Assembly (NCBI RefSeq): GCF_000993825.1
Contig: NZ_CP011114.1
Span: 2,542,001-2,606,000, forward strand
Source of the DNA: Paenibacillus durus ATCC 35681
Lineage (GTDB): Bacteria; Bacillota; Bacilli; Paenibacillales; Paenibacillaceae
Length of the DNA: 64,000 nucleotides
Direction of reading: 5' to 3'
Shown here: positions 1 through 64,000 of the stretch, in pieces
How positions within the stretch are numbered: the stretch's first letter is position 1
How the letters are laid out: each line of letters begins with the position of its first letter
Position numbers and translations under genes: made by a program
The notes under the pieces: model-generated
Told to the model about the DNA's origin: nothing
The model's input: the letters and a program-made list of their open reading frames with translations, nothing else
Databases searched by the model: none

Positions 1-544
1 CGGGAACCGCGCCTTCCCGCACCTCCGCCGTAACCGAGGGATGGGACAGAATCGCCTTGATTTCGGAAGCGAAAATAAAACTATGTCCGACCATCGTATA
101 ATACAATGGCTTTACTCCAAGCCGGTCCCTTGCCATGAACAGCGTTTCGTTTCGTTCGTCCCACAGCGCAAAGGAGAACATGCCGTTAAATTTAAGCACG
201 CAGTCCGGGCCGTATTCCTCATAGGCGTGAACAACAACCTCCGTATCGCAGTTGGTGCGAAAGGTATGGCCTTGCTGGATCAGCTCGCGCCGCAGCTCCG
301 GAAAATTAAATATCTCGCCGTTATAGGTCAGCCAGATGCTCCCGTCTTCATTCGTCATCGGCTGCCCGCCGTGCGCCAGGTCGATAATCGACAGCCGCGT
401 ATGGCCGAGACCGATTCGATTGCCGATATGCACCCCTTCCCCATCCGGTCCCCGGTGGCGAAGCAGACCAATCATGTTCCGCAGCTCCGCTTCGAGGACT
501 TGGTGTTCCGCGTCCGTGTTAACAATGCCGCATATTCCGCACAT
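1..544 (-). CDS. AsnB-like glutamine amidotransferase, N-terminal part (runs off left edge)
   Basis: About 181 residues are visible. The protein starts MCGICGIV, so after Met removal Cys2 is the N-terminal nucleophile of a class II glutaminase domain. The arrangement RHRGPDGEG, then RLSIIDL, then YNGEIFNF is typical of asparagine synthase B-type enzymes, which release ammonia from glutamine and pass it to an ATP-dependent synthetase domain (outside the window here). A GGGAGG ribosome site sits just before the ATG. It is the last visible gene of the etfB-etfA-ACP-ligase-PP-loop-KamA operon, 27 bases after the KamA-type gene. In this setting it probably amidates a pathway intermediate or supplies ammonia rather than making asparagine; that is inference. 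The synthetase domain cannot be inspected. Confidence 0.85.
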   Translation of the reverse strand, partial: MCGICGIVNTDAEHQVLEAELRNMIGLLRHRGPDGEGVHIGNRIGLGHTRLSIIDLAHGGQPMTNEDGSIWLTYNGEIFNFPELRRELIQQGHTFRTNCDTEVVVHAYEEYGPDCVLKFNGMFSFALWDERNETLFMARDRLGVKPLYYTMVGHSFIFASEIKAILSHPSVTAEVREGAVP

Positions 545-571
545 ACTTCCTCCCCGCGCCTCGACAGGCGA

Positions 572-2425
572 TTAGAAATAATACCAGATGGTCTTGTAAT
601 CCCGGATATCCTCGCCCAGCGCTTCAAGCTTTGCCAAATAATTGCCGATAGGCTCATCCTTGAACAAAAAGGTGTTAACCGGAGCCATGTACTTCTCCCA
701 TGGATAAAATTCATAGATTCGGCTCCCGTCCTTGTGGATCATAACGATATCGTGATCCTGCCAGGCGTTCAGATCGTTTTTGCCCAGTGTAGGCACGTTG
801 AATACCGGCTTGTCCGTCCTTACCGTCCCAGGGAGCAGGCGCGCCTCTTCCTTCTGCTCTTGAAGCAGCCGGGCAACGGGAACTTTAAAATTCGCCGTCT
901 CTTCCTTGCCTTTCAGGTTAAATAAGTAATAGGGAGTGACGCCGATAGACCGAAGCTGCTCCCTTAGAAAGCTCGTCTCAAACTTCCGGCTGTTGTAAAG
1001 CGTGAATACCTGCTGATTGTAGATGTCGATTCCGGCTCTCTTCAGTTTAAGCGCGGCCTCCGCCGTTTCTTCGGATATCTCGTAGGCATGCTGAAAATGA
1101 GTCATCATCGTTATCGTTTTAAAGGGCGGCTTATGATAGGCGCATAGAATGCGCAGCAGCTCCTCGTCAAATCGCATGGGCATCGTCACCAGCGTTCGGG
1201 TCCCGATCCGGATTCGCCGGATATGCTCGATCTCGTACAAATTTCGGATGACATATTCCAGCATTTCGTTGTTAACGGTAAGCGGGTCGCCGCCCGTAAT
1301 CAGCACTTCGCTGATCGAGGGATTGGACCGGAACCAGTCGAATGCTTTCTCCAAGTCCTGAAAAGCAGGCTGCGCCTCGTCTTCTTCCTCACCCTCAAGC
1401 TCCCAATTCCGCTGACAGTACACGCAGATTTGGGGACACCACAAATAGGGCTTGACGATCGCGATCATCGCGTACCTTCGGGTTACGGATTGTTCAGGAG
1501 ACGTATCCCGCTCATGCATGAAATCCAGCGATTCCCTTCCGCCGGAACAAGCCTTGAGATAAGCATCAAGGTAAATCCGGTTCGGTATGACTTGCGCCCG
1601 CAAGCTGCGGTCCCGGCCGGACAAGGACGATTCCATGTCCATCAAGGACAAATAATAGGGCGTTATCCCGAACGGCAGCCGGTGCTGCGTTGTTACCCGA
1701 ATCATCTCCTGCTCTTCATCCGTCAAGGAGATAATTTCGGCAATATCCTCCAAGCGTTGAAACCGGTGCCGCAGATGCCACTTGTAATCGGACCAATCGC
1801 TTTCTTCCGCACCCAAATACCGCAGAATTCGCGCGCGCATCGCGTCTCTGCCCTGTTTCACCGCCGGGTGCAGCCCTGTCATATATTCGTTTTTGCGGAT
1901 AAACTCCTCATATTGATTCGCCTTCCCGTCCAGATGGACCGACCTCGCCTCCGCCGCTTCCCGGCCTTCCAGATGGACGAATTCGGGCACCTCCCGCTTA
2001 CAGATTCCCGACTTGGAGTAAATGCCCGACAGGCCGATCACACCTTTGAACAGATGAGTCATTTCCGCCAGAAACGCGTCGCTGACATCCGGCCAGTCCT
2101 CCTGCTTCCAATGCTCCGTCGCCATTTCCCAAATGACAGCAAGACAACTATGCCCCGTCTTCCGTTCATTTCCTTCGGAGATCAGATTGCGGAATACCGC
2201 GATACAGCTTCTTACATTCTTTTGTTCAAGCGGATGCAGCGGACAATCGCTCTTGAGAACGTTCTGTTCGCATTGGTTCAAATAATCAAACAGCCGCCCC
2301 CGAGCTTCCGCCACAGTCTCGCTCATCACCAAGAGCCGCAAAATGTCTGGATTGGCATCCAGCCATTCGGTTAATTTTTCACGGGAAGCCATGCTACCAC
2401 CACACGCTTTCGGCCCTGTATTCAT
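572..2425 (-). CDS. KamA-family radical SAM protein (lysine/glutamate 2,3-aminomutase-like) with long N-terminal extension
   Basis: 617 residues. The radical SAM cluster motif CxxxCxxC is C330, C334, C337, followed by GGDP at 378-381. A KamA-like entry segment (WSDYKWHLRHRF, then LTDEEQE) begins near residue 211, so about 205 N-terminal residues are extra compared with the usual 420-470 aa aminomutases. Known KamA enzymes move an amino group from C2 to C3 using PLP and SAM. The glycine-rich GGGGK loop that carries the PLP lysine in lysine 2,3-aminomutase is not seen; K549 in a VPTLGKND segment is in about the right place. Substrate, and even PLP use, are therefore open. Its start overlaps the upstream stop as ATGA. 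An internal ATG at 2392, with a GGTGG-like site, is an alternative start. Confidence 0.8.
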   Translation of the reverse strand: MNTGPKACGGSMASREKLTEWLDANPDILRLLVMSETVAEARGRLFDYLNQCEQNVLKSDCPLHPLEQKNVRSCIAVFRNLISEGNERKTGHSCLAVIWEMATEHWKQEDWPDVSDAFLAEMTHLFKGVIGLSGIYSKSGICKREVPEFVHLEGREAAEARSVHLDGKANQYEEFIRKNEYMTGLHPAVKQGRDAMRARILRYLGAEESDWSDYKWHLRHRFQRLEDIAEIISLTDEEQEMIRVTTQHRLPFGITPYYLSLMDMESSLSGRDRSLRAQVIPNRIYLDAYLKACSGGRESLDFMHERDTSPEQSVTRRYAMIAIVKPYLWCPQICVYCQRNWELEGEEEDEAQPAFQDLEKAFDWFRSNPSISEVLITGGDPLTVNNEMLEYVIRNLYEIEHIRRIRIGTRTLVTMPMRFDEELLRILCAYHKPPFKTITMMTHFQHAYEISEETAEAALKLKRAGIDIYNQQVFTLYNSRKFETSFLREQLRSIGVTPYYLFNLKGKEETANFKVPVARLLQEQKEEARLLPGTVRTDKPVFNVPTLGKNDLNAWQDHDIVMIHKDGSRIYEFYPWEKYMAPVNTFLFKDEPIGNYLAKLEALGEDIRDYKTIWYYF

Positions 2426-3426
2426 GAAGACATCAGGCTCTTCTCCACTTCTTCCGACAGGGTTAATGTCGTCTCCGCTGGATCTTCAACTCGTCTCAAA
2501 GCTTCTTCTCTGGTAATTATCCCCTGCTGCACCAATAAACTCATTTCATAATCATAGGGGTGGAAGCCGTAGTGCTCCAAATGCTTCACAATTCCCAGCG
2601 AATTCAAGCGGCAGTTCGATGAATTGGGGTCTACATCCTCCGGTCTGACCCATCCGAGCGAGGAAATCGTGTCGTAAATGTTACGCTCGTCGTAGCCGAT
2701 TAGCGGAAATGCGTTGACGGTGTACGGAAACGGACGGGTTCGATATTCCTCTTTGTTCAGCATGACATAGTCATAAACGTCTTCGCCCAGACGATCCGCA
2801 AGCGGCCGGAACAGATTTTTCCTTAATTCGTAAGGTATTTTATTGTCCTGAAAAATGATCTCGTTCTCCGACTGGATCAATTGGCCGGGACTGTTGCCCA
2901 GCATGACGAGCGGTATCCCTTTCTCTATGGCGACCCTCAGCGACATGGTAGTCACCATACGGATGCATGAGATGCAAATTCCGCTGCCGAAACCGGTCAG
3001 ATGGGGCGGATAGATGCCAGGCTCCGAGCTGCCGAGAAAAATTTTGTTCATGATATCCGCCCGCGGCTTTACGATCAGATGGTCCACATCCATCGCATTC
3101 AGCACCGTCCGCATATTGCGGAAAGAGGCTTCGGACATATAGCCGTTATCAAAAGTACAGGCCAGCAGCGATAAGCCGTACTTCTCCTTCAAGGTATGAA
3201 TCAGGAATGTGCTGTCCTTCCCACCGCTGAATGCCACCAACGCATCGTATCTGCGCTTGACGGACTTGCAGTCCTCCAGCAGTTCCGATAGCCTGCCGCG
3301 TAATTTGTCATAAGAAGGCAGGGCGGATCTGTTCTCCGCTTGCCTGCACAGGGAGCACACTCCATCCGAATCGAACGTAATTCCGGGATAGGTCTCGGGC
3401 AGAACGCAACGTGTACAACGCTTCAC
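2422..3426 (-). CDS. PP-loop (adenine nucleotide alpha-hydrolase) amidotransferase, WbpG/PseA-like
   Basis: 334 residues from a GTG start that overlaps the ligase stop (GTGA) and lies 9 bases after GGAGG. The N-terminus has two CxxC pairs (C4/C7 and C24/C27) around VLPETYPGITFD, the layout of N-acetyl sugar amidotransferases of the WbpG/PseA type. The PP-loop SGGKDS is at 67-72, and more cysteines (CISC) follow near residue 150. Such enzymes adenylate a carbonyl oxygen and replace it with nitrogen or sulfur. WbpG/PseA proteins use ammonia from a HisH-type glutaminase; none is visible, but an AsnB-like gene lies two genes downstream. PP-loop relatives also act on carrier-bound acyl groups in closthioamide biosynthesis, so an ACP-bound amide is a possible substrate (inference). 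Confidence 0.75.
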   Translation of the reverse strand: MKRCTRCVLPETYPGITFDSDGVCSLCRQAENRSALPSYDKLRGRLSELLEDCKSVKRRYDALVAFSGGKDSTFLIHTLKEKYGLSLLACTFDNGYMSEASFRNMRTVLNAMDVDHLIVKPRADIMNKIFLGSSEPGIYPPHLTGFGSGICISCIRMVTTMSLRVAIEKGIPLVMLGNSPGQLIQSENEIIFQDNKIPYELRKNLFRPLADRLGEDVYDYVMLNKEEYRTRPFPYTVNAFPLIGYDERNIYDTISSLGWVRPEDVDPNSSNCRLNSLGIVKHLEHYGFHPYDYEMSLLVQQGIITREEALRRVEDPAETTLTLSEEVEKSLMSS

Positions 3427-4925
3427 AACGACATTCCTCCTGCCGGCTCCCTCAACAGGGACCGATTGATTTTTAATGTGGCCGTCTTGGGCAAACTGCC
3501 GCAAAATTCAACCTCATATGGAATCATGTAATGCGGCAAATTCCGTTTGCAGTGCAAGATGACATCCTGCGCCTCAAGAGACGCGCCCTCCTCCCGGACA
3601 ATGACCGCTTTGATGCGGACGTTGCCGTTGACGTCCGTTATGCCAACCGCGGCGGCTTCCCGTATCCCGGGCATCCGGCAAAGGCCATCCTCGATTTCTT
3701 CAGGACTGACGCGGATTCCCATCAATTTGAGCATCATGTCCTTACGGCCCTCAATGTAAAGAAAGCCCTCTTCATCCAGCCGCCCCAAATCGCCCGTATA
3801 CAGCCTTCCGTTCCTGAATGTCTCCGCCGTCAGCTTGGGAAGATTCCAGTAACCGGGTGAAACGAAGGCCCCCTGATGGGTAATTTCCCCGATCTCTCCG
3901 GGCCGGCAGGGCTCGCCTTCCGGATTGACGATTTCGATTTCCACTCCCGGCAGCGGCTTGCCCGCCGAGGGGAATTTCCGGTCAAAGTCTTCCGGCAAGA
4001 GACAGGTGGAGCGGAACGCCTCGGTTGTACCGTACATCATGTAGAACCGGGTCTCGGGTAGCACAGACCTAAGCTTCTTTATTTCGTTTGGGGGAAAAGC
4101 TTCCCCGATAATAGATATATATCTGAGATTCGGATAATGGTGCCCGGCAAAAGGAGAATGTCTTTGCAGCAGCATCCTCCAAAAAGAAGGAACGGCATGG
4201 AATCCGGTGATTCGTTCTGTCAACAAGGTATCGACAATATCTTTGGGGAAGACAGAATCTTGCAAGATCAGTGTTGCTCCGGCAAATACGGAAGTGAACA
4301 ACTGGCTTAAAGCTCCGTCAAACGAAAATGGGGTAACGCTGATAATCCGGTCGCTGGCATGGTTCCCCAGCAGACCTGCCGACACGACTGTCGATTCATA
4401 CAAAATACGATGGGTAACGACGATGCCTTTCGGTCTCCCGGTGGAACCTGAGGTATACAAAATGGCAGCGGGATCATCTTCCAGGGCCGGGACAGGCTCA
4501 ATCTTCCCCGGATTACCGCCGGTACTATACTCCGCCAGCGGCAGCGAAATCACATTCGGAACGGTTCCGGCAAGCTCCGCATTAAGGAACGTTCCAGTTT
4601 TGCCTTCATGCAAAAACAGCAGCTTGATTCCGCAATCGGCCGCAATATGACGCAGCTGCTCTTCTTTAAAGTAGGGATTGATATGGACAAAGACGGCGCC
4701 AATTCTCATAATGGCGAATAAAGCGATGATTTCATCCAAGCATTTAGAAGAAAAAATGCCGACACGATCACCCTTTCCAATCCCCTTGGATACAAGCAAG
4801 CCCATGACAGCGTCAACCGCCGCTTCCGCTTCCATGTAGGTAAGCCCCTGGCCCTTGCAGCGAAAGGCCTCCTTGTCCGGCTGCTCAATTGCCGCTTTGG
4901 ACAGCAATTCATGAATGAACATCAT
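3423..4925 (-). CDS. AMP-forming acyl/aminoacyl ligase (free-standing adenylation enzyme)
   Basis: 500 residues, full length for the ANL superfamily. The P-loop-like A3 motif LYTSGSTGRPKG lies at about 157-168, YTGDLGRLDEEGFLYIEGR near residue 380, and the C-terminal catalytic lysine in TATLKINRS near 487. It should activate a carboxylic or amino acid as an acyl-AMP and load it on the phosphopantetheine arm of a carrier. The adjacent ACP gene, overlapping by ATGA, is the obvious partner. No condensation or thioesterase domain is fused, so it is a stand-alone loading enzyme. The substrate cannot be read with confidence from the sequence. Confidence 0.88.
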   Translation of the reverse strand: MMFIHELLSKAAIEQPDKEAFRCKGQGLTYMEAEAAVDAVMGLLVSKGIGKGDRVGIFSSKCLDEIIALFAIMRIGAVFVHINPYFKEEQLRHIAADCGIKLLFLHEGKTGTFLNAELAGTVPNVISLPLAEYSTGGNPGKIEPVPALEDDPAAILYTSGSTGRPKGIVVTHRILYESTVVSAGLLGNHASDRIISVTPFSFDGALSQLFTSVFAGATLILQDSVFPKDIVDTLLTERITGFHAVPSFWRMLLQRHSPFAGHHYPNLRYISIIGEAFPPNEIKKLRSVLPETRFYMMYGTTEAFRSTCLLPEDFDRKFPSAGKPLPGVEIEIVNPEGEPCRPGEIGEITHQGAFVSPGYWNLPKLTAETFRNGRLYTGDLGRLDEEGFLYIEGRKDMMLKLMGIRVSPEEIEDGLCRMPGIREAAAVGITDVNGNVRIKAVIVREEGASLEAQDVILHCKRNLPHYMIPYEVEFCGSLPKTATLKINRSLLREPAGGMSL

Positions 4926-5170
4926 TGGCGCACTCCAAGGTTCCGCTTCCTTTCCACGAGTCCCACCAAGCCGTCGATCGTACCGAAGCTCTCCATATCC
5001 ACGTCTTCTTCGGATATCTCAAGCCCAAAGGTATTCTCCAGGAACGCCAGCAAGTCAAGTACATCCAGTGAGGTTAAGATTCCTTGCTCAAATAAGTTGC
5101 TTGCATGATCGGACACCGGTTCATTGATCAAATCCTGTATAAAACCCGCAATAAGTTCTCTTTCGTTCAT
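4922..5170 (-). CDS. Free-standing acyl carrier protein
   Basis: 82 residues, the size of a single acyl or peptidyl carrier domain. Ser34 in GILTSLDVLDL is the expected 4'-phosphopantetheine attachment site. The canonical preceding Asp is replaced by Thr (LTSL rather than LDSL), as in some amino-acid carrier proteins. Acidic residues are abundant, as usual. The ATG follows AGAGGAGG at good spacing. The stop overlaps the ligase start, implying translational coupling and a 1:1 supply of carrier and loader. It lies 36 bases after etfA, which suggests that a flavin-linked oxidation acts on the carrier-bound group (inference). Confidence 0.88.
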   Translation of the reverse strand: MNERELIAGFIQDLINEPVSDHASNLFEQGILTSLDVLDLLAFLENTFGLEISEEDVDMESFGTIDGLVGLVERKRNLGVRQ

Positions 5171-5206
5171 GATAAATGCCTCCTCTAGTCTTAAATAAGA
5201 TCCTTA

Positions 5207-6463
5207 TCACTGCCCGTTAGCAACAGTTCTGAACGTTCCCGACTCTATGCAATGGATAAATTCCGGTATGACCCGGAACAAATCTCCGACAATACCATAG
5301 TCGGCATATTGAAATATTGGCGCGCCGGCATCGGAATTTATCGCAATAATCATCTCCGACTTATCCATGCCGACCGTATGCTGGAGCGCGCCCGAAATGC
5401 CGCATGCGATATAAAGACTCGGCTTTACGATAACGCCCGTTTGACCGATTTGTCTTGCAGCTTCCAGCCATCCTTCATCTACCAGCGGACGGGTAGCGCC
5501 AATCTCGGCCCCAATCGTCCCTGCCAGCTTGTGAATCAGCGGCAGATTCGCAGCCGCACCGATCCCCCGGCCGACTGCGACGATTGAATCAGCCTGTCCG
5601 AGCTCGAAACCCTTTCCATCCCGCAATATCCTCTTCCCCAGCGTATATACAGACTGCATCACAGGATATTCATCACTGAAATCGAGAATCATTCCTGGGG
5701 GATGCCCGGAATGATCCGCTCTCTGGAAGGCGCGTTCTTTCAGCGTCGCCATCTGGGGAGAATGATGCGGAATGACGATCCGGGCCAGAACGCCGCCGCC
5801 AAGCGCAGGACGGGTAATAATCAACCGGCGGGTCTCCGGCTCCAAGCTTAGATCGGTGCAATCCGCGCACAATCCGGTGTCCAGCTTTGCTGCGATTCGC
5901 GGAAACAGGGAACGGCCGTGTTCCGTTGCTCCGCCGAGGAATATATCCGGCTGTCTTCTCGCCAGCACATCGGCGGTTATGCGGGTAAGAACATCTTCCG
6001 CATAGGAAGGAAGCCAGTCCAAGTCAAGCAGCCATACCTCGTGGGCACCGCAGCGCATCACTTCCCCGGCAAGCTGACGGCTGCCGTTTCCGGCTATGAT
6101 CGCCGCTATTTTGAAGGAATCCGACTCTCCGGTGAGCGACCTGGCGGCCCCGATTGCCTCATAGGACGATTCGTCGATAACTCCGCCGGTGTGTTCGATA
6201 TAAACACATATCACAGTGGGCTGACGTTCGCTGACCTCATCTGCCGCTGCGGGGTTATTCGCCGCTGTCTCCTTGTCCTCTTCCGGCCACTCGGCCGAAT
6301 CCTGGCGTATCGCCTTGTTTGGACATAATGATGCGCAAAATCCGCACTCCATGCATCGCTCATCGTCGATGACTGCTACGGTTCCGTTAACGGATATGGC
6401 CTCGACCGGGCACATGCTCCTGCATATTCCGCACCCGCTGCAGTCGGTCTCGTGAATGATCAA
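5207..6463 (-). CDS. etfA: Electron transfer flavoprotein alpha subunit with N-terminal 2[4Fe-4S] ferredoxin domain
   Basis: 418 residues, about 90 longer than an ordinary EtfA because of an N-terminal ferredoxin. Two full cluster motifs are visible: C8, C11, C14, C18-Pro and C37, C40, C43, C47-Pro. The C-terminal FAD domain is typical, with VAVGRGIG and then ACGISGALQH and INSDAGAPIFQYADYG. EtfAB normally passes electrons from acyl-CoA dehydrogenases to a quinone reductase; ferredoxin-fused forms occur in anaerobic or bifurcating settings and could accept low-potential electrons. Start is TTG, 7 bases after AGGAGG and 3 bases after the etfB stop. No dehydrogenase partner is visible in the window; one may lie beyond the left edge. 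Confidence 0.9.
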   Translation of the reverse strand: MIIHETDCSGCGICRSMCPVEAISVNGTVAVIDDERCMECGFCASLCPNKAIRQDSAEWPEEDKETAANNPAAADEVSERQPTVICVYIEHTGGVIDESSYEAIGAARSLTGESDSFKIAAIIAGNGSRQLAGEVMRCGAHEVWLLDLDWLPSYAEDVLTRITADVLARRQPDIFLGGATEHGRSLFPRIAAKLDTGLCADCTDLSLEPETRRLIITRPALGGGVLARIVIPHHSPQMATLKERAFQRADHSGHPPGMILDFSDEYPVMQSVYTLGKRILRDGKGFELGQADSIVAVGRGIGAAANLPLIHKLAGTIGAEIGATRPLVDEGWLEAARQIGQTGVIVKPSLYIACGISGALQHTVGMDKSEMIIAINSDAGAPIFQYADYGIVGDLFRVIPEFIHCIESGTFRTVANGQ

Positions 6464-6466
6464 GCT

Positions 6467-7273
6467 CTATCCTCCTCCCTCCTGACCTTTGGCTCGGGTT
6501 AACCCGAGCCGGGATACCAACCGGGAAACGCAGGCCGTATCCTCTTCAAAAATGCTGAGTTCAGCCTCTTGGCGTTCGCCGGCTTTCACCAATCGGGTCA
6601 TCTCCAGCACTCGCGTCGGCGATCCCTTTAATCCCATTCTTCCCGGGTCAGCGGCCAAGTGTTCCTCCGTCCAGATCGTTATCGTCTCCCTTCTCGCCCG
6701 GAGCGTCCCCCGTATCGTCGGCAGCCTTGGACGGTTGCTATGCTTGCGCACACTGAACAAAGCGGGGAGCGGCAGAACATACTCAAGCTCACAGTCGCCG
6801 CTTTCCTTGATAGCGGATATCTCCGGACTCCCGTCCTCATACCGGACATCGATCACTCTCGTCAAATGGGGAATGCCTAAATACTCGGCTACTTCGGGAC
6901 CGACTTGTCCCGTCTCCCCGTCCGATGATTGCTCTCCCGTAAAAATCAAGTCATACGGAGAAAGCTTCCGAATCGATGCAGCCAAAGTATAGGAAGTCGC
7001 CAGCGTGTCCGCTCCCGCAAAGACCGGCGAGGACAGGAGTATGGCCCTGTCGGCTCCCAAACCTAAAGCTTCCTTCAACGGTCCGGCGCATTGAGCCGGT
7101 CCCATTGAAATGCAGGTCACCCTTCCCCCGCAGGCCTCTTTGAGTTTAAGTGCCGCTTCCAAGGCAAACATATCGTTCAGGTTATTGCGCAATTCGAACT
7201 GATCCCTGCCTGCCAAGTTGTCGGAAGTATTTTCCATAACCGGAATCTGCTTGAGGCATACAACAATCTCCAA
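6467..7273 (-). CDS. etfB: Electron transfer flavoprotein beta subunit
   Basis: 268 residues, normal for EtfB. The opening EIVVCLKQIPV and the segments LNDMFALEAALKLKE and FTGEQSSDGETGQVGP are classic for the AMP/FAD-binding beta subunit that pairs with EtfA. Start is TTG at 7273 with GAGGTGA about 7 bases upstream; an in-frame TGA directly precedes it, so no longer form is possible. It is the first gene of the operon and is preceded by about 220 AT-rich bases that must hold the promoter. Its presence with an ACP and ligase, and without a fatty acid oxidation gene, points to a dedicated electron carrier for the pathway (inference). Confidence 0.9.
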   Translation of the reverse strand: MEIVVCLKQIPVMENTSDNLAGRDQFELRNNLNDMFALEAALKLKEACGGRVTCISMGPAQCAGPLKEALGLGADRAILLSSPVFAGADTLATSYTLAASIRKLSPYDLIFTGEQSSDGETGQVGPEVAEYLGIPHLTRVIDVRYEDGSPEISAIKESGDCELEYVLPLPALFSVRKHSNRPRLPTIRGTLRARRETITIWTEEHLAADPGRMGLKGSPTRVLEMTRLVKAGERQEAELSIFEEDTACVSRLVSRLGLTRAKGQEGGG

Positions 7274-7496
7274 TCATTTCACCTCACTTTGGCTTGGTTT
7301 GCAGTCGAAAATTCACGCTTTCAAAACAATGGCTTTTTCGTCTTTTAATTTAAATTTATGGAATTTAACAACATTTTTTCCAACGATATTAGGATAATCC
7401 GAATACATGTTATGCCCTATGAAAAATGTCACCTTTTTATATTTTTGTATATTTATTGGATATTATAGAGGATTTAGATTATTTGCGATGCAAAGA
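7274..7496 (-). promoter_or_regulatory. AT-rich leader and promoter region of the etfB operon
   Basis: About 220 bases with no open reading frame of note. It is far more AT-rich than the flanking genes and must carry the promoter of the left-end operon. I see no convincing sigma-A -35/-10 pair. Short CATA elements at about 7410-7430 (minus strand) loosely resemble sporulation-type -10 boxes but lack a proper partner. No riboswitch fold was recognised. Confidence 0.45.
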
Positions 7497-7551
7497 AAGC
7501 CAAATAAGCTGCACCGGTACATAAGTACGGAAGCAGCTCATTTGGCTTTTT
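7497..7551 (-). terminator. Rho-independent terminator of miaB-ricA
   Basis: Inverted repeat of about 17 bases per arm (AAGCCAAATAAGCTGC against GCAGCTCATTTGGCTT) with an 18-20 base loop, T-rich on both sides, so it may act in both directions. It lies 78 bases after the ricA stop and separates that operon from the etfB operon. Confidence 0.85.
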
Positions 7552-7628
7552 GTCAGTAGCTATAATCAGTAGCTATAAAATGTTGTCATTGTCATTTGCC
7601 ATACCGTCAGGGGCAGACAGGTCCTATC

Positions 7629-8060
7629 TTATTCGCCGCATCTCGAAGGCGGAGCTTCGCTGCCGGCCTCGACATTGATTTTTTCCGAAACGGTGTCCCG
7701 GATGACGGAAACGACCAGCTGCAGCAGGTAATTGATATCGGTCTGGCTCTGCTGGAATTCGGTGACCAGCGGGATGCTGTCGATCTCGTCCTGAAGCTCA
7801 TTAATTTCGCCCTCGATCTTGGCCACCATCTCTTTATTTCCGAAGCTTTCGAAGGCGACAATCTCCTTCTGCTTCTTCTTCATCTGGGCAATCAATCCCT
7901 GAACACGTTCATGATTCCGGATTTTCTCCTCCGCCTGCTGAAACAGCTTAACCTCTTCACTGGTCGAAATCAGCGACGCGAGCTCCTTAGCCTTGGCCAT
8001 AATGTCGTCACGTACGATGAGATCGCGGGTATCGTAGGACATCATCCCGTAATTATTCAC
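7629..8060 (-). CDS. ricA: RicA (YmcA), YlbF-family RNA-maturation regulator
   Basis: 143 residues from a GTG at 8060 preceded by GAGGAG with 7-base spacing; an ATG at 8081 exists but has a poor ribosome site. It is a helical, coiled-coil-rich protein of the YlbF/YmcA family, about the length of B. subtilis YmcA, with a cysteine near the C-terminus (SRCGE) like the Fe-S ligand of that protein. RicA works with RicF and RicT to direct RNase Y-dependent mRNA processing and affects competence, biofilm and sporulation. It follows miaB by 48 bases, as in B. subtilis, and its partner enzyme RNase Y is encoded about 8 kb away. Confidence 0.88.
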   Translation of the reverse strand: MNNYGMMSYDTRDLIVRDDIMAKAKELASLISTSEEVKLFQQAEEKIRNHERVQGLIAQMKKKQKEIVAFESFGNKEMVAKIEGEINELQDEIDSIPLVTEFQQSQTDINYLLQLVVSVIRDTVSEKINVEAGSEAPPSRCGE

Positions 8061-8108
8061 ACGGCCTTTCTCCTCTGTCATACAGGGTCGCTCACTTTCG
8101 TTATGGAG

Positions 8109-9692
8109 TTAATGGACGCCGGCGGCGGCGGCCACGTAATCGCCTTTGATATACCAGGTCTTCGTATCGGTGATCCGCACCTTGATAAAGCTGCCGATAA
8201 GCTCCTTCGGTCCTTCAAAATGAACCAGCTTGTTGCTGCGGGTCCGTCCGGACAGGACGGCGGCGTTATTTTTGCTCTCTCCTTCGACCAGCACCTCAAC
8301 CGTCTGTCCAAGCATCCGGTCATTGCCGATCCGGCTCTGATCGCTGATCAGCTCGTTCAAGCGCCGCAGCCGGTCGCTCTTGACCTCTGCCGGCACATTG
8401 TCCTCCATAGCGGCCGCCGGAGTTCCTTCACGAGGCGAATAAATGAACGTGTAGGCCATGTCGAAGCCAACCTCGCGCACGAGCGCCAGCGTTTCCTCGA
8501 ACTGCTCCTCCGTCTCGCCGGGGAAACCGACGATAATATCCGTGGTCAGCACAAGGTCCTTGACCGATGCTTTCAGCTTGCCGACGAGTTTCAGGAAGGT
8601 CTCCCGGCTGTACTTGCGGCTCATTTTCTTCAGAATGGCATTGCTGCCGGACTGAACGGGCAGATGGATGCTCTCCATCAGATTGCCGCCCTTCCCCAGC
8701 ACTTCCACAAGCTTATCGTCAAAATCGCGCGGGTGGGAAGTCATGAACCGGATACGCGGGATGTCGATCTTCCGCAGGTCATCCATCAAATCGCCAAACG
8801 TGTAATCGATATTGCCAAAATCCTTGCCGTAAGCGTTCACGTTCTGCCCGAGCAGCGTCACTTCCTTGAAGCCCTGGCGGGCCAGTTCGCGAAGCTCCGC
8901 AATCACGTCCTCGGGACGGCGGCTTCGTTCCTTGCCCCGGGTGTATGGGACGATGCAGTAGGTACAGAATTTGTCGCAGCCGTACATGATGTTGACCCAG
9001 GCGCGCATACCCTCCCTTTTTTTCGGCAGGTTCTCGATAATGTCGCCTTCCTTGGACCAGACCTCCACGACCAGTTCCTTGCTGAACATCGCTTCCTTAA
9101 TCAATGCAGGCAGGCGGTGGATATTATGCGTTCCGAATATCATATCAACAAATCCGTGCTTCGACATGATCCGGCTTACGACGCCCTCTTCCTGGGACAT
9201 GCAGCCGCAGACGCCGAGCAAGAGACCCGGTTTTTCCGTCTTCAGATGCTTGAGGTGGCCGAGCTCCCCGAATACCTTATCCTCGGCGTTCTCCCGGATG
9301 GCGCAAGTATTGAGCAGAATAATATCTGCCTGGGTCCGGTCCTCCGTGCTCCGGTAGCCCATCTGCTCCAGCAGACCTTTCATTGTCTCGGTATCATGCT
9401 CATTCATTTGGCAGCCGTAGGTCGTGATGGAATACAATTTGCCTTCGCCAAAAGCTTTCATGTCCTCGGGAATGGCAAAATCGTAGTGGACCTGAATGTC
9501 TTCCTTGCCGCGCCGCTTGCCTTCCTTATAGTCGGGCTGGCTGTTCACCTGAATCGTTCTTCCCTTGATGCGGTATGTGGTCTTGCCCTCTTCCTCGCTG
9601 ATTACCTTCGCTCCGCTAAAATCGAAGTATTTGGAGTAATCCTTGGCACCCTTGCCGGATTTTAAGTCCGGTGAGCTGTTCTCCTTGTTCAT
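8109..9692 (-). CDS. miaB: tRNA-2-methylthio-N6-dimethylallyladenosine synthase MiaB
   Basis: 527 residues, in the 500-530 aa range of Bacillales MiaB with its extra N-terminal tail. The UPF0004 domain begins at [11 protein letters not shown] with further cysteines in [11 protein letters not shown] and GVCGCM; the radical SAM motif is CDKFCTYC followed by [13 protein letters not shown]; a TRAM domain closes the protein. It adds methylthio to i6A37 of tRNAs using two Fe-S clusters. ATG start with AGAGG about 10 bases upstream. It forms an operon with ricA. Confidence 0.95.
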
Positions 9693-9747
9693 GCTGTCAC
9701 ATCCTCTATTCGAAAACGATGAATTTTGGTTTCGCTTGCAGTTAAAA

Positions 9748-9756
9748 ATTATAACA
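9748..9756 (-). promoter_or_regulatory. Extended -10 promoter of miaB
   Basis: Minus-strand TGTTATAAT, a perfect extended -10 element, about 56 bases before the miaB ATG. No good -35 is seen, which an extended -10 promoter can tolerate. Confidence 0.55.
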
Positions 9757-9821
9757 TAGTGCCATGGAATATATCCATATGCTCAAATTTTAGGTGTTCT
9801 GCGAGGGCGGGGGCCATCGGA

Positions 9822-10295
9822 TTATTTAACCAGCTCCGTAAACGTCGCGGATACCGCTTCGGCCAGCCTGCCGGGAGGGAGTTCCATCTGCATGCCTATT
9901 TTGCCGGCGCTCACCGCTATTTTTTCCAGCATTTCGGCGCTTTGGTCGATGAATGTGGGGTAATGTTTTTTCATACCGACCGGTGAGCACCCGCCCCGGA
10001 TATATCCGGTCCATTGTTGCAGATCCTTCACGGGCAGCATTTCAATCTTCTTCACTCCAGCGGCCTTGGCCGCTTTTTTCAGATCAAGCTCTTCCGCAAC
10101 CGGGATGACAAAGACATACAGATTGCTGCCGCTGTGCGAGACCAGTGTCTTAAACACGCTCTCCGGCGGTCTTCCGACCTTCTCCGCAACGGCCGTTCCG
10201 TGAATTTGGCCATCCTCATTGTCATAGGAAAGGATTTCATAGGGTATTTTATGGGCATCCAAGATCCTCAGTGCATTCGTTTTGCCAACCTGCAT
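9822..10295 (-). CDS. ybaK: YbaK-type Cys-tRNA(Pro)/aminoacyl-tRNA deacylase
   Basis: 157 residues, normal for YbaK/EbsC proteins. Recognisable segments are TNALRILDAHKIPYE at the start, HGTAVAEKVGRPPESVFKTL with the conserved lysine, and GGCSPVGMKK near residue 100. These enzymes hydrolyse mischarged Cys-tRNA(Pro) in trans. ATG at 10295 with GGAGGT about 12 bases upstream, slightly far; another ATG nearer the site is out of frame. Monocistronic: it is divergent from the phospholipase-like gene. Confidence 0.9.
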   Translation of the reverse strand: MQVGKTNALRILDAHKIPYEILSYDNEDGQIHGTAVAEKVGRPPESVFKTLVSHSGSNLYVFVIPVAEELDLKKAAKAAGVKKIEMLPVKDLQQWTGYIRGGCSPVGMKKHYPTFIDQSAEMLEKIAVSAGKIGMQMELPPGRLAEAVSATFTELVK

Positions 10296-10494
10296 AGCTG
10301 CTCATTGACCTCCGTTCGCTAAATCTCATATTTTTATTATACTTTTTAGCATAGGGAATTCCCAGACCTACGGGGAGCGGCTCAGACTTCGGCAAAATTG
10401 ACATTCGCACTGATTTATAAGGCAGCTTATTAACACGTGTCTAATGATCCGGATATATACTAATGTCAGAAAGCAGTTGAAAGGAGCGAGACCC

Positions 10495-11475
10495 TTGCCT
10501 AACCTTTGGATGCATATCGAATACGGACGGCAGCTCAAAAATGATTTGCAATCATTCTTCCCCTTCGGGGGCGGTTCTTCCGAGCATGCTCTCCTCTACC
10601 AACTGGGCTGCCAGGGTCCGGATTTACTGTACTACCACAGCTTTCTTCCCTGGAGCCGTGATATTGGCGCGGCCCGGCTCAGTGACCTGCTGCACAGCCA
10701 GAGCTGCGGCGGAGTGTTGATGGCGTTCTGGAATAAGATTCTCCGGCTTCCGCTTCAGGAACGGGGACCGGCGGCGGCTTATTTTACGGGCTTCCTGACT
10801 CATCATCTGCTGGACCGGGGCCTCCATCCTTATATTAATTGGAAATCAGGTTACAAGCACAGGGATCATCAACGGTTCGAGGTGGCTCTGGATACGGTGT
10901 TCATCAAACATCTGAACGGCCGGAACACATGGAAAATCCCCGGATGGAAAGAGATCGATGCCGGACCGGCTCTCCCCGCCAGCATTGTAGATATTTTGCA
11001 TGAAACGGCTTGTACATTTTATCCTGAAGCGGCGAATTTCCCGAAATCAGGCTGGCAGCAGGCGTACCGTGATATGGTCAAAGCCCAAAAACTCCTCTAC
11101 GACCCGCATGGTTGGAAGAAAAAATTGATCTACGGGCCAAACTCCGCTCTGTTCTACCGCAAGCTAACGGCAGCCGAGGAAAAGTTGGATTTCCTGAATG
11201 AGCGAAATGCCCCATGGAGGCACTCAGCGCTGTATTCGGAGGTCAGAACGGACAGTGTACCGCAGCTGTGGGAGCAGGCGCTGGTGGAGGGACGAACGGT
11301 AATAAAGGCCTTGGCAGCCTGGATGCTGGCGGATTCCCGCAAAGAAGCGGAAGTCATGCGCGAACGGTTCCGGCTTACTCTCGGTGACCGGTCCTACGAC
11401 ACGGGAAAGGATTGCGGTTCCAATCTGGTCAACCAGTATGCTGAACCGATCTGGGAAACAGCCGCCGTTAACTGA
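10495..11475 (+). CDS. Zinc-dependent phospholipase C family protein
   Basis: The only plus-strand gene. 326 residues from TTG at 10495, with AAGGAG 8 bases upstream; an ATG at 10444 would add 17 residues but has no ribosome site. Histidine-rich segments WMHIEYGRQL, GCQGPDLLYYHSFLPW, FLTHHLLDRGLHPYINW and HRDHQRFEVALD fit the metal sites of the zinc-dependent phospholipase C fold. No signal peptide is visible, unlike secreted phospholipases, so a cytoplasmic lipid or phosphodiester role is possible. The substrate is unknown. Confidence 0.75.
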   Translation: MPNLWMHIEYGRQLKNDLQSFFPFGGGSSEHALLYQLGCQGPDLLYYHSFLPWSRDIGAARLSDLLHSQSCGGVLMAFWNKILRLPLQERGPAAAYFTGFLTHHLLDRGLHPYINWKSGYKHRDHQRFEVALDTVFIKHLNGRNTWKIPGWKEIDAGPALPASIVDILHETACTFYPEAANFPKSGWQQAYRDMVKAQKLLYDPHGWKKKLIYGPNSALFYRKLTAAEEKLDFLNERNAPWRHSALYSEVRTDSVPQLWEQALVEGRTVIKALAAWMLADSRKEAEVMRERFRLTLGDRSYDTGKDCGSNLVNQYAEPIWETAAVN

Positions 11476-11501
11476 TAGGGGATAATATACAAAATATAGG
11501 C

Positions 11502-11546
11502 AAACAGCGAAGCTGCGGTCCTGTGAGGACGAGCTTCGCTGTTTTT
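11502..11546 (+). terminator. Bidirectional terminator between the phospholipase-like gene and UMF1 gene
   Basis: 13-base arms AAACAGCGAAGCT / AGCTTCGCTGTTT around a 17-base spacer, followed by TTTTT on the plus strand. It serves the convergent genes on both sides. Confidence 0.85.
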
Positions 11547-11586
11547 ACTAGTAGAGAGTCTATTTGTACACATCGTTCGGCTAGGG

Positions 11587-12906
11587 TTAAGTAACAAGGC
11601 GTTCCGTTTCAGTGGAAAGCGGCTCTCCGTTGTCTGTAAATCTGCCCTGCAGGCTGTCGTTCTTCCCGCGCTCCACATCCACCTTCAACAACATCGCTAT
11701 GCCCAGTCCGAAGAACAGCAGCAGAGAGAGTATCCCCATCCGGGAGCTGCCGGTAAGCTGGCCGACCAGACCGAAGAAGAAGGGCCCGAAAATCGAAGAA
11801 AATTTGCTCGTAATGTTGACAAAGCCGAACAGCTCGCCTGTACGCCCCATGGGCATCAAATCGCTCAGCAATGATCGCGAAATGGATTGGCTTCCGCCTT
11901 GGACAAGGCCGACCATGACTGCAAGCAAATAAAAATGCAAAGCTTGGGTCATCCAGTAGCCAAGGGCCACAATGAGCACATACATGAACAACGAAGCCAA
12001 CAGCGTACGTTTCGGGCCGAACCGTACCGCCGCTTTTCCGAGCAGAAGGGTGCTGGGGAAGCCGACAAACTGTGTAATGAGAAGGGCCAGTATGAGATGG
12101 CTCGTCCCGATGCCAATCGTCGTTCCATAGATGGTCGCCATCAATATGATGGTATTGATCCCGTCATTGTAGAACCAAAAGGCTGCAATCAGCTTAAATA
12201 GCTGAGGGTAGCGCCGGATATCCCGGTAAGCCCCCGTAATGCGCTTAAAGCCGGAGCGGACATATCCGCCCGCGGTTAGCCCCGAAGTCTGGCGCTCCAA
12301 ATTCGGCACCCGGCGCATGACCGGCAGCGCAAACAGCAGCCACCACACCCCCACAGTGACAAAAGACCAGCGCGTACCCGCCAGCCCGTCGCTTATTCCG
12401 AACAGCGAAGGCTTCTGAATCATAAGCAAATTCAGCGCAAGCAGAATGCCGCCGCCCACATAACCGGCTGCATATCCTTTGGACGAGATTTCGTCCCTTC
12501 GTCCGGGGGGAACGAGATCGGGCAGCATGGAGTCGTAAAAAGCATTGCCCCCTGAAAATCCGAGCGTTGACAATACAAGGAAAGCCGAAGCCATCAGCCA
12601 ATCTCCTCTTTCCACCAAAGCGAAGCAAGAAGTTGACACGATGCCAAGCAGTGTAAAGTATGTTAAGAAGGTTGTCTTCCGGCCTGAAAGATCCGAAATT
12701 GCGCCAAGCAGCGGCGACAATATGGCAACCAGCGCCATTCCGATGGCATGAGTATACGCCAAATAGGACGCCGCCGTTGTCTTATCCAATCCGTCAGCCG
12801 CAACCGAACTGTAAAATACAGGCAGAACAGCCGCCAACACTGTTGTCGCATAAGCGGAATTGGCCCAGTCATACATAATCCACGCCCGAACAGCAGATTT
12901 ATTCAC
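11587..12906 (-). CDS. UMF1-family MFS transporter
   Basis: 439 residues from GTG at 12906 (AAAGGTGA 6 bases upstream; the longer TTG start is unlikely). The start WIMYDWANSAYATTV and the loop LSPLLGAISDLSGRK are hallmarks of the UMF1 (Atg22-like) branch of the major facilitator superfamily. Many hydrophobic segments, consistent with about 12 membrane helices. The transported compound is not known for most bacterial members. Single-gene unit, flanked by terminators on both sides. Confidence 0.88.
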   Translation of the reverse strand: MNKSAVRAWIMYDWANSAYATTVLAAVLPVFYSSVAADGLDKTTAASYLAYTHAIGMALVAILSPLLGAISDLSGRKTTFLTYFTLLGIVSTSCFALVERGDWLMASAFLVLSTLGFSGGNAFYDSMLPDLVPPGRRDEISSKGYAAGYVGGGILLALNLLMIQKPSLFGISDGLAGTRWSFVTVGVWWLLFALPVMRRVPNLERQTSGLTAGGYVRSGFKRITGAYRDIRRYPQLFKLIAAFWFYNDGINTIILMATIYGTTIGIGTSHLILALLITQFVGFPSTLLLGKAAVRFGPKRTLLASLFMYVLIVALGYWMTQALHFYLLAVMVGLVQGGSQSISRSLLSDLMPMGRTGELFGFVNITSKFSSIFGPFFFGLVGQLTGSSRMGILSLLLFFGLGIAMLLKVDVERGKNDSLQGRFTDNGEPLSTETERLVT

Positions 12907-13030
12907 GTCTTCACCTTTCCTCTCCAAAGCCCCCTGCCCTGTCAATCAAGCGGCTAGGAGCCGGCATCTTTGCTTCTATTATACCGAATATTTGGAGAAG
13001 GAATGTTCAGTAAATGTTCACGGAGTATAA

Positions 13031-13072
13031 AATGATAAAAAGCGGAGGATTCCTCCCCCGCTTTTTATCATT
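13031..13072 (-). terminator. Terminator after the pduL-like gene
   Basis: Near-perfect 15-base arms (AATGATAAAAAGCGG / CCGCTTTTTATCATT) with a GC-rich apex, 34 bases past the pduL stop. T-rich on both strands. Confidence 0.85.
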
Positions 13073-13105
13073 CATTATATGGATAATAGCCTGCTCAGGC
13101 TTAGC

Positions 13106-13678
13106 TTAGTCAACGATTTCAGCCGTGTCGCCGTTGCTTGCTCCTGCAGCGTTCGCTTCGTCCGTATCGATATGCATATCGAGCGCAAAATTTTCAGACA
13201 CGCGGGCAATGACGTTCTCCAGAACGAGGCCGCGTTCTCCGCCAAGGCGGACTTTGAGCAGCTGCTTGTCGGCAATGCCCCATTTCGCGGCATCGGAGGT
13301 ATGGAAATGAATGTGACGGGCCGCCACAATAACACCCTTCTCCAGTACAACTTCGCCTGCCGGTCCTTTCAGCGTAAGGCCAGGCGTTCCTTCAATGCTG
13401 CCGGATTCGCGTACAGGCGCCTTTACGCCAATTGCGAAAGCATCCGTACGGGAAATTTCAACCTGCGAGGCCGGACGTACCGGTCCCAAAATTCTGACTT
13501 TATCGAATTTGCCTTTGCTGCCGATTACCGCAACGGTTTCGTTCGCAGCGAATTGTCCAGGTTGGGAGAGCGGTTTGAATTCAGTCAGCTGGTAGCCGGG
13601 TCCGAACAGCGCCTCCACATGTTCTTGCGTTAGGTGAATATGTCTAGCCGACACACCTACAGGTACTGTCTTACTCAT
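13106..13678 (-). CDS. pduL: PduL-type phosphate propanoyltransferase
   Basis: 190 residues from ATG at 13678, with AAGGAGTG about 10 bases upstream; a GTG 12 bases earlier would overlap that site. The two zinc-site motifs of PduL are present: SARHIHL near the start and AARHIHFHT near residue 125. PduL converts acyl-CoA and phosphate to acyl phosphate, independently of the Pta/EutD fold. No microcompartment shell, aldehyde dehydrogenase or diol dehydratase gene lies nearby, and no encapsulation peptide precedes the catalytic core, so it is likely a cytosolic phosphotransacylase in general acetate/propionate metabolism. Confidence 0.9.
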   Translation of the reverse strand: MSKTVPVGVSARHIHLTQEHVEALFGPGYQLTEFKPLSQPGQFAANETVAVIGSKGKFDKVRILGPVRPASQVEISRTDAFAIGVKAPVRESGSIEGTPGLTLKGPAGEVVLEKGVIVAARHIHFHTSDAAKWGIADKQLLKVRLGGERGLVLENVIARVSENFALDMHIDTDEANAAGASNGDTAEIVD

Positions 13679-13755
13679 TACTTCAGTCACTCCTTGTAGT
13701 TTTCTCTATTATCTGTACAAGCCAAGGAACATTATACAACTATTTAACCAAAAAT

Positions 13756-13789
13756 AAAAAGGAACCTGCTCATCTTCAGGCTCCTTTTT
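13756..13789 (-). terminator. Terminator after the dipeptidase gene
   Basis: AAAAAGGAACCTG / CAGGCTCCTTTTT hairpin with an 8-base loop, 48 bases past the dipeptidase stop. Confidence 0.8.
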
Positions 13790-13836
13790 GGGAATCGTTC
13801 GCATTTTCGTCAATTCATTTTGAGACGGATGTCTCC

Positions 13837-14835
13837 TTATTCAGCCTTCGGCGCAGAGGGCAGGTTGCTCGCCAGATAACTTACGGCATTCCCGTATAGC
13901 CATCCCTTAACCGATTCTTCGGAGTAATGACGCAGCAGCAGCTCCGCTAGAGCCGGATAGCGGCCCGGATGCTCCAAACCTTTAATCCAGGAGTCGATGC
14001 CGTCAAAATCGGAGCCGAACATCAGATGCTTTTCTCCTCCAAGAGTACAAATATGCTCGATATGTCTTAGCAGATCATCCGGCACAGCCTCCCCGCTATC
14101 CGTCACGAACCACGGCACAAAAGTAAGCCCCATACGCCCTTCCACGCTGATAACTGCCCTAATCTGCTCATCGGTTAAATTGCGCGGATGGGCGCAGATC
14201 GCCTTTGCATTAGAGTGGGACGCAATAAATGGCCGTTGAGAAAGCTCCGCCAGCTCCCAGAATCCGGCCTCCGACAGATGCGAGACGTCTAGCAGCATGC
14301 CACTTCCGTTGCACCACTCGACAAGCTCCCGGCCTTTTTCCGTAAAACCTCCGTTTCGCTTCTCAAGCACACCATCCGCCGCCCAGTTGGCGTAATTCCA
14401 AGTTAGTCCCAAAAAGCGTACGCCAAGCTCAAAGATCAGCTCCGCATAGAACAGATTTCCCTCCAAGCCGTCAGCTCCTTCAAGCGACAACATTCCCCAA
14501 CAGGGACCTCCCCCCAAAGGATCAGCTAAACCGGCAGCCTCCTCCTTCCAGTGCAGCGGCCGAAGCCCTCCCCTGTCCACCACTTTGCTCCGGTAAAGTT
14601 CAATTTGCTTCAGCACATGCTCAAACCGGGGTTTCCCCCACTTCTGTGACAAATAAATGGCAAAGCACTGCATCCGCAAACCGCCGACCCGCAGTCTCTC
14701 TCCGGTCACATCCAGCCGTCCATCAGCCATAAAATCAATGGAGGGATTCTCCAGCATCTTGCTCAGCGCATCACAATGAAAATCCACTACCGGGAAATGA
14801 ACTTTTCCCTGTCCCTGCGGTTCTACTGGATTCAT
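13837..14835 (-). CDS. Membrane-dipeptidase-type (M19) zinc dipeptidase
   Basis: 332 residues from ATG at 14835, 8 bases after AAAGGAGG. The M19 metal ligands can be followed: DFHCD near the N-terminus, the bridging glutamate in MLSLEGADGLEG, DVSHLSE and SHSNAKAI histidines, and FGSDFDGID. These enzymes cleave dipeptides, including D-amino-acid-containing ones. No signal peptide, so it is cytoplasmic. It sits downstream of spoVS behind a terminator and may be read through from it; a cell-wall dipeptide recycling role during sporulation is possible but unproven. Confidence 0.9.
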   Translation of the reverse strand: MNPVEPQGQGKVHFPVVDFHCDALSKMLENPSIDFMADGRLDVTGERLRVGGLRMQCFAIYLSQKWGKPRFEHVLKQIELYRSKVVDRGGLRPLHWKEEAAGLADPLGGGPCWGMLSLEGADGLEGNLFYAELIFELGVRFLGLTWNYANWAADGVLEKRNGGFTEKGRELVEWCNGSGMLLDVSHLSEAGFWELAELSQRPFIASHSNAKAICAHPRNLTDEQIRAVISVEGRMGLTFVPWFVTDSGEAVPDDLLRHIEHICTLGGEKHLMFGSDFDGIDSWIKGLEHPGRYPALAELLLRHYSEESVKGWLYGNAVSYLASNLPSAPKAE

Positions 14836-14863
14836 CGGTCTGTCCTCCTTTTTTACCCAAAGC

Positions 14864-14892
14864 AAAAAACCTGTTTACTGGCGTAAACAGGC
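14864..14892 (-). terminator. Terminator of spoVS
   Basis: Perfect CCTGTTTAC / GTAAACAGG hairpin with a 4-base loop followed by TTTTTT on the minus strand, 20 bases past the spoVS stop. Confidence 0.9.
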
Positions 14893-14912
14893 AACATTTG
14901 TGCTTCTATTTA

Positions 14913-15173
14913 TTATCTGGGCTCAACAATTAATTTAATGGCAGTGCGGTCTTCCCCATCAATGACAATATCGGTAAAGGCTGGGATGCAAATCAGGTCG
15001 ACGCCGCTGGGAGCGACAAATCCCCGGGCAATAGCAACAGCTTTAATCGCTTGATTCAGAGCTCCTGCTCCAATGGCCTGAAGTTCGGCCGCCCCACGTT
15101 CGCGAAGAACACCTGCTAATGCGCCGGCAACGGAATTCGGATTGGATTTAGCTGATACTTTTAATACATCCAT
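14913..15173 (-). CDS. spoVS: Stage V sporulation protein S
   Basis: 86 residues, the exact length of SpoVS, with the conserved core KVSAKSNPNSVAGALAGVLRE and the Alba-like alpha/beta pattern. In B. subtilis spoVS is transcribed early in sporulation and its loss blocks coat assembly and engulfed-cell progression. ATG at 15173 with GGGAGGT 9 bases upstream. A good sigma-H promoter lies 54 bases upstream. Its place after ymdB and rny is conserved in Bacilli. Confidence 0.97.
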   Translation of the reverse strand: MDVLKVSAKSNPNSVAGALAGVLRERGAAELQAIGAGALNQAIKAVAIARGFVAPSGVDLICIPAFTDIVIDGEDRTAIKLIVEPR

Positions 15174-15226
15174 AGTAAGTACCTCCCCTGGGATAAATAA
15201 TGGTGTTCTTCCACTACTTTGATGTT

Positions 15227-15253
15227 ATTCGCGTGCAAAAGAAAAATTCCTTC
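15227..15253 (-). promoter_or_regulatory. Candidate sigma-H promoter of spoVS
   Basis: Minus strand: AAGGAATTT (-35, consensus RWAGGAWWT) at 15244-15252, a 13-base spacer, then CGAAT (-10, consensus RGAAT) at 15227-15231. This fits the known sigma-H control of spoVS. Confidence 0.7.
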
Positions 15254-15374
15254 TTTTTGCGAACCCCTTTGCAGAAATTGGTACAAAAGATGCTGTTAAG
15301 CGATATAAAAAAGATCACACTTTTTCCCTAGCCGAAAAAACCTGTCCGAAATACCTACATTCCATCCTTTCGTC

Positions 15375-16169
15375 CTAATCCATTACCCACTCGTCTTCGC
15401 GCATTCGAATCTTTTCCAGACGCTTCGCTTTGCCGGAGTCCTCGTCCAGCTCCACAAACAATCCGTGAAGCATCCATTTTCCCTCATCCACCACAAAACG
15501 GGACGGAAGCTGGGTTGTGAATTTATAGAGTACCGCATCTTTTTCCATACCCAAAATTCCTTCTCTTGAACCAACCATGCCCGCATCGGTCAAATAAGCC
15601 GTCCCTCCAGGCAAAATAATGTCATCATTGCTCTGAACATGGGTATGAGTACCTACGACAATAGATGCACGTCCATCCATGAACCAGCCCATTGCTATTT
15701 TCTCGGATGTGGCTTCCGCGTGAAAATCGACCAAAATGCACTTGTGCTGTCTCCGCAGTTCTTCCACAATTTCTTCACCGATCCGGAAAGGACAATCGAT
15801 TGCCGGCAAAAAGGTACGCCCCTGCAAATTGACGATTGCCAGCTGCTTACCGTTTCCTTTGACCACTGTATAACCTAGGCCGGGTGTACCCGGAGGAAAA
15901 TTGGCCGGACGCACCATACGCGGCTCATCATCGATAAATTCAAAGATGTTCTTGTTATCCCATGTGTGATTGCCCATCGTGATCCCATGAACGCCCCAAT
16001 TGAAAAATTCATTCGCAATGGCTGATGTGATACCTCTTCCGGCTGCGGCATTTTCGCCATTGACGATAATAATATGCGGCTGGTATTTGCTCTTCAGGGA
16101 AGGAAGCATTTCCCGCAGCGCTTTGCGACCGGTATTGCCTACAATGTCGCCGATAAATAAAACTTTAAT
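15375..16169 (-). CDS. ymdB: YmdB metallophosphoesterase (2',3'-cAMP phosphodiesterase), apparent ATT start
   Basis: 264 residues if initiated at ATT 16169, exactly the length of B. subtilis YmdB. The reading frame upstream of the first ATG (16109) encodes the family N-terminus KVLFIGDIVG with metal ligand D8. With this start the other ligands fall at the B. subtilis positions: E39, N40, N67, H150, H175, H177. An in-frame TAG lies five codons before the ATT, and GGAGGAG is 6 bases before it, so no ATG, GTG or TTG is available. Starting at the ATG would remove D8 and the first strand. YmdB controls biofilm versus motility and affects RNA decay with RNase Y, encoded just upstream. Confidence 0.93.
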   Translation of the reverse strand: MKVLFIGDIVGNTGRKALREMLPSLKSKYQPHIIIVNGENAAAGRGITSAIANEFFNWGVHGITMGNHTWDNKNIFEFIDDEPRMVRPANFPPGTPGLGYTVVKGNGKQLAIVNLQGRTFLPAIDCPFRIGEEIVEELRRQHKCILVDFHAEATSEKIAMGWFMDGRASIVVGTHTHVQSNDDIILPGGTAYLTDAGMVGSREGILGMEKDAVLYKFTTQLPSRFVVDEGKWMLHGLFVELDEDSGKAKRLEKIRMREDEWVMD

Positions 16170-16265
16170 GTCGATCTCCTCCTACTGTAAAAAACACCGG
16201 TTTCTCGCAGAAATATAAGACAAAATGATAAGCGCTCAGCTTACAAATTCTTATATTTTAAAGAA

Positions 16266-16290
16266 AAGTGGCGCCTTAAAGGCGCCACTT
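16266..16290 (-). terminator. Terminator after rny
   Basis: AAGTGGCGCCTT / AAGGCGCCACTT hairpin, 12 bases past the rny stop, followed on the minus strand by a moderate CTTTTCTTT run. Some read-through to ymdB is likely. Confidence 0.7.
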
Positions 16291-16302
16291 CTCTGATTAT
16301 GC

Positions 16303-17844
16303 CTATTTAGCGTACTCAACCGCCCGTGTCTCGCGAATAACAGTGACCTTGATATGACCCGGGTAGTCCAGTTCATTTTCAATCGTCTTCGTAATATCAC
16401 GCGCCAGCCGGAAAGCTTCGGCATCGTCGATCTTGTCAGGCTGCACCATTACGCGGACCTCACGGCCGGCTTGAATCGCATATGACTTCTCGACGCCTTC
16501 GAAAGATTCGGAAATCTCCTCCAGCTTCTCCAGACGCTTGATATACGTTTCCAGCGTTTCCCGGCGTGCTCCCGGTCTTGCCGCCGACAATGCGTCAGCC
16601 GCACCAACCAGCATAGCGATAACCGAGGTCGCTTCTGCATCGCCGTGATGGGAAGCAATGCTATTAATGACAACAGGATGTTCTTTATATTTCTTAGCAA
16701 GCTCCACGCCAATCTCGACGTGTGAGCCTTCCACCTCATGATCCAGCGCTTTGCCGATATCATGAAGCAGTCCCGCGCGTTTGGCTAGCACGATGTCTTC
16801 CCCAAGCTCACCGGCCATCAGCCCGGTCAAATAAGCAACCTCCATGGAGTGCTTCAATACGTTCTGACCATAGCTTGTACGGAATTTCAGTCGACCGAGA
16901 ATTTTGATCAAATCCGGGTGCAGACCATGAACGCCAACCTCGAAGGTGGCTTGCTCGCCATATTCTCGAATCCGTTCATCCACTTCCTTACGCGATTTCT
17001 CGACCATTTCTTCGATACGCGCCGGATGAATACGTCCGTCTGCCACTAGCTTCTCCAGTGCCGTACGGGCCACTTCCCGGCGAATCGGATCAAATCCTGA
17101 CAAAATAACCGCTTCTGGCGTGTCGTCGATGATGAGGTCAATCCCGGTGAGGGTTTCCAGAGCCCGGATATTCCGGCCTTCGCGCCCGATTATCCGTCCC
17201 TTCATTTCCTCATTCGGAAGTGTAACGACGGATACCGTTGTTTCCGCCACATGATCGGCGGCGCAGCGTTGAATAGCTAGGGTAATGATCTCGCGGGATT
17301 TCTTGTCCGCTTCTTCCTTCGCCTGCTGCTCAATATCCTTGATCATCTGTGCGGTTTCATGCCGAACTTCCTGTTCCACATTGGAAAGAATAATACTTCT
17401 GGCGTCTTCCATGCTCAAATTGGAGATACGCTCCAATTCAGCAACCTGATTTTTGTAAATTACATCGATTTGCTGCTGGGTTTCGTCAATTCGTTTCTCT
17501 TTGTTAGCCACTTGTTCTTCTTTTCGTTCAAGCGATTCCATTTTTTTATCCAGCGATTCTTCCTTTTGCAGCAACCGTCTTTCCTGACGTTGGATTTCAT
17601 TCCGACGCTCACGAGTTTCCTTCTCAGCCTCGGTACGGATTCTGTGGACTTCGTCCTTGGCTTCCAATACCGTTTCCTTCTTCAGCGCCTCCGCTTCCTT
17701 CTTCGCGTTCTCCACGATTACGGCAGCGGCCTGTTCCGCGCTGGAAATCTTAGCTTCTGCAAGGGATTTCCGAATAAAATAACCGAACCCAAAGAATAAT
17801 GTCGCTACAACGAGAACGATGATGACCCAGATCCAGGTGTCCAT
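16303..17844 (-). CDS. rny: Ribonuclease Y
   Basis: 513 residues from ATG 17844 with GGAGGTG 8 bases upstream (an in-frame GTG three codons earlier overlaps that site). A single N-terminal membrane helix (about residues 4-24) is followed by a long charged coiled coil (about 30-200), a KH domain with [14 protein letters not shown], and an HD domain with [12 protein letters not shown]. This is the membrane-bound endonuclease that starts mRNA decay in Firmicutes. ymdB follows, and the RicA specificity factor is encoded about 8 kb away. Confidence 0.98.
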
Positions 17845-18091
17845 CTGTTTCACCTCCTCGTTGGTTCCTCCAAGGCATTCCTTGGGATTGTGCAGTTGTC
17901 AAACTATCCGTTCATCACCATACAAAAAAAACGGTAAATTCACCGATTGCCGAACTGCACATGATTCACATGCACACTGCCCGCCGCATCCGGCGATTAC
18001 ATTTCATATGAGTTGATACGCGAATCGTTTAGAAAAAGATGGCCTTTTTGGGAAGGAAAAAGGATTCTTATTTTATGCCGATTCATGTTAT

Positions 18092-18121
18092 ATTTTATTA
18101 TTTATAAAAAGACATTGTCAA
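18092..18121 (-). promoter_or_regulatory. Promoter of rny
   Basis: Minus strand: perfect -35 TTGACA (18116-18121) and an AT-rich -10 ATAAAA/TAAAAT at 17-18 base spacing. The rny start is about 240 bases away, so the mRNA has a long leader; the 17845-18153 gap otherwise holds only a small CCAAGG-AATG-CCTTGG hairpin near 17872-17887. Confidence 0.7.
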
Positions 18122-18153
18122 GAGAGCCAATCCCGGGCGCAAAGTCAAGGGAG

Positions 18154-18882
18154 TCAGTCAAACTCGCAAAACTCATCCTCCGCTCCGTCCATGTCCTGCC
18201 ACAGTGAATGAAGGACACTTCGGACAATTTCGCCCGAAAATCCGCGTCTCATCAAAAAAGCGCCTGTCTTCCTTCTCTTGTCAGCGGCCTCGCCCTTGAT
18301 CGAATTCCACTTCTTGCGCCCCAGCTCCAGTGCGCTTTGCCGCTCCTGCTCAGCGCTGATTCCATCCAGTGCCTCGGCAATGACCGACTTATCAATGCCT
18401 TTCCCTCGCAGCTCGTGACGAACCCATAAGCGACCCTTGCGATGCCCGGTGATCCGCTGCTCCGCCCACTGCCTCGCATACTGGGTATCGTCAATCAACC
18501 GTTCACGCCCCAGCCGCTCCAGCACTTCGGCAATTATAGCTTCCCCGATTTCCTTCTGCCGCAAACGTCTTGCCATTTCCATCCCCGTCCGCGGCTTGCG
18601 TTCCAAATAACGCAAGCCTTCAACATAGGCCCGCTGCCGCTCATCAGCCAATACGATCTGCTGAAGGTCTTCCTTCGTGAACGCATTTCCGGAAATCATC
18701 CGGTACTTGATCATAATATCCTCGTGGACGCTCAGACTGAATGTCCCAAAATGAATAATATAGCGGTGATCGGATTTTTGCCCACGTTCCACCCTGGTTA
18801 TCGCCAGCGGCTCATCGTCAGGGAACTGTGAGAGCGCATCTTCCTCCGGCTGCTCGCCTTCATAATCAAGCTGTATTGTCAT
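18154..18882 (-). CDS. recX: RecX, regulator of RecA
   Basis: 242 residues. The RecX helical repeats are visible: LRYLERKPRTGMEMARRLRQK, then LERLGRERLIDDTQYARQWAEQR, then RVRHELRGKGI-like and LMRRGFSGEIV segments. RecX binds RecA filaments and modulates their activity. ATG 18882 with AAGGGAGG 10 bases upstream. It lies 131 bases downstream of recA behind a terminator, so it is probably co-transcribed at a reduced level in the SOS response. Confidence 0.93.
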   Translation of the reverse strand: MTIQLDYEGEQPEEDALSQFPDDEPLAITRVERGQKSDHRYIIHFGTFSLSVHEDIMIKYRMISGNAFTKEDLQQIVLADERQRAYVEGLRYLERKPRTGMEMARRLRQKEIGEAIIAEVLERLGRERLIDDTQYARQWAEQRITGHRKGRLWVRHELRGKGIDKSVIAEALDGISAEQERQSALELGRKKWNSIKGEAADKRRKTGAFLMRRGFSGEIVRSVLHSLWQDMDGAEDEFCEFD

Positions 18883-18965
18883 ATGTGTGCATCCTCCCTT
18901 CTACTCGTATAACCGCCTTGATGCAGCGAAGGGAGCATGATTCCCATATACTTCCTTTCCCGTAT

Positions 18966-19001
18966 AAAAAAGACGCCCTATACGGTTATAAAGGGCGCCT
19001 C
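18966..19001 (-). terminator. Terminator between recA and recX
   Basis: GGCGCCCT / AGGGCGTC arms with a 12-base loop followed by TTTTTT on the minus strand, directly after recA. Confidence 0.85.
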
Positions 19002-19013
19002 ACTTTCAATAGA

Positions 19014-20075
19014 TTATTCGATTTCGAGCAGTGCCTGTTCTTCCTGCTTCTCTGCTTCGATCTCCGCTTCCGTTGGAGGGGCGACGATTGTAGACAGATT
19101 GCTCGCTTCACGAATCTTATTCTCAATGACAAGCGCCAAATCCTGATGTTCCTTCAGGAACTGCTTCGCATTCTCGCGGCCTTGACCCAGCCGTTCACCT
19201 TCATAGGAGTACCATGCGCCGCTCTTGTTGACGATATCCATTTCCGTGCCAATATCGACGAGACTTCCTTCTCTGGAAATGCCTTCACCGTACATAATAT
19301 CGATATCCGCCTGTTTGAACGGAGGCGCCACCTTGTTCTTTACAACCTTGATTCGCGTGCGGTTACCCACGATATCATTGCCCATCTTAATACTCTCTAC
19401 GCGGCGCACATCAAGGCGAACCGTAGAGTAGAATTTCAATGCGCGGCCGCCGGGAGTCGTCTCGGGATTACCGAACATAACGCCGATCTTCTCACGAAGC
19501 TGGTTGATAAAGATAGCAATCGTCTTCGATTTGTTAATGGAGCCGGACAGCTTACGCAGGGCCTGGGACATCAGCCGTGCTTGCAAGCCGACATGGGAAT
19601 CGCCCATCTCGCCTTCGATTTCAGCTTTCGGAACCAGCGCAGCCACGGAGTCTACCACAATAATATCTACCGCGCCGCTGCGGACAAGCGCTTCCGCAAT
19701 CTCCAGCGCCTGCTCGCCGGTGTCCGGCTGGGACAGCAGCAGTTCGTCAATGTTAACGCCCAGTTTGCTTGCATAGCTCGGGTCCAGCGCATGCTCCGCA
19801 TCAATGAAGGCGGCTTGTCCTCCGAGCTTCTGAACCTCCGCAATCGCATGTAGGGCAACTGTTGTCTTACCGGAGGATTCCGGTCCATATACTTCTATAA
19901 TCCGGCCTTTGGGAAGTCCGCCAATCCCAAGGGCAATATCTAAAGCCAGCGATCCGCTGGGTACGATCTCAACTTGCATATGAGTCGATTCTCCCAGTTT
20001 CATGACGGAACCTTTACCGAATTGTTTCTCTATTTGACGAAGCGCCATTTCAAGCGCTGCACGACGATCTGACAA
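19014..20075 (-). CDS. recA: Recombinase A
   Basis: 353 residues, typical length. Starts [22 protein letters not shown] after a TTG codon; the family N-terminus places the start exactly there. Walker A is GPESSGKTT near residue 66, then [13 protein letters not shown] and loop L2. Acidic C-terminal tail as usual. RecA forms filaments on single-stranded DNA for homologous repair and triggers LexA self-cleavage. The ribosome site AAAGGATG is moderate. An SOS box and a good sigma-A promoter lie upstream; cinA precedes it as in many Firmicutes. Confidence 0.98.
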
Positions 20076-20130
20076 TCAGATCACATCCTTTTCACTGTTA
20101 TAATATCAGAAAGGTAAACCTTGTATTAAT

Positions 20131-20159
20131 ATTGTATCTTGTTTTGAAGTGTTTGCCAA
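20131..20159 (-). promoter_or_regulatory. Sigma-A promoter of recA
   Basis: Minus strand: -35 TTGGCA (20154-20159), 17-base spacer, -10 TACAAT (20131-20136). It lies just downstream of the SOS box and about 55 bases before the TTG start. Confidence 0.85.
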
Positions 20160-20168
20160 GCATTTTTT

Positions 20169-20182
20169 CGAACATACATTCG
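20169..20182 (-). promoter_or_regulatory. LexA (DinR) SOS box of recA
   Basis: CGAATGTATGTTCG on the minus strand, one mismatch from the Bacillus DinR consensus CGAACNNNNGTTCG. It ends 10 bases before the -35 hexamer, so bound LexA would block RNA polymerase. Confidence 0.85.
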
Positions 20183-20226
20183 TTTTTTTCAGCCTCCAGT
20201 TCGCATCTCCCTTTTATTGTAAGTTA

Positions 20227-20267
20227 AAAAACAAAAACCGCGGCAAAGAAATACAATGCCACGGTTC
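20227..20267 (-). terminator. Terminator of cinA
   Basis: AACCGTGGC / GCCGCGGTT arms with a 13-base loop, followed by TTTGTTTTTT on the minus strand, 36 bases past the cinA stop. It insulates recA from the upstream operon. Confidence 0.85.
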
Positions 20268-20302
20268 TTCCGTATGCTTCCATTATATAAGAGAAGAGCT
20301 GA

Positions 20303-21592
20303 TCATTTCAAGCCTGAACCTTCGAGTGGCGTATCCGCCTTGCGTTCCGCCAGTCTGCGCCACAGCCGATACAAAATGGCCTTGACGGAGCGAATGCGGA
20401 TATTGTCGCGGTTGCCTGACAGCCTAAGCTCGAATACTTCTGTCTTGCCGTCTTTCTCGGCGATGCCGATATAAACCAGACCGACAGGCTTGCGCTCAGA
20501 GGAGCCCGGACCCGCCACACCGGTAATCGACAGACCATAATCCGTACCGGTGGTAATTCTGACCTGCTCCGCCAGAACCTCAGCTACTTCGCGGCTAACC
20601 GCGCCGAAAGAGTCCGGTCCTTCCAAGTAATTCTTAGGCACATTCAGCAGCTTCTGCTTCATTTCATTGGAATAGCAAACAATGCCTCCCATAAACATGG
20701 ATGAGCTGCCGGGAATGCTCGTAATGCTCTCCATCAGCAGTCCGCCCGTACAGCTCTCGGCGCAGCTCACGGTAAGTCCTTCATTCGTCATCCAATCCAC
20801 GATTACCTTTTCCATCGGAACATCGGTAGAGGCGTACAAGTTCTCAGGAAGAATAGCTCTTATTTGTTCCTCCAGCGCATCCAGCTTCTCCATCGCTTCG
20901 CTGCGAGTAGGCGCCTTGGTGGAAATGCGCACCGTCACCTCGCCTTCTTTGGCATAAGGAGCGATCGTCGGATCGTTTTGGCCGTGAATAAGATTAATCA
21001 GCTTGTCTTCAAGCAGAGATTCCCCGATGCCGGCAAATTTAAGCATTTTGGAATAAAGGGGCATCTCATTCGTCAACGCATGCTGCTGAAGCCAGGGCTT
21101 GGCTTGCTCTGTAAACATCGGCTTCATTTCCCTTGGCGGTCCGGGAAGAACGATATAGTAGTTGCTCTCATGACGGATTGCAAGGCCCACAGCCAGTCCC
21201 GTCTCATTCGGAAGAGGCGTCGAATCGTCGATCACAAGCGCCTGCCGGCGATTGTTCTCAGTCATTGGTACCCCCCGGCCTTTGAAGAATCGGTCCACAT
21301 GCTCCATCGCCATCTGATCGATGTGGAGTCCACGGCCCAGCGAAGCCGCCAAAGCATCCTTCGTCAGATCGTCCTCCGTCGGTCCGATCCCTCCTGTAAA
21401 TAAGATGAGATCGGCGCGCCCCTTCGCGATTTCAATAGCCTCCTGCAGCCGGACACTGTTATCGCCTACCACAGTCTGAAAATAGACGTCAATGCCAAGA
21501 GCGGCAAGCTCGACGGACAGAAACTGGGCGTTGCTGTTCACGATTTGGCCGAGCAGCAGTTCCGTACCAACTGCAATAATCTCTGCTTTCAT
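20303..21592 (-). CDS. cinA: CinA: competence/damage-inducible protein with NMN deamidase domain
   Basis: 429 residues from ATG 21592, 9 bases after GGGAGG. The N-terminal MoCF-like domain has IIAVGTELLLGQIVN and LFTGGIGPTEDDLTKDAL; the C-terminal PncC-type domain has VSCAESCTGGLL and SITGVAGPG. Domain order and length match full CinA, linked to ADP-ribose/NMN salvage and to competence in Gram-positive bacteria. It precedes recA, a conserved pairing, but a terminator and recA's own promoter separate them. Confidence 0.95.
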   Translation of the reverse strand: MKAEIIAVGTELLLGQIVNSNAQFLSVELAALGIDVYFQTVVGDNSVRLQEAIEIAKGRADLILFTGGIGPTEDDLTKDALAASLGRGLHIDQMAMEHVDRFFKGRGVPMTENNRRQALVIDDSTPLPNETGLAVGLAIRHESNYYIVLPGPPREMKPMFTEQAKPWLQQHALTNEMPLYSKMLKFAGIGESLLEDKLINLIHGQNDPTIAPYAKEGEVTVRISTKAPTRSEAMEKLDALEEQIRAILPENLYASTDVPMEKVIVDWMTNEGLTVSCAESCTGGLLMESITSIPGSSSMFMGGIVCYSNEMKQKLLNVPKNYLEGPDSFGAVSREVAEVLAEQVRITTGTDYGLSITGVAGPGSSERKPVGLVYIGIAEKDGKTEVFELRLSGNRDNIRIRSVKAILYRLWRRLAERKADTPLEGSGLK

Positions 21593-21699
21593 ATCATCAT
21601 TCCTCCCATGAGTTATCATCAGCCGTTACACGGATAGAAACGGGGCAATAGGTCTATTGTCTACTGCCCCGCTGCGGATCACGGCAAGCCGGCCCGATA

Positions 21700-22287
21700 T
21701 TAAGCGTTATTCAGTTGAAGCAGCTCCTTATTTTTCACGAAATAATCGATGCCAGAGTAAATCGTAATCAAAGCGGCCGCCCAAATGGCAATCCTGTCAA
21801 AAGGGATACCGACGAACTGAAACGGAAAATTGTTAAGCAGCAGCAAGGAAATCGCAATAATCTGCACGATCGTCTTAATTTTGCCCCATCTGCTGGCCGC
21901 AACGACCTTACCATCCAGCAGCGCCACTTGACGCAGACCGGTAACGGCAAATTCGCGGCTGATAATGACGATGGCAATCCAGGAATCGCATCTGCCCAGC
22001 TCGACCAGCGAAATCAGCACCGCTGACACGAGCAGCTTATCGGCCAAGGGATCGAGCAGCTTGCCTAGATTGGTTACCATATTATACTTGCGGGCAATGT
22101 AGCCGTCGATACCATCCGTGCTTGCCGCCAGCAAGAAAATAATTGCGGCGATAAGGTGGTTGAACGAGAGCTGAAAGGAGCCCCAATGCAGCGGATTCGG
22201 GTAGAAGCTGAAATCGATCAGCAGGAAGAACATCATGATCGGAATCAGACATATTCGGGCAATGGTTATGCGGTTAGGCAAATTCAC
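21700..22287 (-). CDS. pgsA: CDP-diacylglycerol-glycerol-3-phosphate 3-phosphatidyltransferase
   Basis: 195 residues with several membrane segments. The CDP-alcohol phosphotransferase motif D-G-x2-A-R...G...D...D is visible as DGIDGYIARKYNMVTNLGKLLD followed by PLADK. It makes phosphatidylglycerol phosphate, the precursor of phosphatidylglycerol. GTG start overlapping the rimO stop (GTGA), with GGGGAGG about 12 bases upstream; the N-terminus NLPNRITIARI matches the family. Confidence 0.95.
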   Translation of the reverse strand: MNLPNRITIARICLIPIMMFFLLIDFSFYPNPLHWGSFQLSFNHLIAAIIFLLAASTDGIDGYIARKYNMVTNLGKLLDPLADKLLVSAVLISLVELGRCDSWIAIVIISREFAVTGLRQVALLDGKVVAASRWGKIKTIVQIIAISLLLLNNFPFQFVGIPFDRIAIWAAALITIYSGIDYFVKNKELLQLNNA

Positions 22288-23615
22288 TGAAGCACTTCCT
22301 CCCCTGACAAATCATATTCGAAAGCATGGGTTATGCGGACCTTCGTAATCTCCCCGATGCCAATGCTGCTGCCCTTAACAAATACTTCTCCGTCAATCTC
22401 CGGCGCGTCATACTGCGAGCGTCCGATATAGACATCGCTGCGGCCGTCGTAGCGTTCTACTAGCACATCCAGAACTTGGCCCACAAACCGGCTGCCCCGA
22501 TCCTGGGTAACCTTGCGCTGAAGCTCCATCAGCGTGTTGGCGCGCCATTCCTTCACTTCATCCGGCACCTGGTCCGGCAGGCGCGAAGCCGGAGTTCCCT
22601 CTTCGTTGGAATAAGTAAATACCCCCAGCCGATCAAAACCGACTTCGCTTACAAACTCACACAAGCGCTGAAAATCCTCTTCAGTCTCGCCGGGGAAACC
22701 GACAATGAGCGAAGTGCGCAGCGACACGCCGGGGATCATCTCCCGAATCCGGGCGATCAGTTCGCGGATATCCCGCTGGCGGCCGGGTCTGCGCATGCGT
22801 TTGAGAATCGAGTCTTCACTATGCTGAAGCGGTATATCCACGTATTTGCAGATCTTCGGATTATTCGCCATCGTCTGAATCAGCTCTTCGGTGAAAAATC
22901 CGGGATAAGCATAATGCAATCTGACCCATTCGATCCCTTCCACTTCGCTTACGCGATCAAGCAGCTCGGGCAGCTTGAACTCCTCGTACAGATCGGTTCC
23001 GTAATTGGTCGAGTCCTGAGCGATCAGGCTGATCTCCTTTACCCCTTGCACTGCGAGTGTTCTGACCTCGGCCAGAATCGACTCTATGGAACGGCTGCGG
23101 AACGCTCCGCGCATAATCGGGATGCTGCAGAACGTGCAATTGTTGTCGCAGCCTTCCGCAATTTTGACATAGGTAGTATAACGCGGCGTCGATACCTTGC
23201 GGGGCAGCGCCTCCTCATAATTAAAGACCGGATTGCCAACCCATACCGGCCTGCTTCCTCTCACGGCTTCATCAACAATCTGAACGATGTTGTGAAAATC
23301 TCCCGTTCCGACGATTCCGTCGATCTCGGGCATTTCCTCCATCAGCTCCGTCTTGTAGCGCTGGGTTAAGCAGCCCGATACGATCAGCGCCTTGAGATTG
23401 CCGCTCTCTTTTAGCTCCGCAAGCTCAAGAATCGTGTTGACGGATTGCTCTTTGGCTTCATCGATAAATCCGCACGTATTTACAATAATGACGGTAGCTT
23501 CTTCCTTACGGTCCACAAGCGCATATCCACGTTCATGAACCAGGCCGGACATAATCTCCGAGTCTACCAAATTTTTTTCGCAGCCGAGTGTAACAATGTT
23601 AATCTTTTCTGTCAT
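22284..23615 (-). CDS. rimO: Ribosomal protein S12 methylthiotransferase RimO
   Basis: 443 residues. N-terminal UPF0004 domain with TLGCEKNLVDSE, VNTCGFIDEAKEQS and VSGCLTQRY; radical SAM motif CDNNCTFCSIP; C-terminal TRAM domain. The paralogous MiaB in this window has the IVPYTRG signature instead, so this one is RimO, which methylthiolates an aspartate of S12. ATG with GGAGG about 8 bases upstream. Translationally coupled to pgsA. B. subtilis lacks a gene at this position, so the rimO-pgsA pairing is a feature of this lineage. Confidence 0.93.
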   Translation of the reverse strand: MTEKINIVTLGCEKNLVDSEIMSGLVHERGYALVDRKEEATVIIVNTCGFIDEAKEQSVNTILELAELKESGNLKALIVSGCLTQRYKTELMEEMPEIDGIVGTGDFHNIVQIVDEAVRGSRPVWVGNPVFNYEEALPRKVSTPRYTTYVKIAEGCDNNCTFCSIPIMRGAFRSRSIESILAEVRTLAVQGVKEISLIAQDSTNYGTDLYEEFKLPELLDRVSEVEGIEWVRLHYAYPGFFTEELIQTMANNPKICKYVDIPLQHSEDSILKRMRRPGRQRDIRELIARIREMIPGVSLRTSLIVGFPGETEEDFQRLCEFVSEVGFDRLGVFTYSNEEGTPASRLPDQVPDEVKEWRANTLMELQRKVTQDRGSRFVGQVLDVLVERYDGRSDVYIGRSQYDAPEIDGEVFVKGSSIGIGEITKVRITHAFEYDLSGEEVLQ

Positions 23616-23691
23616 TAGTCATCCTCCAAATAATACAAAACACGTATCCACATTTTCTTAAGCAAGTATAATATAGCCGGAATTCGGCTGT

Positions 23692-23745
23692 CAAAAACAC
23701 AAAGCACCCCGCAGATCTTCGCTTTGTGAGCGCGCTGCGGGGCAC
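23692..23745 (-). terminator. Terminator after yajQ
   Basis: GTGCCCCGCAG / CTGCGGGGTGC arms with a 20-base loop, then TTTGTGTTTTTG on the minus strand, 8 bases past the yajQ stop. Confidence 0.85.
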
Positions 23746-23752
23746 GGAATCA

Positions 23753-24244
23753 TTATTTCAGGTTAGTGTACTGCAAATCAAGCGGCAAGTCAGCCTTGTT
23801 AAGAAGCTGGATAATTTGCTGCAGATCGTCTCTGCTCTTACCGGTGACGCGAATCTGATCGCCCTGAATTTGGCTCTTAACCTTCAGCTTGGAATCACGG
23901 ATCAGCACATTGATCTTCTTGGCGTTATCCTGATCGATCCCCTGTTTAAGTCCGAGCCGCTGGCGAACCGTCCCCAAGGAGGCAGGCTCGATTTTGCCAA
24001 AGTCAAGATTCTTGAGCGTAATGCCCCTCTTAACCATCTTCGACTGCAAAATATCAATGACAGCGTTCAGCTTATACTCGTCGTCCGATACAATGATCAG
24101 CGCGTCTTTTTCCAGCTTAAGGCTGCTCTTGCTCCCCTTGAAATCGAAGCGGTTTTGAATCTCTTTTTCCGTCTGATGAATCGCATTGGTCAATTCCTGA
24201 ATATCCATTTTGGACACAATATCGAATGAACTTTCCGAAGCCAT
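23753..24244 (-). CDS. yajQ: YajQ-family nucleotide-binding protein
   Basis: 163 residues, standard for the family. Segments [30 protein letters not shown] and [13 protein letters not shown] are diagnostic. YajQ folds as two RNP-like domains; some members bind cyclic di-GMP or tRNA/RNA. The role in Firmicutes is not settled. Single gene with its own terminator, between the small membrane protein gene and rimO. Confidence 0.93.
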
Positions 24245-24353
24245 ATTTCCACGTCCTTTTATGTGCGTTATTTCAGCTACTATTATATGAAAAAGACAAG
24301 GCCAAGTCTAACTGCGGGTAGTATTTAGCCCGAACATACAATCCTTATATTTC

Positions 24354-24400
24354 AAAAAAACGCCTCCTTACAAAGGGCAATTCCCCTTTTGCTGGAGGCG
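24354..24400 (-). terminator. Terminator after the small membrane protein gene
   Basis: GCGCCTCC / GGAGGCG arms flanking an inner AAAGGG-type stem, followed by TTTTTTT on the minus strand. Confidence 0.85.
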
Positions 24401-24416
24401 CCCTGCGGCATGCCTG

Positions 24417-24578
24417 TTATCTGCTTTGAATCGGACTTCTGAACATATCCAAGATCCCCAGCACGATATGCGCAAGACCGAAACCCAGGATTCCGTAACC
24501 CCAGGCTCCGGGTGTTAAGTAGTAACCAAGCAGGCTCACAATTATGCCCAAGATGATTACAATCCAGCTGACCGTCAT
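24417..24578 (-). CDS. Small membrane protein, 53 aa, unknown function
   Basis: A short gene: ATG 24578, GAGGTG 9 bases upstream, TAA stop followed at once by a strong terminator. The protein has two hydrophobic stretches, WIVIILGIIVSLLGYYL (about 5-21) and YGILGFGLAHIVLGILDMF (about 28-46), separated by a TPGAWG turn, and ends SPIQSR. This reads as a two-helix hairpin membrane protein. It lies 85 bases after rodZ, so it is probably part of the rodZ transcript. I do not recognise the family; a role at the envelope is only a guess from position. Confidence 0.75.
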   Translation of the reverse strand: MTVSWIVIILGIIVSLLGYYLTPGAWGYGILGFGLAHIVLGILDMFRSPIQSR

Positions 24579-24663
24579 CGATGCCACACCTCGCTTTGAT
24601 GGATGAACTGTTAACTATTTCTTAGGTTATCCATAGCAGCAGAGTCTATGCGCATCAATTAGC

Positions 24664-25665
24664 TTATTGGGCGGTGCTTCCATCAGCGGGTACACCGCTG
24701 TCAGTCGTTTGCCCGTTCGTACTGTCCGCCGGCGTTTCGGTTGCATTCGCTGATCCCGCGCCGCTGTCGAGCTCGAGCAAAATACGAGAGGTAGTTTTTC
24801 CGTCCGTGACGACCTGCCCGTTCACCGTAATCTGCGTAGCGGGAGAGTTGCCGGATTTAATATAAATGCCTTCGCTGCCCAGCGTAAAGGTCTTGGTATC
24901 TCCAGAGGCCGTGTTGCCAAAAGAAAGCTTCTCGCCTCTCGAATTGGTTCCTTTATATACCTCAAGCCAGCTAACGCCTGTCGCTGTAATGACAACTTGC
25001 GGATTGGTACCCGTCACCTTAAAGACGGTTGTCTTGCCTGATTTCCGGTCCTGAACTACCGTGCCGTCTTCCGCAGCCGGTGAAGGTGAAGGTGACAGCG
25101 ACGGCGAAGGAGATGGGGACGGCGAAGCGGTGGCCTCGCTTCCTGCTCCTGCTGACGCGGACGGCGTCGGTGCCGCAGCTTCTGCGGAAGCAGGGCCAGC
25201 GGACGGTGCCGCCGCAGGACTCTGTGTCTGTGTGCTCGTAGTAATCGGATTAGGGTCGGTCTGCTGGTTATCCGATTTGCCCCAGTTCGAAGCATACATA
25301 TAAATAACCACTATAATCAATACCGGAAAAATCCACATTAAGAGTGTCGGAACCCATTTGGCATTCCGCTCGGTCTCGGGTCTGCGGCTGCGCTTTTGGA
25401 GCACCGTTTCCATAGTGGAAGGCTCCTCTTTGGGCACAGGAACACTTCCGGGCTCTTGTATAAGCTCATCGGGATTAACCCCAACCGCCTCCGCATAGGT
25501 CTTGATAAAAGCCCGCACGTAAAAACTGCCGGGAAGCACCTTATAGTCTCCCGTCTCAATAGCTTCCAAATATTTCTTGCGAATTTTCGTTACTTCCTGC
25601 ACATCGTCAAGACTCATTCCCTTTTGCAGACGAGCCTCCTTCAATTGCCGGCCCAGTTCCGACAT
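24664..25665 (-). CDS. rodZ: RodZ-type cell-shape protein (YmfM)
   Basis: 333 residues. N-terminal HTH_25 domain (about 1-85; LKEARLQKGMSLDDVQEVTKI), one membrane helix at about 104-127, then a low-complexity Pro/Ser/Ala linker rich in SP pairs (about 140-200), and a DUF4115 beta domain at the C-terminus (WLEVYKGTNSRGEKLSFG). RodZ links MreB filaments to the elongation machinery. It follows ymfK by 30 bases, the conserved Bacilli order. The SP-rich linker is probably extracytoplasmic and flexible. Confidence 0.92.
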   Translation of the reverse strand: MSELGRQLKEARLQKGMSLDDVQEVTKIRKKYLEAIETGDYKVLPGSFYVRAFIKTYAEAVGVNPDELIQEPGSVPVPKEEPSTMETVLQKRSRRPETERNAKWVPTLLMWIFPVLIIVVIYMYASNWGKSDNQQTDPNPITTSTQTQSPAAAPSAGPASAEAAAPTPSASAGAGSEATASPSPSPSPSLSPSPSPAAEDGTVVQDRKSGKTTVFKVTGTNPQVVITATGVSWLEVYKGTNSRGEKLSFGNTASGDTKTFTLGSEGIYIKSGNSPATQITVNGQVVTDGKTTSRILLELDSGAGSANATETPADSTNGQTTDSGVPADGSTAQ

Positions 25666-25695
25666 GCCTTTGCCTCCTCCTCGTGTTCCCTCTAT

Positions 25696-26463
25696 TTATA
25701 AATCGTCGCTGTAGCTGGATGTGATTGTATCGTAAAGGATTTCTTCCCCAGGATTATTGCGCAGCTCGACCAGAATGTCAAAATCGTCATATGTGTATTC
25801 TGATTCGCGGACAAAAATGTCCGGGTGCTCAATAACCTTCGTACTCGGCATAGACATGATATCTTTTAGCAGATTGTAATGCTTCTCATTGGAGCGAATC
25901 GTGCTGACAATACCATCGATAATAAAAATATTATTCGGATTCATCTCATCCTCGGCAAGCTGGCTGCGGACGGTCTGCCGGAGCATCGTCGAGGAAACGA
26001 AGGTCCAACGCTTCATTGCGCATACACTGCCGGCGATAATCGATTCCGTCTTGCCTACCCGTGGCATTCCCCGAAGGCCAATGACCTGATTGCCGTCACG
26101 TTTGAACAGCTCTCCGAGGAAATCAACCAGCAGGCCCAGCTCATCCCGGGTAAACCGGAACGTCTTCCGGTCATCTGAATCCCGGTCGATATATCTTCCG
26201 TGCCGTACGGCCAGTTTGTCAACCAAGCGCGGTGAACGCAGAGCGGTTACCGTTATATTTTCAACCTTTTTGAGCATTTCGCCCATCAGCCGGATCTTCT
26301 CATCATCGTTCGTTTCAAGCAGCATGCCCCGCGTCTTATCCTCCACTCCGTTGATGGTCAGTATATTGACCTCCATCATACCGAGCATCGAAGCGATATC
26401 GCCGAGCAAACCGGGTCTATTCTTATGTATCTTGTATTCCATGTACCATTCTTTGTATTCCAA
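25696..26463 (-). CDS. ymfK: YmfK, DUF3388 protein with ACT-like and P-loop-like regions
   Basis: 255 residues from TTG 26463, 6 bases after GAGGTG; the longer open frame upstream has no family resemblance, and an ATG seven codons later is the alternative. The N-terminus MEYKIHKNRPGLLGDIASMLG looks like an ACT ligand-binding domain. A segment GLRGMPRVGKTESI resembles a nucleotide-binding P-loop, followed by IFIIDGIVSTIRS. Strongly conserved in Bacilli between ymfJ and rodZ, but no function is established to my knowledge. Confidence 0.88.
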   Translation of the reverse strand: MEYKEWYMEYKIHKNRPGLLGDIASMLGMMEVNILTINGVEDKTRGMLLETNDDEKIRLMGEMLKKVENITVTALRSPRLVDKLAVRHGRYIDRDSDDRKTFRFTRDELGLLVDFLGELFKRDGNQVIGLRGMPRVGKTESIIAGSVCAMKRWTFVSSTMLRQTVRSQLAEDEMNPNNIFIIDGIVSTIRSNEKHYNLLKDIMSMPSTKVIEHPDIFVRESEYTYDDFDILVELRNNPGEEILYDTITSSYSDDL

Positions 26464-26612
26464 TTTGTACACCTCGTAATGTAAATTCCCTGTCCCGAGC
26501 CTTGATTCGCCAGAAAACGCCAAGAAGCGACACACCACAGGTTCACGGGTCATGTTAATGATATATAAAATGAAATTGAAAGGCAAGGTCGAATGGTCTG
26601 ACAATTGCAGAA

Positions 26613-26635
26613 AAGCTCCCTCGAGGGGGAGCTTG
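26613..26635 (-). terminator. Weak terminator after ymfJ
   Basis: AAGCTCCC / GGGAGCTT hairpin with a short loop, followed by only TTCTG on the minus strand, so termination is probably partial and ymfK can be read from ymfJ. Confidence 0.6.
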
Positions 26636-26645
26636 TTCCGCCGGG

Positions 26646-26909
26646 CTATGCGTTCTGCTTCGCCAGCTTGACCATGAGGGAGGCAATCGTATGCCGCTGG
26701 CTTTCGTCGCCCACATCCCACAGCTCTTTGATCGCCCGGTTGGAGGCGTTTTGCGGGTCTACCTTCTTGTCGAGGAATTCCCCGATTTCATAAGCGAGCT
26801 CGGCAATAGTGCTTTCGCTCATGCCTACTTTCTCGGCCTGCACAACCCGTTCACCCAGAAAATTCTTCCAGGTATCATAGTTCCTGATTACGGTCGATTC
26901 TGTTGACAT
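26646..26909 (-). CDS. ymfJ: YmfJ, DUF3243 protein
   Basis: 87 residues, the family length, with NYDTWKNFLGERVVQAEKVG and LWDVGDESQRHTIASLMVKL. Small cytoplasmic helical protein found in Bacilli next to ymfI; function unknown. ATG with AAGGAGG at good spacing. Confidence 0.92.
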   Translation of the reverse strand: MSTESTVIRNYDTWKNFLGERVVQAEKVGMSESTIAELAYEIGEFLDKKVDPQNASNRAIKELWDVGDESQRHTIASLMVKLAKQNA

Positions 26910-27039
26910 ATTAAATCCTCCTTCGTGTTGATGACCTTGCTTACCCTTAGGCCGCAGGCCATTTGCGCTTAAGATTTAAAAGCAACAGTCATAATATGCC
27001 CTCGAAGAAAACTTGTTATGCTTAGGTCTTTCCCCAACG

Positions 27040-27807
27040 TCAGGTAACCCAGCCCCCATTTGGGCTAATAATTTGTCCATTGATATATCCCGATTCCGGC
27101 AGAGCCAAAAAATACACAAGCGAAGCGACTTCTTCCGGCGAGGCAAGCCTGCCTGCGGGAATTTCTTCTTCCAGCATGCGAACCTCATCCTCCGATAAAT
27201 TATCCAGCATCGCTGTGCGCACCGCGCCCGGAGCCACCGCGTTCACCGTTACGCCTGAAGGCGCCAATTCCTTGGCCAGCGCCTTAGTAAAGGCGTTAAC
27301 GCCGCCCTTGCTCGCAGAGTAGGCCACTTCGCAAGATGCGCCCGAAATCCCCCATACGGAAGAAACGTTGATAATCCGTCCATACCGCTGCGAAACCATA
27401 TAAGGCATAAAAATCTGGCTGCAAAGAAACGTCCCTTTCAGATTAACGGCCAAACAATCGTCCCATTCCTCTTCGGTAAGATCGGCAAGCATGCCGTAAT
27501 GGGCTCTGCCGGCATTGTTGACCAATATGTCCGGCTGCATACCGCTGGCCGTAATCCGTTCAGCCATGCGCTGGAGCTGGCTGCGGTCTCTTAAATCGGC
27601 GGCCACGGTCATGACCTGTGAACCGGCGTTCATACAGCGCCGCGCCACCTCGTTGGCCGCTTCATGGGAATTCATATAGTGAATCACAATATTCATCCGT
27701 GCCGAAGCAAAGCGCTCGGCAATAGCGCCGCCAATCCCTCCGCTGCCGCCGGTAATAAGCACCGTCGTTTGTCCGAGCGGCTTGCCGCTCGCTCCCACAA
27801 TATTCAC
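27040..27807 (-). CDS. ymfI: YmfI, short-chain dehydrogenase/reductase
   Basis: 255 residues, classical SDR. Cofactor motif TGGSGGIGGAIA near residue 19, NNAGRAHYG, the catalytic Ser in NVSSVWGISG, and YSASKGG (YxxxK). C-terminal GQIISPNGGWVT is normal. Related to FabG 3-oxoacyl-ACP reductases, but the substrate is not shown. GTG start sharing one base with the ymfH stop (TAGTG). Confidence 0.92.
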   Translation of the reverse strand: MNIVGASGKPLGQTTVLITGGSGGIGGAIAERFASARMNIVIHYMNSHEAANEVARRCMNAGSQVMTVAADLRDRSQLQRMAERITASGMQPDILVNNAGRAHYGMLADLTEEEWDDCLAVNLKGTFLCSQIFMPYMVSQRYGRIINVSSVWGISGASCEVAYSASKGGVNAFTKALAKELAPSGVTVNAVAPGAVRTAMLDNLSEDEVRMLEEEIPAGRLASPEEVASLVYFLALPESGYINGQIISPNGGWVT

Positions 27808-29087
27808 TACGGGTTCACCACCACGGATACGGCAAGCTGATCCCAGTCGATGTGCTCGCGCAGCCGGTCATTTACTTCATCCAATGTGATCGATTCGTAT
27901 TCCGGGACGACGCCGAAGAAGTCGCCGCCGCGGAACTGATAACGCGTAAATTCATGGGCAATGCTCTCCGGAGAGTTCAGCATGCGCAAATGTCCGCCGA
28001 TTTTCTTGTTGCGGGCCCGGATAAAATCGCGTTCAGAGAAGCCCGCCCTAAGAACAGCGTCAATCTCTTCCCTGATCCGTTTGAGCAGCAGATTGGGGTC
28101 CTTCGTATCGCCGCCGATCGCGGAGAAGGCGTACTGCGGCGAGCTGTTGAATTCATGTCCGAAGCTGTCGGAAATGAGTTCTTCGTCGTACAGCTTCTGG
28201 TACAGAGCGGTACTGCTGCCAAGCAGGAGGTCAAGCATTAGCTTGGTCGTCAAATCGCGCCGCACCGCGGCTTTGCCTGTCAGCCCGGTCTCTTTTTCCT
28301 TGAAACCGAACAGACACTTAGGCATGGACACCGCCAGCTTGTTCTCCAGCCGCTGCTGGCCAACTTGTTCCGGCTCCCGTTCAAAAATCCGTTCGATCTC
28401 GCCCTGCGATTCGTAAACTTTCCGGCTTTGATTGTCGCGCACCAGCTTAAAGACAGCTTCCGGATCTACGCCGCCGACGATAAAGAGCAGCATGTTGCTC
28501 GGATGGTAAAAAGCATTGTAGCAGGTATAGAGAGTTTCTTTGGTAATTGACGAGATGGATTCCACTGTGCCGGCGATATCGATCCGTACCGGATTTTTCT
28601 GATACATTGCTTCGATCAGCCCGAAATAGACGCGCCAGTCCGGATTGTCGGCATACATGTTGATTTCCTGGCCTATGATGCCCTTTTCCTTCTCCACATT
28701 CTGGTCTGTAAAATAGGGACGCTGCACAAAATCGATCAATGTTTCGATATTCGTCTCTATTTTTTCTGTGGCGGAGAACAGGTAAACCGTCTGCTCAAAG
28801 CTCGTAAAAGCGTTGGCTGACGCTCCGTTTGATGCAAAAGTGGCGAAGATGTCGCCCTCCGGCTCCTCGAACATTTTATGCTCCAAAAAGTGGGCGATGC
28901 CATCCGGCACCGATGTTTCCTCGCCTCCGGCCACACGGAAGTGATTATCCACCGAACCGTATTTAGTCGCAAACGTGGCGTATGTTTTTCTGAAACCCGG
29001 CTTTGGAAGAACGTATACACTCAGCCCGTTATCCAAAACTTCGTAATATAGCGTTTCCTGAAGCCTGTCATAATGGATCTGCTCCAC
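27807..29087 (-). CDS. ymfH: YmfH, M16 zinc metallopeptidase (catalytic)
   Basis: 426 residues. The inverted zinc motif HFLEH (H66, E69, H70) is intact, with the distal glutamate in the EKEKGIIGQEINMY segment. GTG start, 6 bases after AGGAGGAG, and only 3 bases after ymfF. M16 peptidases often work as a catalytic plus a non-catalytic partner, and the adjacent ymfF lacks the motif, so the two probably form one heterodimer that degrades peptides in the cytoplasm. Confidence 0.93.
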   Translation of the reverse strand: MEQIHYDRLQETLYYEVLDNGLSVYVLPKPGFRKTYATFATKYGSVDNHFRVAGGEETSVPDGIAHFLEHKMFEEPEGDIFATFASNGASANAFTSFEQTVYLFSATEKIETNIETLIDFVQRPYFTDQNVEKEKGIIGQEINMYADNPDWRVYFGLIEAMYQKNPVRIDIAGTVESISSITKETLYTCYNAFYHPSNMLLFIVGGVDPEAVFKLVRDNQSRKVYESQGEIERIFEREPEQVGQQRLENKLAVSMPKCLFGFKEKETGLTGKAAVRRDLTTKLMLDLLLGSSTALYQKLYDEELISDSFGHEFNSSPQYAFSAIGGDTKDPNLLLKRIREEIDAVLRAGFSERDFIRARNKKIGGHLRMLNSPESIAHEFTRYQFRGGDFFGVVPEYESITLDEVNDRLREHIDWDQLAVSVVVNP

Positions 29088-29089
29088 AA

Positions 29090-30373
29090 CTACTCCTCCT
29101 TCTGTCCTGTCAGGAAATAGATCGTATCCAGCTGGACGGTGTCGGCAGCCCGTTTCACGTCCTCCGCGCCGGAAGCTTCCACCTGGCTCATCAGTTCTTC
29201 CGCAGAACGGTCTTTGCCGGACAGCTGGCGGTTGAAGTCGAATGCAATCATTTCAAAGGCGGAGTCCTGGATTTCCAAGAGCAGGTTGCGTATCATCGCC
29301 TTAGTCTGGTTCAGCTCCAGATCGCTGATATTTCCTTTTTTCATTTCATCTAGCTGCTTGCGGATAATGTCCACGGCTTTGCCGTAGTTCTCGATTTCAA
29401 TACCCGACTGAATCGTGGCAATTCCTTTATGTCCGTCGTAGCGGGAAGACGCATAGTAAGCCAGACTCTCCTTCTCCCGGACATTGACGAACAGCTTGGA
29501 ATGCGGATAGCCGCCCAAAATACCGTTGTACATTAAAGCGTGCGCATAGGCGTCGTCCCTGTAAGTAATGGAAGTCCGCAAACCCATGTTCAGCTTGCCT
29601 TGACCGACATCCATCCGTTCTTCCACCGTGCGAACGTCCGTAACGGTCTTAGGGGAGAATCGGGATTGATACTGGGAGGATGCTGTTCGGCCGCCAAAGC
29701 CAAAATGCCGCTCTACCAGCTTCTCAACTTCTTCAGGCGTCGTGTCGCCAACGACATACAGATCGAGAATCGCTCCTTCCAGCCAAGAAAGATAGGACTG
29801 ATACAGCGAGTCCGGGGTAATAGCGTCCAGATCCGCCCTTTGTCCGAGCGGATGCAGCCGATACGGCTCTTCCCGGCACATTTCCTCGATGCAGCGCTCG
29901 GCCGCGTAACGGATTTTGTCATTGACGATAGCCTCCAGCTTCTTGCGGACAGTCTCGCGCTCCGTTCCCACATAAGAAGCCCTGAAGCTGCTGCCTTCCA
30001 GTACAGGCTGTGTAAGCACTTCTCCCAAAAAAGCGAAGGATTCGCCTAGCAGACTCTCCTTGCTCTGCACAAATGAATCATTGATCGTGTCCATCCGGAA
30101 TTGGATGATCTGGTAATCGCCGCGCTTATACACGTCGAATCCGAATCCCGCTCCATACAGTTCTTCCAGCCGTTCGCGGAACTGGGTTGTCTCCGGATAA
30201 GATGCCGTACCCCGGCGTAGAACGAACGGAATCAGCGCGGTGGGGGTCACGGTCTCTTCGGCCAAGGGAAGGCCGGCATACAGCGATATCGCATAAGTCT
30301 TAAACGTCTTCGTCGGCAGCACATGAATCCGGATGCCTCCTACGTTGCCATGCTGGAATACGTGATTTGTCAA
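29090..30373 (-). CDS. ymfF: YmfF, M16 peptidase homologue lacking the zinc motif
   Basis: 427 residues with the M16 two-domain fold (LPTKTFKTYAISLYAGLPL start; GGYPHSKLFVNVREKESLAYYASSRYDG in the C-terminal half). The position of HxxEH is occupied by LRRGTASYPETT and there is no zinc site, so it should be inactive on its own. TTG start with AAAGGAG 9 bases upstream. It probably supplies the substrate-binding half for YmfH. Confidence 0.92.
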   Translation of the reverse strand: MTNHVFQHGNVGGIRIHVLPTKTFKTYAISLYAGLPLAEETVTPTALIPFVLRRGTASYPETTQFRERLEELYGAGFGFDVYKRGDYQIIQFRMDTINDSFVQSKESLLGESFAFLGEVLTQPVLEGSSFRASYVGTERETVRKKLEAIVNDKIRYAAERCIEEMCREEPYRLHPLGQRADLDAITPDSLYQSYLSWLEGAILDLYVVGDTTPEEVEKLVERHFGFGGRTASSQYQSRFSPKTVTDVRTVEERMDVGQGKLNMGLRTSITYRDDAYAHALMYNGILGGYPHSKLFVNVREKESLAYYASSRYDGHKGIATIQSGIEIENYGKAVDIIRKQLDEMKKGNISDLELNQTKAMIRNLLLEIQDSAFEMIAFDFNRQLSGKDRSAEELMSQVEASGAEDVKRAADTVQLDTIYFLTGQKEE

Positions 30374-30460
30374 GTTGAAAACTCCTTTACTGCCTGGATA
30401 GATGCTTTTAAACCATATTTATGAAGTAATATTTATTCTAAACCATTCCAAAGTAAGGAA

Positions 30461-30489
30461 GCAACCGAAAGACAAGTCTTCCGATTGCT
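30461..30489 (-). terminator. Weak terminator after sleB
   Basis: GCAATCGGAAGAC / GTCTTTCGGTTGC imperfect hairpin with a very small loop, 14 bases past the sleB stop, followed by a mixed TTCCTTACTTT run. Confidence 0.6.
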
Positions 30490-30502
30490 CCTGGGGGTTC
30501 GA

Positions 30503-31327
30503 TTACATACAGAAAATATGCTCGCCGATCGTCTTCACCTGCGGTCTTGTCCAGATCCATTTGGAGGTTGCGGTCTTCGGATTGAAGTAATACAGACAGC
30601 CTCCCGTCGGGTCCCAGCCGTTGAGCGCCTGCTGAACCGCTTTGCGCGCCTGCTCATTGGGCGTCAGATAAATCTGTCCGTCGGCGACGGCGGTAAATGC
30701 TCCGGGCTGGAAAATAACGCCTGAAGGCGTGTTCGGAAAACTTGGGGATTTTGTCCGGTTCAGAATAACTGCGGCGACGGCCACCTGTCCTTCAAACGGT
30801 TCCCCCCGAGACTCCCCGTAGACGGCATTTGCCATGATCCTCAAATCGTTCTCCGACAAGCCCATTGTATTTCCGGACGCCAATTCATCGGTAGTGTTTG
30901 CCTCGTTTGTTGTTCTCTTGGCGGTCTTCGGTTCCGTAGGACGCCAGTTCTTAGTTGCATTGTACAACCTCAGCTTCGTCTTTGCTCCGACGACACCGTC
31001 TGCCACCATGCCAAATTTCCACTGAAACCATTTGACGGAGTTTAATGTTTCGCTGCCGAATTGGCTGTCTATTGTGCCCGAGTAATATCCAAGGTGCTTC
31101 AAGCGTCCCTGAAGCTCGTATACATCTTGCCCGGAGGCGCCGTATTTAATGGGCACAGTGCTAAAAGCAGGCATCGCTTCATCGTAGGTCCCAGCCTCGG
31201 ACGAAGAATTCGCAGCAGTCTGCGGAACTTTCGATGACGCCTTTCCTCCGGAGAAATGTTCAATCAGCGGAGCTGACGCAAGCGTAAGGGCTAGCACGGC
31301 AATAATCCATAGCTTCTGATTCTTCAT
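30503..31327 (-). CDS. sleB: Spore cortex-lytic enzyme SleB
   Basis: 274 residues. N-terminal hydrophobic segment (about 7-20) that can serve as signal or anchor; peptidoglycan-binding domain at about 60-125 (GASGQDVYELQGRLKHLGYY); catalytic Hydrolase_2 domain at about 160-274 (MANAVYGESRGEPFEGQVAVAAVILNR). SleB is a lytic transglycosylase that opens cortex muramic-lactam peptidoglycan at germination. A sigma-G promoter lies upstream. No ypeB partner follows in this window, unlike B. subtilis, where the two are adjacent. The closely related CwlJ lacks the binding domain, so this is SleB-type. Confidence 0.88.
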   Translation of the reverse strand: MKNQKLWIIAVLALTLASAPLIEHFSGGKASSKVPQTAANSSSEAGTYDEAMPAFSTVPIKYGASGQDVYELQGRLKHLGYYSGTIDSQFGSETLNSVKWFQWKFGMVADGVVGAKTKLRLYNATKNWRPTEPKTAKRTTNEANTTDELASGNTMGLSENDLRIMANAVYGESRGEPFEGQVAVAAVILNRTKSPSFPNTPSGVIFQPGAFTAVADGQIYLTPNEQARKAVQQALNGWDPTGGCLYYFNPKTATSKWIWTRPQVKTIGEHIFCM

Positions 31328-31377
31328 TTGGCTTCGCTCTACCTTTCTCTTTTAAGTTCTGCATGGATGGCTAACGT

Positions 31378-31407
31378 TATTATGACGACAGCGCAAGAAT
31401 CCTATGC
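31378..31407 (-). promoter_or_regulatory. Candidate sigma-G promoter of sleB
   Basis: Minus strand: GCATA (-35, consensus GHATR) at 31403-31407, an 18-base spacer, and CATAATA (-10, consensus CATNHTA) at 31378-31384. Matches forespore-specific expression expected for sleB. Confidence 0.75.
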
Positions 31408-31442
31408 ACCGAAAGGAACGAAAAGAAAGGAGGATAAAATAA

Positions 31443-31478
31443 TAAAAAGCGTTCCTTTTCCGTAGAAAAAGAACGCTT
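31443..31478 (-). terminator. Terminator of spoIIIE
   Basis: GCGTTC / GAACGC arms extended by A/T pairs, followed on the minus strand by TTTTTATTATTTT, 25 bases past the stop. Confidence 0.85.
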
Positions 31479-31502
31479 GGCTTAAACTGCTGCCATGCAG
31501 AA

Positions 31503-34121
31503 TCAGGAACTGATCCGGCTTTGCTGGTACTGCTCCAGCGAGATCAGCACCTCCCGAGGCTTGCTGCCTTCGTACGGACCTATAACACCCCTGGCCTCCA
31601 TGGAATCGATCAGTCTGGCGGCCCGGGTGTAACCGACGCGCATCCTGCGCTGCAGCAGCGATACCGAAGCTTGCTTGGCTTCAAGCACGATCTGCACCGC
31701 CTGCTCGTACAGTTCATCCTGCGGCTCCTCGGTTTCCGGAGCCGCATCATCCACTTCCGGAACGATAGACTCGTCATACTCCGCTTCGCCTTGGCTGCTG
31801 ACATAATGGACGATCGCTTCCACCTCGGCATCGCTCATGAAAGCTCCTTGAACCCGAACCGGCTTGGAGGAGCCCATCGGCATGAACAGCATATCGCCGC
31901 GGCCTAGCAGCTTCTCTGCTCCCGCCATGTCCAGAATGGTGCGCGAATCAACCTGCGAGGAGACGCCAAAGGCGATCCGCGAAGGGATATTGGCCTTGAT
32001 GACACCGGTGATGACATCCACCGAAGGGCGCTGGGTCGCAATAATCAAATGAATTCCCGCCGCTCGCGCCATCTGTGCCAGACGGCAAATGGCGTCTTCC
32101 ACATCGTTCGCGGCAACCATCATCAAGTCGGCAAGCTCGTCCACAATTACGACGATATACGGCAGAACCGCCTCCGGGTTATCCTTCATCAGATTGTTAT
32201 AGCCTTCCACATTCCGTGTTCCGGATTTGGAGAACAGCTCATATCTTTTCTCCATCTCAACCACAATTTTCTTGAGCGCCAGGCTGGCGCGTTTCGGGTC
32301 GGTAACGACAGGAGCCATTAAATGGGGAATCCCATTGTATACATTCAGTTCGACCATCTTCGGATCGACCATAAGAAACTTGACTTCATCCGGCTTGGCC
32401 TTGTACAGAATGCTGGTGATAATTCCGTTGATGCAGACCGATTTGCCGGAGCCGGTTGCCCCGGCGACAAGCAGATGGGGCATTTTGGCAAGATTTCCGA
32501 TGATCGTCTGACCGGAAATGTCCCTGCCGAAAGCAATCGTCAGCCTAGCTTCGGCTTCCTGGAAAATCTGGGTTTCCATGACTTCTCTCATGGTAACCAA
32601 CGATACCTCCGGATTCGGCACCTCGATTCCGATTGCCGATTTGCCGGGAATCGGCGCCTCCATCCGGATATCTTTAGCGGCGAGCGCCAAAGCGATATCA
32701 TCGGTCAGATTGACGATCCGGCTGACCTTCACACCGATGTCAGGCTGAATCTCGTACCGGGTAACCGCCGGCCCCCGGACAACCTCCAGCACCTTAGCCC
32801 GGACGCCAAAGCTTTCCAGCGTCGCCTCAAGCTTGCGGGCCGTCTGCATGTAATCGTTCTGGTCGCCGGCTTTGCCGCCGTTACTCGGCTTCGACAGCAG
32901 CCGGAATGGCGGCAGCTTGTAAGGCTTAGGCGGAGGCGCCGGCTTGGGAGCCGGAGGTATATCTCCTTCAGCCTCTCCTTCCTTGCCGGTGCTTGCCTCA
33001 ACAATAACGCCGTCTTCCCCGGAGACAGACCCTTCCGCCGCTTCCGCGAGGCTCAGGGCATCGGCAGGCTTCGCACTGCCCCGCGCAGCCGGCGAGAACT
33101 CGCTCCATTCCTCACGGTCCTCGTCGCTCAGTCCTTCCGCACGGATATGCTCGAAGAAATCGCGAATGATAGGAGCTGCAGATTCCAGTTCCTCGTTCTC
33201 AAAATCATAATCTTCATCCGGACCGGACCAATCCGATTGGGAAGGAATACCTGAAATGATCGGAATATTCCTATGCTCCTCGTCCCAATCATCCTCCCCG
33301 GACTCCGGCAAAGCTTCGCCTTCGGAGCGAGGAGTCTTGCGCCGCAGAAGTTTGTCGAAGAACTGCGGCGCTTTGCGGCTCGGAAGACCCGCTTCCAGCT
33401 CCTCCTCTTCCTCTTCTTCCTCCGGTTCCTCCTGCACCTTCTTTGGCCTTCCCCGGCCCGATACCGGTACCACCTGTGGGCGGTTAGCGGCTCTAAGCCG
33501 AATGCCTTCCGCAAGCTTGACCGCCCGGATTCTCAGTATTCCGAACAGCTCGATATAGGAGAGATTCGTAACCAGCATAAAGCTGATCGCGAGCATAACG
33601 ATCATAAGCAGCTTGGCGCCGAGTGTCCCGAACAACCACAGCAGCACAGCGAATTCCAATCCGCCGAGATAGCCGCCGCTTATATCTTTGCCCAGCATAT
33701 AGATGCTGCCGTCATTCACGGCTGGAGTCAACGCCCCGGCCAGATCCTTCTGGGTCTGTGACAGCACGTTGCCCGGATGAAGCATGGATACCGGCCCAAG
33801 CTTCTGCTCCATAGCCGAAATGCTGCTCATCAGGCACATTGAGCATACCAGCAGCAGAACACCGCTGTGCCGGCTGCTCCAATTCGAAGGCCATTTCCGG
33901 TAGATCATGACCATTAATCCGTAATACATGCCGATGAGCGGCAATACGAAATAAAACCGGCCAAGAAGGTAAGCCGCCAAGCTTGATAATGAACGTCCCA
34001 CCGCCGCCTCGCCGGATAAAGCTATAACCGAGAAGGTAATCAGAAGAATGCCATAAATCTCATATTTTAAAACACTGCCGAGCAGCGCTTTCTTTTTTTT
34101 CCGTTTTCTCCGTTTAGCCAC
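31503..34121 (-). CDS. spoIIIE: SpoIIIE/FtsK-family DNA translocase
   Basis: 872 residues from GTG 34121; a GTG at 34130 is possible but would lie almost at the transcription start. Layout: about four N-terminal membrane helices, a long acidic linker with a run of glutamates, then the motor with Walker [10 protein letters not shown], Walker [13 protein letters not shown], and a C-terminal gamma winged helix ([20 protein letters not shown]) that reads KOPS/SRS sites. The membrane anchor and position after tepA-ylzJ point to SpoIIIE rather than the soluble SftA. It pumps the chromosome into the forespore and clears DNA from division septa. Confidence 0.93.
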
Positions 34122-34142
34122 GCCAGCCACCCCCGAATCAGT

Positions 34143-34151
34143 ATTATACCA
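34143..34151 (-). promoter_or_regulatory. Extended -10 promoter of spoIIIE
   Basis: Minus-strand TGGTATAAT (TGnTATAAT), 22-30 bases before the candidate GTG starts. The very short leader favours the inner start at 34121. Confidence 0.5.
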
Positions 34152-34205
34152 TATAATGGCGTGGCGTACCTATGTTCTGTTTTGTCGGAAAATGCTGCTC
34201 TTGAA

Positions 34206-34439
34206 TCAGAAGCCGCCTGATCCCCCGGACGAATATGAAATGATCTGTCCCGGCGCAAGACCCGGTTCCAGATAGCGGTGGAGCGGGCATTGCAGAAGTC
34301 TTACGATTCTGGCCCTGCCCTCGTCCAGCGGCTCAACCTGCATGACAATCCCTTGTACAGTAACTTCACGGAATGGGGGCGAAGCCTTAATGGCCCCTTC
34401 CCATACCTGATCGGCGGATATCACCGAATAAAGGATCAT
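34206..34439 (-). CDS. ylzJ: YlzJ-like protein
   Basis: 77 residues. [15 protein letters not shown] start and a beta-rich middle with [16 protein letters not shown] match YlzJ, a small protein of unknown function that follows tepA in Bacilli. ATG overlaps the tepA stop (ATGA), so the two are translationally coupled. C-terminus is glycine/serine-rich. Confidence 0.85.
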
Positions 34440-35215
34440 TGGGTCAACCCTCCCGTCTCGGCAGGGGCTCCTCTAAGAGCAATTAGTTCATTCAGTTTCG
34501 CCATTGCCGTGCCGATCCCGCCTATTTCGTCCATAAGTCCAAATGCAACGGCATCATGGCCTCCGACAGCCGTACCAATGTCTCTATTAAGCTCTCCCGT
34601 CTTAAACATCAGATCCTTGAAGCATTCTACGGAAATCCGCGAATGGGACGTGACGAACCGGACGACGCGCTCCTGCATTTTCTCCATGTACTCAAAAGTC
34701 TGCGGAACGCCGATGACGAGGCCGTTCATGCGGATGGGATGAATCGTCATCGTGGCGCTTTCCGCTATGATTGAATAGCTTGAGGATACCGCGATGGGAA
34801 CCCCGATGCTGTGGCCTCCCCCAACAACGACGGTAACCGTCGGCTTGGACAGCGAAGCAATCATTTCCGCAATGGCAAGACCGGCTTCCACATCGCCGCC
34901 CACCGTATTCAGAATGATTAGCACCCCCTTAACTGTTTTACTCTGCTCAGCTGCGACCAGTTGGGGGATGATATGTTCATATTTGGTCGTCTTGTTATGC
35001 GGGGGCATGACGATATGTCCTTCGATCTGACCAATGATCGTGATGCAATAAATCTCCGGCTCGGTGGGTGGAACCGCCACTTGACCGAATTCTTTCACCG
35101 TGCTGATCGTGCCTCCGGCATCCTGAGTTCCTTCACCGCCCTGGTCTTCTCTCTCCGGAGGCGTTACCGGTTCCTCATTTCGGTAAGCTGTTTCGAAAGG
35201 TGTATTGCCATCCAT
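34436..35215 (-). CDS. tepA: TepA/YmfB ClpP-like serine protease
   Basis: 259 residues from ATG 35215 with GGGAG 8-10 bases upstream. ClpP fold with nucleophile Ser136 in GGGHSIGVP and catalytic His159 in [25 protein letters not shown] is the oxyanion/handle region. TepA (translocation-enhancing protein) is a cytoplasmic ClpP relative proposed to clear signal peptides or spore protein remnants in Bacillus. Extra N-terminal polar tail of about 50 residues. Between rnjB and ylzJ, the conserved order. Confidence 0.9.
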
Positions 35216-35332
35216 ACTCAGCGCTCCCTTGTTCGCTTGCACCAAAGCTCTTCAGCAAGCGTATGGTAATGAATCTCCCGTTAGTATGACTAATCGCACC
35301 CTGACATTATGCAGAGGTATAAATGAACGCAT

Positions 35333-35389
35333 AAAAGCCCCTCTCCGCTAAGAAACCGTCCAATATTTCCAGCGGGAGAGAGGCTTTAT
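35333..35389 (-). terminator. Terminator of rnjB
   Basis: Arms AAAGCCTCTCTCCCGCT and AGCGGAGAGGGGCTTTT, about 15 pairs with one mismatch, with a 20-base loop. Short T run on the minus strand, 14 bases past the rnjB stop. Confidence 0.8.
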
Positions 35390-35403
35390 GATTTTAGTAT
35401 AAA

Positions 35404-37083
35404 TTACACTTCCATGATGATCGGAAGGATCATCGGTCTGCGGCGGGTCTGCTCATAAAGGAATCGGCCAAGCGCATCCTTTACGCTTGTCTTGAGCGAA
35501 GCCCACTCATTGACCTTCTCGCTCATCAGACGCTGCAGCGTGCTGGAAACAATCCGGTTCGCTTCGTCAAGCAGCCCTTCCGATTCGCGTACATACACGA
35601 AGCCGCGTGAAATAATGTCAGGCCCTGAAACAATTGCCCCATTCTGTTTGCTCAGCGTAACGACGACAACTAGAATACCGTCCTGTGACAGCAGCTTCCG
35701 GTCACGCAGGACAATATTGCCTACATCGCCAACACCGAGACCGTCAATCAGAACATTGCCGGACGTAACCTTGCCGGCTTTGCGGGCGGAGCCGCCTTGA
35801 ATCTCCACCACTTCACCAAGCTCGGTGATGAAGATGTTGTCCGGGTCGACGCCCACGGACTTCGCAAGAAGCGCGTGTCTGCGCTGCATGCGGTACTCGC
35901 CATGAATCGGAATGAAGAATTTCGGCTTCATCAGGTTAAGCATCAGCTTCAGTTCTTCCTGGCTGCCGTGACCCGACACGTGTACGCCGGAATTCGAGCC
36001 GCTGTAGATCACGTCTGCGCCCAGGCGGAACAGCTCGTCGATCGTACGGCCGATGTATTTCTCGTTGCCGGGTACCGGTGTTGCCGCAATAATAACGGTG
36101 TCGCCAGGCAGAATGTCCACCTTACGGTGGCTGGAACGCGCCATGCGCGTCAAAGCCGACATCGGTTCGCCTTGGCTGCCTGTGCAGAGAACGACCACCC
36201 GATTGGCAGCCATCCGGTTCATTTCCTCCGGTTCGATCAGCATGCCGTCAGGCATGTGCAGATAGCCGAGTTCAGAAGCGATGGAGACGACGTTAACCAT
36301 ACTGCGTCCGATGACGGTGATTTTGCGGCCGGTCTGTACAGCGGCGTCTACGACCTGTTGAATCCGGTGAACGTTGGATGCGAATGTCGCGACCACAACA
36401 CGCTGTTCAGCTTTCCGGAAAATATCTTCCAGCACGATCCCGACATTTTTCTCCGAAGGGGTGAATCCCGGCTTCTCGGCGTTGGTGCTGTCGGAAAGAA
36501 GCGCGAGTACGCCCCGCTGTCCGATTTCGGCCATCCGGTGCAAGTTCGCGAATTGACCATTGACTGGGGTATGGTCAAACTTGAAGTCGCCCGTATGAAC
36601 CACGTTGCCTTCCGGAGTCTCGATGCACACGCCGACTGAGTCAGGAATACTGTGGTTCGTTCTGAAGAAAGTAACAACCAGCGAACTTCCCAGCTTGATC
36701 TCCGAATCCTCATTGATCAGAATGCGTTTCGTTTCGCCAAGCAAATTCGCTTCCTTCAGCTTGTTCTCAACAAGCCCTAATGTCAGCTTCGTTCCGTAGA
36801 CCGGAACATTCAAATGCTTAAGGACGTACGGCAGACCTCCGATATGGTCCTCATGACCATGCGTAAGCACAATGCCTTTTACCTTGTCACGATTCTCCGT
36901 CAAATAAGAAATATCAGGAATAACGATGTCGATACCGAGCATATCCTCTTCAGGGAACTTCAGTCCCGAGTCAACGACCACAATGTCGCTGCCGTATTGT
37001 ACCACATACATATTCTTCCCGATTTCTCCCACTCCGCCGAGTGCGAAGATCATCAGTTTATCATTGTTGTTTTTTTTGGACAA
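35404..37083 (-). CDS. rnjB: Ribonuclease J
   Basis: 559 residues. Metallo-beta-lactamase motif HGHEDHIGG near residue 75, beta-CASP domain (LLSDSTNAEKPGFTPSE), metal-binding HTGDFKFD and IPIHGEYR, and the C-terminal domain. Both endonuclease and 5'-to-3' exonuclease activities are known for the family. Its place next to dapA and tepA corresponds to B. subtilis rnjB (ymfA) rather than rnjA. TTG start with AGGAGGG about 11 bases upstream. The mRNA appears to have an unusually long leader. Confidence 0.95.
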   Translation of the reverse strand: MSKKNNNDKLMIFALGGVGEIGKNMYVVQYGSDIVVVDSGLKFPEEDMLGIDIVIPDISYLTENRDKVKGIVLTHGHEDHIGGLPYVLKHLNVPVYGTKLTLGLVENKLKEANLLGETKRILINEDSEIKLGSSLVVTFFRTNHSIPDSVGVCIETPEGNVVHTGDFKFDHTPVNGQFANLHRMAEIGQRGVLALLSDSTNAEKPGFTPSEKNVGIVLEDIFRKAEQRVVVATFASNVHRIQQVVDAAVQTGRKITVIGRSMVNVVSIASELGYLHMPDGMLIEPEEMNRMAANRVVVLCTGSQGEPMSALTRMARSSHRKVDILPGDTVIIAATPVPGNEKYIGRTIDELFRLGADVIYSGSNSGVHVSGHGSQEELKLMLNLMKPKFFIPIHGEYRMQRRHALLAKSVGVDPDNIFITELGEVVEIQGGSARKAGKVTSGNVLIDGLGVGDVGNIVLRDRKLLSQDGILVVVVTLSKQNGAIVSGPDIISRGFVYVRESEGLLDEANRIVSSTLQRLMSEKVNEWASLKTSVKDALGRFLYEQTRRRPMILPIIMEV

Positions 37084-37454
37084 ATGAATCTAACCCTCCT
37101 AATATGTTGGACGTCATATGTTATTTTAATCAAGAACTTCAATTGTTTAGCGGTACTGAACACATTCAATAACGCAGAAATCCTTGTCGATGTGAAGACA
37201 AAAGGTCATCAAGGCGCAAAAAAATAAACCTTAATTAAAGCTTCCCTACCGGGGGGAGCATACATTTGCGTTAGCGAGCCTATGCCATAAACCATTTGGC
37301 CGCGCCCCATGCGCGAAGCACCTTTGCCGTACAAAGCAGATCCAGGGCTGGAAAAATGTCCCTTTTAAAACAAACAGACCTGCAGCGCCGCACATGACAT
37401 AAGAGTTACCGCATATTTAATTTTAACCGCACCCAGTCACTTAACCACATTATA
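37084..37454 (-). promoter_or_regulatory. rnjB leader and -10 box
   Basis: Minus strand TATAAT at 37449-37454 with a weak -35 (TTTATT, 17-base spacer) gives a leader of about 355 bases before the TTG start. No ORF or clear terminator is seen inside; there is a GC-rich patch at about 37290-37330. The promoter lies between the group II intron and rnjB, so the intron does not cut the transcript. Confidence 0.5.
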
Positions 37455-37548
37455 CATGATATTTTTGCCAAAATAAAGTCGCGGGATCTAGTTACCCGTA
37501 TTCTTCCCGTAAAAGCGGAGCATTATTTCACTGCGCACAAAAAACTAG

Positions 37549-37619
37549 AGTAAAGGGCTGAAGAAATTTTCAGCCCCTCCTCATCAAACCGTACGTGAGG
37601 TTTTCCCTCATACGGCTTT
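37549..37619 (-). ncRNA. Group II intron domains V and VI
   Basis: Domain V: AAAGCCGTATGAGGG / CACGTACGGTTT at 37587-37619, the conserved catalytic hairpin with CCGTATG and CGTACGG arms. Domain VI: GGGGCTGAA / TTCAGCCC hairpin with its A-rich stem at 37549-37580. Together they show that the intron's catalytic core is intact. Confidence 0.88.
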
Positions 37620-37648
37620 CCGATGTTCGTCATTCATGGGCATGCAGA

Positions 37649-38941
37649 TCACAAGAGCGTTTTAAGTCCCATCGTTTGAGCTAAGATGTTCACTTCTCGT
37701 ACTAAACTCATCCACCTGTTGCGCTGGCGTTTCTTGGCATGCCACCGGGCAAGTCGCTGGAGAATGTACCAATCCAGTTTCGCAAGCTTCTGCTGGCTGT
37801 AAGGCGTGTAGTAGTAGTTGCGCCACCCCTGTATCTTCGGATTTAGCCATGCCACATGATCGTTAAGCGACTTATGACGCATGGCCGGCGGAGCCAACCG
37901 CTCCTTTACTACTTCCCGTATGCGTTCTTCCGCTTTCCGGGTTAGCCACTGCTGGGTCGTATAGTACACCTTCCCTTGCGAGGTCTCTGCCTTTGTCTTT
38001 CGGTGGTGCAGCCCCAGGAAGTCGAATCCTTCCTCGCCAGTCCATAGTCCGACAACCCGTGTCTTCGCCCTGTGCAAGGTCAGGTCCAGTCGCTCCATGA
38101 TCGCTTGAATGAGAGCGTACGCACGGTCCGCTTCCTTCTTCGTCTTGCACACTACGACCAGGTCGTCCGCATACCGGGTAAGCTCTCCAGTCCCGCTGCC
38201 GTGACGCTCCCACAGGTTGTCGAAGTAATTCAGGTAGATATTCGCTAGAAGCGGCGAAATGACTCCGCCTTGCGGTGTTCCAAGGTCTGAGCGCCGGACG
38301 CTTCCTTCTTCCAGAACCCCAGCCTTCAGCCACTTCCTCACCAGTTTTAGTACACGTCTGTCGCTGATTCGCATTTCTACCAGCTTCATAAGCTTCTCCT
38401 GATTGATGTTGTCAAAGTAGCCTTGGATGTCGACGTCGACCACCCAATTACCTTTCCGGTTACAGGCTTTCCGAATGCGTTCCAGCGCCTGCTTGGCGCT
38501 CCGCTTCGGTCGAAATCCAAAAGAGGATTCTTGGAAATCCGCTTCAAAGATGGGTTCCATGACCAGCTTCACTGCCATTTGTATGACCCGATCCCGGACA
38601 GTGGGGATGCCAAGCGGCCTCATTTTGCCATCCTTCTTCGGGATGTACTGCCGCCGCACTGGCTGAGGATGATACTTGCCGTCTTTCAAAAGCTGCTCAC
38701 ATTCGTGCAGGAATAGCTGCTCGCCGTACATTTCAATGTCCGCCAGCGTCTCTCCGTCCACGCCTGCCGCTCCCTTGTTGACCCGTACTCTCCGCCATGC
38801 TTCCCGCAAGATGTCCATCCGGTATACCTTGTCATACAGCGCGTGAAATCTGCGTTTCTTGTTTTCCTTGGCCGCATGACCTAGTTTCATTTGGAGTTGT
38901 TGAACGTTTTCCTTTGGTGTTGTTAGCCGTTTGGCATTCAC
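37649..38941 (-). CDS. ltrA: Group II intron reverse transcriptase/maturase (LtrA-type), no endonuclease domain
   Basis: 430 residues from GTG 38941, 10 bases after AAGGAGG; an upstream extension of the frame lies in intron RNA and has no family resemblance. Reverse transcriptase motifs: RPLGIPTVRDRVIQMAVKLVMEPIFE, SSFGFRPKRSAKQAL, TPQGGVISPLLANIYLNYFD and the active-site YADD. The maturase X region (RIREVVKERLAP through GWRNYYY) is complete and the protein then ends; there is no HNH endonuclease domain. No stop or frameshift interrupts it, so it should be functional for splicing and mobility. Confidence 0.93.
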   Translation of the reverse strand: MNAKRLTTPKENVQQLQMKLGHAAKENKKRRFHALYDKVYRMDILREAWRRVRVNKGAAGVDGETLADIEMYGEQLFLHECEQLLKDGKYHPQPVRRQYIPKKDGKMRPLGIPTVRDRVIQMAVKLVMEPIFEADFQESSFGFRPKRSAKQALERIRKACNRKGNWVVDVDIQGYFDNINQEKLMKLVEMRISDRRVLKLVRKWLKAGVLEEGSVRRSDLGTPQGGVISPLLANIYLNYFDNLWERHGSGTGELTRYADDLVVVCKTKKEADRAYALIQAIMERLDLTLHRAKTRVVGLWTGEEGFDFLGLHHRKTKAETSQGKVYYTTQQWLTRKAEERIREVVKERLAPPAMRHKSLNDHVAWLNPKIQGWRNYYYTPYSQQKLAKLDWYILQRLARWHAKKRQRNRWMSLVREVNILAQTMGLKTLL

Positions 38942-39481
38942 TGACTCGTACCTCCTTGTGAAACCTGAACAAAGCAGGGCTCCTTCCCTCCCGCAGGTTG
39001 TGTTGTCCTGCGATTCTTCGGTACTATGAGCCCCTCGGACTCCCTTCCTGCAGACCACTCACTTCACCTGTTGAGCTTATAGAGCGTCTCTTTACGGTGT
39101 TTCAAAAAAAAAACTCCGTGCAGGGGAGGGTATCCCCAGTTCACTGCATCCTCTTTCAGACCATGCCGCTCCCCATACGCCGGAGGATTCTTCGCTGTCG
39201 CTCCAAGTTCTAGACAGCTTCCGTGGCCTTCGTCCAATGATCCGAGACTCGGCTTCCTCTTGTCCCTCTTGCGAGGCCTTTTTGACGACGCGGCAGGATT
39301 CACTTTATGTTACGGCCTGGTATGTTGCTCGCCTTGTCTCTGACAAGTACTTTCGTCGATACGCTTCTACGCACAGATTTCGCCATACGCAGGTATCCTA
39401 GCTACACGGGGGCTTGGTCCCTCCCGTGACCGGACTTTCACCGGCTAGAAGATGCGTGCTTATCTGGGCACGCAACCATAC

Positions 39482-39513
39482 AAAAAACCGGCCCTCTTAA
39501 GCGAGAACCGGTT
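39482..39513 (-). terminator. Terminator of dapA, target-site context of the intron
   Basis: AACCGG-TT-CTC / GAG-GG-CCGGTT hairpin followed by TTTTTT on the minus strand, 30 bases past the dapA stop. The intron's 5' end lies directly after this T run. Confidence 0.85.
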
Positions 39514-39542
39514 CATAAAATATAAATACCAGGGCCCAATTT

Positions 39543-40418
39543 CTATAGTACCAGCTTTCTGATAAATTCCGCCTCGGCCTCATTCGGCGGGGTCAAAGGA
39601 AGACGGACCGAACCCACCTTGATTCCCCGAAGCTCAAGCGCATACTTGACGGCGGACGGGCTCGGCAGCGGCTGCGGACATTCGAACAACCCTTTAAACA
39701 CCGGAAACAGTTCCCGGTGAAGCTGCCCGGCAAGCTGTACGTTGCCCGAGAAATAAGCGGAGATCATGGCGGTCATTCTTACGCCCTCGATATGGCTTGC
39801 CACGCTGATAATCCCGTGTCCTCCGACAGCCATTGCCGGCAATGCCGAAGAATCGTCTCCAGAGTACACGTGAAAATCCTGCGGAGTGCCGGACACAATC
39901 AAGGCGACGTGATCAAGGGACGCACATTCTTTGGTCGCGACGATGTTCGGAATTTGCGCCAGACGAATCGTCGTATCCGCGCTCATGCAGATTCCCGTCC
40001 GTCCGGGGACGTTATACAGAATGAGCGGGAGCTTGGTCTCGGCAGCAATCGCTGCAAAATGGCGGTAAAGGCCCTCTTGGTTCGGCTTGTTATAATAAGG
40101 CACGACCAGAAGGGCGGCGTCGACGCCGATTTTCTCCGCTTTCTGGGTCAATTCGATCGTGTGCTTGGTGTTAAAGGACCCTGTGCCCGCAATGACCTTG
40201 CAGCGCCCTGCAGCTTTCTCCAGTACAAAGGAAAACATTTGCAGCTTTTCTTCATCGCTCAGCGTTGGCGACTCGCCCGTTGTCCCGCAGACGACGAGCC
40301 CCTCCGACTTCTGTTCTTCAATCAGGTAGTCAACCAGACTCGATACCGCGTCCCAGTCGATCTCCCCCTCCTTGTCAAAAGGAGTTACCATAGCTGTTAT
40401 TAGTCTTCCAAAATCCAC
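39543..40418 (-). CDS. dapA: 4-hydroxy-tetrahydrodipicolinate synthase
   Basis: 291 residues. Pyruvate-site motif VVCGTTGESPTLSDEEK, catalytic tyrosine in YNVPGRTG, and Schiff-base lysine in ATKECASLDH. It condenses pyruvate with aspartate semialdehyde, the first committed step toward diaminopimelate, lysine and dipicolinate. GTG start, 8 bases after AGGAGG, 15 bases after dapG. In B. subtilis the product feeds SpoVFA/B during sporulation, whose genes lie just upstream. Confidence 0.96.
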   Translation of the reverse strand: MDFGRLITAMVTPFDKEGEIDWDAVSSLVDYLIEEQKSEGLVVCGTTGESPTLSDEEKLQMFSFVLEKAAGRCKVIAGTGSFNTKHTIELTQKAEKIGVDAALLVVPYYNKPNQEGLYRHFAAIAAETKLPLILYNVPGRTGICMSADTTIRLAQIPNIVATKECASLDHVALIVSGTPQDFHVYSGDDSSALPAMAVGGHGIISVASHIEGVRMTAMISAYFSGNVQLAGQLHRELFPVFKGLFECPQPLPSPSAVKYALELRGIKVGSVRLPLTPPNEAEAEFIRKLVL

Positions 40419-40433
40419 TAAGAATTCCTCCTG

Positions 40434-41654
40434 TTAACGGTGTAATTCAAACTTGGAATGCAGCGCGCGCAGCGATTGCACCATATCTTCCTTCTTGACC
40501 AGCACCCAGATCGTCGTATTGGAATCTGCGGATTGCAGAATTTGAATGTGGTGCTCGCTGAGCGCTTCCACGATACGCGCCATGATCCCCGGAACGCCGT
40601 TGATACCGCCACCGATAACGGATACCTTGACGCAGCCCGACAGGCTCTTCGGACGAAGTCCAATTTCCTGAAGCGCCGCGATCGCTTTTTCCGAATGATT
40701 ATCAAAAACGGTGTATACGGCGCTGGTCGGCGTAACATTAATAAAGTCAACGCTTATGCCGCTATCCGCCATGCTCTTGAATATTTGCAGCTGAACTCCG
40801 GTTCCGTTCCCTTCCGGGCAGTCCAAGGAAATCTGCGTAATGTTGCTAACATAGGCGATGCCGGTAACGAAGCGGTCGACAATCCCCGGCTGGGACTCCT
40901 GAAAGCCTTCGGGATGCGTGACGAGAGTGCCTTCATTCTCTGAAAAAGTGGAGCGGACGCGGACCGGAATGTGCGCCTGCATAGCAATCTCCACGGCCCG
41001 GGGATGTATCACCTTGGCGCCCTGATAAGCCATATTGCAAATCTCGGTATAGCTTACATAGGACAGCGGCTTCGCATCCTCGACGATACGCGGATCGGCG
41101 GTCAGAATACCATTGACATCCGTGTAGATATCGACCATTTCCGCACGCAGCGCGGCGCCGAGCGCCGTTGCCGATGTATCGCTTCCCCCGCGTCCTAGCG
41201 TGGTAAAATCCCCGTCTTCCGTCTGGCCCTGAAAGCCGGTTACAATGACGACCTTCTGGGCGCGCAGCTCCCGCAAAATCCGTTCCGGACGGACATCGAG
41301 AATCCGCGCGTTCCCGTAGCCGTTATCCGTCAGGAAACCGGCTTGGGCTCCGGTAAGCACTGTCGAGGGAATCCCTTCCTTTTCCAGCAGGCTGCACAGT
41401 GTGGTCGCGGAAATGATCTCACCGCAGCATAGCAGTAAATCCCTTTCGCGCTGAGGGAGAGCATCGCCATTCTGGGAGACCCAGTCCAGCAGTGTATCGG
41501 TCGCATAAGGCTCGCCCTTGCGGCCCATTGCGGACACTACGATGACAAGGCTGTATCCATGCCCCAGCTCCCGTTTCACGTGGCGGATCACATGATCCCT
41601 GGCCTGCGGGGTGGAAAGCGAGGTCCCGCCAAACTTCTGTACCAAAATGCCCAT
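40434..41654 (-). CDS. dapG: Aspartokinase I (DapG)
   Basis: 406 residues from ATG 41654, 8 bases after GGAGG; an ATG 15 bases earlier lacks a ribosome site. Kinase signature VQKFGGTSL at the start, GRGGSDTSA in the middle, then two ACT domains at the C-terminus (about 265-400). Length and position with dapA match the diaminopimelate-regulated DapG rather than the LysC or ThrD aspartokinases. It has a 200-base upstream gap from spoVFB, where asd would be expected. That gap holds a CCGTCCTC / GAGGGCGG hairpin and no recognisable gene. Confidence 0.93.
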   Translation of the reverse strand: MGILVQKFGGTSLSTPQARDHVIRHVKRELGHGYSLVIVVSAMGRKGEPYATDTLLDWVSQNGDALPQRERDLLLCCGEIISATTLCSLLEKEGIPSTVLTGAQAGFLTDNGYGNARILDVRPERILRELRAQKVVIVTGFQGQTEDGDFTTLGRGGSDTSATALGAALRAEMVDIYTDVNGILTADPRIVEDAKPLSYVSYTEICNMAYQGAKVIHPRAVEIAMQAHIPVRVRSTFSENEGTLVTHPEGFQESQPGIVDRFVTGIAYVSNITQISLDCPEGNGTGVQLQIFKSMADSGISVDFINVTPTSAVYTVFDNHSEKAIAALQEIGLRPKSLSGCVKVSVIGGGINGVPGIMARIVEALSEHHIQILQSADSNTTIWVLVKKEDMVQSLRALHSKFELHR

Positions 41655-41855
41655 TAATAATTCCTCCATTAGTTAACGACAGGCTGCACTATTTCTCAGG
41701 ATGAATCCCGTAAATCCCAGGACTTCGTCTCTAAATCTAAAGGAATAAACACGATTGTACCGCCCTCATGCGGAGGACGGCAGCGGTTAGTCGATCAATA
41801 TTCGAAGTCTCGTACTTATCAGCAAGTCGCCCTTCACCCTGCTAATATCTGTTGC

Positions 41856-42452
41856 TTATGCTGAATGAAACCGTTCGATGATCATCGGCTGCAGCTGGGA
41901 GCCATGAAGCGCCGCATAGCAGGCCTCTGGAATCAATTCCATGCGAGCTACCAATGAGTTCGGCTTCTGCTCGGGATTATCCTGTCCGAATGGGACAAAA
42001 TAAATATTTTTGGTTACCAAAAGTTTCGCAATATTCGCCGCGTTCAGACCGAGTCCGTCATTGGTCGATATGGCCAGAACAATCGGCCGCCCGTTACGCA
42101 TTTGGCATTTGGCCGCCATCAGCACCGGTCCGTCCGTCATGGCATTAGCCAATTTGCTCGTGGTATTTCCTGTGCAGGGTGCAATCGTGAGTACATCCAG
42201 TCTCTTGGATGGACCCAGCGGTTCCGCTTCAACAATTGTAGAAATGATATCATTCCCCGTTATATCTTTCAACTGTTTTAGCCAATTTTCCGATGTGCCG
42301 AACCTTGTGTCCGTTCCGAGAACCGAGGCCGATACAATAGGCACGACATTCGCGCCTTCGTCGACAAAACGCTTAATTTGGGGTATCACCTCTGCAAAAG
42401 TGCAGTGGGAACCGGTGATTGCATAGCCTACCGTCTTACCGTGCCAGTTCAT
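41856..42452 (-). CDS. spoVFB: Dipicolinate synthase subunit B
   Basis: 198 residues, flavoprotein of the Dfp family: GYAITGSHCTFAEVIPQIK at the start and LTIAPCTGNTTSKLANAM in the middle. With SpoVFA it oxidises dihydrodipicolinate to dipicolinic acid for the spore core. ATG with AAAGGGGG upstream, 2 bases after spoVFA. Confidence 0.96.
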   Translation of the reverse strand: MNWHGKTVGYAITGSHCTFAEVIPQIKRFVDEGANVVPIVSASVLGTDTRFGTSENWLKQLKDITGNDIISTIVEAEPLGPSKRLDVLTIAPCTGNTTSKLANAMTDGPVLMAAKCQMRNGRPIVLAISTNDGLGLNAANIAKLLVTKNIYFVPFGQDNPEQKPNSLVARMELIPEACYAALHGSQLQPMIIERFHSA

Positions 42453-42454
42453 TA

Positions 42455-43348
42455 TTAATCCCCCTTTGTCAACATCCGCTTCGAAATCGACTGAACAAGC
42501 GCGCCTGCCATAATGAGTCCCGCGCTTTTGGGCGCCACGATTCCCGGCAGGCCCGGCGCCAGCAGAGCCTTGATGCCCCGTTTTTCCGCATATCGGAAGT
42601 CCACTCCCCCGGGCGCGGAAGCGAGATCGATAATGCAGGTATGCCGGGGCACCTGCGACAGCACTTTGGCGTTTAGAATGAGGCTCGGTATCGTATTAAA
42701 AATATAATCAACGTCCGTTACATACTCCTCCAGCCGATCAGTCATAAACGGTTTCCAGCCCATGACCTCCGCCTTGGCAAAATCCTCCTGCTTCCTGACG
42801 CCTGCTGTGACTTTAGCGCCGAGTCCCTGAAGGCTTTTGGCCATTGTAAAGCCGGTTCTGCCGATTCCAAGCACCATCGCTTCAGAGCCGTGAATGGTAA
42901 AATCCGTATTCTGGATCGCCATGACAAGCGCGCCTTCGGCAGTTGGAATCGAATTGTAGATCGCAACGTCGTCACGTTCAAGCAGCTCTACCAGTTCCCG
43001 CCCCCCGAGGGCGCACAGCCGTCTCAAATATTCTTTTGCCATGCCCGTGTAAATGGTACAGTGCTTAGGCAAAGCCTCGATATGCTCCTCCAGCAGCTGC
43101 ATCGGCTTCGAAGAGTACTTTGCGCTGATATGGCCTTCGTCGTCGCAGCCGACGGTCGGCAGCACCAGAACGTCTGCGCCGCTAAGCAGTTCAGCGTCCA
43201 TTGTCTCCAGGTTAACCCCGTCACAGGGGGTACTCCATTTATCAAAGCCGGCAACGCTTACCGCCGCATCCATCTCCACACATTTTCGAATCACTTCAAT
43301 TTGTCTTGCGTCCCCGCCCAGGAACACGATCCTGACGCCAGTCAGCAT
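42455..43348 (-). CDS. spoVFA: Dipicolinate synthase subunit A
   Basis: 297 residues from ATG 43348 with GAAAGGAGC about 11 bases upstream; the family N-terminus MLTGVRIVFLGGDARQ fixes this start. Nucleotide-binding GIGRTGFTMAKSLQGLGAKV at about 150-170. It is the dehydrogenase-like half of dipicolinate synthase. A sigma-K promoter candidate lies about 45 bases upstream, agreeing with mother-cell expression late in sporulation. Confidence 0.96.
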   Translation of the reverse strand: MLTGVRIVFLGGDARQIEVIRKCVEMDAAVSVAGFDKWSTPCDGVNLETMDAELLSGADVLVLPTVGCDDEGHISAKYSSKPMQLLEEHIEALPKHCTIYTGMAKEYLRRLCALGGRELVELLERDDVAIYNSIPTAEGALVMAIQNTDFTIHGSEAMVLGIGRTGFTMAKSLQGLGAKVTAGVRKQEDFAKAEVMGWKPFMTDRLEEYVTDVDYIFNTIPSLILNAKVLSQVPRHTCIIDLASAPGGVDFRYAEKRGIKALLAPGLPGIVAPKSAGLIMAGALVQSISKRMLTKGD

Positions 43349-43390
43349 AGGGATGACGCTCCTTTCAACTTTACACTGTAAGGCCATAGA

Positions 43391-43420
43391 GCATCTTATG
43401 CGGGTAAACGCGGATGGGTG
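43391..43420 (-). promoter_or_regulatory. Candidate sigma-K promoter of spoVFA
   Basis: Minus strand: CACC (-35) at 43417-43420, 16-base spacer, CATAAGATG (-10; consensus CATANNNTA with one mismatch) at 43392-43400. It lies 43 bases before the ATG and fits the known sigma-K dependence of spoVF. Confidence 0.6.
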
Positions 43421-43428
43421 AAAGCCAC

Positions 43429-43473
43429 AAAAAAGAGCCTGTGTTCAGCCGAAACGGCCGTCCCACAAGCTCT
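43429..43473 (-). terminator. Terminator of dut
   Basis: AGAGCTTGTGG / CACAGGCTCT arms enclosing a nested GGCCG-type hairpin, followed by TTTTTTG on the minus strand. Separates the dut operon from spoVFA. Confidence 0.85.
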
Positions 43474-43501
43474 ACATTCATGAATTCATATAAGTATAAA
43501 T

Positions 43502-43948
43502 CTATTTGCCGGTATGGCCGAAGCCTCCCGCCCCCCGCTCGGTATCACTCAGTTCTTCCACTTCCACCATCGTTACGGATGGCACCGCTTGAAAGACCAT
43601 TTGGGCAATCCGCTCATTCCGGGCGATCGTAAAAGGCTCCTGGCCCAGATTGATGAGCAGCACCTTGATCTCGCCCCGGTAATCGGCGTCGATCGTGCCT
43701 GGCGTGTTAAGGCAGGTGATGCCGTGCTTCAGCGCCAGTCCGCTGCGCGGACGAATCTGCGCTTCCAGTCCACCCGGCATGGCGAGCGCGATTCCCGTCG
43801 GAACGAGCGCCCGCACCCCGGGCTCAAGCGTCAATTCGCTGCTGACGGCGGCGAAGAGGTCGTAGCCTGAAGCCTGCTCCGACATTTTACGGGGAGGATT
43901 CACATCCTCATTGCCCGGAAGCTTTAGAATTTGTACGTAGTAAGACAA
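43502..43948 (-). CDS. dut: dUTP diphosphatase
   Basis: 148 residues from TTG 43948, 9 bases after AGGAG; an ATG six bases earlier is too close to that site. All five dUTPase motifs are present: [39 protein letters not shown] with the catalytic Asp, ERIAQMVFQ, and the C-terminal [11 protein letters not shown]. It hydrolyses dUTP to dUMP and diphosphate. Its start lies within the last 41 bases of mlpA, so the two are probably translationally coupled. Confidence 0.95.
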
Positions 43949-45191
43949 GATCATCTCTCCTAACATTGGCAATCGCTTTATCGGAAGACCCGACCATCGC
44001 CGCCGCAAGCGGCTCGGCGAACATCCGGTCAAGCACCTTATTTACATCATCCATCGTAACTTTCTGAATCTTGGCAATCATTTCGTCCAGCGTGATGTGC
44101 CGGCCAAGCATTAATTCATTCTTCCCAAGCCGGTTCATCCGGCTGCTAGTGCTCTCCAGGCTTAGGATCAGACTGCCCTTGAGCTGTTCCTTGCCCTTGC
44201 GGATCTCTTCTTCGTCCATTCCCTTGACGGCAAGCTCATACAGCATTTCTTTGGTCAGTTCCATAACGTCTTTGGTCTGCTTAGGAGCCGTTCCGGCGTA
44301 CACGGTAAAGAGGCCGCTGTCGGCTTGGGAACTATGATAAGAATATACCGAGTAGGCCAACCCGCGCTTCTCGCGGATTTCCTGGAACAGCCGGGAGCTC
44401 ATGCCGCCGCCGACGGCGTTATTGATCAGCACCATCGCATACTGCAGCGGATCATCGTTGGCACAGCCGGGCAGTGACAGGCAAATGTGGTTCTGTTCCG
44501 TTTTTTTACGGCGGAACAATAAATCCCCGTGGAAATCCGGCGGGGTCAGCCGTTCTTGTATTCCGTGATTGTTAAACGTGCCGAAATACCTTTCCAGCAG
44601 TTCGCCCACACTGTCGTCAAAATTACCGGCAATGCTGATCACCGTATTCTCGATGGTATACTGCTTCTGCATATAAGCCCGAAGATCATCCGGCGTCATG
44701 GCCTCCAGCCGTTCCTTGAGTCCAAGAATAGAGTAAGCAAGCGGATGGCTGCCGTAGGCGGCCATTGACATCAGATCATGCACAAGATCGTCCGGCGTAT
44801 CTTCGTACATGGAAATTTCCTCAAGGATAACGTTCTTTTCTTTCGCCAATTCCTCCGCATCCATCTGCGAACGGAAGAACATGTCGGCCAGCACATCAAC
44901 GGCGACGGGCAGATGCTCATCCAGCACTTTGGCGTAATAGCAAGTGTATTCCTTAGAGGTAAAAGCATTGACATTTCCGCCGATGGAATCGAACCGCTCC
45001 GCGATCGCCTTTGCGTCGAACCGGTCCGTACCTTTGAACAGCATATGTTCGATAAAATGGGAAATTCCGTTGTTTTCCGGCGTTTCGTTCCTGGAGCCCG
45101 TCTTTACCCAGATTCCAAAGGAAACGGAGCGACCGGTCGGGATTTTCTCCATGACTACTCGTAATCCGTTTGATAATACCATTTTTTCCAC
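43908..45191 (-). CDS. mlpA: MlpA, M16 processing peptidase (YmxG)
   Basis: 427 residues from GTG 45191 ([10 protein letters not shown]), 9 bases after AGGAGG. Zinc motif [10 protein letters not shown] (H45, E48, H49) and the distal [16 protein letters not shown] segment are intact. This is the mitochondrial-processing-peptidase-like protein next to pnp in Bacilli; in B. subtilis it influences extracellular protease levels. The arrangement ylxY-mlpA is conserved. Confidence 0.95.
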
Positions 45192-45271
45192 GTAAAAAGT
45201 CCTCCTGCCGTAGCCCTTCGTTCGCCTTACCATTTAGCCGGGCGCCTTATATCCTACCAGAAACGGCGGAT

Positions 45272-46255
45272 TCACTCAACACTGCCTGGCAGCACCCGCT
45301 CCGGCGACAGCGTCTGGCTGACCGTTCCGAGCATCAGCTTCTTGGCTTTGATGCCGCGGATCATCCCGCGCAGCGCCTGCGATGACGAAGAGGTGGGATG
45401 CATCAGCACGAGCGTGCCTGGCTCCGCATTCGCGGTAATTTTGGCGACTACCGATTCCGGCGAAGGGTGGCGCCAATCCACTGTATCGACCGTCCACAGT
45501 ACCGTCTTCAGCCCCAGCTCGCGGGCAATCTCCACGGTCTCCTCGTCGAAGTCGCCCGATGGGGGAGCGAACCAGCGGTTATCGACTCCAAGGCTCGATT
45601 TCAGCAGCTTCTTGGTCTTGTCGATTTCCAATACCGCGCGCACCCGGCTGAGTGTGCTCATATTAGGATGCGAGTAGGCGTGATTCTCAAGCTCATGCCC
45701 GCGCTTTTGAATCTCCATGGCAAGCTCGCGGTTCTTGCTCAGCCAGCTGCCGTCCAGAAAAAACGTCGCCTTGACATGCTCCTCATCCAATATGTTCAGC
45801 ATAGGCACAATATACTCATTTCCCCAAGCGACGTTAATCATTAGCGATACCATCGGCTTGGCGGGATTCCCCCGGTAGATCGGCTGCACCCCGAGATCAT
45901 CCAGCGAGACAGCAGGCGCGGTCTGCCTGTAGACGTATTTGATCGCTCCACCCTGAGGAAGCAGCAGAGCTTCTCTGTAAGTCGCATCCACATCAACACT
46001 CAGTCCGTTATAGCCGGGAATGGCTTTCCACACCCGATCCACTCTTGCGTCCACCGGCGGGCTGTTAACCTGCGCGGCTTTGGCTTCAATCTCGCTGCGC
46101 AGGTCGCTTTTCTTATCGCCGAACTGCTTCAGCACAGCCAGTCCGCCGGAGGAGCGAAGCTGCCCCAGCATGCTTTTTACCGGCTGAAAGCTGCTGCCGA
46201 TTCCGATCACTATGGCCATGCAAGCCAGCACTACGGCCGCTTTTTCCAGTCTCAT
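45272..46255 (-). CDS. ylxY: YlxY, polysaccharide-deacetylase-like sporulation protein with altered motif 1
   Basis: 327 residues. N-terminal hydrophobic segment (about 6-24) as signal or anchor; NodB-type domain at about 130-320. Motif 2 is present as HAYSHP, motif 3 as APPSGDFDEE, and motifs 4/5 as TVDTVDW and LMHPT. Motif 1, normally F-x-FDDG with the catalytic base, reads MINVAWGNEY, so the catalytic and one metal Asp are missing. Activity is doubtful unless the enzyme uses another residue; the change appears to be shared by the YlxY group. It follows pnp, as in B. subtilis. Confidence 0.88.
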   Translation of the reverse strand: MRLEKAAVVLACMAIVIGIGSSFQPVKSMLGQLRSSGGLAVLKQFGDKKSDLRSEIEAKAAQVNSPPVDARVDRVWKAIPGYNGLSVDVDATYREALLLPQGGAIKYVYRQTAPAVSLDDLGVQPIYRGNPAKPMVSLMINVAWGNEYIVPMLNILDEEHVKATFFLDGSWLSKNRELAMEIQKRGHELENHAYSHPNMSTLSRVRAVLEIDKTKKLLKSSLGVDNRWFAPPSGDFDEETVEIARELGLKTVLWTVDTVDWRHPSPESVVAKITANAEPGTLVLMHPTSSSSQALRGMIRGIKAKKLMLGTVSQTLSPERVLPGSVE

Positions 46256-46487
46256 TGCGACTTCCTCCCGTACGGTTCGCCGTCATTCAAATTCGCTTAA
46301 CGTGCACCTTCCGCCTATTCCATAGGCTCGGCAGACGCTGTACAGCGCTCTGTCCCAGCTTATGAGACAAGATGGCGTAATATACCTTCAAGCGGCTGAA
46401 GACGGACTGAACGGCGCGTCAGAACGCGGTAGGATCACGTATGAGACTCTGTAAGCACATGAGCTGCACTAAATGGAACCGCAACTC

Positions 46488-46522
46488 AAAAAAGAGCCAG
46501 AATGTAAGCTTCTGCCTCTTTT
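46488..46522 (-). terminator. Terminator of pnp
   Basis: AAGAGGCAGAA / TTCTGGCTCTT arms, 7-base loop, then TTTTTTG on the minus strand. The remaining 46256-46487 gap between pnp and ylxY holds nothing recognisable beyond the ylxY ribosome site. Confidence 0.88.
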
Positions 46523-46584
46523 CGTCCAACCAATCGAATACATGTAAACAAGCGTTGCTTCACTTCTTCGTCAAACCAAGACTG

Positions 46585-48681
46585 TTAAGCCTTGGCTTCT
46601 GCGGTCAGCACTGCCTTGCGCGACAGATTCACGCGACCCTGCTGGTCGATTTCGGTCACTTTTACAGTGACGGTATCGCCGATGGCAACCACGTCTTCCA
46701 CCTTGCCTACGCGCTCCGTGGACAGCTGTGAGATATGCACCAGACCGTCTTTACCCGGCAGAATTTCTACAAAAGCGCCGAATTTCTCAATCCGCTTGAC
46801 GGTGCCGACATAAATTTCGCCGACTTCGACCTCGCGTACAATGCCTTCGATGATAGAACGCGCTTTTTGGTTCATCTCTTCATTCGAGGATGCGATGAAC
46901 ACGCGGCCGTCCTGCTCGATGTCGATTTTCACGCCGGTTTCTTCGATGATTTTGTTGATGATTTTGCCGCCTGCGCCGATAACGTCACGGATTTTGTCCG
47001 GATTAATCTGCAGGATGATAATTTTAGGTGCGTATTGGGAAAGGCTCTCTCTTGGTTTGGAGATAGCTTCCATCATTTTGCTCAAAATAAACATCCGGCC
47101 TTCTTTAGCCTGCTCAAGAGCTTCTTGAAGGATTTTGCGGTCGATGCCGTCGATCTTGATGTCCATCTGAATCGCGGTTACGCCTTCCGCCGTACCTGCC
47201 ACTTTGAAGTCCATATCGCCGAGATGATCTTCCATCCCTTGGATATCGGTCAAGATGGAGACATGCTCGCCGTCTTTAATCAGACCCATCGCCACGCCCG
47301 CAACCGGCGCTTTGATCGGAACGCCCGCATCCATCATCGCCAGGGTGCTTGCGCAAATACTTGCCTGGGAAGTCGAACCGTTCGATTCCAGCACCTCGGA
47401 TACGAGGCGGATCGTGTACGGGAATTCGGTTTCGTTCGGAATAACCTTGGACAAGGCGCGTTCGCCCAGTGCTCCATGACCGATTTCACGCCGACCCGGC
47501 GCTCTCAGCGGACGGGCTTCCCCTACGCTGAACGGCGGGAAATTATAGTGATGCATGAACCGCTTCGTTTCGGTTAAGTCGATACCGTCGAGAATTTGCA
47601 CATCTCCAAGCGCGCCAAGTGTGCATACGCTGAGCGCCTGCGTCTGGCCGCGGGTGAACAGCCCCGAACCATGCGTGCGCGGCAGCAGCGACGTATCGCA
47701 TTCGATCGGACGAATCTCGTCTAGCTTCCGGCCGTCCGGACGCACTTTATCATGAGTGATCAGACGTCTGACTTCTTCCTTGACGATATCATGCAGCACT
47801 TCCTTCACATCGCCAATCAGCTCAGGCGTTTCGATATATTTCTCCGTGAAATATTCCACTGTCTCATTGTTGACCGCGTCGATCGCATCTTGACGGGCAT
47901 GCTTCTCGGCAATCTTAACCGCCTCCACCAGCCGCTCCTGAGCGTATGCGCGAACCTCAGCGTTCACTTCGGCGTTTACGGCGTGCAGCTTCACGGTCAT
48001 TTTTTCCTTGCCGGCAATCTGTACCAACTCTTCGATCTTCGCAACAATGCTGCGGATTTCTTCATGTCCGAACATGATCGCTTCGAGCATGATTTCTTCC
48101 GGCACTTCATTCGCTTCCGCTTCAACCATCATGATGGCGTCTTTCGTTCCGGCCACCACCAGAAAAATGTCGCTTACTTCCTGCTGGGCGATTGTCGGGT
48201 TGACAATAAACTGCCCGTCAATGCGTCCCACCACTACACCGCCGATTGGGCCGCTGAACGGCACATCGGAAATGCTCAGCGCCGCCGACGTTCCGATCAT
48301 AGCCGCGATTTCCGGCGAGCAGTCCTGATCGACGCTCATTACCAGATTCAGCACCTGTACGTCGTTACGGAAGCCTTCGGGGAACAGCGGACGAATCGGG
48401 CGGTCCGTCAGGCGGCTGGACAGAATCGCTTTTTCGCTCGGTCTGCCTTCCCGCTTAATAAAGCCTCCCGGAATTTTGCCGACCGCGTACAAGCGTTCTT
48501 CATAGTTTACCGTCAGCGGAAAAAAATCCAAGTCCTTCGGTTCGCTTGAAGCCGTTACCGTACACAGCACCGACGTATCACCGTAACGGACCATAACAGC
48601 AGCGTTGGCCTGCTTGGCAAGCCGCCCCGTTTCCAGCACCAGGGTTCTGCCCCCGAGCTGCATTTCTACACGTTTTTCCAT
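46585..48681 (-). CDS. pnp: Polynucleotide phosphorylase
   Basis: 698 residues with two RNase PH domains, an alpha-helical linker, a KH domain ([15 protein letters not shown]) and an S1 domain ([20 protein letters not shown]). Catalytic-site residues in the second PH domain ([14 protein letters not shown] and MGLIKDGE) are intact. It degrades RNA 3'-to-5' phosphorolytically. ATG with AAGGAGGG. rpsO precedes it in the usual order, with a 297-base gap. Confidence 0.98.
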
Positions 48682-48805
48682 AAAGTCCCTCCTTGGATGA
48701 CAGCAGACCCGCTCAACTTTGTGGGCAGGTTCATCTGAACGTTGTCAAAATTAAAACGCCGTATCCCTATAATAAGGCTTACGCACGTTCTCTATGCAAT
48801 ACAAG

Positions 48806-48846
48806 CAAAAACGGCTTGGCCTTTTTTTGAAAAAGGAGCCGTTTTT
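48806..48846 (-). terminator. Hairpin/terminator between rpsO and pnp
   Basis: AAAAACGGCT / AGCCGTTTTT perfect arms plus inner CCTTTTT / AAAAAGG pairing, flanked by T-rich sequence on the minus strand. The gap 48682-48978 holds this hairpin, the pnp ribosome site and no further gene. It could reduce read-through from rpsO or be a site for pnp autoregulation. Confidence 0.75.
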
Positions 48847-48978
48847 GACGTTCATATATTCTGGCAGTTGCCAAAATTTACCCAAATTTTCAAAAAGCAA
48901 CCCAGCTGTTCCGCTGACGCTTCTCGGAAGCACATACGGTAAACAACCAGGCTGCTTTAAGGGTAAACATATGGGTTA

Positions 48979-49248
48979 TTAACGACGCAATCCCAGTTTC
49001 TCGATCAATGCGCTGTAACGCTGCACGTCTTTGTTCTTCAAATACGCGAGCAGTTTACGGCGTTGACCTACCATCTTCAGCAATCCGCGGCGGGAATGAT
49101 GATCCTTCTTGTGCGTACGCAAGTGGTCGGTCAGATTAACGATATTCTCCGTGAGGATAGCAATTTGCACCTCTGGAGATCCGGTATCGGATTCATGAGT
49201 CTTGTGCTCGTCGATCAGTTGATGCTTACGTTCTTGAGTCAATGCCAT
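48979..49248 (-). CDS. rpsO: 30S ribosomal protein S15
   Basis: 89 residues from ATG 49248 with GAAGGAGG upstream, the exact family length. [22 protein letters not shown] and [22 protein letters not shown] segments are diagnostic. S15 is a primary binder of 16S rRNA. The longer open frame upstream has no support. Confidence 0.99.
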
Positions 49249-49353
49249 CCTGTTCACCTCCTTCAATATAATCGCCAATGGCCTCGTCACCGTCGGTGAC
49301 ACTCGAATGACCAAGCCAAGGTTATGGATGCCAGCAATCTAGCAACGTTAACC

Positions 49354-49382
49354 AGTATAGCACTATATAATGCAAAAGTAAA
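49354..49382 (-). promoter_or_regulatory. Promoter of rpsO
   Basis: Minus strand: TTTACT (49377-49382), 17-base spacer, TATACT (49354-49359), about 105 bases before the rpsO start. It allows rpsO-pnp to be transcribed apart from the upstream rimP operon. Confidence 0.65.
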
Positions 49383-49427
49383 CGTTACTTATGGAAAGTC
49401 ACCAGCAGAAAGATAAGGGCAATAAAA

Positions 49428-50372
49428 TTACGAATTCAGCAGAATTCTCTCTGCTGTCTTCGCATCTTCGCGAATTTGCGAAATAAGCGATTCGACCGAA
49501 TCGAATCTGCGCTCCGGCCGGATGAAGGCGACGAGGTCTACCCTCATCTCCTGTCCATACAAATCTCCGGCAAAATCCAGCAAATGGACCTCAAAACTCG
49601 GCGCGGTAACTCCTTCGTGAAAGGTCGGCTTCACGCCGACATTCATGACTCCCGGCAGGGTCTTTCCATCATGAACGGCACGAACGGCGTATACGCCTTT
49701 CGCGGGAATAACATACCGGTCCTCAAGCTCCAGATTCGCGGTTGGAAATCCAATGGTGCGCCCGCGTTTTTCGCCATGCGAGACCGTTCCCCGCAGATGG
49801 TAGCAGCGGCCGAACCAGGAGTTGGCCAGCTCCATATCGCCGGTCTGAAGGCCTTTGCGGATACCGGAACTGCTTACCTTGACACCATCCAGCAAAAAAG
49901 GCGGCACGGTTTCCACCTTCATGGAGCCGCCTCCAAGCCGCCGCAGCATTTCAGCATCGCCTTCCCCCATGTATCCAAAGCGGAAGTCGAAACCGACAAT
50001 CGCCGTAGTGATTCGCAGAGGCAGCAGCATGACGGACACAAAATCCTCCGGACTCACCCGGGAGAGCTGTTCGTTGAATTCGATGACGTAGAGAATATCC
50101 ACGCCCATTTCGGCAAGCAGCTCCTGCTTGTCCCGGGGCGGCGTCAAATATCCATCGTAATCGCCTTTACCCATAACATCTTTCGGATGAGGGTAGAATG
50201 TTATGACAGCCGCAGGCACTTCTTCTCTGCGAGCCAAGGCTACGGCAGAGGAGATTACACTGGCATGCCCGCGGTGCAGTCCATCGAATTGCCCCAGGGC
50301 GGCAATCTGAGGCTGTGCCCATTCCGCTGCCGCCTGAGGCTGCATCGGATAGGTTAACGTTACGGTTCTCAC
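49428..50372 (-). CDS. ribF: Bifunctional riboflavin kinase/FAD synthetase
   Basis: 314 residues from GTG 50372 (VRTVTLTYP), 9 bases after AGGTGAG; GTG codons at 50390 and 50384 are less likely. FAD synthetase half: ALGQFDGLHRGHASVI and FDFRFGYMG. Riboflavin kinase half: SHGEKRGRTIGFPTANLE and PGVMNVGVKPTF. It makes FMN and FAD. 99 bases after truB. Confidence 0.96.
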   Translation of the reverse strand: MRTVTLTYPMQPQAAAEWAQPQIAALGQFDGLHRGHASVISSAVALARREEVPAAVITFYPHPKDVMGKGDYDGYLTPPRDKQELLAEMGVDILYVIEFNEQLSRVSPEDFVSVMLLPLRITTAIVGFDFRFGYMGEGDAEMLRRLGGGSMKVETVPPFLLDGVKVSSSGIRKGLQTGDMELANSWFGRCYHLRGTVSHGEKRGRTIGFPTANLELEDRYVIPAKGVYAVRAVHDGKTLPGVMNVGVKPTFHEGVTAPSFEVHLLDFAGDLYGQEMRVDLVAFIRPERRFDSVESLISQIREDAKTAERILLNS

Positions 50373-50471
50373 GCTGTTTCTCACCTGCACTTCACTTAAT
50401 TAAGCTTGTACTCTTATATTCAAAAATAACATGCGGCAATAATTGCCGCCAGGCAATCCAGCGCCCGGCTG

Positions 50472-51386
50472 TCAGCCTTGAGCAAATACTTTCACAGGAG
50501 CGATCGAACCGGTGTCCTCACGCTTGTAAATGCCAAGAAAACCGCCTTGAAGGTCGTAAAGACGAATGGGACCATCCACTAGAACTTCAGGCGCCACGAA
50601 CCGGGCGGCCAGCCGCTGGCCCTGAAGGGCAGCCGTCTTCTTCTCATCCGCCACCTTATGCACTGGCAGATGATAAATCGCCTCATCGGCAGGGATCAGA
50701 AACTCCGGAAGGCTTCCGTCCGCCTTGCGCTCGGCGATTTCCTCAAGGGAAAGGCACCGATCCGCCCGAATGCCCGCCGACATTGTACGCTCCAGCTTAA
50801 CCATCACGCCAGGCAGCGACAATGCGCGCCCGATATCGACGCAGAGCGTGCGGATATAAGTGCCTTTGGAGCATAAGACCCTGAAGGTGATATCCGGGAA
50901 CTTGCCGTTCCAGACCATCTCCAGCATCTCGATCTCGTAAATCTCAACCTCACGGCTTTTGCGTTCCACGGTCTTACCCTCGCGGGCCAGTTCATAAAGA
51001 CGTTTGCCGCCTACTTTAACGGCAGAATACATGGGTGGCGTCTGGGAAATAACTCCCCGGAACGAATCCAGCGTCCGCTTTACCTCTTCCTCGGTTACCC
51101 TAATGTCATCCGCCGTTTCCGTCACGGTGCCGGTTAAGTCTTCCGTGTCGCTGGACATGCCAAGCCGCAGTGTGGCGATATATTCTTTGGGAAGCTCTTG
51201 AATGTACTCTACGATTCGCGTGGCCCGTCCGAGGCAAAGCGGCAGAACGCCCGTAACCTGGGGGTCCAGTGTGCCCGCGTGCCCGATTCTTTTCATCCCA
51301 AGCATGCGCCGCGTCTTGGCCACAACGTCATGCGAGGTAAAGCCGGCCGGCTTGTACACAGCCAGAACGCCTTCAAGCTCACTCAT
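50472..51386 (-). CDS. truB: tRNA pseudouridine(55) synthase TruB
   Basis: 304 residues. Catalytic Asp in GHAGTLDPQVTGVLPL near residue 41, plus KPAGFTSHDVV at the start and YIRTLCVDIGRAL. Modifies U55 in the T loop of tRNAs. ATG overlaps the nrnA stop (ATGA). A C-terminal PUA-like region is present. Confidence 0.97.
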   Translation of the reverse strand: MSELEGVLAVYKPAGFTSHDVVAKTRRMLGMKRIGHAGTLDPQVTGVLPLCLGRATRIVEYIQELPKEYIATLRLGMSSDTEDLTGTVTETADDIRVTEEEVKRTLDSFRGVISQTPPMYSAVKVGGKRLYELAREGKTVERKSREVEIYEIEMLEMVWNGKFPDITFRVLCSKGTYIRTLCVDIGRALSLPGVMVKLERTMSAGIRADRCLSLEEIAERKADGSLPEFLIPADEAIYHLPVHKVADEKKTAALQGQRLAARFVAPEVLVDGPIRLYDLQGGFLGIYKREDTGSIAPVKVFAQG

Positions 51387-52360
51387 AGCACCCGGTTGAC
51401 CTCCTTAAGCACAAGCGCAACCGCTTGTTCCAGAGGCACATCCAACTTGGCTCCGGCTGCACGGGTGTGCCCTCCGCCGCCAAAAATTTGTGCCAAAGCA
51501 GCTACATCCACCTTGCCGGCGGAACGGAAGCTGACCTTAACCGACTGGTCGTCAATGACCTTGAACAGCATGCCGACCTCAACGCCCTGGATATTGCGGG
51601 GATAATTGACGATCCCCTCCAAATCCTCATTGGCCGCGCCGCAGTCAATCATATCCTGAGGCGTAACATATACCCAAGCAATGTCGCCCTTAGGTGATAA
51701 TTGCAGCGTGTTTAGCGCCTTGCTAAGTACTTTCACTTGAGGGAGAGTCATTTCTTCAAGCAGTGTTTCCGCAAGTTCCGGTCCATTTACTCCAAACGAC
51801 AACAGCTCAGAGGAAGCTTCCATTACTTTGGGAGAAGTATTGGCATAACGGAAACCGCCCGTATCGGTTAAAAGGCCGGTATAAATAGCTGTCGCAATAT
51901 CGGTATCCCATGTGATGTTAAACTCTTTCAGCAAATCAAATAAAATTTCAGCCGTTGCTGCGGCATCTGGTTTAATCAGTTGAACCGCGCCGTAGCCGTT
52001 ATTCGTCGGATGATGATCAATGTTCACAATAGCAGCATTCGGTTCAAAAAATCTCTGTGTCTGGCCGACACGCTGAAAGTCGGCGCAGTCGACACAAATG
52101 ATATTGCTGAACATACGTTCCGGAGGATTTACCGACATATCGGCAATTCCCTCTGCCCTCCACAGGTATTTCATTCGGGTCGGGATCGGCCCTTCGTTAA
52201 GCATCGTGTATTTCTTACCCAGACATGAGAGAAGCCAGCCCACCGCTAGGGTGGAGCTGACTGCATCTCCGTCCGGCTGAATATGCGACACTACAAGATA
52301 ATCGTCGTGGTCCAGCAGAAACTGACGTGTCTGCCGGAGACTTTGTTCATAGCTTTGCAT
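51383..52360 (-). CDS. nrnA: NrnA, DHH-family oligoribonuclease/pAp phosphatase
   Basis: 325 residues from ATG 52360, 8 bases after AAAGGAG; the longer frame overlapping rbfA has no family resemblance. DHH motif as NIDHHPTN, SHIQPDGDAVSS near the start, CVDCADF, and the DHHA1 signature GGGHTRAAG. It degrades nanoRNAs and removes the 3' phosphate of pAp. Between rbfA and truB, as in Bacilli. Confidence 0.96.
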   Translation of the reverse strand: MQSYEQSLRQTRQFLLDHDDYLVVSHIQPDGDAVSSTLAVGWLLSCLGKKYTMLNEGPIPTRMKYLWRAEGIADMSVNPPERMFSNIICVDCADFQRVGQTQRFFEPNAAIVNIDHHPTNNGYGAVQLIKPDAAATAEILFDLLKEFNITWDTDIATAIYTGLLTDTGGFRYANTSPKVMEASSELLSFGVNGPELAETLLEEMTLPQVKVLSKALNTLQLSPKGDIAWVYVTPQDMIDCGAANEDLEGIVNYPRNIQGVEVGMLFKVIDDQSVKVSFRSAGKVDVAALAQIFGGGGHTRAAGAKLDVPLEQAVALVLKEVNRVL

Positions 52361-52376
52361 TCGCCGTCTCCTTTGG

Positions 52377-52736
52377 TTATTCCTGGCTCTCGTCCTGCTT
52401 GCCGATTTCGCCAAGCAGCTTCTCGATCCGGCTGCCGTAGGCGACGGATTCGTCGAACTTGAAGATCAGTTCCGGTGTATGCCGAAGGCGTATCGCCTTG
52501 CCAAGCTCGGAGCGCAGAAAGCCGTTGGCCTTCTCAATCGCCTTAAGCGAAGCATTCTTCTGCTCATCGTCTCCGAATACGCTGAGGTAAACCTTGGCCT
52601 GGGAAAGGTCGCTCGTAACATCAACGCCGGTAACGGTGACAAAGCCAACCCGCGGGTCTTTAAGCTCACCTTGAATCAGACGGCTGAGTTCTTTCTTGAT
52701 CTGTTCGCCTACGCGTCCGGCTCTTATTTTAGACAT
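52377..52736 (-). CDS. rbfA: Ribosome-binding factor A
   Basis: 119 residues from ATG 52736, 7 bases after GAGGTGA; an ATG two codons earlier overlaps that site. RAGRVGEQIKKELSRLI and DLSQAKVYLSVFGD are family segments. RbfA matures the 30S subunit. It directly follows infB; the small ylxP gene found between these in B. subtilis is absent. Confidence 0.97.
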   Translation of the reverse strand: MSKIRAGRVGEQIKKELSRLIQGELKDPRVGFVTVTGVDVTSDLSQAKVYLSVFGDDEQKNASLKAIEKANGFLRSELGKAIRLRHTPELIFKFDESVAYGSRIEKLLGEIGKQDESQE

Positions 52737-52755
52737 ATTCATTCACCTCTTTAGG

Positions 52756-55389
52756 TCAGCGCTCCACGGATTCCATGACAAACGCTTCGATGATGTCGCC
52801 TTCCTTGAGATCATTGTAATTCTCCAAAGTAATACCGCACTCATACCCTTGCGCTACTTCCTTGGCGTCGTCTTTGAAGCGTTTCAGGGAGTCGATCTTG
52901 CCTTCGAACACGACGATGCCGTCGCGGATCAGGCGAGTCTCCGCATTGCGTGCGATTTTGCCGTCGATAACCATACAGCCGGCAACAGCGCCCACTTTGC
53001 TGATTTTGAAGACGTTGCGAACTTCAGCATGGCCGATAACGTTCTCCTTGAATACCGGATCGAGCATACCTTTCATTGCCTGCTCGATTTCTTCAATCAC
53101 GTTGTAGATAATATTGTGCAGACGCACATCGACTTTCTCCTGCTCGGCGGCAGCCTTCGTCTGGGCATCCGGACGAACGTTAAAGCCGATAACAATCGCA
53201 TTGGAAGCTGCTGCCAGTGTGATGTCGGATTCCGTGATTGCGCCTGCGCCGCTGTGGATAATCTTAACGCGCACGCCTTCCACTTCGATTTTGGACAGGG
53301 AGCCCTTCAGCGCTTCGACCGAGCCTTGAACGTCGGCTTTGATAATGACGTTGAGATCCTTGATCTCGCCGTCCTTGATGTGCTTGAACAAATCGTCCAG
53401 CGTTACGCGGCTGTTTGTGCTCAGCTCGGATTGGCGCTGGGTAATCGCCCGTTTGTCGGCGATTTGCCGCGCTTTCCGCTCGTCCTCGAACACCATGAAC
53501 GGGTCCCCTGCCTGAGGCACTTCCGTCAGACCGGTAATTTCAATTGGTGTGGAAGGTCCAGCTTCCTTCAGCCGGCGACCCTTGTCATTCACCATAACCC
53601 GTACACGACCGAAGCAGTTGCCCGCTACAAAGGCGTCGCCCACTTTCAGCGTTCCGTTCTGAACGAGAATGCGAGCTACCGGACCGCGGCTCTTATCCAG
53701 TTCAGCTTCGATTACGGTAGCGCGAGCCCGTTTATCCGGGTTCGCCTTGTATTCATTTACTTCGGCAACGAGCAGAATCATCTCAAGCAGATCCTCAAGA
53801 CCGATGCGCTGTTTAGCCGAGACATTGACGAAAATGGTATCGCCGCCCCACTCTTCGGGAACAAGCTCGTAATTGGTAAGTTCCTGCTTTACTCTGTCCG
53901 GATCAGCGCCCGGCTTGTCAATTTTATTGACAGCGACGATGATCGGCAGTCCAGCCGCTTTGGCGTGGTTGATGGCTTCCACGGTCTGAGGCATAACGCC
54001 GTCGTCAGCCGCTACGACGATAATCGTAATATCCGTAACCTGTGCACCGCGGGCGCGCATCGCTGTAAACGCCTCGTGACCCGGGGTATCGAGGAATGTA
54101 ATTTTCTTATGGTTGATTTCAACCTGGTAAGCGCCGATATGCTGCGTAATTCCGCCGGCTTCGCCGCCGGTCACATTCGTGGAACGAATGGCGTCAAGCA
54201 GCGTCGTCTTGCCGTGGTCAACGTGACCCATAATCGTCACGACCGGAGGGCGGGACTGCAGATGTTCAGGAGCATCGTTCTCTTCCACGGTCTCGAAACG
54301 GTCTTCCTCAACCGGAATCTTCACTTCAACTTCAACACCGAATTCACCGGCAAGCAGCTGGATGGTATCGATATCCAGCTCCTGGTTGATCGTTGCCATA
54401 ACGCCCATCAGAATGAGCTTCTTGATGACTTCCGAAGCATCTTTATGCAGCAGCTTTGCCGTTTCGCCGACTGTCATGTTGCCGCGAACGATAATTTTCT
54501 TCGGCGTATTGTCGATTTTCTCCCGGCGCTCAACCTGCTGCTGGTTTCTGCCGCCACGCTGATTTTTGCCGCCGCGTCCATTGTTCCGGAAATTACCGCC
54601 TCTTCCGTCCTCGAACCGCTTATTGGTGCCTCCTGACCCAGGCCGGTTTTTGGAATTCCGGTCTCCGCCGCGAGAGAAATCGCCGCCCTGGCCTTGCGGA
54701 CGGGAATCGCCTTGACGCTGGCCTCCGCCCTGGCTCTGCGGACGGTTGCCGCCGCCGAATCCGCCTTGACGCTGGCCTCCGCCGCCTTGGCCCTGTGGAC
54801 GGGGAGCCCCGCCTTGGCCCTGTGGACGGGGAGCCCCGCCTTGGCCTTGCGGACGGGAATCGCCTTGGCGCTGGCCTCCACCTTGGCCTTGCGGACGAGG
54901 AGTCCCTCCCTGGCCCTGCGGACGGGCTTCGCCTTGACGAGGTGCTCCGCCTTGCCCCTGCGGACGTCCTCCTTGACGAGATGCTCCGCCTTGCCCTTGC
55001 GGGCGCGGTCCGGAGCCGGTCTGGTTTCTGCGGGAATCCTGCCCGCTTTGAGGTCTTGACGACGTTGTCGATGAGTTATTGTTTGGTCTGTTCATACCTA
55101 CCTGCTTTTCTAATTGATTTTGGTTAACATTTTTCACTTCGACTGTAGCCGTTGCTGTAGAAGCGGGGCGGCCCCCGCCTCCGCTCTCCCGTTTGGCCGC
55201 AGCATTCGACTTAATATCCTTAAAGAACTGTTCCACCTTCGACACGGCGTCATTTTCCATAACGCTCATGTGGTTGTTCACCGGAACATTCAGACGTTTC
55301 AAGATGGTGATAATCTCTTTACTGCTCATGTTAAGCGATTTGGCGTACTCGTAAACCCGCAGTTTGTCTTTGCTGTCTTGTTTAGTCAA
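52756..55389 (-). CDS. infB: Translation initiation factor IF-2
   Basis: 877 residues from TTG 55389 ([21 protein letters not shown]), 6-8 bases after GGAGGTGG; an ATG 18 bases earlier has a closer, poorer site. The N-terminal IF2_N domain is followed by a long Gly/Gln/Arg/Pro-rich repetitive region (about 115-270), a second IF2_N-type domain, and the GTPase with [17 protein letters not shown] and NKIDKPGA, then domains II-IV. It delivers fMet-tRNA to the 30S subunit. Confidence 0.97.
54690..55030 (-). repeat. Tandem low-complexity repeats in infB (RPQGQGG units)
   Basis: About a dozen imperfect copies of a unit encoding RPQGQGG, often followed by APRQG, QRQGD or APRP. The DNA is repetitive too: near-identical 27-30 base blocks recur. 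It encodes a flexible, positively charged, Gly-rich linker in IF-2. Copy number is likely to vary between strains. Confidence 0.88.
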
Positions 55390-55705
55390 TGATTCCACCT
55401 CCGACATTATCTCCGAGCTGCTTGGAGATCATTTCCGCGAATCCCTTGTCCGTGACAGCCAGCACGACGCGGCTATCCTTGCCGATAGAAGCGCCCAGGA
55501 TGTCGCGGCTGAATCCGATCACCAGCGGAATATTATAGGTCCCGCATTTGTCGCGGAACTTCTTCTGCGTATTATCCGAAGCGTCCCCCGCCAAGAGAAC
55601 CAGCTTCGCTTGCGCCGAACGGACCGCTTTCAGCACAATCTCTTCGCCGGTGACAATTTTTCCCGCCCGCATGGCGAGCCCTAAATTAGAGAGAGCCCTA
55701 CTCAT
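55382..55705 (-). CDS. ylxQ: YlxQ, ribosomal protein L7Ae family
   Basis: 107 residues from ATG 55705, with AAGGAAG about 10 bases upstream, overlapping the ylxR stop. [23 protein letters not shown] and [17 protein letters not shown] are L7Ae/L30e/YbxF-type K-turn RNA-binding segments. It overlaps the infB start by 8 bases. Precise RNA target unknown. Confidence 0.92.
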
Positions 55706-56006
55706 CTTCAGCGGCTTCCTTAGCCGCAAGGAACTGCTCCTCCACGGATACGAAATCCCTGGCGAGCTGTTCGTATATTTCCGGGCTAACCGGGACCTTG
55801 AGCGCACGGTCCAGCGCCTTAGTCTTCTGAGCCAGCTTGAAGCATTCCAGCTTGCCGCAAATATACGCTCCCCGGCCCGACTTCTTCCCGGTAAGATCGA
55901 TCATGACTTCGCCATTCGGCGTTCTCACGATACGGATGAGCTCTTTCTTCGGCATCATTTCCTGACTGGCGACGCATTTGCGCAGCGGCACTTTTTTCTG
56001 TTTCAT
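55698..56006 (-). CDS. ylxR: YlxR, DUF448 RNA-binding protein
   Basis: 102 residues. VPLRKCVASQEMMPKKELIRIVRTP followed by GRGAYICGKLECFKLAQK is the YlxR signature. It is a small basic protein between nusA and ylxQ; proposed roles are in RNA binding and regulation. C-terminus is extended with Glu/Ala. Confidence 0.93.
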   Translation of the reverse strand: MKQKKVPLRKCVASQEMMPKKELIRIVRTPNGEVMIDLTGKKSGRGAYICGKLECFKLAQKTKALDRALKVPVSPEIYEQLARDFVSVEEQFLAAKEAAEDE

Positions 56007-56029
56007 CTTAAGCCACCCGCCTCTCGTTA

Positions 56030-57127
56030 TTAATCTATGGAGACGGAATCCTGATGCATTTCGTCGCTGGACGTTTTAGGTCTGCCGAATTCCTGCTCCG
56101 CCTGGCTTTCGCTCTTGATATCGATCTTCCATCCCGTCAGCTTGGCTGCCAAACGGGCGTTCTGCCCTTTGATTCCGATGGCCAGAGACAGTTGATAGTC
56201 CGGAACGATAACGCGCGCCATTTTTTCCGCCTCAAACACCTGAACCTCAAGCACCTTGGAAGGACTGAGCGCATTGGCCACATATTCTTCCACCGATTCG
56301 GAATACCGCACGATGTCGATTTTCTCGCCGCGCAACTCGTTGACGATCGTCTGCACGCGCATCCCTCTTGGGCCTACGCAGGAACCGACGGGATCGACTT
56401 CCGGATTGCGCGAAAATACCGCGATTTTGGAACGGAAGCCCGCTTCACGGGCTACGGAGCGAATCTCCACGACACCGTCGAAGATTTCGGGAACTTCAAG
56501 CTCGAACAGGCGCTTTAACAGGCCGGGATGACTCCGGGAGAGCAAAATTTGCGGCCCCTTGGTCGTATTCTCGACTTTGGTAATATAAGCCTTGATACGC
56601 TCGCCGTGCTTGAATTTCTCACCGGGCATCAATTCGTTCAGCGGCAGCACCGCTTCGATTTTGCCAAGGTCGATGTATACGTTGCGCAGATCCTGGCGCT
56701 GCACGATTCCGGTGACGATATCCTCTTCCTTATCGATAAAAGCGTTGTAAATCAGTCCCCGCTCCGCTTCGCGGATGCGCTGAGTAACGACCTGCTTAGC
56801 CGTCTGGGCGGCGATACGGCCGAAATCCCGAGGCGTTACCTCCTGCTCGGCGACATCATCCAGCTGAAAATGCGGATTGAGTTCCCGGGCCGCAGGCAGC
56901 GAAATTTCGGTGCGCGGGTCAAGCACTTCTTCAACGATCAGCTTGCGGGCATATACTTTTATTACGCCGGTGTTACGGTTCATATCGACCCGAACATTTT
57001 GCGCGGCGTTGAAATTTCGTTTATAACTGGAGATCAGCGCGGCCTCGATGGCCTCGAACAGCACATCCTTGCTGATGCCTTTCTCTCTCTCCAGTTCATT
57101 CATAGCTTCAATAAAATCCATACTCAT
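56030..57127 (-). CDS. nusA: Transcription termination/antitermination factor NusA
   Basis: 365 residues, the shorter form typical of Firmicutes, lacking the C-terminal acidic repeats of enterobacterial NusA. N-terminal domain (MDFIEAMNELEREKGIS), S1 domain (EAERGLIYNAFIDKEEDIVTGIVQ), and two KH domains (VDPVGSCVGPRGMRVQTIVNEL). It binds RNA polymerase and affects pausing and termination. Start ATG 57127 is used; a second ATG lies two codons on. Confidence 0.97.
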   Translation of the reverse strand: MSMDFIEAMNELEREKGISKDVLFEAIEAALISSYKRNFNAAQNVRVDMNRNTGVIKVYARKLIVEEVLDPRTEISLPAARELNPHFQLDDVAEQEVTPRDFGRIAAQTAKQVVTQRIREAERGLIYNAFIDKEEDIVTGIVQRQDLRNVYIDLGKIEAVLPLNELMPGEKFKHGERIKAYITKVENTTKGPQILLSRSHPGLLKRLFELEVPEIFDGVVEIRSVAREAGFRSKIAVFSRNPEVDPVGSCVGPRGMRVQTIVNELRGEKIDIVRYSESVEEYVANALSPSKVLEVQVFEAEKMARVIVPDYQLSLAIGIKGQNARLAAKLTGWKIDIKSESQAEQEFGRPKTSSDEMHQDSVSID

Positions 57128-57153
57128 GAAAAATCCGGTCCCCCTTTCAAAAG

Positions 57154-57615
57154 CTAAAAAATAATGGCCAGTCTCGCGCTGGCAACTTTGGCATACGGAA
57201 CAACATGCTGTTTTTTGCCCGCAGAGATGAGCATTTCCCCGCCCTCGAACGAGAGCAGCCGGCCTTCGAATTCCTTCAGCCCGTCGATCGGCTCGTAGGT
57301 CGTCACAAATACGTCCTTGCCGACCGCCTTCGCCACATCGTCGGCTTTTTTAAGCGGCCGCTCCGCCCCCGGAGAAGATACCTCCAGAAAATAAGCGCCT
57401 GGAATAGGATCGTTCTCGTCCAGCTTGGCGCTTAAGAATTCGCTGATGCTGCCGCAATCATCGATGTCGATTCCGCCTTCCTTGTCCACGAATACGCGCA
57501 GAAAGTAGTTGGAGCCTTCCTTTACATATTCTACGTCCACCAGTTCGAATCCATTGTCGTCAAGGTAAGGTTTCAGCATTTCTTCAACCGTACCTTTAAT
57601 TTTGGGTGTGCTCAA
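57154..57615 (-). CDS. rimP: Ribosome maturation factor RimP
   Basis: 153 residues. [33 protein letters not shown] and [16 protein letters not shown] are family segments. RimP is needed for 30S subunit maturation. TTG start with GGAGGTTAG about 10 bases upstream. First gene of the nusA-infB operon, with its own promoter and a hairpin in its leader. Confidence 0.97.
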
Positions 57616-57660
57616 ATGAAACTAACCTCCACGAACTTGTCTTTTGCTGTATACCAAAGA

Positions 57661-57684
57661 TAAAGAGTGGGTTTCCCCACTCTT
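57661..57684 (-). promoter_or_regulatory. Hairpin in the rimP leader
   Basis: TAAAGAGTGGG / CCCACTCTTTA, a near-perfect 10-11 pair stem with a tiny loop, between the rimP promoter and its start. On the minus strand it is followed by TCTTTGG, a poor T run, so it could be an attenuator or an mRNA-stability element as well as a leaky terminator for the upstream AraC-type regulator gene. Confidence 0.6.
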
Positions 57685-57719
57685 TACACAACGGACTTAT
57701 CTCATTATTACCAAAAAAA

Positions 57720-57748
57720 ATTATACCATAGCATGGCAATACTGACAA
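57720..57748 (-). promoter_or_regulatory. Promoter of the rimP-nusA-infB operon
   Basis: Minus strand: TTGTCA (57743-57748), exact 17-base spacer, TATAAT (57720-57725). The leader is about 95 bases long. The best sigma-A promoter in the window. Confidence 0.88.
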
Positions 57749-57784
57749 GTGTCGGCCCTTGACTGCTGCTGCTCAGGAAGGAGG

Positions 57785-59398
57785 TCATGGAAAAGCGTTC
57801 TTTTTACGGTATTCATCAGGTGTCAGACCGTATTTCGCTTTAAACACACGGTAAAAATATTTCTCATCCTTAAATCCCGCTTTGCCGGCTATCTCATATA
57901 CCTTCATGTCGCTGGCTCCCAGCAGTTGAACCGCCTTTTCCAGCCGAATATCCGACAAATATCTCGTAAAGGAGACGCCGAGATAGCTCTTGAAGATCGT
58001 ACTTAAGTAATTGGGGCTGAAAAACAGCAGGTTCGCCACATGCTCAAGAGAAATGTCCAGGGTAAAGTGCGCTTCAATATAACTGACGCATTTCTCAATG
58101 ACCTCGGCATGCTTCTTTCCCCGGTTGGCTTGGACAATCGTCATGAACCCTCTTAGAATTTCCAGAAACTGCTCCCTGCAATCCTTAAAGCTGGCGCAGG
58201 CCGTCAGGCTGCTCTCTGCTTCCTGCAAGACGCACCGGTAAGCCTCTTCACTGAGGAATCCCTTGATCCCCGGAGCGATATGAAGCACAAGTTGAACTAT
58301 GGATTTAAGCCATTGCTCCCGGTAAGGCAGCCCGTTCTCCAGGAACCGGCGGAACAAGTCATCCGTATGCTTGAGCAATAAGTCAGCCTTGTCCGTTCTG
58401 ATGTATTCCTTGAACAATTCCTCATCTTTATGGAAGTCGTAATGCATGGGGTTAATCCGGCCGGAAATAGCGGCATATTGAACAACCCGGCCCCCGCCCA
58501 AAAAGTAACGGAAACCGGCAGCTTCCTCCGCTTCTTTATATGAATCGACGGCTTCGCGGCAGAGATCGGCGCGCACATTGCCTACGCCTACCGCAAACGG
58601 CAGCTGGTACATGCCGGACAGCCGCTGTCCATATTCCTCCAGGGCCGTGAGCACGGCATCGGTGATTACTTCATCAGGACGCTTGGCCGTGATCACCGAG
58701 ATCACCGAGATCATGGCCAGTTTACGGTGTGAGGCAAAAAAGGAAACAACCCGGGCCGTGGAACTCAAGCGGCTCGCGAGCATCCCGGGCATCGTCCCCC
58801 GGATATCTTCCAGCCCTTCAGGATAGAGGTCTCCAGGAGTATTGTCCTCTATGCGCGTTATGATAACCGCCCCGCTGGGCTCCAGAGCATACTGCTGCTG
58901 AAGCTCGCGGAATTGGGCCGAGGAGACCCCATTCTGTACCCATTCTCCCAGCAAATGTCCGTAGTACGCATTCATGCTGATGTGAAATTGCTCCCTGCTG
59001 ATCTCTTCGGGCGAAATCCTTTTTTCTTTTTCAATACTTTCCCGAACCTTGTCAAGCAGTAGGCCGATGCTCTCCTCCTTCACCGGCTTGAGCACGTAAT
59101 CGAAAGCGCCTAACCGAAGGGCCCGCTGGGCATATTCAAAATAACGGTAGCTGCTTAAGATGATAATCCGGGTAGCGGAGGAAAGCTTATTCATATGCTC
59201 AATGAAATCGAAGCCATCCATGATTGGCATTTTGATATCCGTAATCACGACATCAAAGGAAGCGGTTTGGACAATGTCCAGCGCGGTCTTTCCGTTGCCG
59301 GCCTCGATAACCTCGCACCCAGGGAGATATTCCCGGATCATTTTGCCGAGCACCCTTCTCTGAATCGCTTCATCATCGACAACCATAATTCTGTTCAT
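57785..59398 (-). CDS. YesN-type response regulator with AraC DNA-binding domain
   Basis: 537 residues from ATG 59398 with GTAGGTGA 8 bases upstream. Receiver domain at 1-120 with phospho-acceptor Asp54 (VVITDIKMPIMDG) and the conserved LKPV lysine. A middle region is variable, and the C-terminal AraC domain (about 430-537) has two HTHs ending in FKAKYGLTPDEYRKK. These partner with YesM-type sensor kinases to control sugar uptake; no kinase is seen here, so it may lie beyond the right edge. It follows the GH32 gene by 12 bases. Confidence 0.9.
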   Translation of the reverse strand: MNRIMVVDDEAIQRRVLGKMIREYLPGCEVIEAGNGKTALDIVQTASFDVVITDIKMPIMDGFDFIEHMNKLSSATRIIILSSYRYFEYAQRALRLGAFDYVLKPVKEESIGLLLDKVRESIEKEKRISPEEISREQFHISMNAYYGHLLGEWVQNGVSSAQFRELQQQYALEPSGAVIITRIEDNTPGDLYPEGLEDIRGTMPGMLASRLSSTARVVSFFASHRKLAMISVISVITAKRPDEVITDAVLTALEEYGQRLSGMYQLPFAVGVGNVRADLCREAVDSYKEAEEAAGFRYFLGGGRVVQYAAISGRINPMHYDFHKDEELFKEYIRTDKADLLLKHTDDLFRRFLENGLPYREQWLKSIVQLVLHIAPGIKGFLSEEAYRCVLQEAESSLTACASFKDCREQFLEILRGFMTIVQANRGKKHAEVIEKCVSYIEAHFTLDISLEHVANLLFFSPNYLSTIFKSYLGVSFTRYLSDIRLEKAVQLLGASDMKVYEIAGKAGFKDEKYFYRVFKAKYGLTPDEYRKKNAFP

Positions 59399-59410
59399 GA
59401 CCGCGTTCAC

Positions 59411-60877
59411 CTACTGTATGGAATTTAATCTGTACACTTTGAGTGACCGGAGTTGTACCTCCCCTTCATATGCAAACATCTCCAGACCATCATCTTCCGG
59501 CTCGGGAAAAATCAAATCGGTAATTGCGCACTCCCCGCCGCCCGCGAAGACTTCAACTGATGATCTGTCCACCCATAGCTGCAAAGATACGCGCTCTCCG
59601 CAGGGCGCAAGCGCCGCGCCGTGTCTGCCGGCAAAATGCTCGTGAAACCCCACTACTCCGGAAGATGTCCGGTCCACGAACAGCTCTCCGCTTCGGGAGT
59701 CATACCCTACTATTGTAGCACGGCTCCCATCCTCTGCGGCTCTTACTCTGAACCCGAACGAAGACGCGGTGCCAAGCTCGAATTCGGCGTCAATCCGCAA
59801 GGCGTCTCCCTTGATCCCCGAGAAAGGCACAATTCCTTCAATGGTCAGGTTCTTAAGGTGCAGCGTCTCTCCTGCAAGCCGCGAAAGCTCCGCTACAGGA
59901 TGCTGAATCAGTCTGATTTCACCGCCAGAGTCTCTCAAGGAAAGCTCTCTGGGGAGCGTCATCGCGCCTCTCCAGCCTTCGGTTGGCGTAACTTTTGCAT
60001 ATTTCCAGTTGCTCATCCATCCCATATAGATTCTTCGCCCGTCCAGGTCCGGTATATCCGAGAAGCTGACTCCTGCATAATTATCCCTGCCATGGTCAAG
60101 CCAGCGCACGGCTTCAGGATCATGATCATTCACAAACAGCCTTCCGTTGAAGTGGCCGATAAAATACTGCGTCCGGGAGCCCTCGGGAATGTGGGGAGCG
60201 TCTCCTATGCTGACCAGCAGGACCCATTTGGTTCGCTGAGGATTCCCTTCTACAGCCAGCTCGAACAGATCCGGACATTCCCAGACGCCGTCATGGGAGC
60301 CGTGCCCCTCGCCAAATTCGCTGGAAAAGGTCCATTCCTTCAAATTTGGCGAGGTGTAAATGCAGATACTCTGGCCAGTTGCAAGAACCATGATCCATCG
60401 TCCCGAAGCTTTATGCCAGAACACTTTGGGGTCCCGGTAGTCGGGGTAGCGGGGGTCCTCCAGCACGGGATTCCCGCTGTATTTTATCCATGTGCGTCCG
60501 CCATCTCGGCTGTAGGCCAGACTTTGCCGTTCCCGCGGGCTTGCGGTATCCGGGTGTTCATCATGATGGGTGAAGATGGCCACAAGACCGGGCTTCCCGC
60601 CAAAAAAACCGGATGTGTTGTTCCAATCCACAACCGCGCTGCCGGAGAAAATTTGTCCATGCTCATCAGGCTCCAGCGCAATCATCAGATGCTGCCAGTG
60701 CACCATGTCGAGGCTTACCGCATGCCCCCAATGCATAGGTCCCCAGCTCATACCGAAGGGATGATATTGATAGAACAGATGATATTCTCCATTAAAGTAC
60801 ACCATGCCGTTCGGATCGTTCATCCAATGGGTGCGGGGAGTAAAGTGATAACGCGAACGGTATTTTTCCTTATCCAT
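59411..60877 (-). CDS. Glycoside hydrolase family 32 fructosidase (intracellular)
   Basis: 488 residues. GH32 catalytic triad: Asp21 in WMNDPNG (nucleophile), Asp149 in RDPKVFW (transition-state stabiliser) and Glu200 in ECPDL (acid/base). N-terminal five-bladed propeller and C-terminal beta-sandwich (about 350-488) are both there. No signal peptide, so it acts inside on imported sucrose or short fructans. Levan/inulin-oligosaccharide or sucrose hydrolysis is likely; a 6-phosphate substrate is less likely since the uptake system is ABC, not PTS. ATG with GGAGG about 12 bases upstream. Confidence 0.9.
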   Translation of the reverse strand: MDKEKYRSRYHFTPRTHWMNDPNGMVYFNGEYHLFYQYHPFGMSWGPMHWGHAVSLDMVHWQHLMIALEPDEHGQIFSGSAVVDWNNTSGFFGGKPGLVAIFTHHDEHPDTASPRERQSLAYSRDGGRTWIKYSGNPVLEDPRYPDYRDPKVFWHKASGRWIMVLATGQSICIYTSPNLKEWTFSSEFGEGHGSHDGVWECPDLFELAVEGNPQRTKWVLLVSIGDAPHIPEGSRTQYFIGHFNGRLFVNDHDPEAVRWLDHGRDNYAGVSFSDIPDLDGRRIYMGWMSNWKYAKVTPTEGWRGAMTLPRELSLRDSGGEIRLIQHPVAELSRLAGETLHLKNLTIEGIVPFSGIKGDALRIDAEFELGTASSFGFRVRAAEDGSRATIVGYDSRSGELFVDRTSSGVVGFHEHFAGRHGAALAPCGERVSLQLWVDRSSVEVFAGGGECAITDLIFPEPEDDGLEMFAYEGEVQLRSLKVYRLNSIQ

Positions 60878-60940
60878 TCATCAGCCAATCCTCCATGACC
60901 AATTTGATTTCATTATCTCTACGAAAATTGTCCGGTCCGG

Positions 60941-61771
60941 TCAACCTTTGATTCCTGCGCTGGTAATTCCTTGTACATAATATTTTTGCAGCAGCAGGAA
61001 CAGAACAATGATCGGAACGGTCGTAAAGGTCAGCGTCGCCATAATTTGCCCGTAATAGATCGGAGGCAGCGTGAAGAAGGTCTGGATGCCAAGCTGAATG
61101 TTACGCAGCGATTCCCCTGTCGTCACCAGGATTGGCCACATGAAATCTCCCCAATGACTGATGAAATCAAGGATGAATACGGTTGCAAAAACCGGCCCCG
61201 AGAGCGGAACAACGATGGATGCAAAGGTCTTCAGCGGACCCGATCCGTCGATGGAAGCGGATTCCAGTATTTCATTGGGAATGTCCATAAAAAACTGGCG
61301 GAACATAAAAATGCTGAAACAGTTCGCGATAAACGGGACGATCAAGGCAAACCAGGTATTGACCCAATGCAAGGCGTTAACGACCAGGTACAGCGGCATC
61401 AAAATGCTCTCGAACGGAACGATCATCAAGGCGATAATGCACACAAGAATGAATTCACTGCCCCTGAACCGCAGCTTGGCCAGCGCGTAACCGCAAATTG
61501 AATTTACCCCAAGGCCGCTGATGCAAATCACGGACACGTAAAAAAGGCTGTTGAACAGAAACTTCATCAGTGGAATCCGCTCAAACGCCATTCTGTAATT
61601 GTCCAAGGTGATATGAAGCGGCAGCAAAGATTTCAGCGAGCTCAAATCGGCAAAAATCTGATTCTCCGGCTTGAGCGAGGAGACCACCATCCACAGCAGC
61701 GGGATAATGAACAGCAGCGACATGATGATGTTAAGAGCATACAGCAGCACCTTTGTCCGGGTATTTCTCAT
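60941..61771 (-). CDS. CUT1 ABC sugar transporter permease (MalG-like)
   Basis: 276 residues, about six membrane helices. The ABC-ATPase contact loop is ESASIDGSGPLKTFASIVVPLSGP, the MalG-type EAA motif. C-terminus GITSAGIKG is the usual MalG-like end. It pairs with the permease upstream (19 bases) and the binding protein. No ATPase subunit is encoded in the window; such systems often share MsmX. Confidence 0.93.
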   Translation of the reverse strand: MRNTRTKVLLYALNIIMSLLFIIPLLWMVVSSLKPENQIFADLSSLKSLLPLHITLDNYRMAFERIPLMKFLFNSLFYVSVICISGLGVNSICGYALAKLRFRGSEFILVCIIALMIVPFESILMPLYLVVNALHWVNTWFALIVPFIANCFSIFMFRQFFMDIPNEILESASIDGSGPLKTFASIVVPLSGPVFATVFILDFISHWGDFMWPILVTTGESLRNIQLGIQTFFTLPPIYYGQIMATLTFTTVPIIVLFLLLQKYYVQGITSAGIKG

Positions 61772-61790
61772 GTCCTGATCCCCCCTTCCG

Positions 61791-62711
61791 TTATTTATCT
61801 CTGAGAAATTTTTTCATCGAAAATGAGATCAAGACGACAATTAGGAAGAAGATGACGGAAATGGCGGAAGCGTATCCCGCATTTCGGAACTGAAAGCCTT
61901 GCTGGTAGATCAGCAGAGCCAGCGTTCGGGTCGAGTTCTCCGGACCGCCATTCGTCATGATGTAAGGCTGAACGAACAGCTTCACAGCCTGAATCGTCGT
62001 AATCGTCAGCACGAACACCGTCACATTGTACAGGCTCGGTATCGTAATGTAGCGGAGCTGCTGAAGCTTGCTTGCCCCGTCGATCGAGGAGGCTTCGTAC
62101 AGATCTTTGGAGATGCCCTGAAGACCGGCCAGAAAAATCATCATCTGGTAGCCGGCGGCCTGCCAAACGGACATGAAGATAATCGAATTCATCGCCTGGG
62201 AGGAGCTGCGCAGAAACGGCTGGTTCGAAATGCCGAAGAAATGAAGCGCCGAGTTAATCAAGCCTTCATTCGGGTTATAGAGGGAGATCCAGAGAATCGC
62301 GATAACGGTCATGGAGGTGACGACCGGACTGAAGTAGGCAATCCGGAACACGTTCCGCAGCTTGAGGCTGTTGTTAACGAGCAGGGCCAGCATCAAGGCT
62401 ACGCCCGATTGAACCGGTACGACGATCACCGTGAAATACAAAGTGTTCCAGAGCGATTTATAGAACAGGCCGTCGGTAAAGAGCAGCTTGTAATTGTCCA
62501 GACCGGTAAAATGAATTTTGTCCGGACGCAGCAGATTGAACTTCGTAAATCCGAAGACCACGGCAAGCAGAAAAGGTAGCACCAGAAAAAAGATCAGCAG
62601 GAGAACCGCCGGTGTGACAAATGAATAACCTACAAGGGTTTCACGTCTTTTCTGCCGGCTAAATGTCGATATATGCTCGCGTTTATGCGCATGGAGTGCC
62701 GTTTGCATCAT
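61791..62711 (-). CDS. CUT1 ABC sugar transporter permease (MalF-like)
   Basis: 306 residues. Cytoplasmic N-terminus, then about six membrane helices; EAA loop EASSIDGASKLQQLRYITIPSL. Family MalF/UgpA. ATG preceded by AAGGAAGG. Forms the membrane channel with the adjacent MalG-like permease. Confidence 0.93.
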   Translation of the reverse strand: MMQTALHAHKREHISTFSRQKRRETLVGYSFVTPAVLLLIFFLVLPFLLAVVFGFTKFNLLRPDKIHFTGLDNYKLLFTDGLFYKSLWNTLYFTVIVVPVQSGVALMLALLVNNSLKLRNVFRIAYFSPVVTSMTVIAILWISLYNPNEGLINSALHFFGISNQPFLRSSSQAMNSIIFMSVWQAAGYQMMIFLAGLQGISKDLYEASSIDGASKLQQLRYITIPSLYNVTVFVLTITTIQAVKLFVQPYIMTNGGPENSTRTLALLIYQQGFQFRNAGYASAISVIFFLIVVLISFSMKKFLRDK

Positions 62712-62797
62712 CCATCCTTCCTTTCGCTTAGCTGATAAAAAGCTTGCGGCAAAGACGCTGCCGGGCGCCCTTGCCGCAGGTAAAATTTCACCGCCTG

Positions 62798-64000
62798 CTA
62801 CTCGGCAAAATTGCGCTTGTACTCTTCATCATAAGTGGACGCCACGTTGTCCAGAGACTTTTTGACATCCGCGCCGACCATAATATCCGTCAACGCCTCG
62901 GCGAATTTCTGCGTCAGCACCGGATACGCCGGAGTGACCGGTCTGGCATGCGACACGCCAGTTACCTGCTCCTTGATGATGCGAAGCGGAAGCTCGTTGT
63001 ATTCCGTCAAGCTCTCGAACGCCGATTTGCGGCTGGCCGGCATGCTGATCGCCCGTGCCAATTGGGTCGAGCTGTCTTTGTTCGTAATCCATTTAATGAC
63101 CTCTGCCGCTTCTTTCGGATGCTTGGAGTCGGCCGATACCCCTACCGCCCAGCTGCCCGAAGGAGCGGTTTGAACGCCGCCCGGTTTTTTGGGGAAATAA
63201 GTAATGCCCCACTCCAGGTCTGGATAGTTCTTAAAGCCCGGAATGTTCCAGGGACCTCCCAGCTTGGTCGCCGCTTTCCCTTCCTCAAACTCCGTCGGCT
63301 TCGGATCGATATTGAACAGCTTATCGTTCGCCAGCTTTTGCAGGAACTCGGCCGCCTCCACGCCCTGCGGGCTGTTGACGAATCCTTCGGCGGTCGTCCC
63401 TTCCTTATTGACAATGTCCGTGCCCCCGGAAATCCATAATTGCTCGAAGGCGTAGGTCATCCATTCCCCTTTGTCGTTGATCATGTTCGTGCCGAACACG
63501 CCGTCCTTGGACGTCTTCTTCATCACGTCGTACCAGTCGTCCCAGGTCCAGGCATTTTCAATTTTGTCCGGAGGCGTTATTCCGTGCTCGGCCATAATTT
63601 TTTTATTATAAAAAAGCACGACGGAGGACTCGTTCAAGCCTGGCGCGTAAAATTTGCCCTGGTACGAGCCTTGCTGAAGGATCGAAGGGACGAAATCGTC
63701 CAGATCCTCCTTGGAGAAATACTCGTCCAGTGGGATAATAATCTCCGAGGCCGCATAGTTGGCGATATTCGGTCCGTCCATGGCCAGTACATCCGGCAGG
63801 GTGTGGGAAGCGACGGCGGCATTGATTTTGTCTTCATAGGCAAAAGAGTTGCCCCGGGTAATAACCTCCATCTTGACATGGATCTTCCCTTTATTGGCCT
63901 GATTAAACTCTTCAATCCGCTTCACATACACATTGTCCTCGACCTCGCTGGCCTGCGGACGCCAGAAGGTAAGCTCAACGGCCGATCCCTCTCCCTGACC
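62798..64000 (-). CDS. Extracellular sugar-binding protein of the CUT1 ABC system (N-terminus cut by right edge)
   Basis: 400 residues are visible; the reading frame stays open to the window edge. The first visible residues, VELTFWRPQASEVEDN, are the normal mature start of sugar-binding proteins, so about 30-40 residues with the lipoprotein signal are missing. SBP_bac_1 family segments: LPDVLAMDGPNIANYAASE, FYAPGLNESSVVLFYNK and VQTAPSGSWAVGVSADSKH. It should capture a sugar, plausibly a fructan or sucrose-type oligosaccharide given the GH32 gene in the same operon. Confidence 0.92.
   Translation of the reverse strand, partial: GQGEGSAVELTFWRPQASEVEDNVYVKRIEEFNQANKGKIHVKMEVITRGNSFAYEDKINAAVASHTLPDVLAMDGPNIANYAASEIIIPLDEYFSKEDLDDFVPSILQQGSYQGKFYAPGLNESSVVLFYNKKIMAEHGITPPDKIENAWTWDDWYDVMKKTSKDGVFGTNMINDKGEWMTYAFEQLWISGGTDIVNKEGTTAEGFVNSPQGVEAAEFLQKLANDKLFNIDPKPTEFEEGKAATKLGGPWNIPGFKNYPDLEWGITYFPKKPGGVQTAPSGSWAVGVSADSKHPKEAAEVIKWITNKDSSTQLARAISMPASRKSAFESLTEYNELPLRIIKEQVTGVSHARPVTPAYPVLTQKFAEALTDIMVGADVKKSLDNVASTYDEEYKRNFAE

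Follow-up and report, generated by a model that had tools for sequence, protein, structure and literature searches.

A 15-gene Paenibacillus NRPS cluster that may build its own glutamate-derived starter unit on a free-standing carrier protein

The window analyzed here, a 64,000-nucleotide stretch of Paenibacillus durus ATCC 35681, begins with seven tightly packed open reading frames on the minus strand, whose Pfam and NCBIfam family assignments agree with the families first named (Table 1). The initial annotation had described seven same-strand genes with ATGA/GTGA overlaps, and this was confirmed by the reading frames, the family matches and the sequence itself, in which four-base overlaps join ACP to ligase (ATGA), ligase to PP-loop gene (GTGA) and PP-loop gene to KamA (ATGA). 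The gene run continues on the same strand for about 14.5 kb past the left edge of the window and includes NRPS modules; the seven window genes are the upstream part of a 15-gene cluster. The AsnB-like gene, which crosses that edge, encodes 590 aa as a whole and ends about 1.2 kb beyond it (low end L002 18772). We placed the start of the PP-loop gene at the GTG at 3426, given the starts of most aligned homologues and the disorder of the first 23 residues in the model. Judged by spacing and strand, the gene run may form a single transcript. Promoter-like and terminator-like sites at positions 7000-8200 were near chance level, and no Rfam elements were found in positions 1-14000 of the window.

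Table 1. Genes of the cluster, in window positions or, beyond the left edge, in positions of locus L002.
Feature	Position	Strand	Family match or remark
EtfB	6467-7273	-	PF01012
EtfA with N-terminal ferredoxin domain	5207-6463	-	PF00766, PF01012, PF00037
Free-standing ACP	4922-5170	-	PF00550
AMP-forming ligase	3423-4925	-	PF00501
PP-loop (AANH superfamily) protein	2422-3426	-	Longest ORF (360 aa) up to 3504
KamA-family radical SAM enzyme	572-2425	-	N-terminal extension of ~190 residues
AsnB-like enzyme, N-terminal part	1-544	-	GATase_7
Acyl-CoA dehydrogenase	L002 17585-18775, outside window	-	ORF listing, Pfam, NCBIfam
NRPS1	L002 14385-17588, outside window	-	Condensation, AMP-binding, PP-binding
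NRPS2	L002 11093-14335, outside window	-	Condensation, AMP-binding, PP-binding
Thioesterase	L002 10164-11063, outside window	-	Thioesterase (Pfam)
Activase	L002 9334-10104, outside window	-	Above TIGR00241 cut-off
MATE exporter	L002 7921-9306, outside window	-	MatE (Pfam)
HGD-D subunit, first	L002 6776-7885, outside window	-	Longest ORF to 8197; internal start
HGD-D subunit, second	L002 5537-6763, outside window	-	Pfam/NCBIfam

Two NRPS proteins, each of C-A-T architecture, accompanied by a thioesterase and a MATE exporter, mark the locus as an NRPS cluster. The initial annotation had seen no NRPS module, which holds within the window but not for the 9 kb beyond it, where both proteins lie. 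Its guess that an acyl-ACP dehydrogenase and an export gene were missing was borne out by the acyl-CoA dehydrogenase and the exporter past the left edge. NRPS2 has further modules in some species. Read by hand, the adenylation residues are D-V-S-N-F-A-V-I-Y in NRPS1 and D-A-F-W-L-G-M-T-F in NRPS2, and only the latter resemble a code for Val.

Unlinked genes in most relatives would have refuted the first reading, but the genes are linked in every cluster followed. All 15 families are co-located in each of the 12 Paenibacillus clusters followed, and their identical order in all 12 indicates that the arrangement is not due to chance. The KamA is rare in the order, with 13 of 392 genomes carrying it; in the thirteenth, a contig end cuts the locus. 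A cassette of five of these genes (ACP, ligase, PP-loop, AsnB and dehydrogenase) recurs at 50-64% in a polysaccharide locus of Zixibacteriota, next to an AAC(3)-type acyltransferase. Nine PP-loop loci outside Paenibacillus all have an ACP nearby, and seven have an amide-forming enzyme (four AsnB, three NAD-synthetase-like); an exosortase gene was confirmed in two. Searches of plasmids returned three distant matches (28-29%), two in genes annotated as NRPS-type and one without a listed gene, while a search for a Brevibacillus cluster in 39 genomes from the family to which genome G1050 belongs returned only an already-known NRPS-embedded domain.

We sought the likely substrate in the KamA-like protein, which is 617 aa long. 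Its K505 aligns with D293 of lysine 2,3-aminomutase (LAM), and K505, N543 (the LAM D293/D330 sites) and the PLP lysine K549 match all 12 curated glutamate 2,3-aminomutases aligned, these being the top-scoring among 73 genomes over the cut-off. The Lys/Asn pair and the PLP lysine are also kept in the KamA of 10/10 clusters aligned. Since the pair is that of the curated glutamate enzymes, the KamA-like enzyme probably makes beta-glutamate, as a glutamate 2,3-aminomutase, although its score against TIGR04368 (231 bits) is below the cut-off of 650.

The ACP serine motif TSLD is present in 11/11 aligned sequences. For the ligase, which we propose loads the starter acid on the ACP, the best NCBIfam match was TIGR03098 (444 bits, below the cut-off of 592). 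Its pocket motifs FDGALSQL and FRST do not vary among 10 Paenibacillus clusters, nor between these and the Zixibacteriota cassette; six more distant ligases differ in them. A pocket arginine was considered as a mark of a dicarboxylate substrate and dropped, as the same Arg occurs in distant ligases. The AsnB-like enzyme retains Cys1 and SGGLDS in 11/11 aligned sequences and is predicted to be a glutamine-dependent amide-forming enzyme; the best NCBIfam match of the part inside the window was TIGR03108, below cut-off.

The PP-loop protein had been called an amidotransferase and had been thought to nitrogenate the unit together with AsnB. Numbered along its longest ORF (360 aa), it carries D97/S98 and a Cys triad, C177, C180 and C298. 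The triad is kept in all 35 aligned PP-loop sequences and in all 19 cluster or cassette copies. CtaC, the thioamide synthetase of closthioamide, has D77/S78 and a triad of C154, C157 and C284, and the excerpted text reports that it requires this CxxC...C triad (PMC6772006). By contrast, both full-length proteins examined that score above the WbuX cut-off lack the cysteines at all three sites. Given a CtaC-type triad that two true WbuX-family proteins lack, the label "PP-loop amidotransferase" is probably a misnomer, and nitrogenation by this protein is probably not its role, the triad being of the Fe-S, sulfur-inserting type.

The best-surviving alternative retains the NRPS cluster and the beta-glutamate starter but has the PP-loop enzyme use ammonia instead of sulfide, as WbuX-type enzymes do, so that the starter would be a beta-amino amidine. 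The best NCBIfam match of the protein is WbuX (TIGR03573), although its 152 bits are below the cut-off of 203.2; its nearest fold is the N-acetyl sugar amidotransferase 8wex, its relatives occur in polysaccharide-type loci, and AsnB could supply the ammonia. However, no HisH/HisF-like partner was recognized by Pfam among the 15 genes, and on account of the Cys triad we place formation of an amidine second and regard it as rather unlikely.

The electron-transfer genes point to anaerobic-type redox chemistry. Against solved structures, EtfB scored 155 bits with LctB, 152 with Bcd-Etf and 141 with CarD, versus about 54 with human-type Etf. EtfA, which is CarE-like and has two Fer4 stretches in its N-terminal ferredoxin domain, matched CarE from the caffeyl-CoA reductase-Etf complex best among solved relatives (260 bits over residues 4-405, versus 135 for human-type). 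The acyl-CoA dehydrogenase was closest to 5ol2 (352 bits). Acryloyl-CoA reductase models in NCBIfam were best for EtfA and the dehydrogenase and second best for EtfB, all below cut-offs. The EtfB motif DGETGQVGP was found in 10/10 clusters aligned, and in the YEGTSEVQ motif of the dehydrogenase an Asp replaces the Glu of Bcd in 11/11. Among solved structures all three proteins are closest to the Bcd/Car/Lct complexes, not to human-type Etf, and they may form a bifurcating complex. The earlier outline of a dedicated pathway, with a KamA-rearranged, ACP-carried amino acid and an Etf-linked dehydrogenase, is the supported part of the first interpretation.

The dehydratase-type genes allow another reading, patterned on the reduction of lactate or leucine: the dehydratase system and the Etf/dehydrogenase would work jointly, first dehydrating a 2-hydroxyacyl-ACP and then reducing it; the starter would be a 2-hydroxy acid derivative and KamA would serve another residue. 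Three cysteines are kept in HgdA (9/9) and in HgdB (all eight readable rows), and activase motifs in 9/9 aligned. The closest proteins to the two HGD-D subunits, activase, dehydrogenase and Etf are of the dehydratase/benzoyl-CoA reductase and acryloyl-CoA reductase types, although the second subunit is very divergent (best PDB E 2e-4). Yet no CoA-transferase or 2-hydroxyacid dehydrogenase was found by Pfam among the 15 genes, there is a single ACP and a single ligase, and the Zixibacteriota cassette keeps the dehydrogenase with no dehydratase found in the 20 kb fetched around it. We consider a 2-hydroxy acid starter improbable. A QueC- or ArtA-like PP-loop enzyme dehydrating the AsnB-made amide to a nitrile seems more improbable still.

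That the operon serves energy metabolism, Stickland-type or for osmolyte synthesis, instead of making a natural product is barely credible and was rejected because NRPS genes are present: such gene families do typically belong to the anaerobic metabolism of amino acids, and long KamA relatives (43-49%) are widespread, lacking the cassette in the flanks fetched, but all 12 clusters contain NRPS genes, thioesterase and exporter, and the KamA of the cluster is rare. Among those relatives, 71 loci (L044-L114) had no relative of the PP-loop protein, ligase or ACP at E 1e-4 in the flanks fetched, many of them short, and cmscan of 19 of the 71 for signs of an osmolyte role returned only 5S rRNA and tRNA. 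A search of 49 genomes, which covered 50 of the 72 loci from L043 to L114, found a PP-loop relative at E 1e-40 in two of them.

Gene content, order, conservation and catalytic motifs are directly established; from them we infer chemistry, substrate and step order. The cluster looks built for a short peptide starting with a glutamate-derived, probably sulfur-modified unit. The KamA-like enzyme would make beta-glutamate from glutamate, and the AMP-ligase would put it onto the ACP; AsnB would turn the free carboxylate into a carboxamide, and the Fe-S PP-loop enzyme would exchange the amide oxygen for sulfur, giving a thioamide. Served by its own ferredoxin-type Etf, the acyl-CoA dehydrogenase would alter the oxidation state of the chain on the ACP, and a low-potential one-electron step would fall to the two 2-hydroxyacyl-dehydratase-type subunits and their ATP-driven activase. 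NRPS1 would add one amino acid and NRPS2 then a Val/Ile-like residue, after which the thioesterase would free the product and the MATE pump export it. We give this reading as a whole, an NRPS cluster of 15 genes building its own beta-glutamate thioamide starter on a free ACP, an even chance of being correct.

The recurrence of the five-gene core and the ligase pocket motif in the Zixibacteriota polysaccharide locus suggests that the acyl unit may be common to peptides and surface sugars. A tentative and somewhat doubtful extension is that the five genes form a transferable module making ACP-bound thioamidated beta-glutamate, used as an NRPS starter in Paenibacillus and as a polysaccharide acyl decoration in Zixibacteriota. 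Peptides bearing a primary-thioamide beta-amino acid would then be made by oxygen-sensitive, ferredoxin-driven chemistry in culturable Paenibacillus. If the cluster works as proposed, it would name a new NRPS starter unit along with the enzymes for making it, mean that culturable Paenibacillus use anaerobic-type redox enzymes (an Etf-linked acyl reductase and a 2-hydroxyacyl dehydratase) to make peptides, and link the acyl chemistry of peptides and polysaccharides. It would also suggest that some "N-acetyl sugar amidotransferase" proteins are Fe-S sulfur-inserting enzymes.

The initial annotation could match the genes to no described pathway, and we likewise found none, nor a described product, in open-licence literature. 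The cluster is not described in the excerpted texts of PMC6772006, PMC13185837, PMC9337991 and PMC1224877; a similar one may already be drawn in Figure 3B of PMC6772006, as the legend names rSAM. Its parts nevertheless resemble known systems. With Eam (TIGR04368) the KamA-like protein shares the Lys/Asn substrate-site pair, PLP lysine and radical SAM motif, on a body of lysine 2,3-aminomutase fold, but it differs in total length, N-terminal extension and sub-threshold score. Acryloyl-CoA reductase, caffeyl-CoA reductase, Bcd-Etf and lactate dehydrogenase-Etf complexes supply the nearest solved relatives of all three Etf/dehydrogenase subunits, and CarE likewise places the ferredoxin domain on EtfA; in contrast to Bcd-Etf-type complexes, the Paenibacillus genes sit among NRPS genes with a free ACP. 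HadBC-HadI and BzdN (2-hydroxyacyl-CoA dehydratase/benzoyl-CoA reductase) also combine two HGD-D subunits, three Cys each, with an activase, whereas here the second subunit has diverged and the genes sit in a peptide cluster in which no CoA-transferase was recognized.

Exosortase-associated loci, whose models (TIGR03098, TIGR03108) best match the ligase and the AsnB-like part, hold the same grouping of ACP, ligase, amide former and PP-loop protein, with no NRPS or KamA seen alongside; there the unit probably decorates polysaccharide. WbuX/PseA-type amidotransferases (TIGR03573, 8wex) have the overall fold and N-terminal Cys-rich ribbon in common with the PP-loop protein, and polysaccharide-type loci with its relatives, but it scores below their cut-off and bears the triad that two true members lack. 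Closthioamide offers a close parallel for carrier-bound modification: its PP-loop enzyme adjoins carrier proteins and loading enzymes, as in Paenibacillus, although its synthesis is NRPS-independent and no aminomutase, AsnB, Etf/dehydrogenase or dehydratase system is among the genes that the text names (PMC6772006). According to the same excerpts, thiotemplated-enzyme genes lie near ~75% of 100 CtaC homologues, many of which are near NRPSs and most in anaerobes (PMC6772006). Compared by published residue positions, CtaC and the Paenibacillus protein share a PP-loop, a CxxC and a third Cys at similar spacing.

All seven minus-strand ORFs described in the initial annotation are present with the domains expected of them, and its 4-base overlaps are seen in the sequence (ACP/ligase ATGA, ligase/PP-loop GTGA, PP-loop/KamA ATGA). 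For the PP-loop gene, the GTG at 3426 is the most likely start: most aligned relatives begin there, and the structure model shows disorder over residues 1-23 of the longer ORF. The window covers bases 2542001-2606000 of a 5.58 Mb genome in a single contig, and a further 20 kb was read leftwards (L002; window coordinate = L002 minus 20000). ORF listing and profile matches over these 20 kb revealed that same-strand genes continue left of the window, with additional 4-base overlaps at AsnB/dehydrogenase (GTGA) and dehydrogenase/NRPS1 (ATGA). Counted from EtfB through the final HGD-D gene, the cluster spans 21.7 kb.

Genes of the cluster reaching or lying beyond the left edge of the window
Gene	Length	Location	Strand
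AsnB-like	590 aa	extends past left edge	same
Acyl-CoA dehydrogenase		left of window	same
NRPS1 (C-A-T)		left of window	same
NRPS2 (C-A-T)		left of window	same
Thioesterase		left of window	same
Activase, BcrA/HgdC type		left of window	same
MATE exporter		left of window	same
Two HGD-D subunits		left of window	same

The resulting 15-gene cluster is conserved. KamA was found at E <= 1e-60 in 13 of 392 genomes of the order, and all 15 families were present in 12/12 clusters followed (the window's genome and 11 others). In the remaining genome, which was left out, a contig end leaves only a KamA fragment and AsnB. In three of the 12 (G075, G144, G049) the fetched stretch ends within the exporter, and upstream genes of G108 and G216 were read in the named records that are their probable counterparts, L041 and L040. 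Among named records, the cluster is carried by P. ehimensis, P. tyrfis (three entries), P. elgii, P. oleatilyticus and P. sp. MZ04-78.2; the contig of a further record, P. zanthoxyli, stops within AsnB. We infer P. durus, P. tepidiphilus, P. tianmuensis and P. sp. FSL H8-0048 as further carriers. NRPS1 is a single module in 10/10 clusters with ORFs listed, while NRPS2 is 1080 aa long at its shortest (one module) and reaches 3413 aa, with three adenylation domains, in P. tepidiphilus; adenylation-domain substrate codes were read manually. In the window's genome (L002:11093-17588), the NRPS1 and NRPS2 C domains appear, by eye in translation, near-identical over ~480 residues, like the outcome of recent duplication or gene conversion; the A domains differ. 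Dehydratase genes run activase-MATE-HgdB-HgdA in the window's genome (L002:5537-10104) and G382, and HgdB-HgdA-activase-MATE in the remaining clusters read (compared: L019, L023, L171, L172).

Five of these genes recur, order kept, on a Zixibacteriota chromosome (ACP 52%, ligase 50%, PP-loop 62%, AsnB 58%, dehydrogenase 64%), adjoining an AAC(3)-family acyltransferase, a hexapeptide transferase and a polysaccharide deacetylase. In its pocket motif the Zixibacteriota ligase matches the Paenibacillus ones exactly (11/11 sequences), and six distant ligases differ, so both ligases probably load the same acid. No KamA adjoins this cassette; one (48%) lies ~90 kb away.

Nine PP-loop loci outside Paenibacillus were examined (L125, L126, L164-L170). 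An ACP is nearby in all nine (tblastn or Pfam; some matches weak), and a full ligase in seven, with one partial and one missing, both at contig ends. Seven carry an amide former (AsnB-like in four, an NAD-synthetase domain in three), the neighbour that the PP-loop enzyme would require in a route from amide to thioamide (or to amidine or nitrile); no amide former was found in L168 or L169. Exosortase genes occur in L169 and L170, and others of the nine, read from translations, appear to be polysaccharide loci. L164-L170 and L126 derive from the phylum of the Zixibacteriota MAG, the class of a Desulfobacteraceae MAG and a Latescibacterota MAG, with ACP, ligase, AsnB/NAD-synthetase-like and PP-loop genes grouped.

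PP-loop domains of the same type are also fused into NRPS proteins, in L127:8477-12136 (G1050), L142 (G099), L129:9415-17463 (Roseovarius pelagicus plasmid) and a Streptomyces sp. NBC_01216 plasmid match. The Cys triad is kept in the three aligned copies (L127, L142, L129). In L127 the domain comes after most of the A domain. Such fused domains may carry out in-module tailoring. The Roseovarius and Pseudohalocynthiibacter plasmids (L129, L130) have identical protein accessions across a polysaccharide region, where ACP, adenylation and acyl-CoA dehydrogenase genes adjoin the PP-loop match.

KamA reached E <= 1e-150 in 5 of the other 397 phylum-sample genomes, with identity <= 46% in all. For 11 of the first 35 relatives of KamA, a listed PP-loop relative appears to come from the same genome; linkage therefore probably extends to Brevibacillus, a Spirochaetales MAG and metagenomes. 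Long KamA proteins of a large 43-49% family (L044-L114) occur in Bacteroidales, Neomarinimicrobiota, Euryarchaeota and others, and the cassette was not found in the flanks examined. A Desulfobacteraceae KamA (57%, L043:7676-9514) lies, by its neighbours' translations, amid apparent polysaccharide genes, with two AsnB-type genes and MBOAT-like and FemAB-like proteins.

No published product for the cluster was found in the open-licence full texts searched. A survey of clusters with homologues of CtaC, the closthioamide thioamide synthetase, names rSAM in a figure legend (PMC6772006) and may already include a relative of this cluster.

The closest solved structures for EtfB, EtfA and the dehydrogenase are the Lct, Car and Bcd complexes. 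NCBIfam acryloyl-CoA reductase models rank top for EtfA and the dehydrogenase and second for EtfB, all below curated cut-offs. Complexes of the Lct, Car and Bcd type bifurcate electrons, so the Etf/dehydrogenase set could be a low-potential electron source for KamA and the activase. In alignment, three cysteines are kept in both HGD-D subunits and two Cys motifs in the activase. Bcd has a Glu in YEGTSEVQ, the catalytic base, whereas the cluster dehydrogenase has Asp there in 11/11 aligned sequences.
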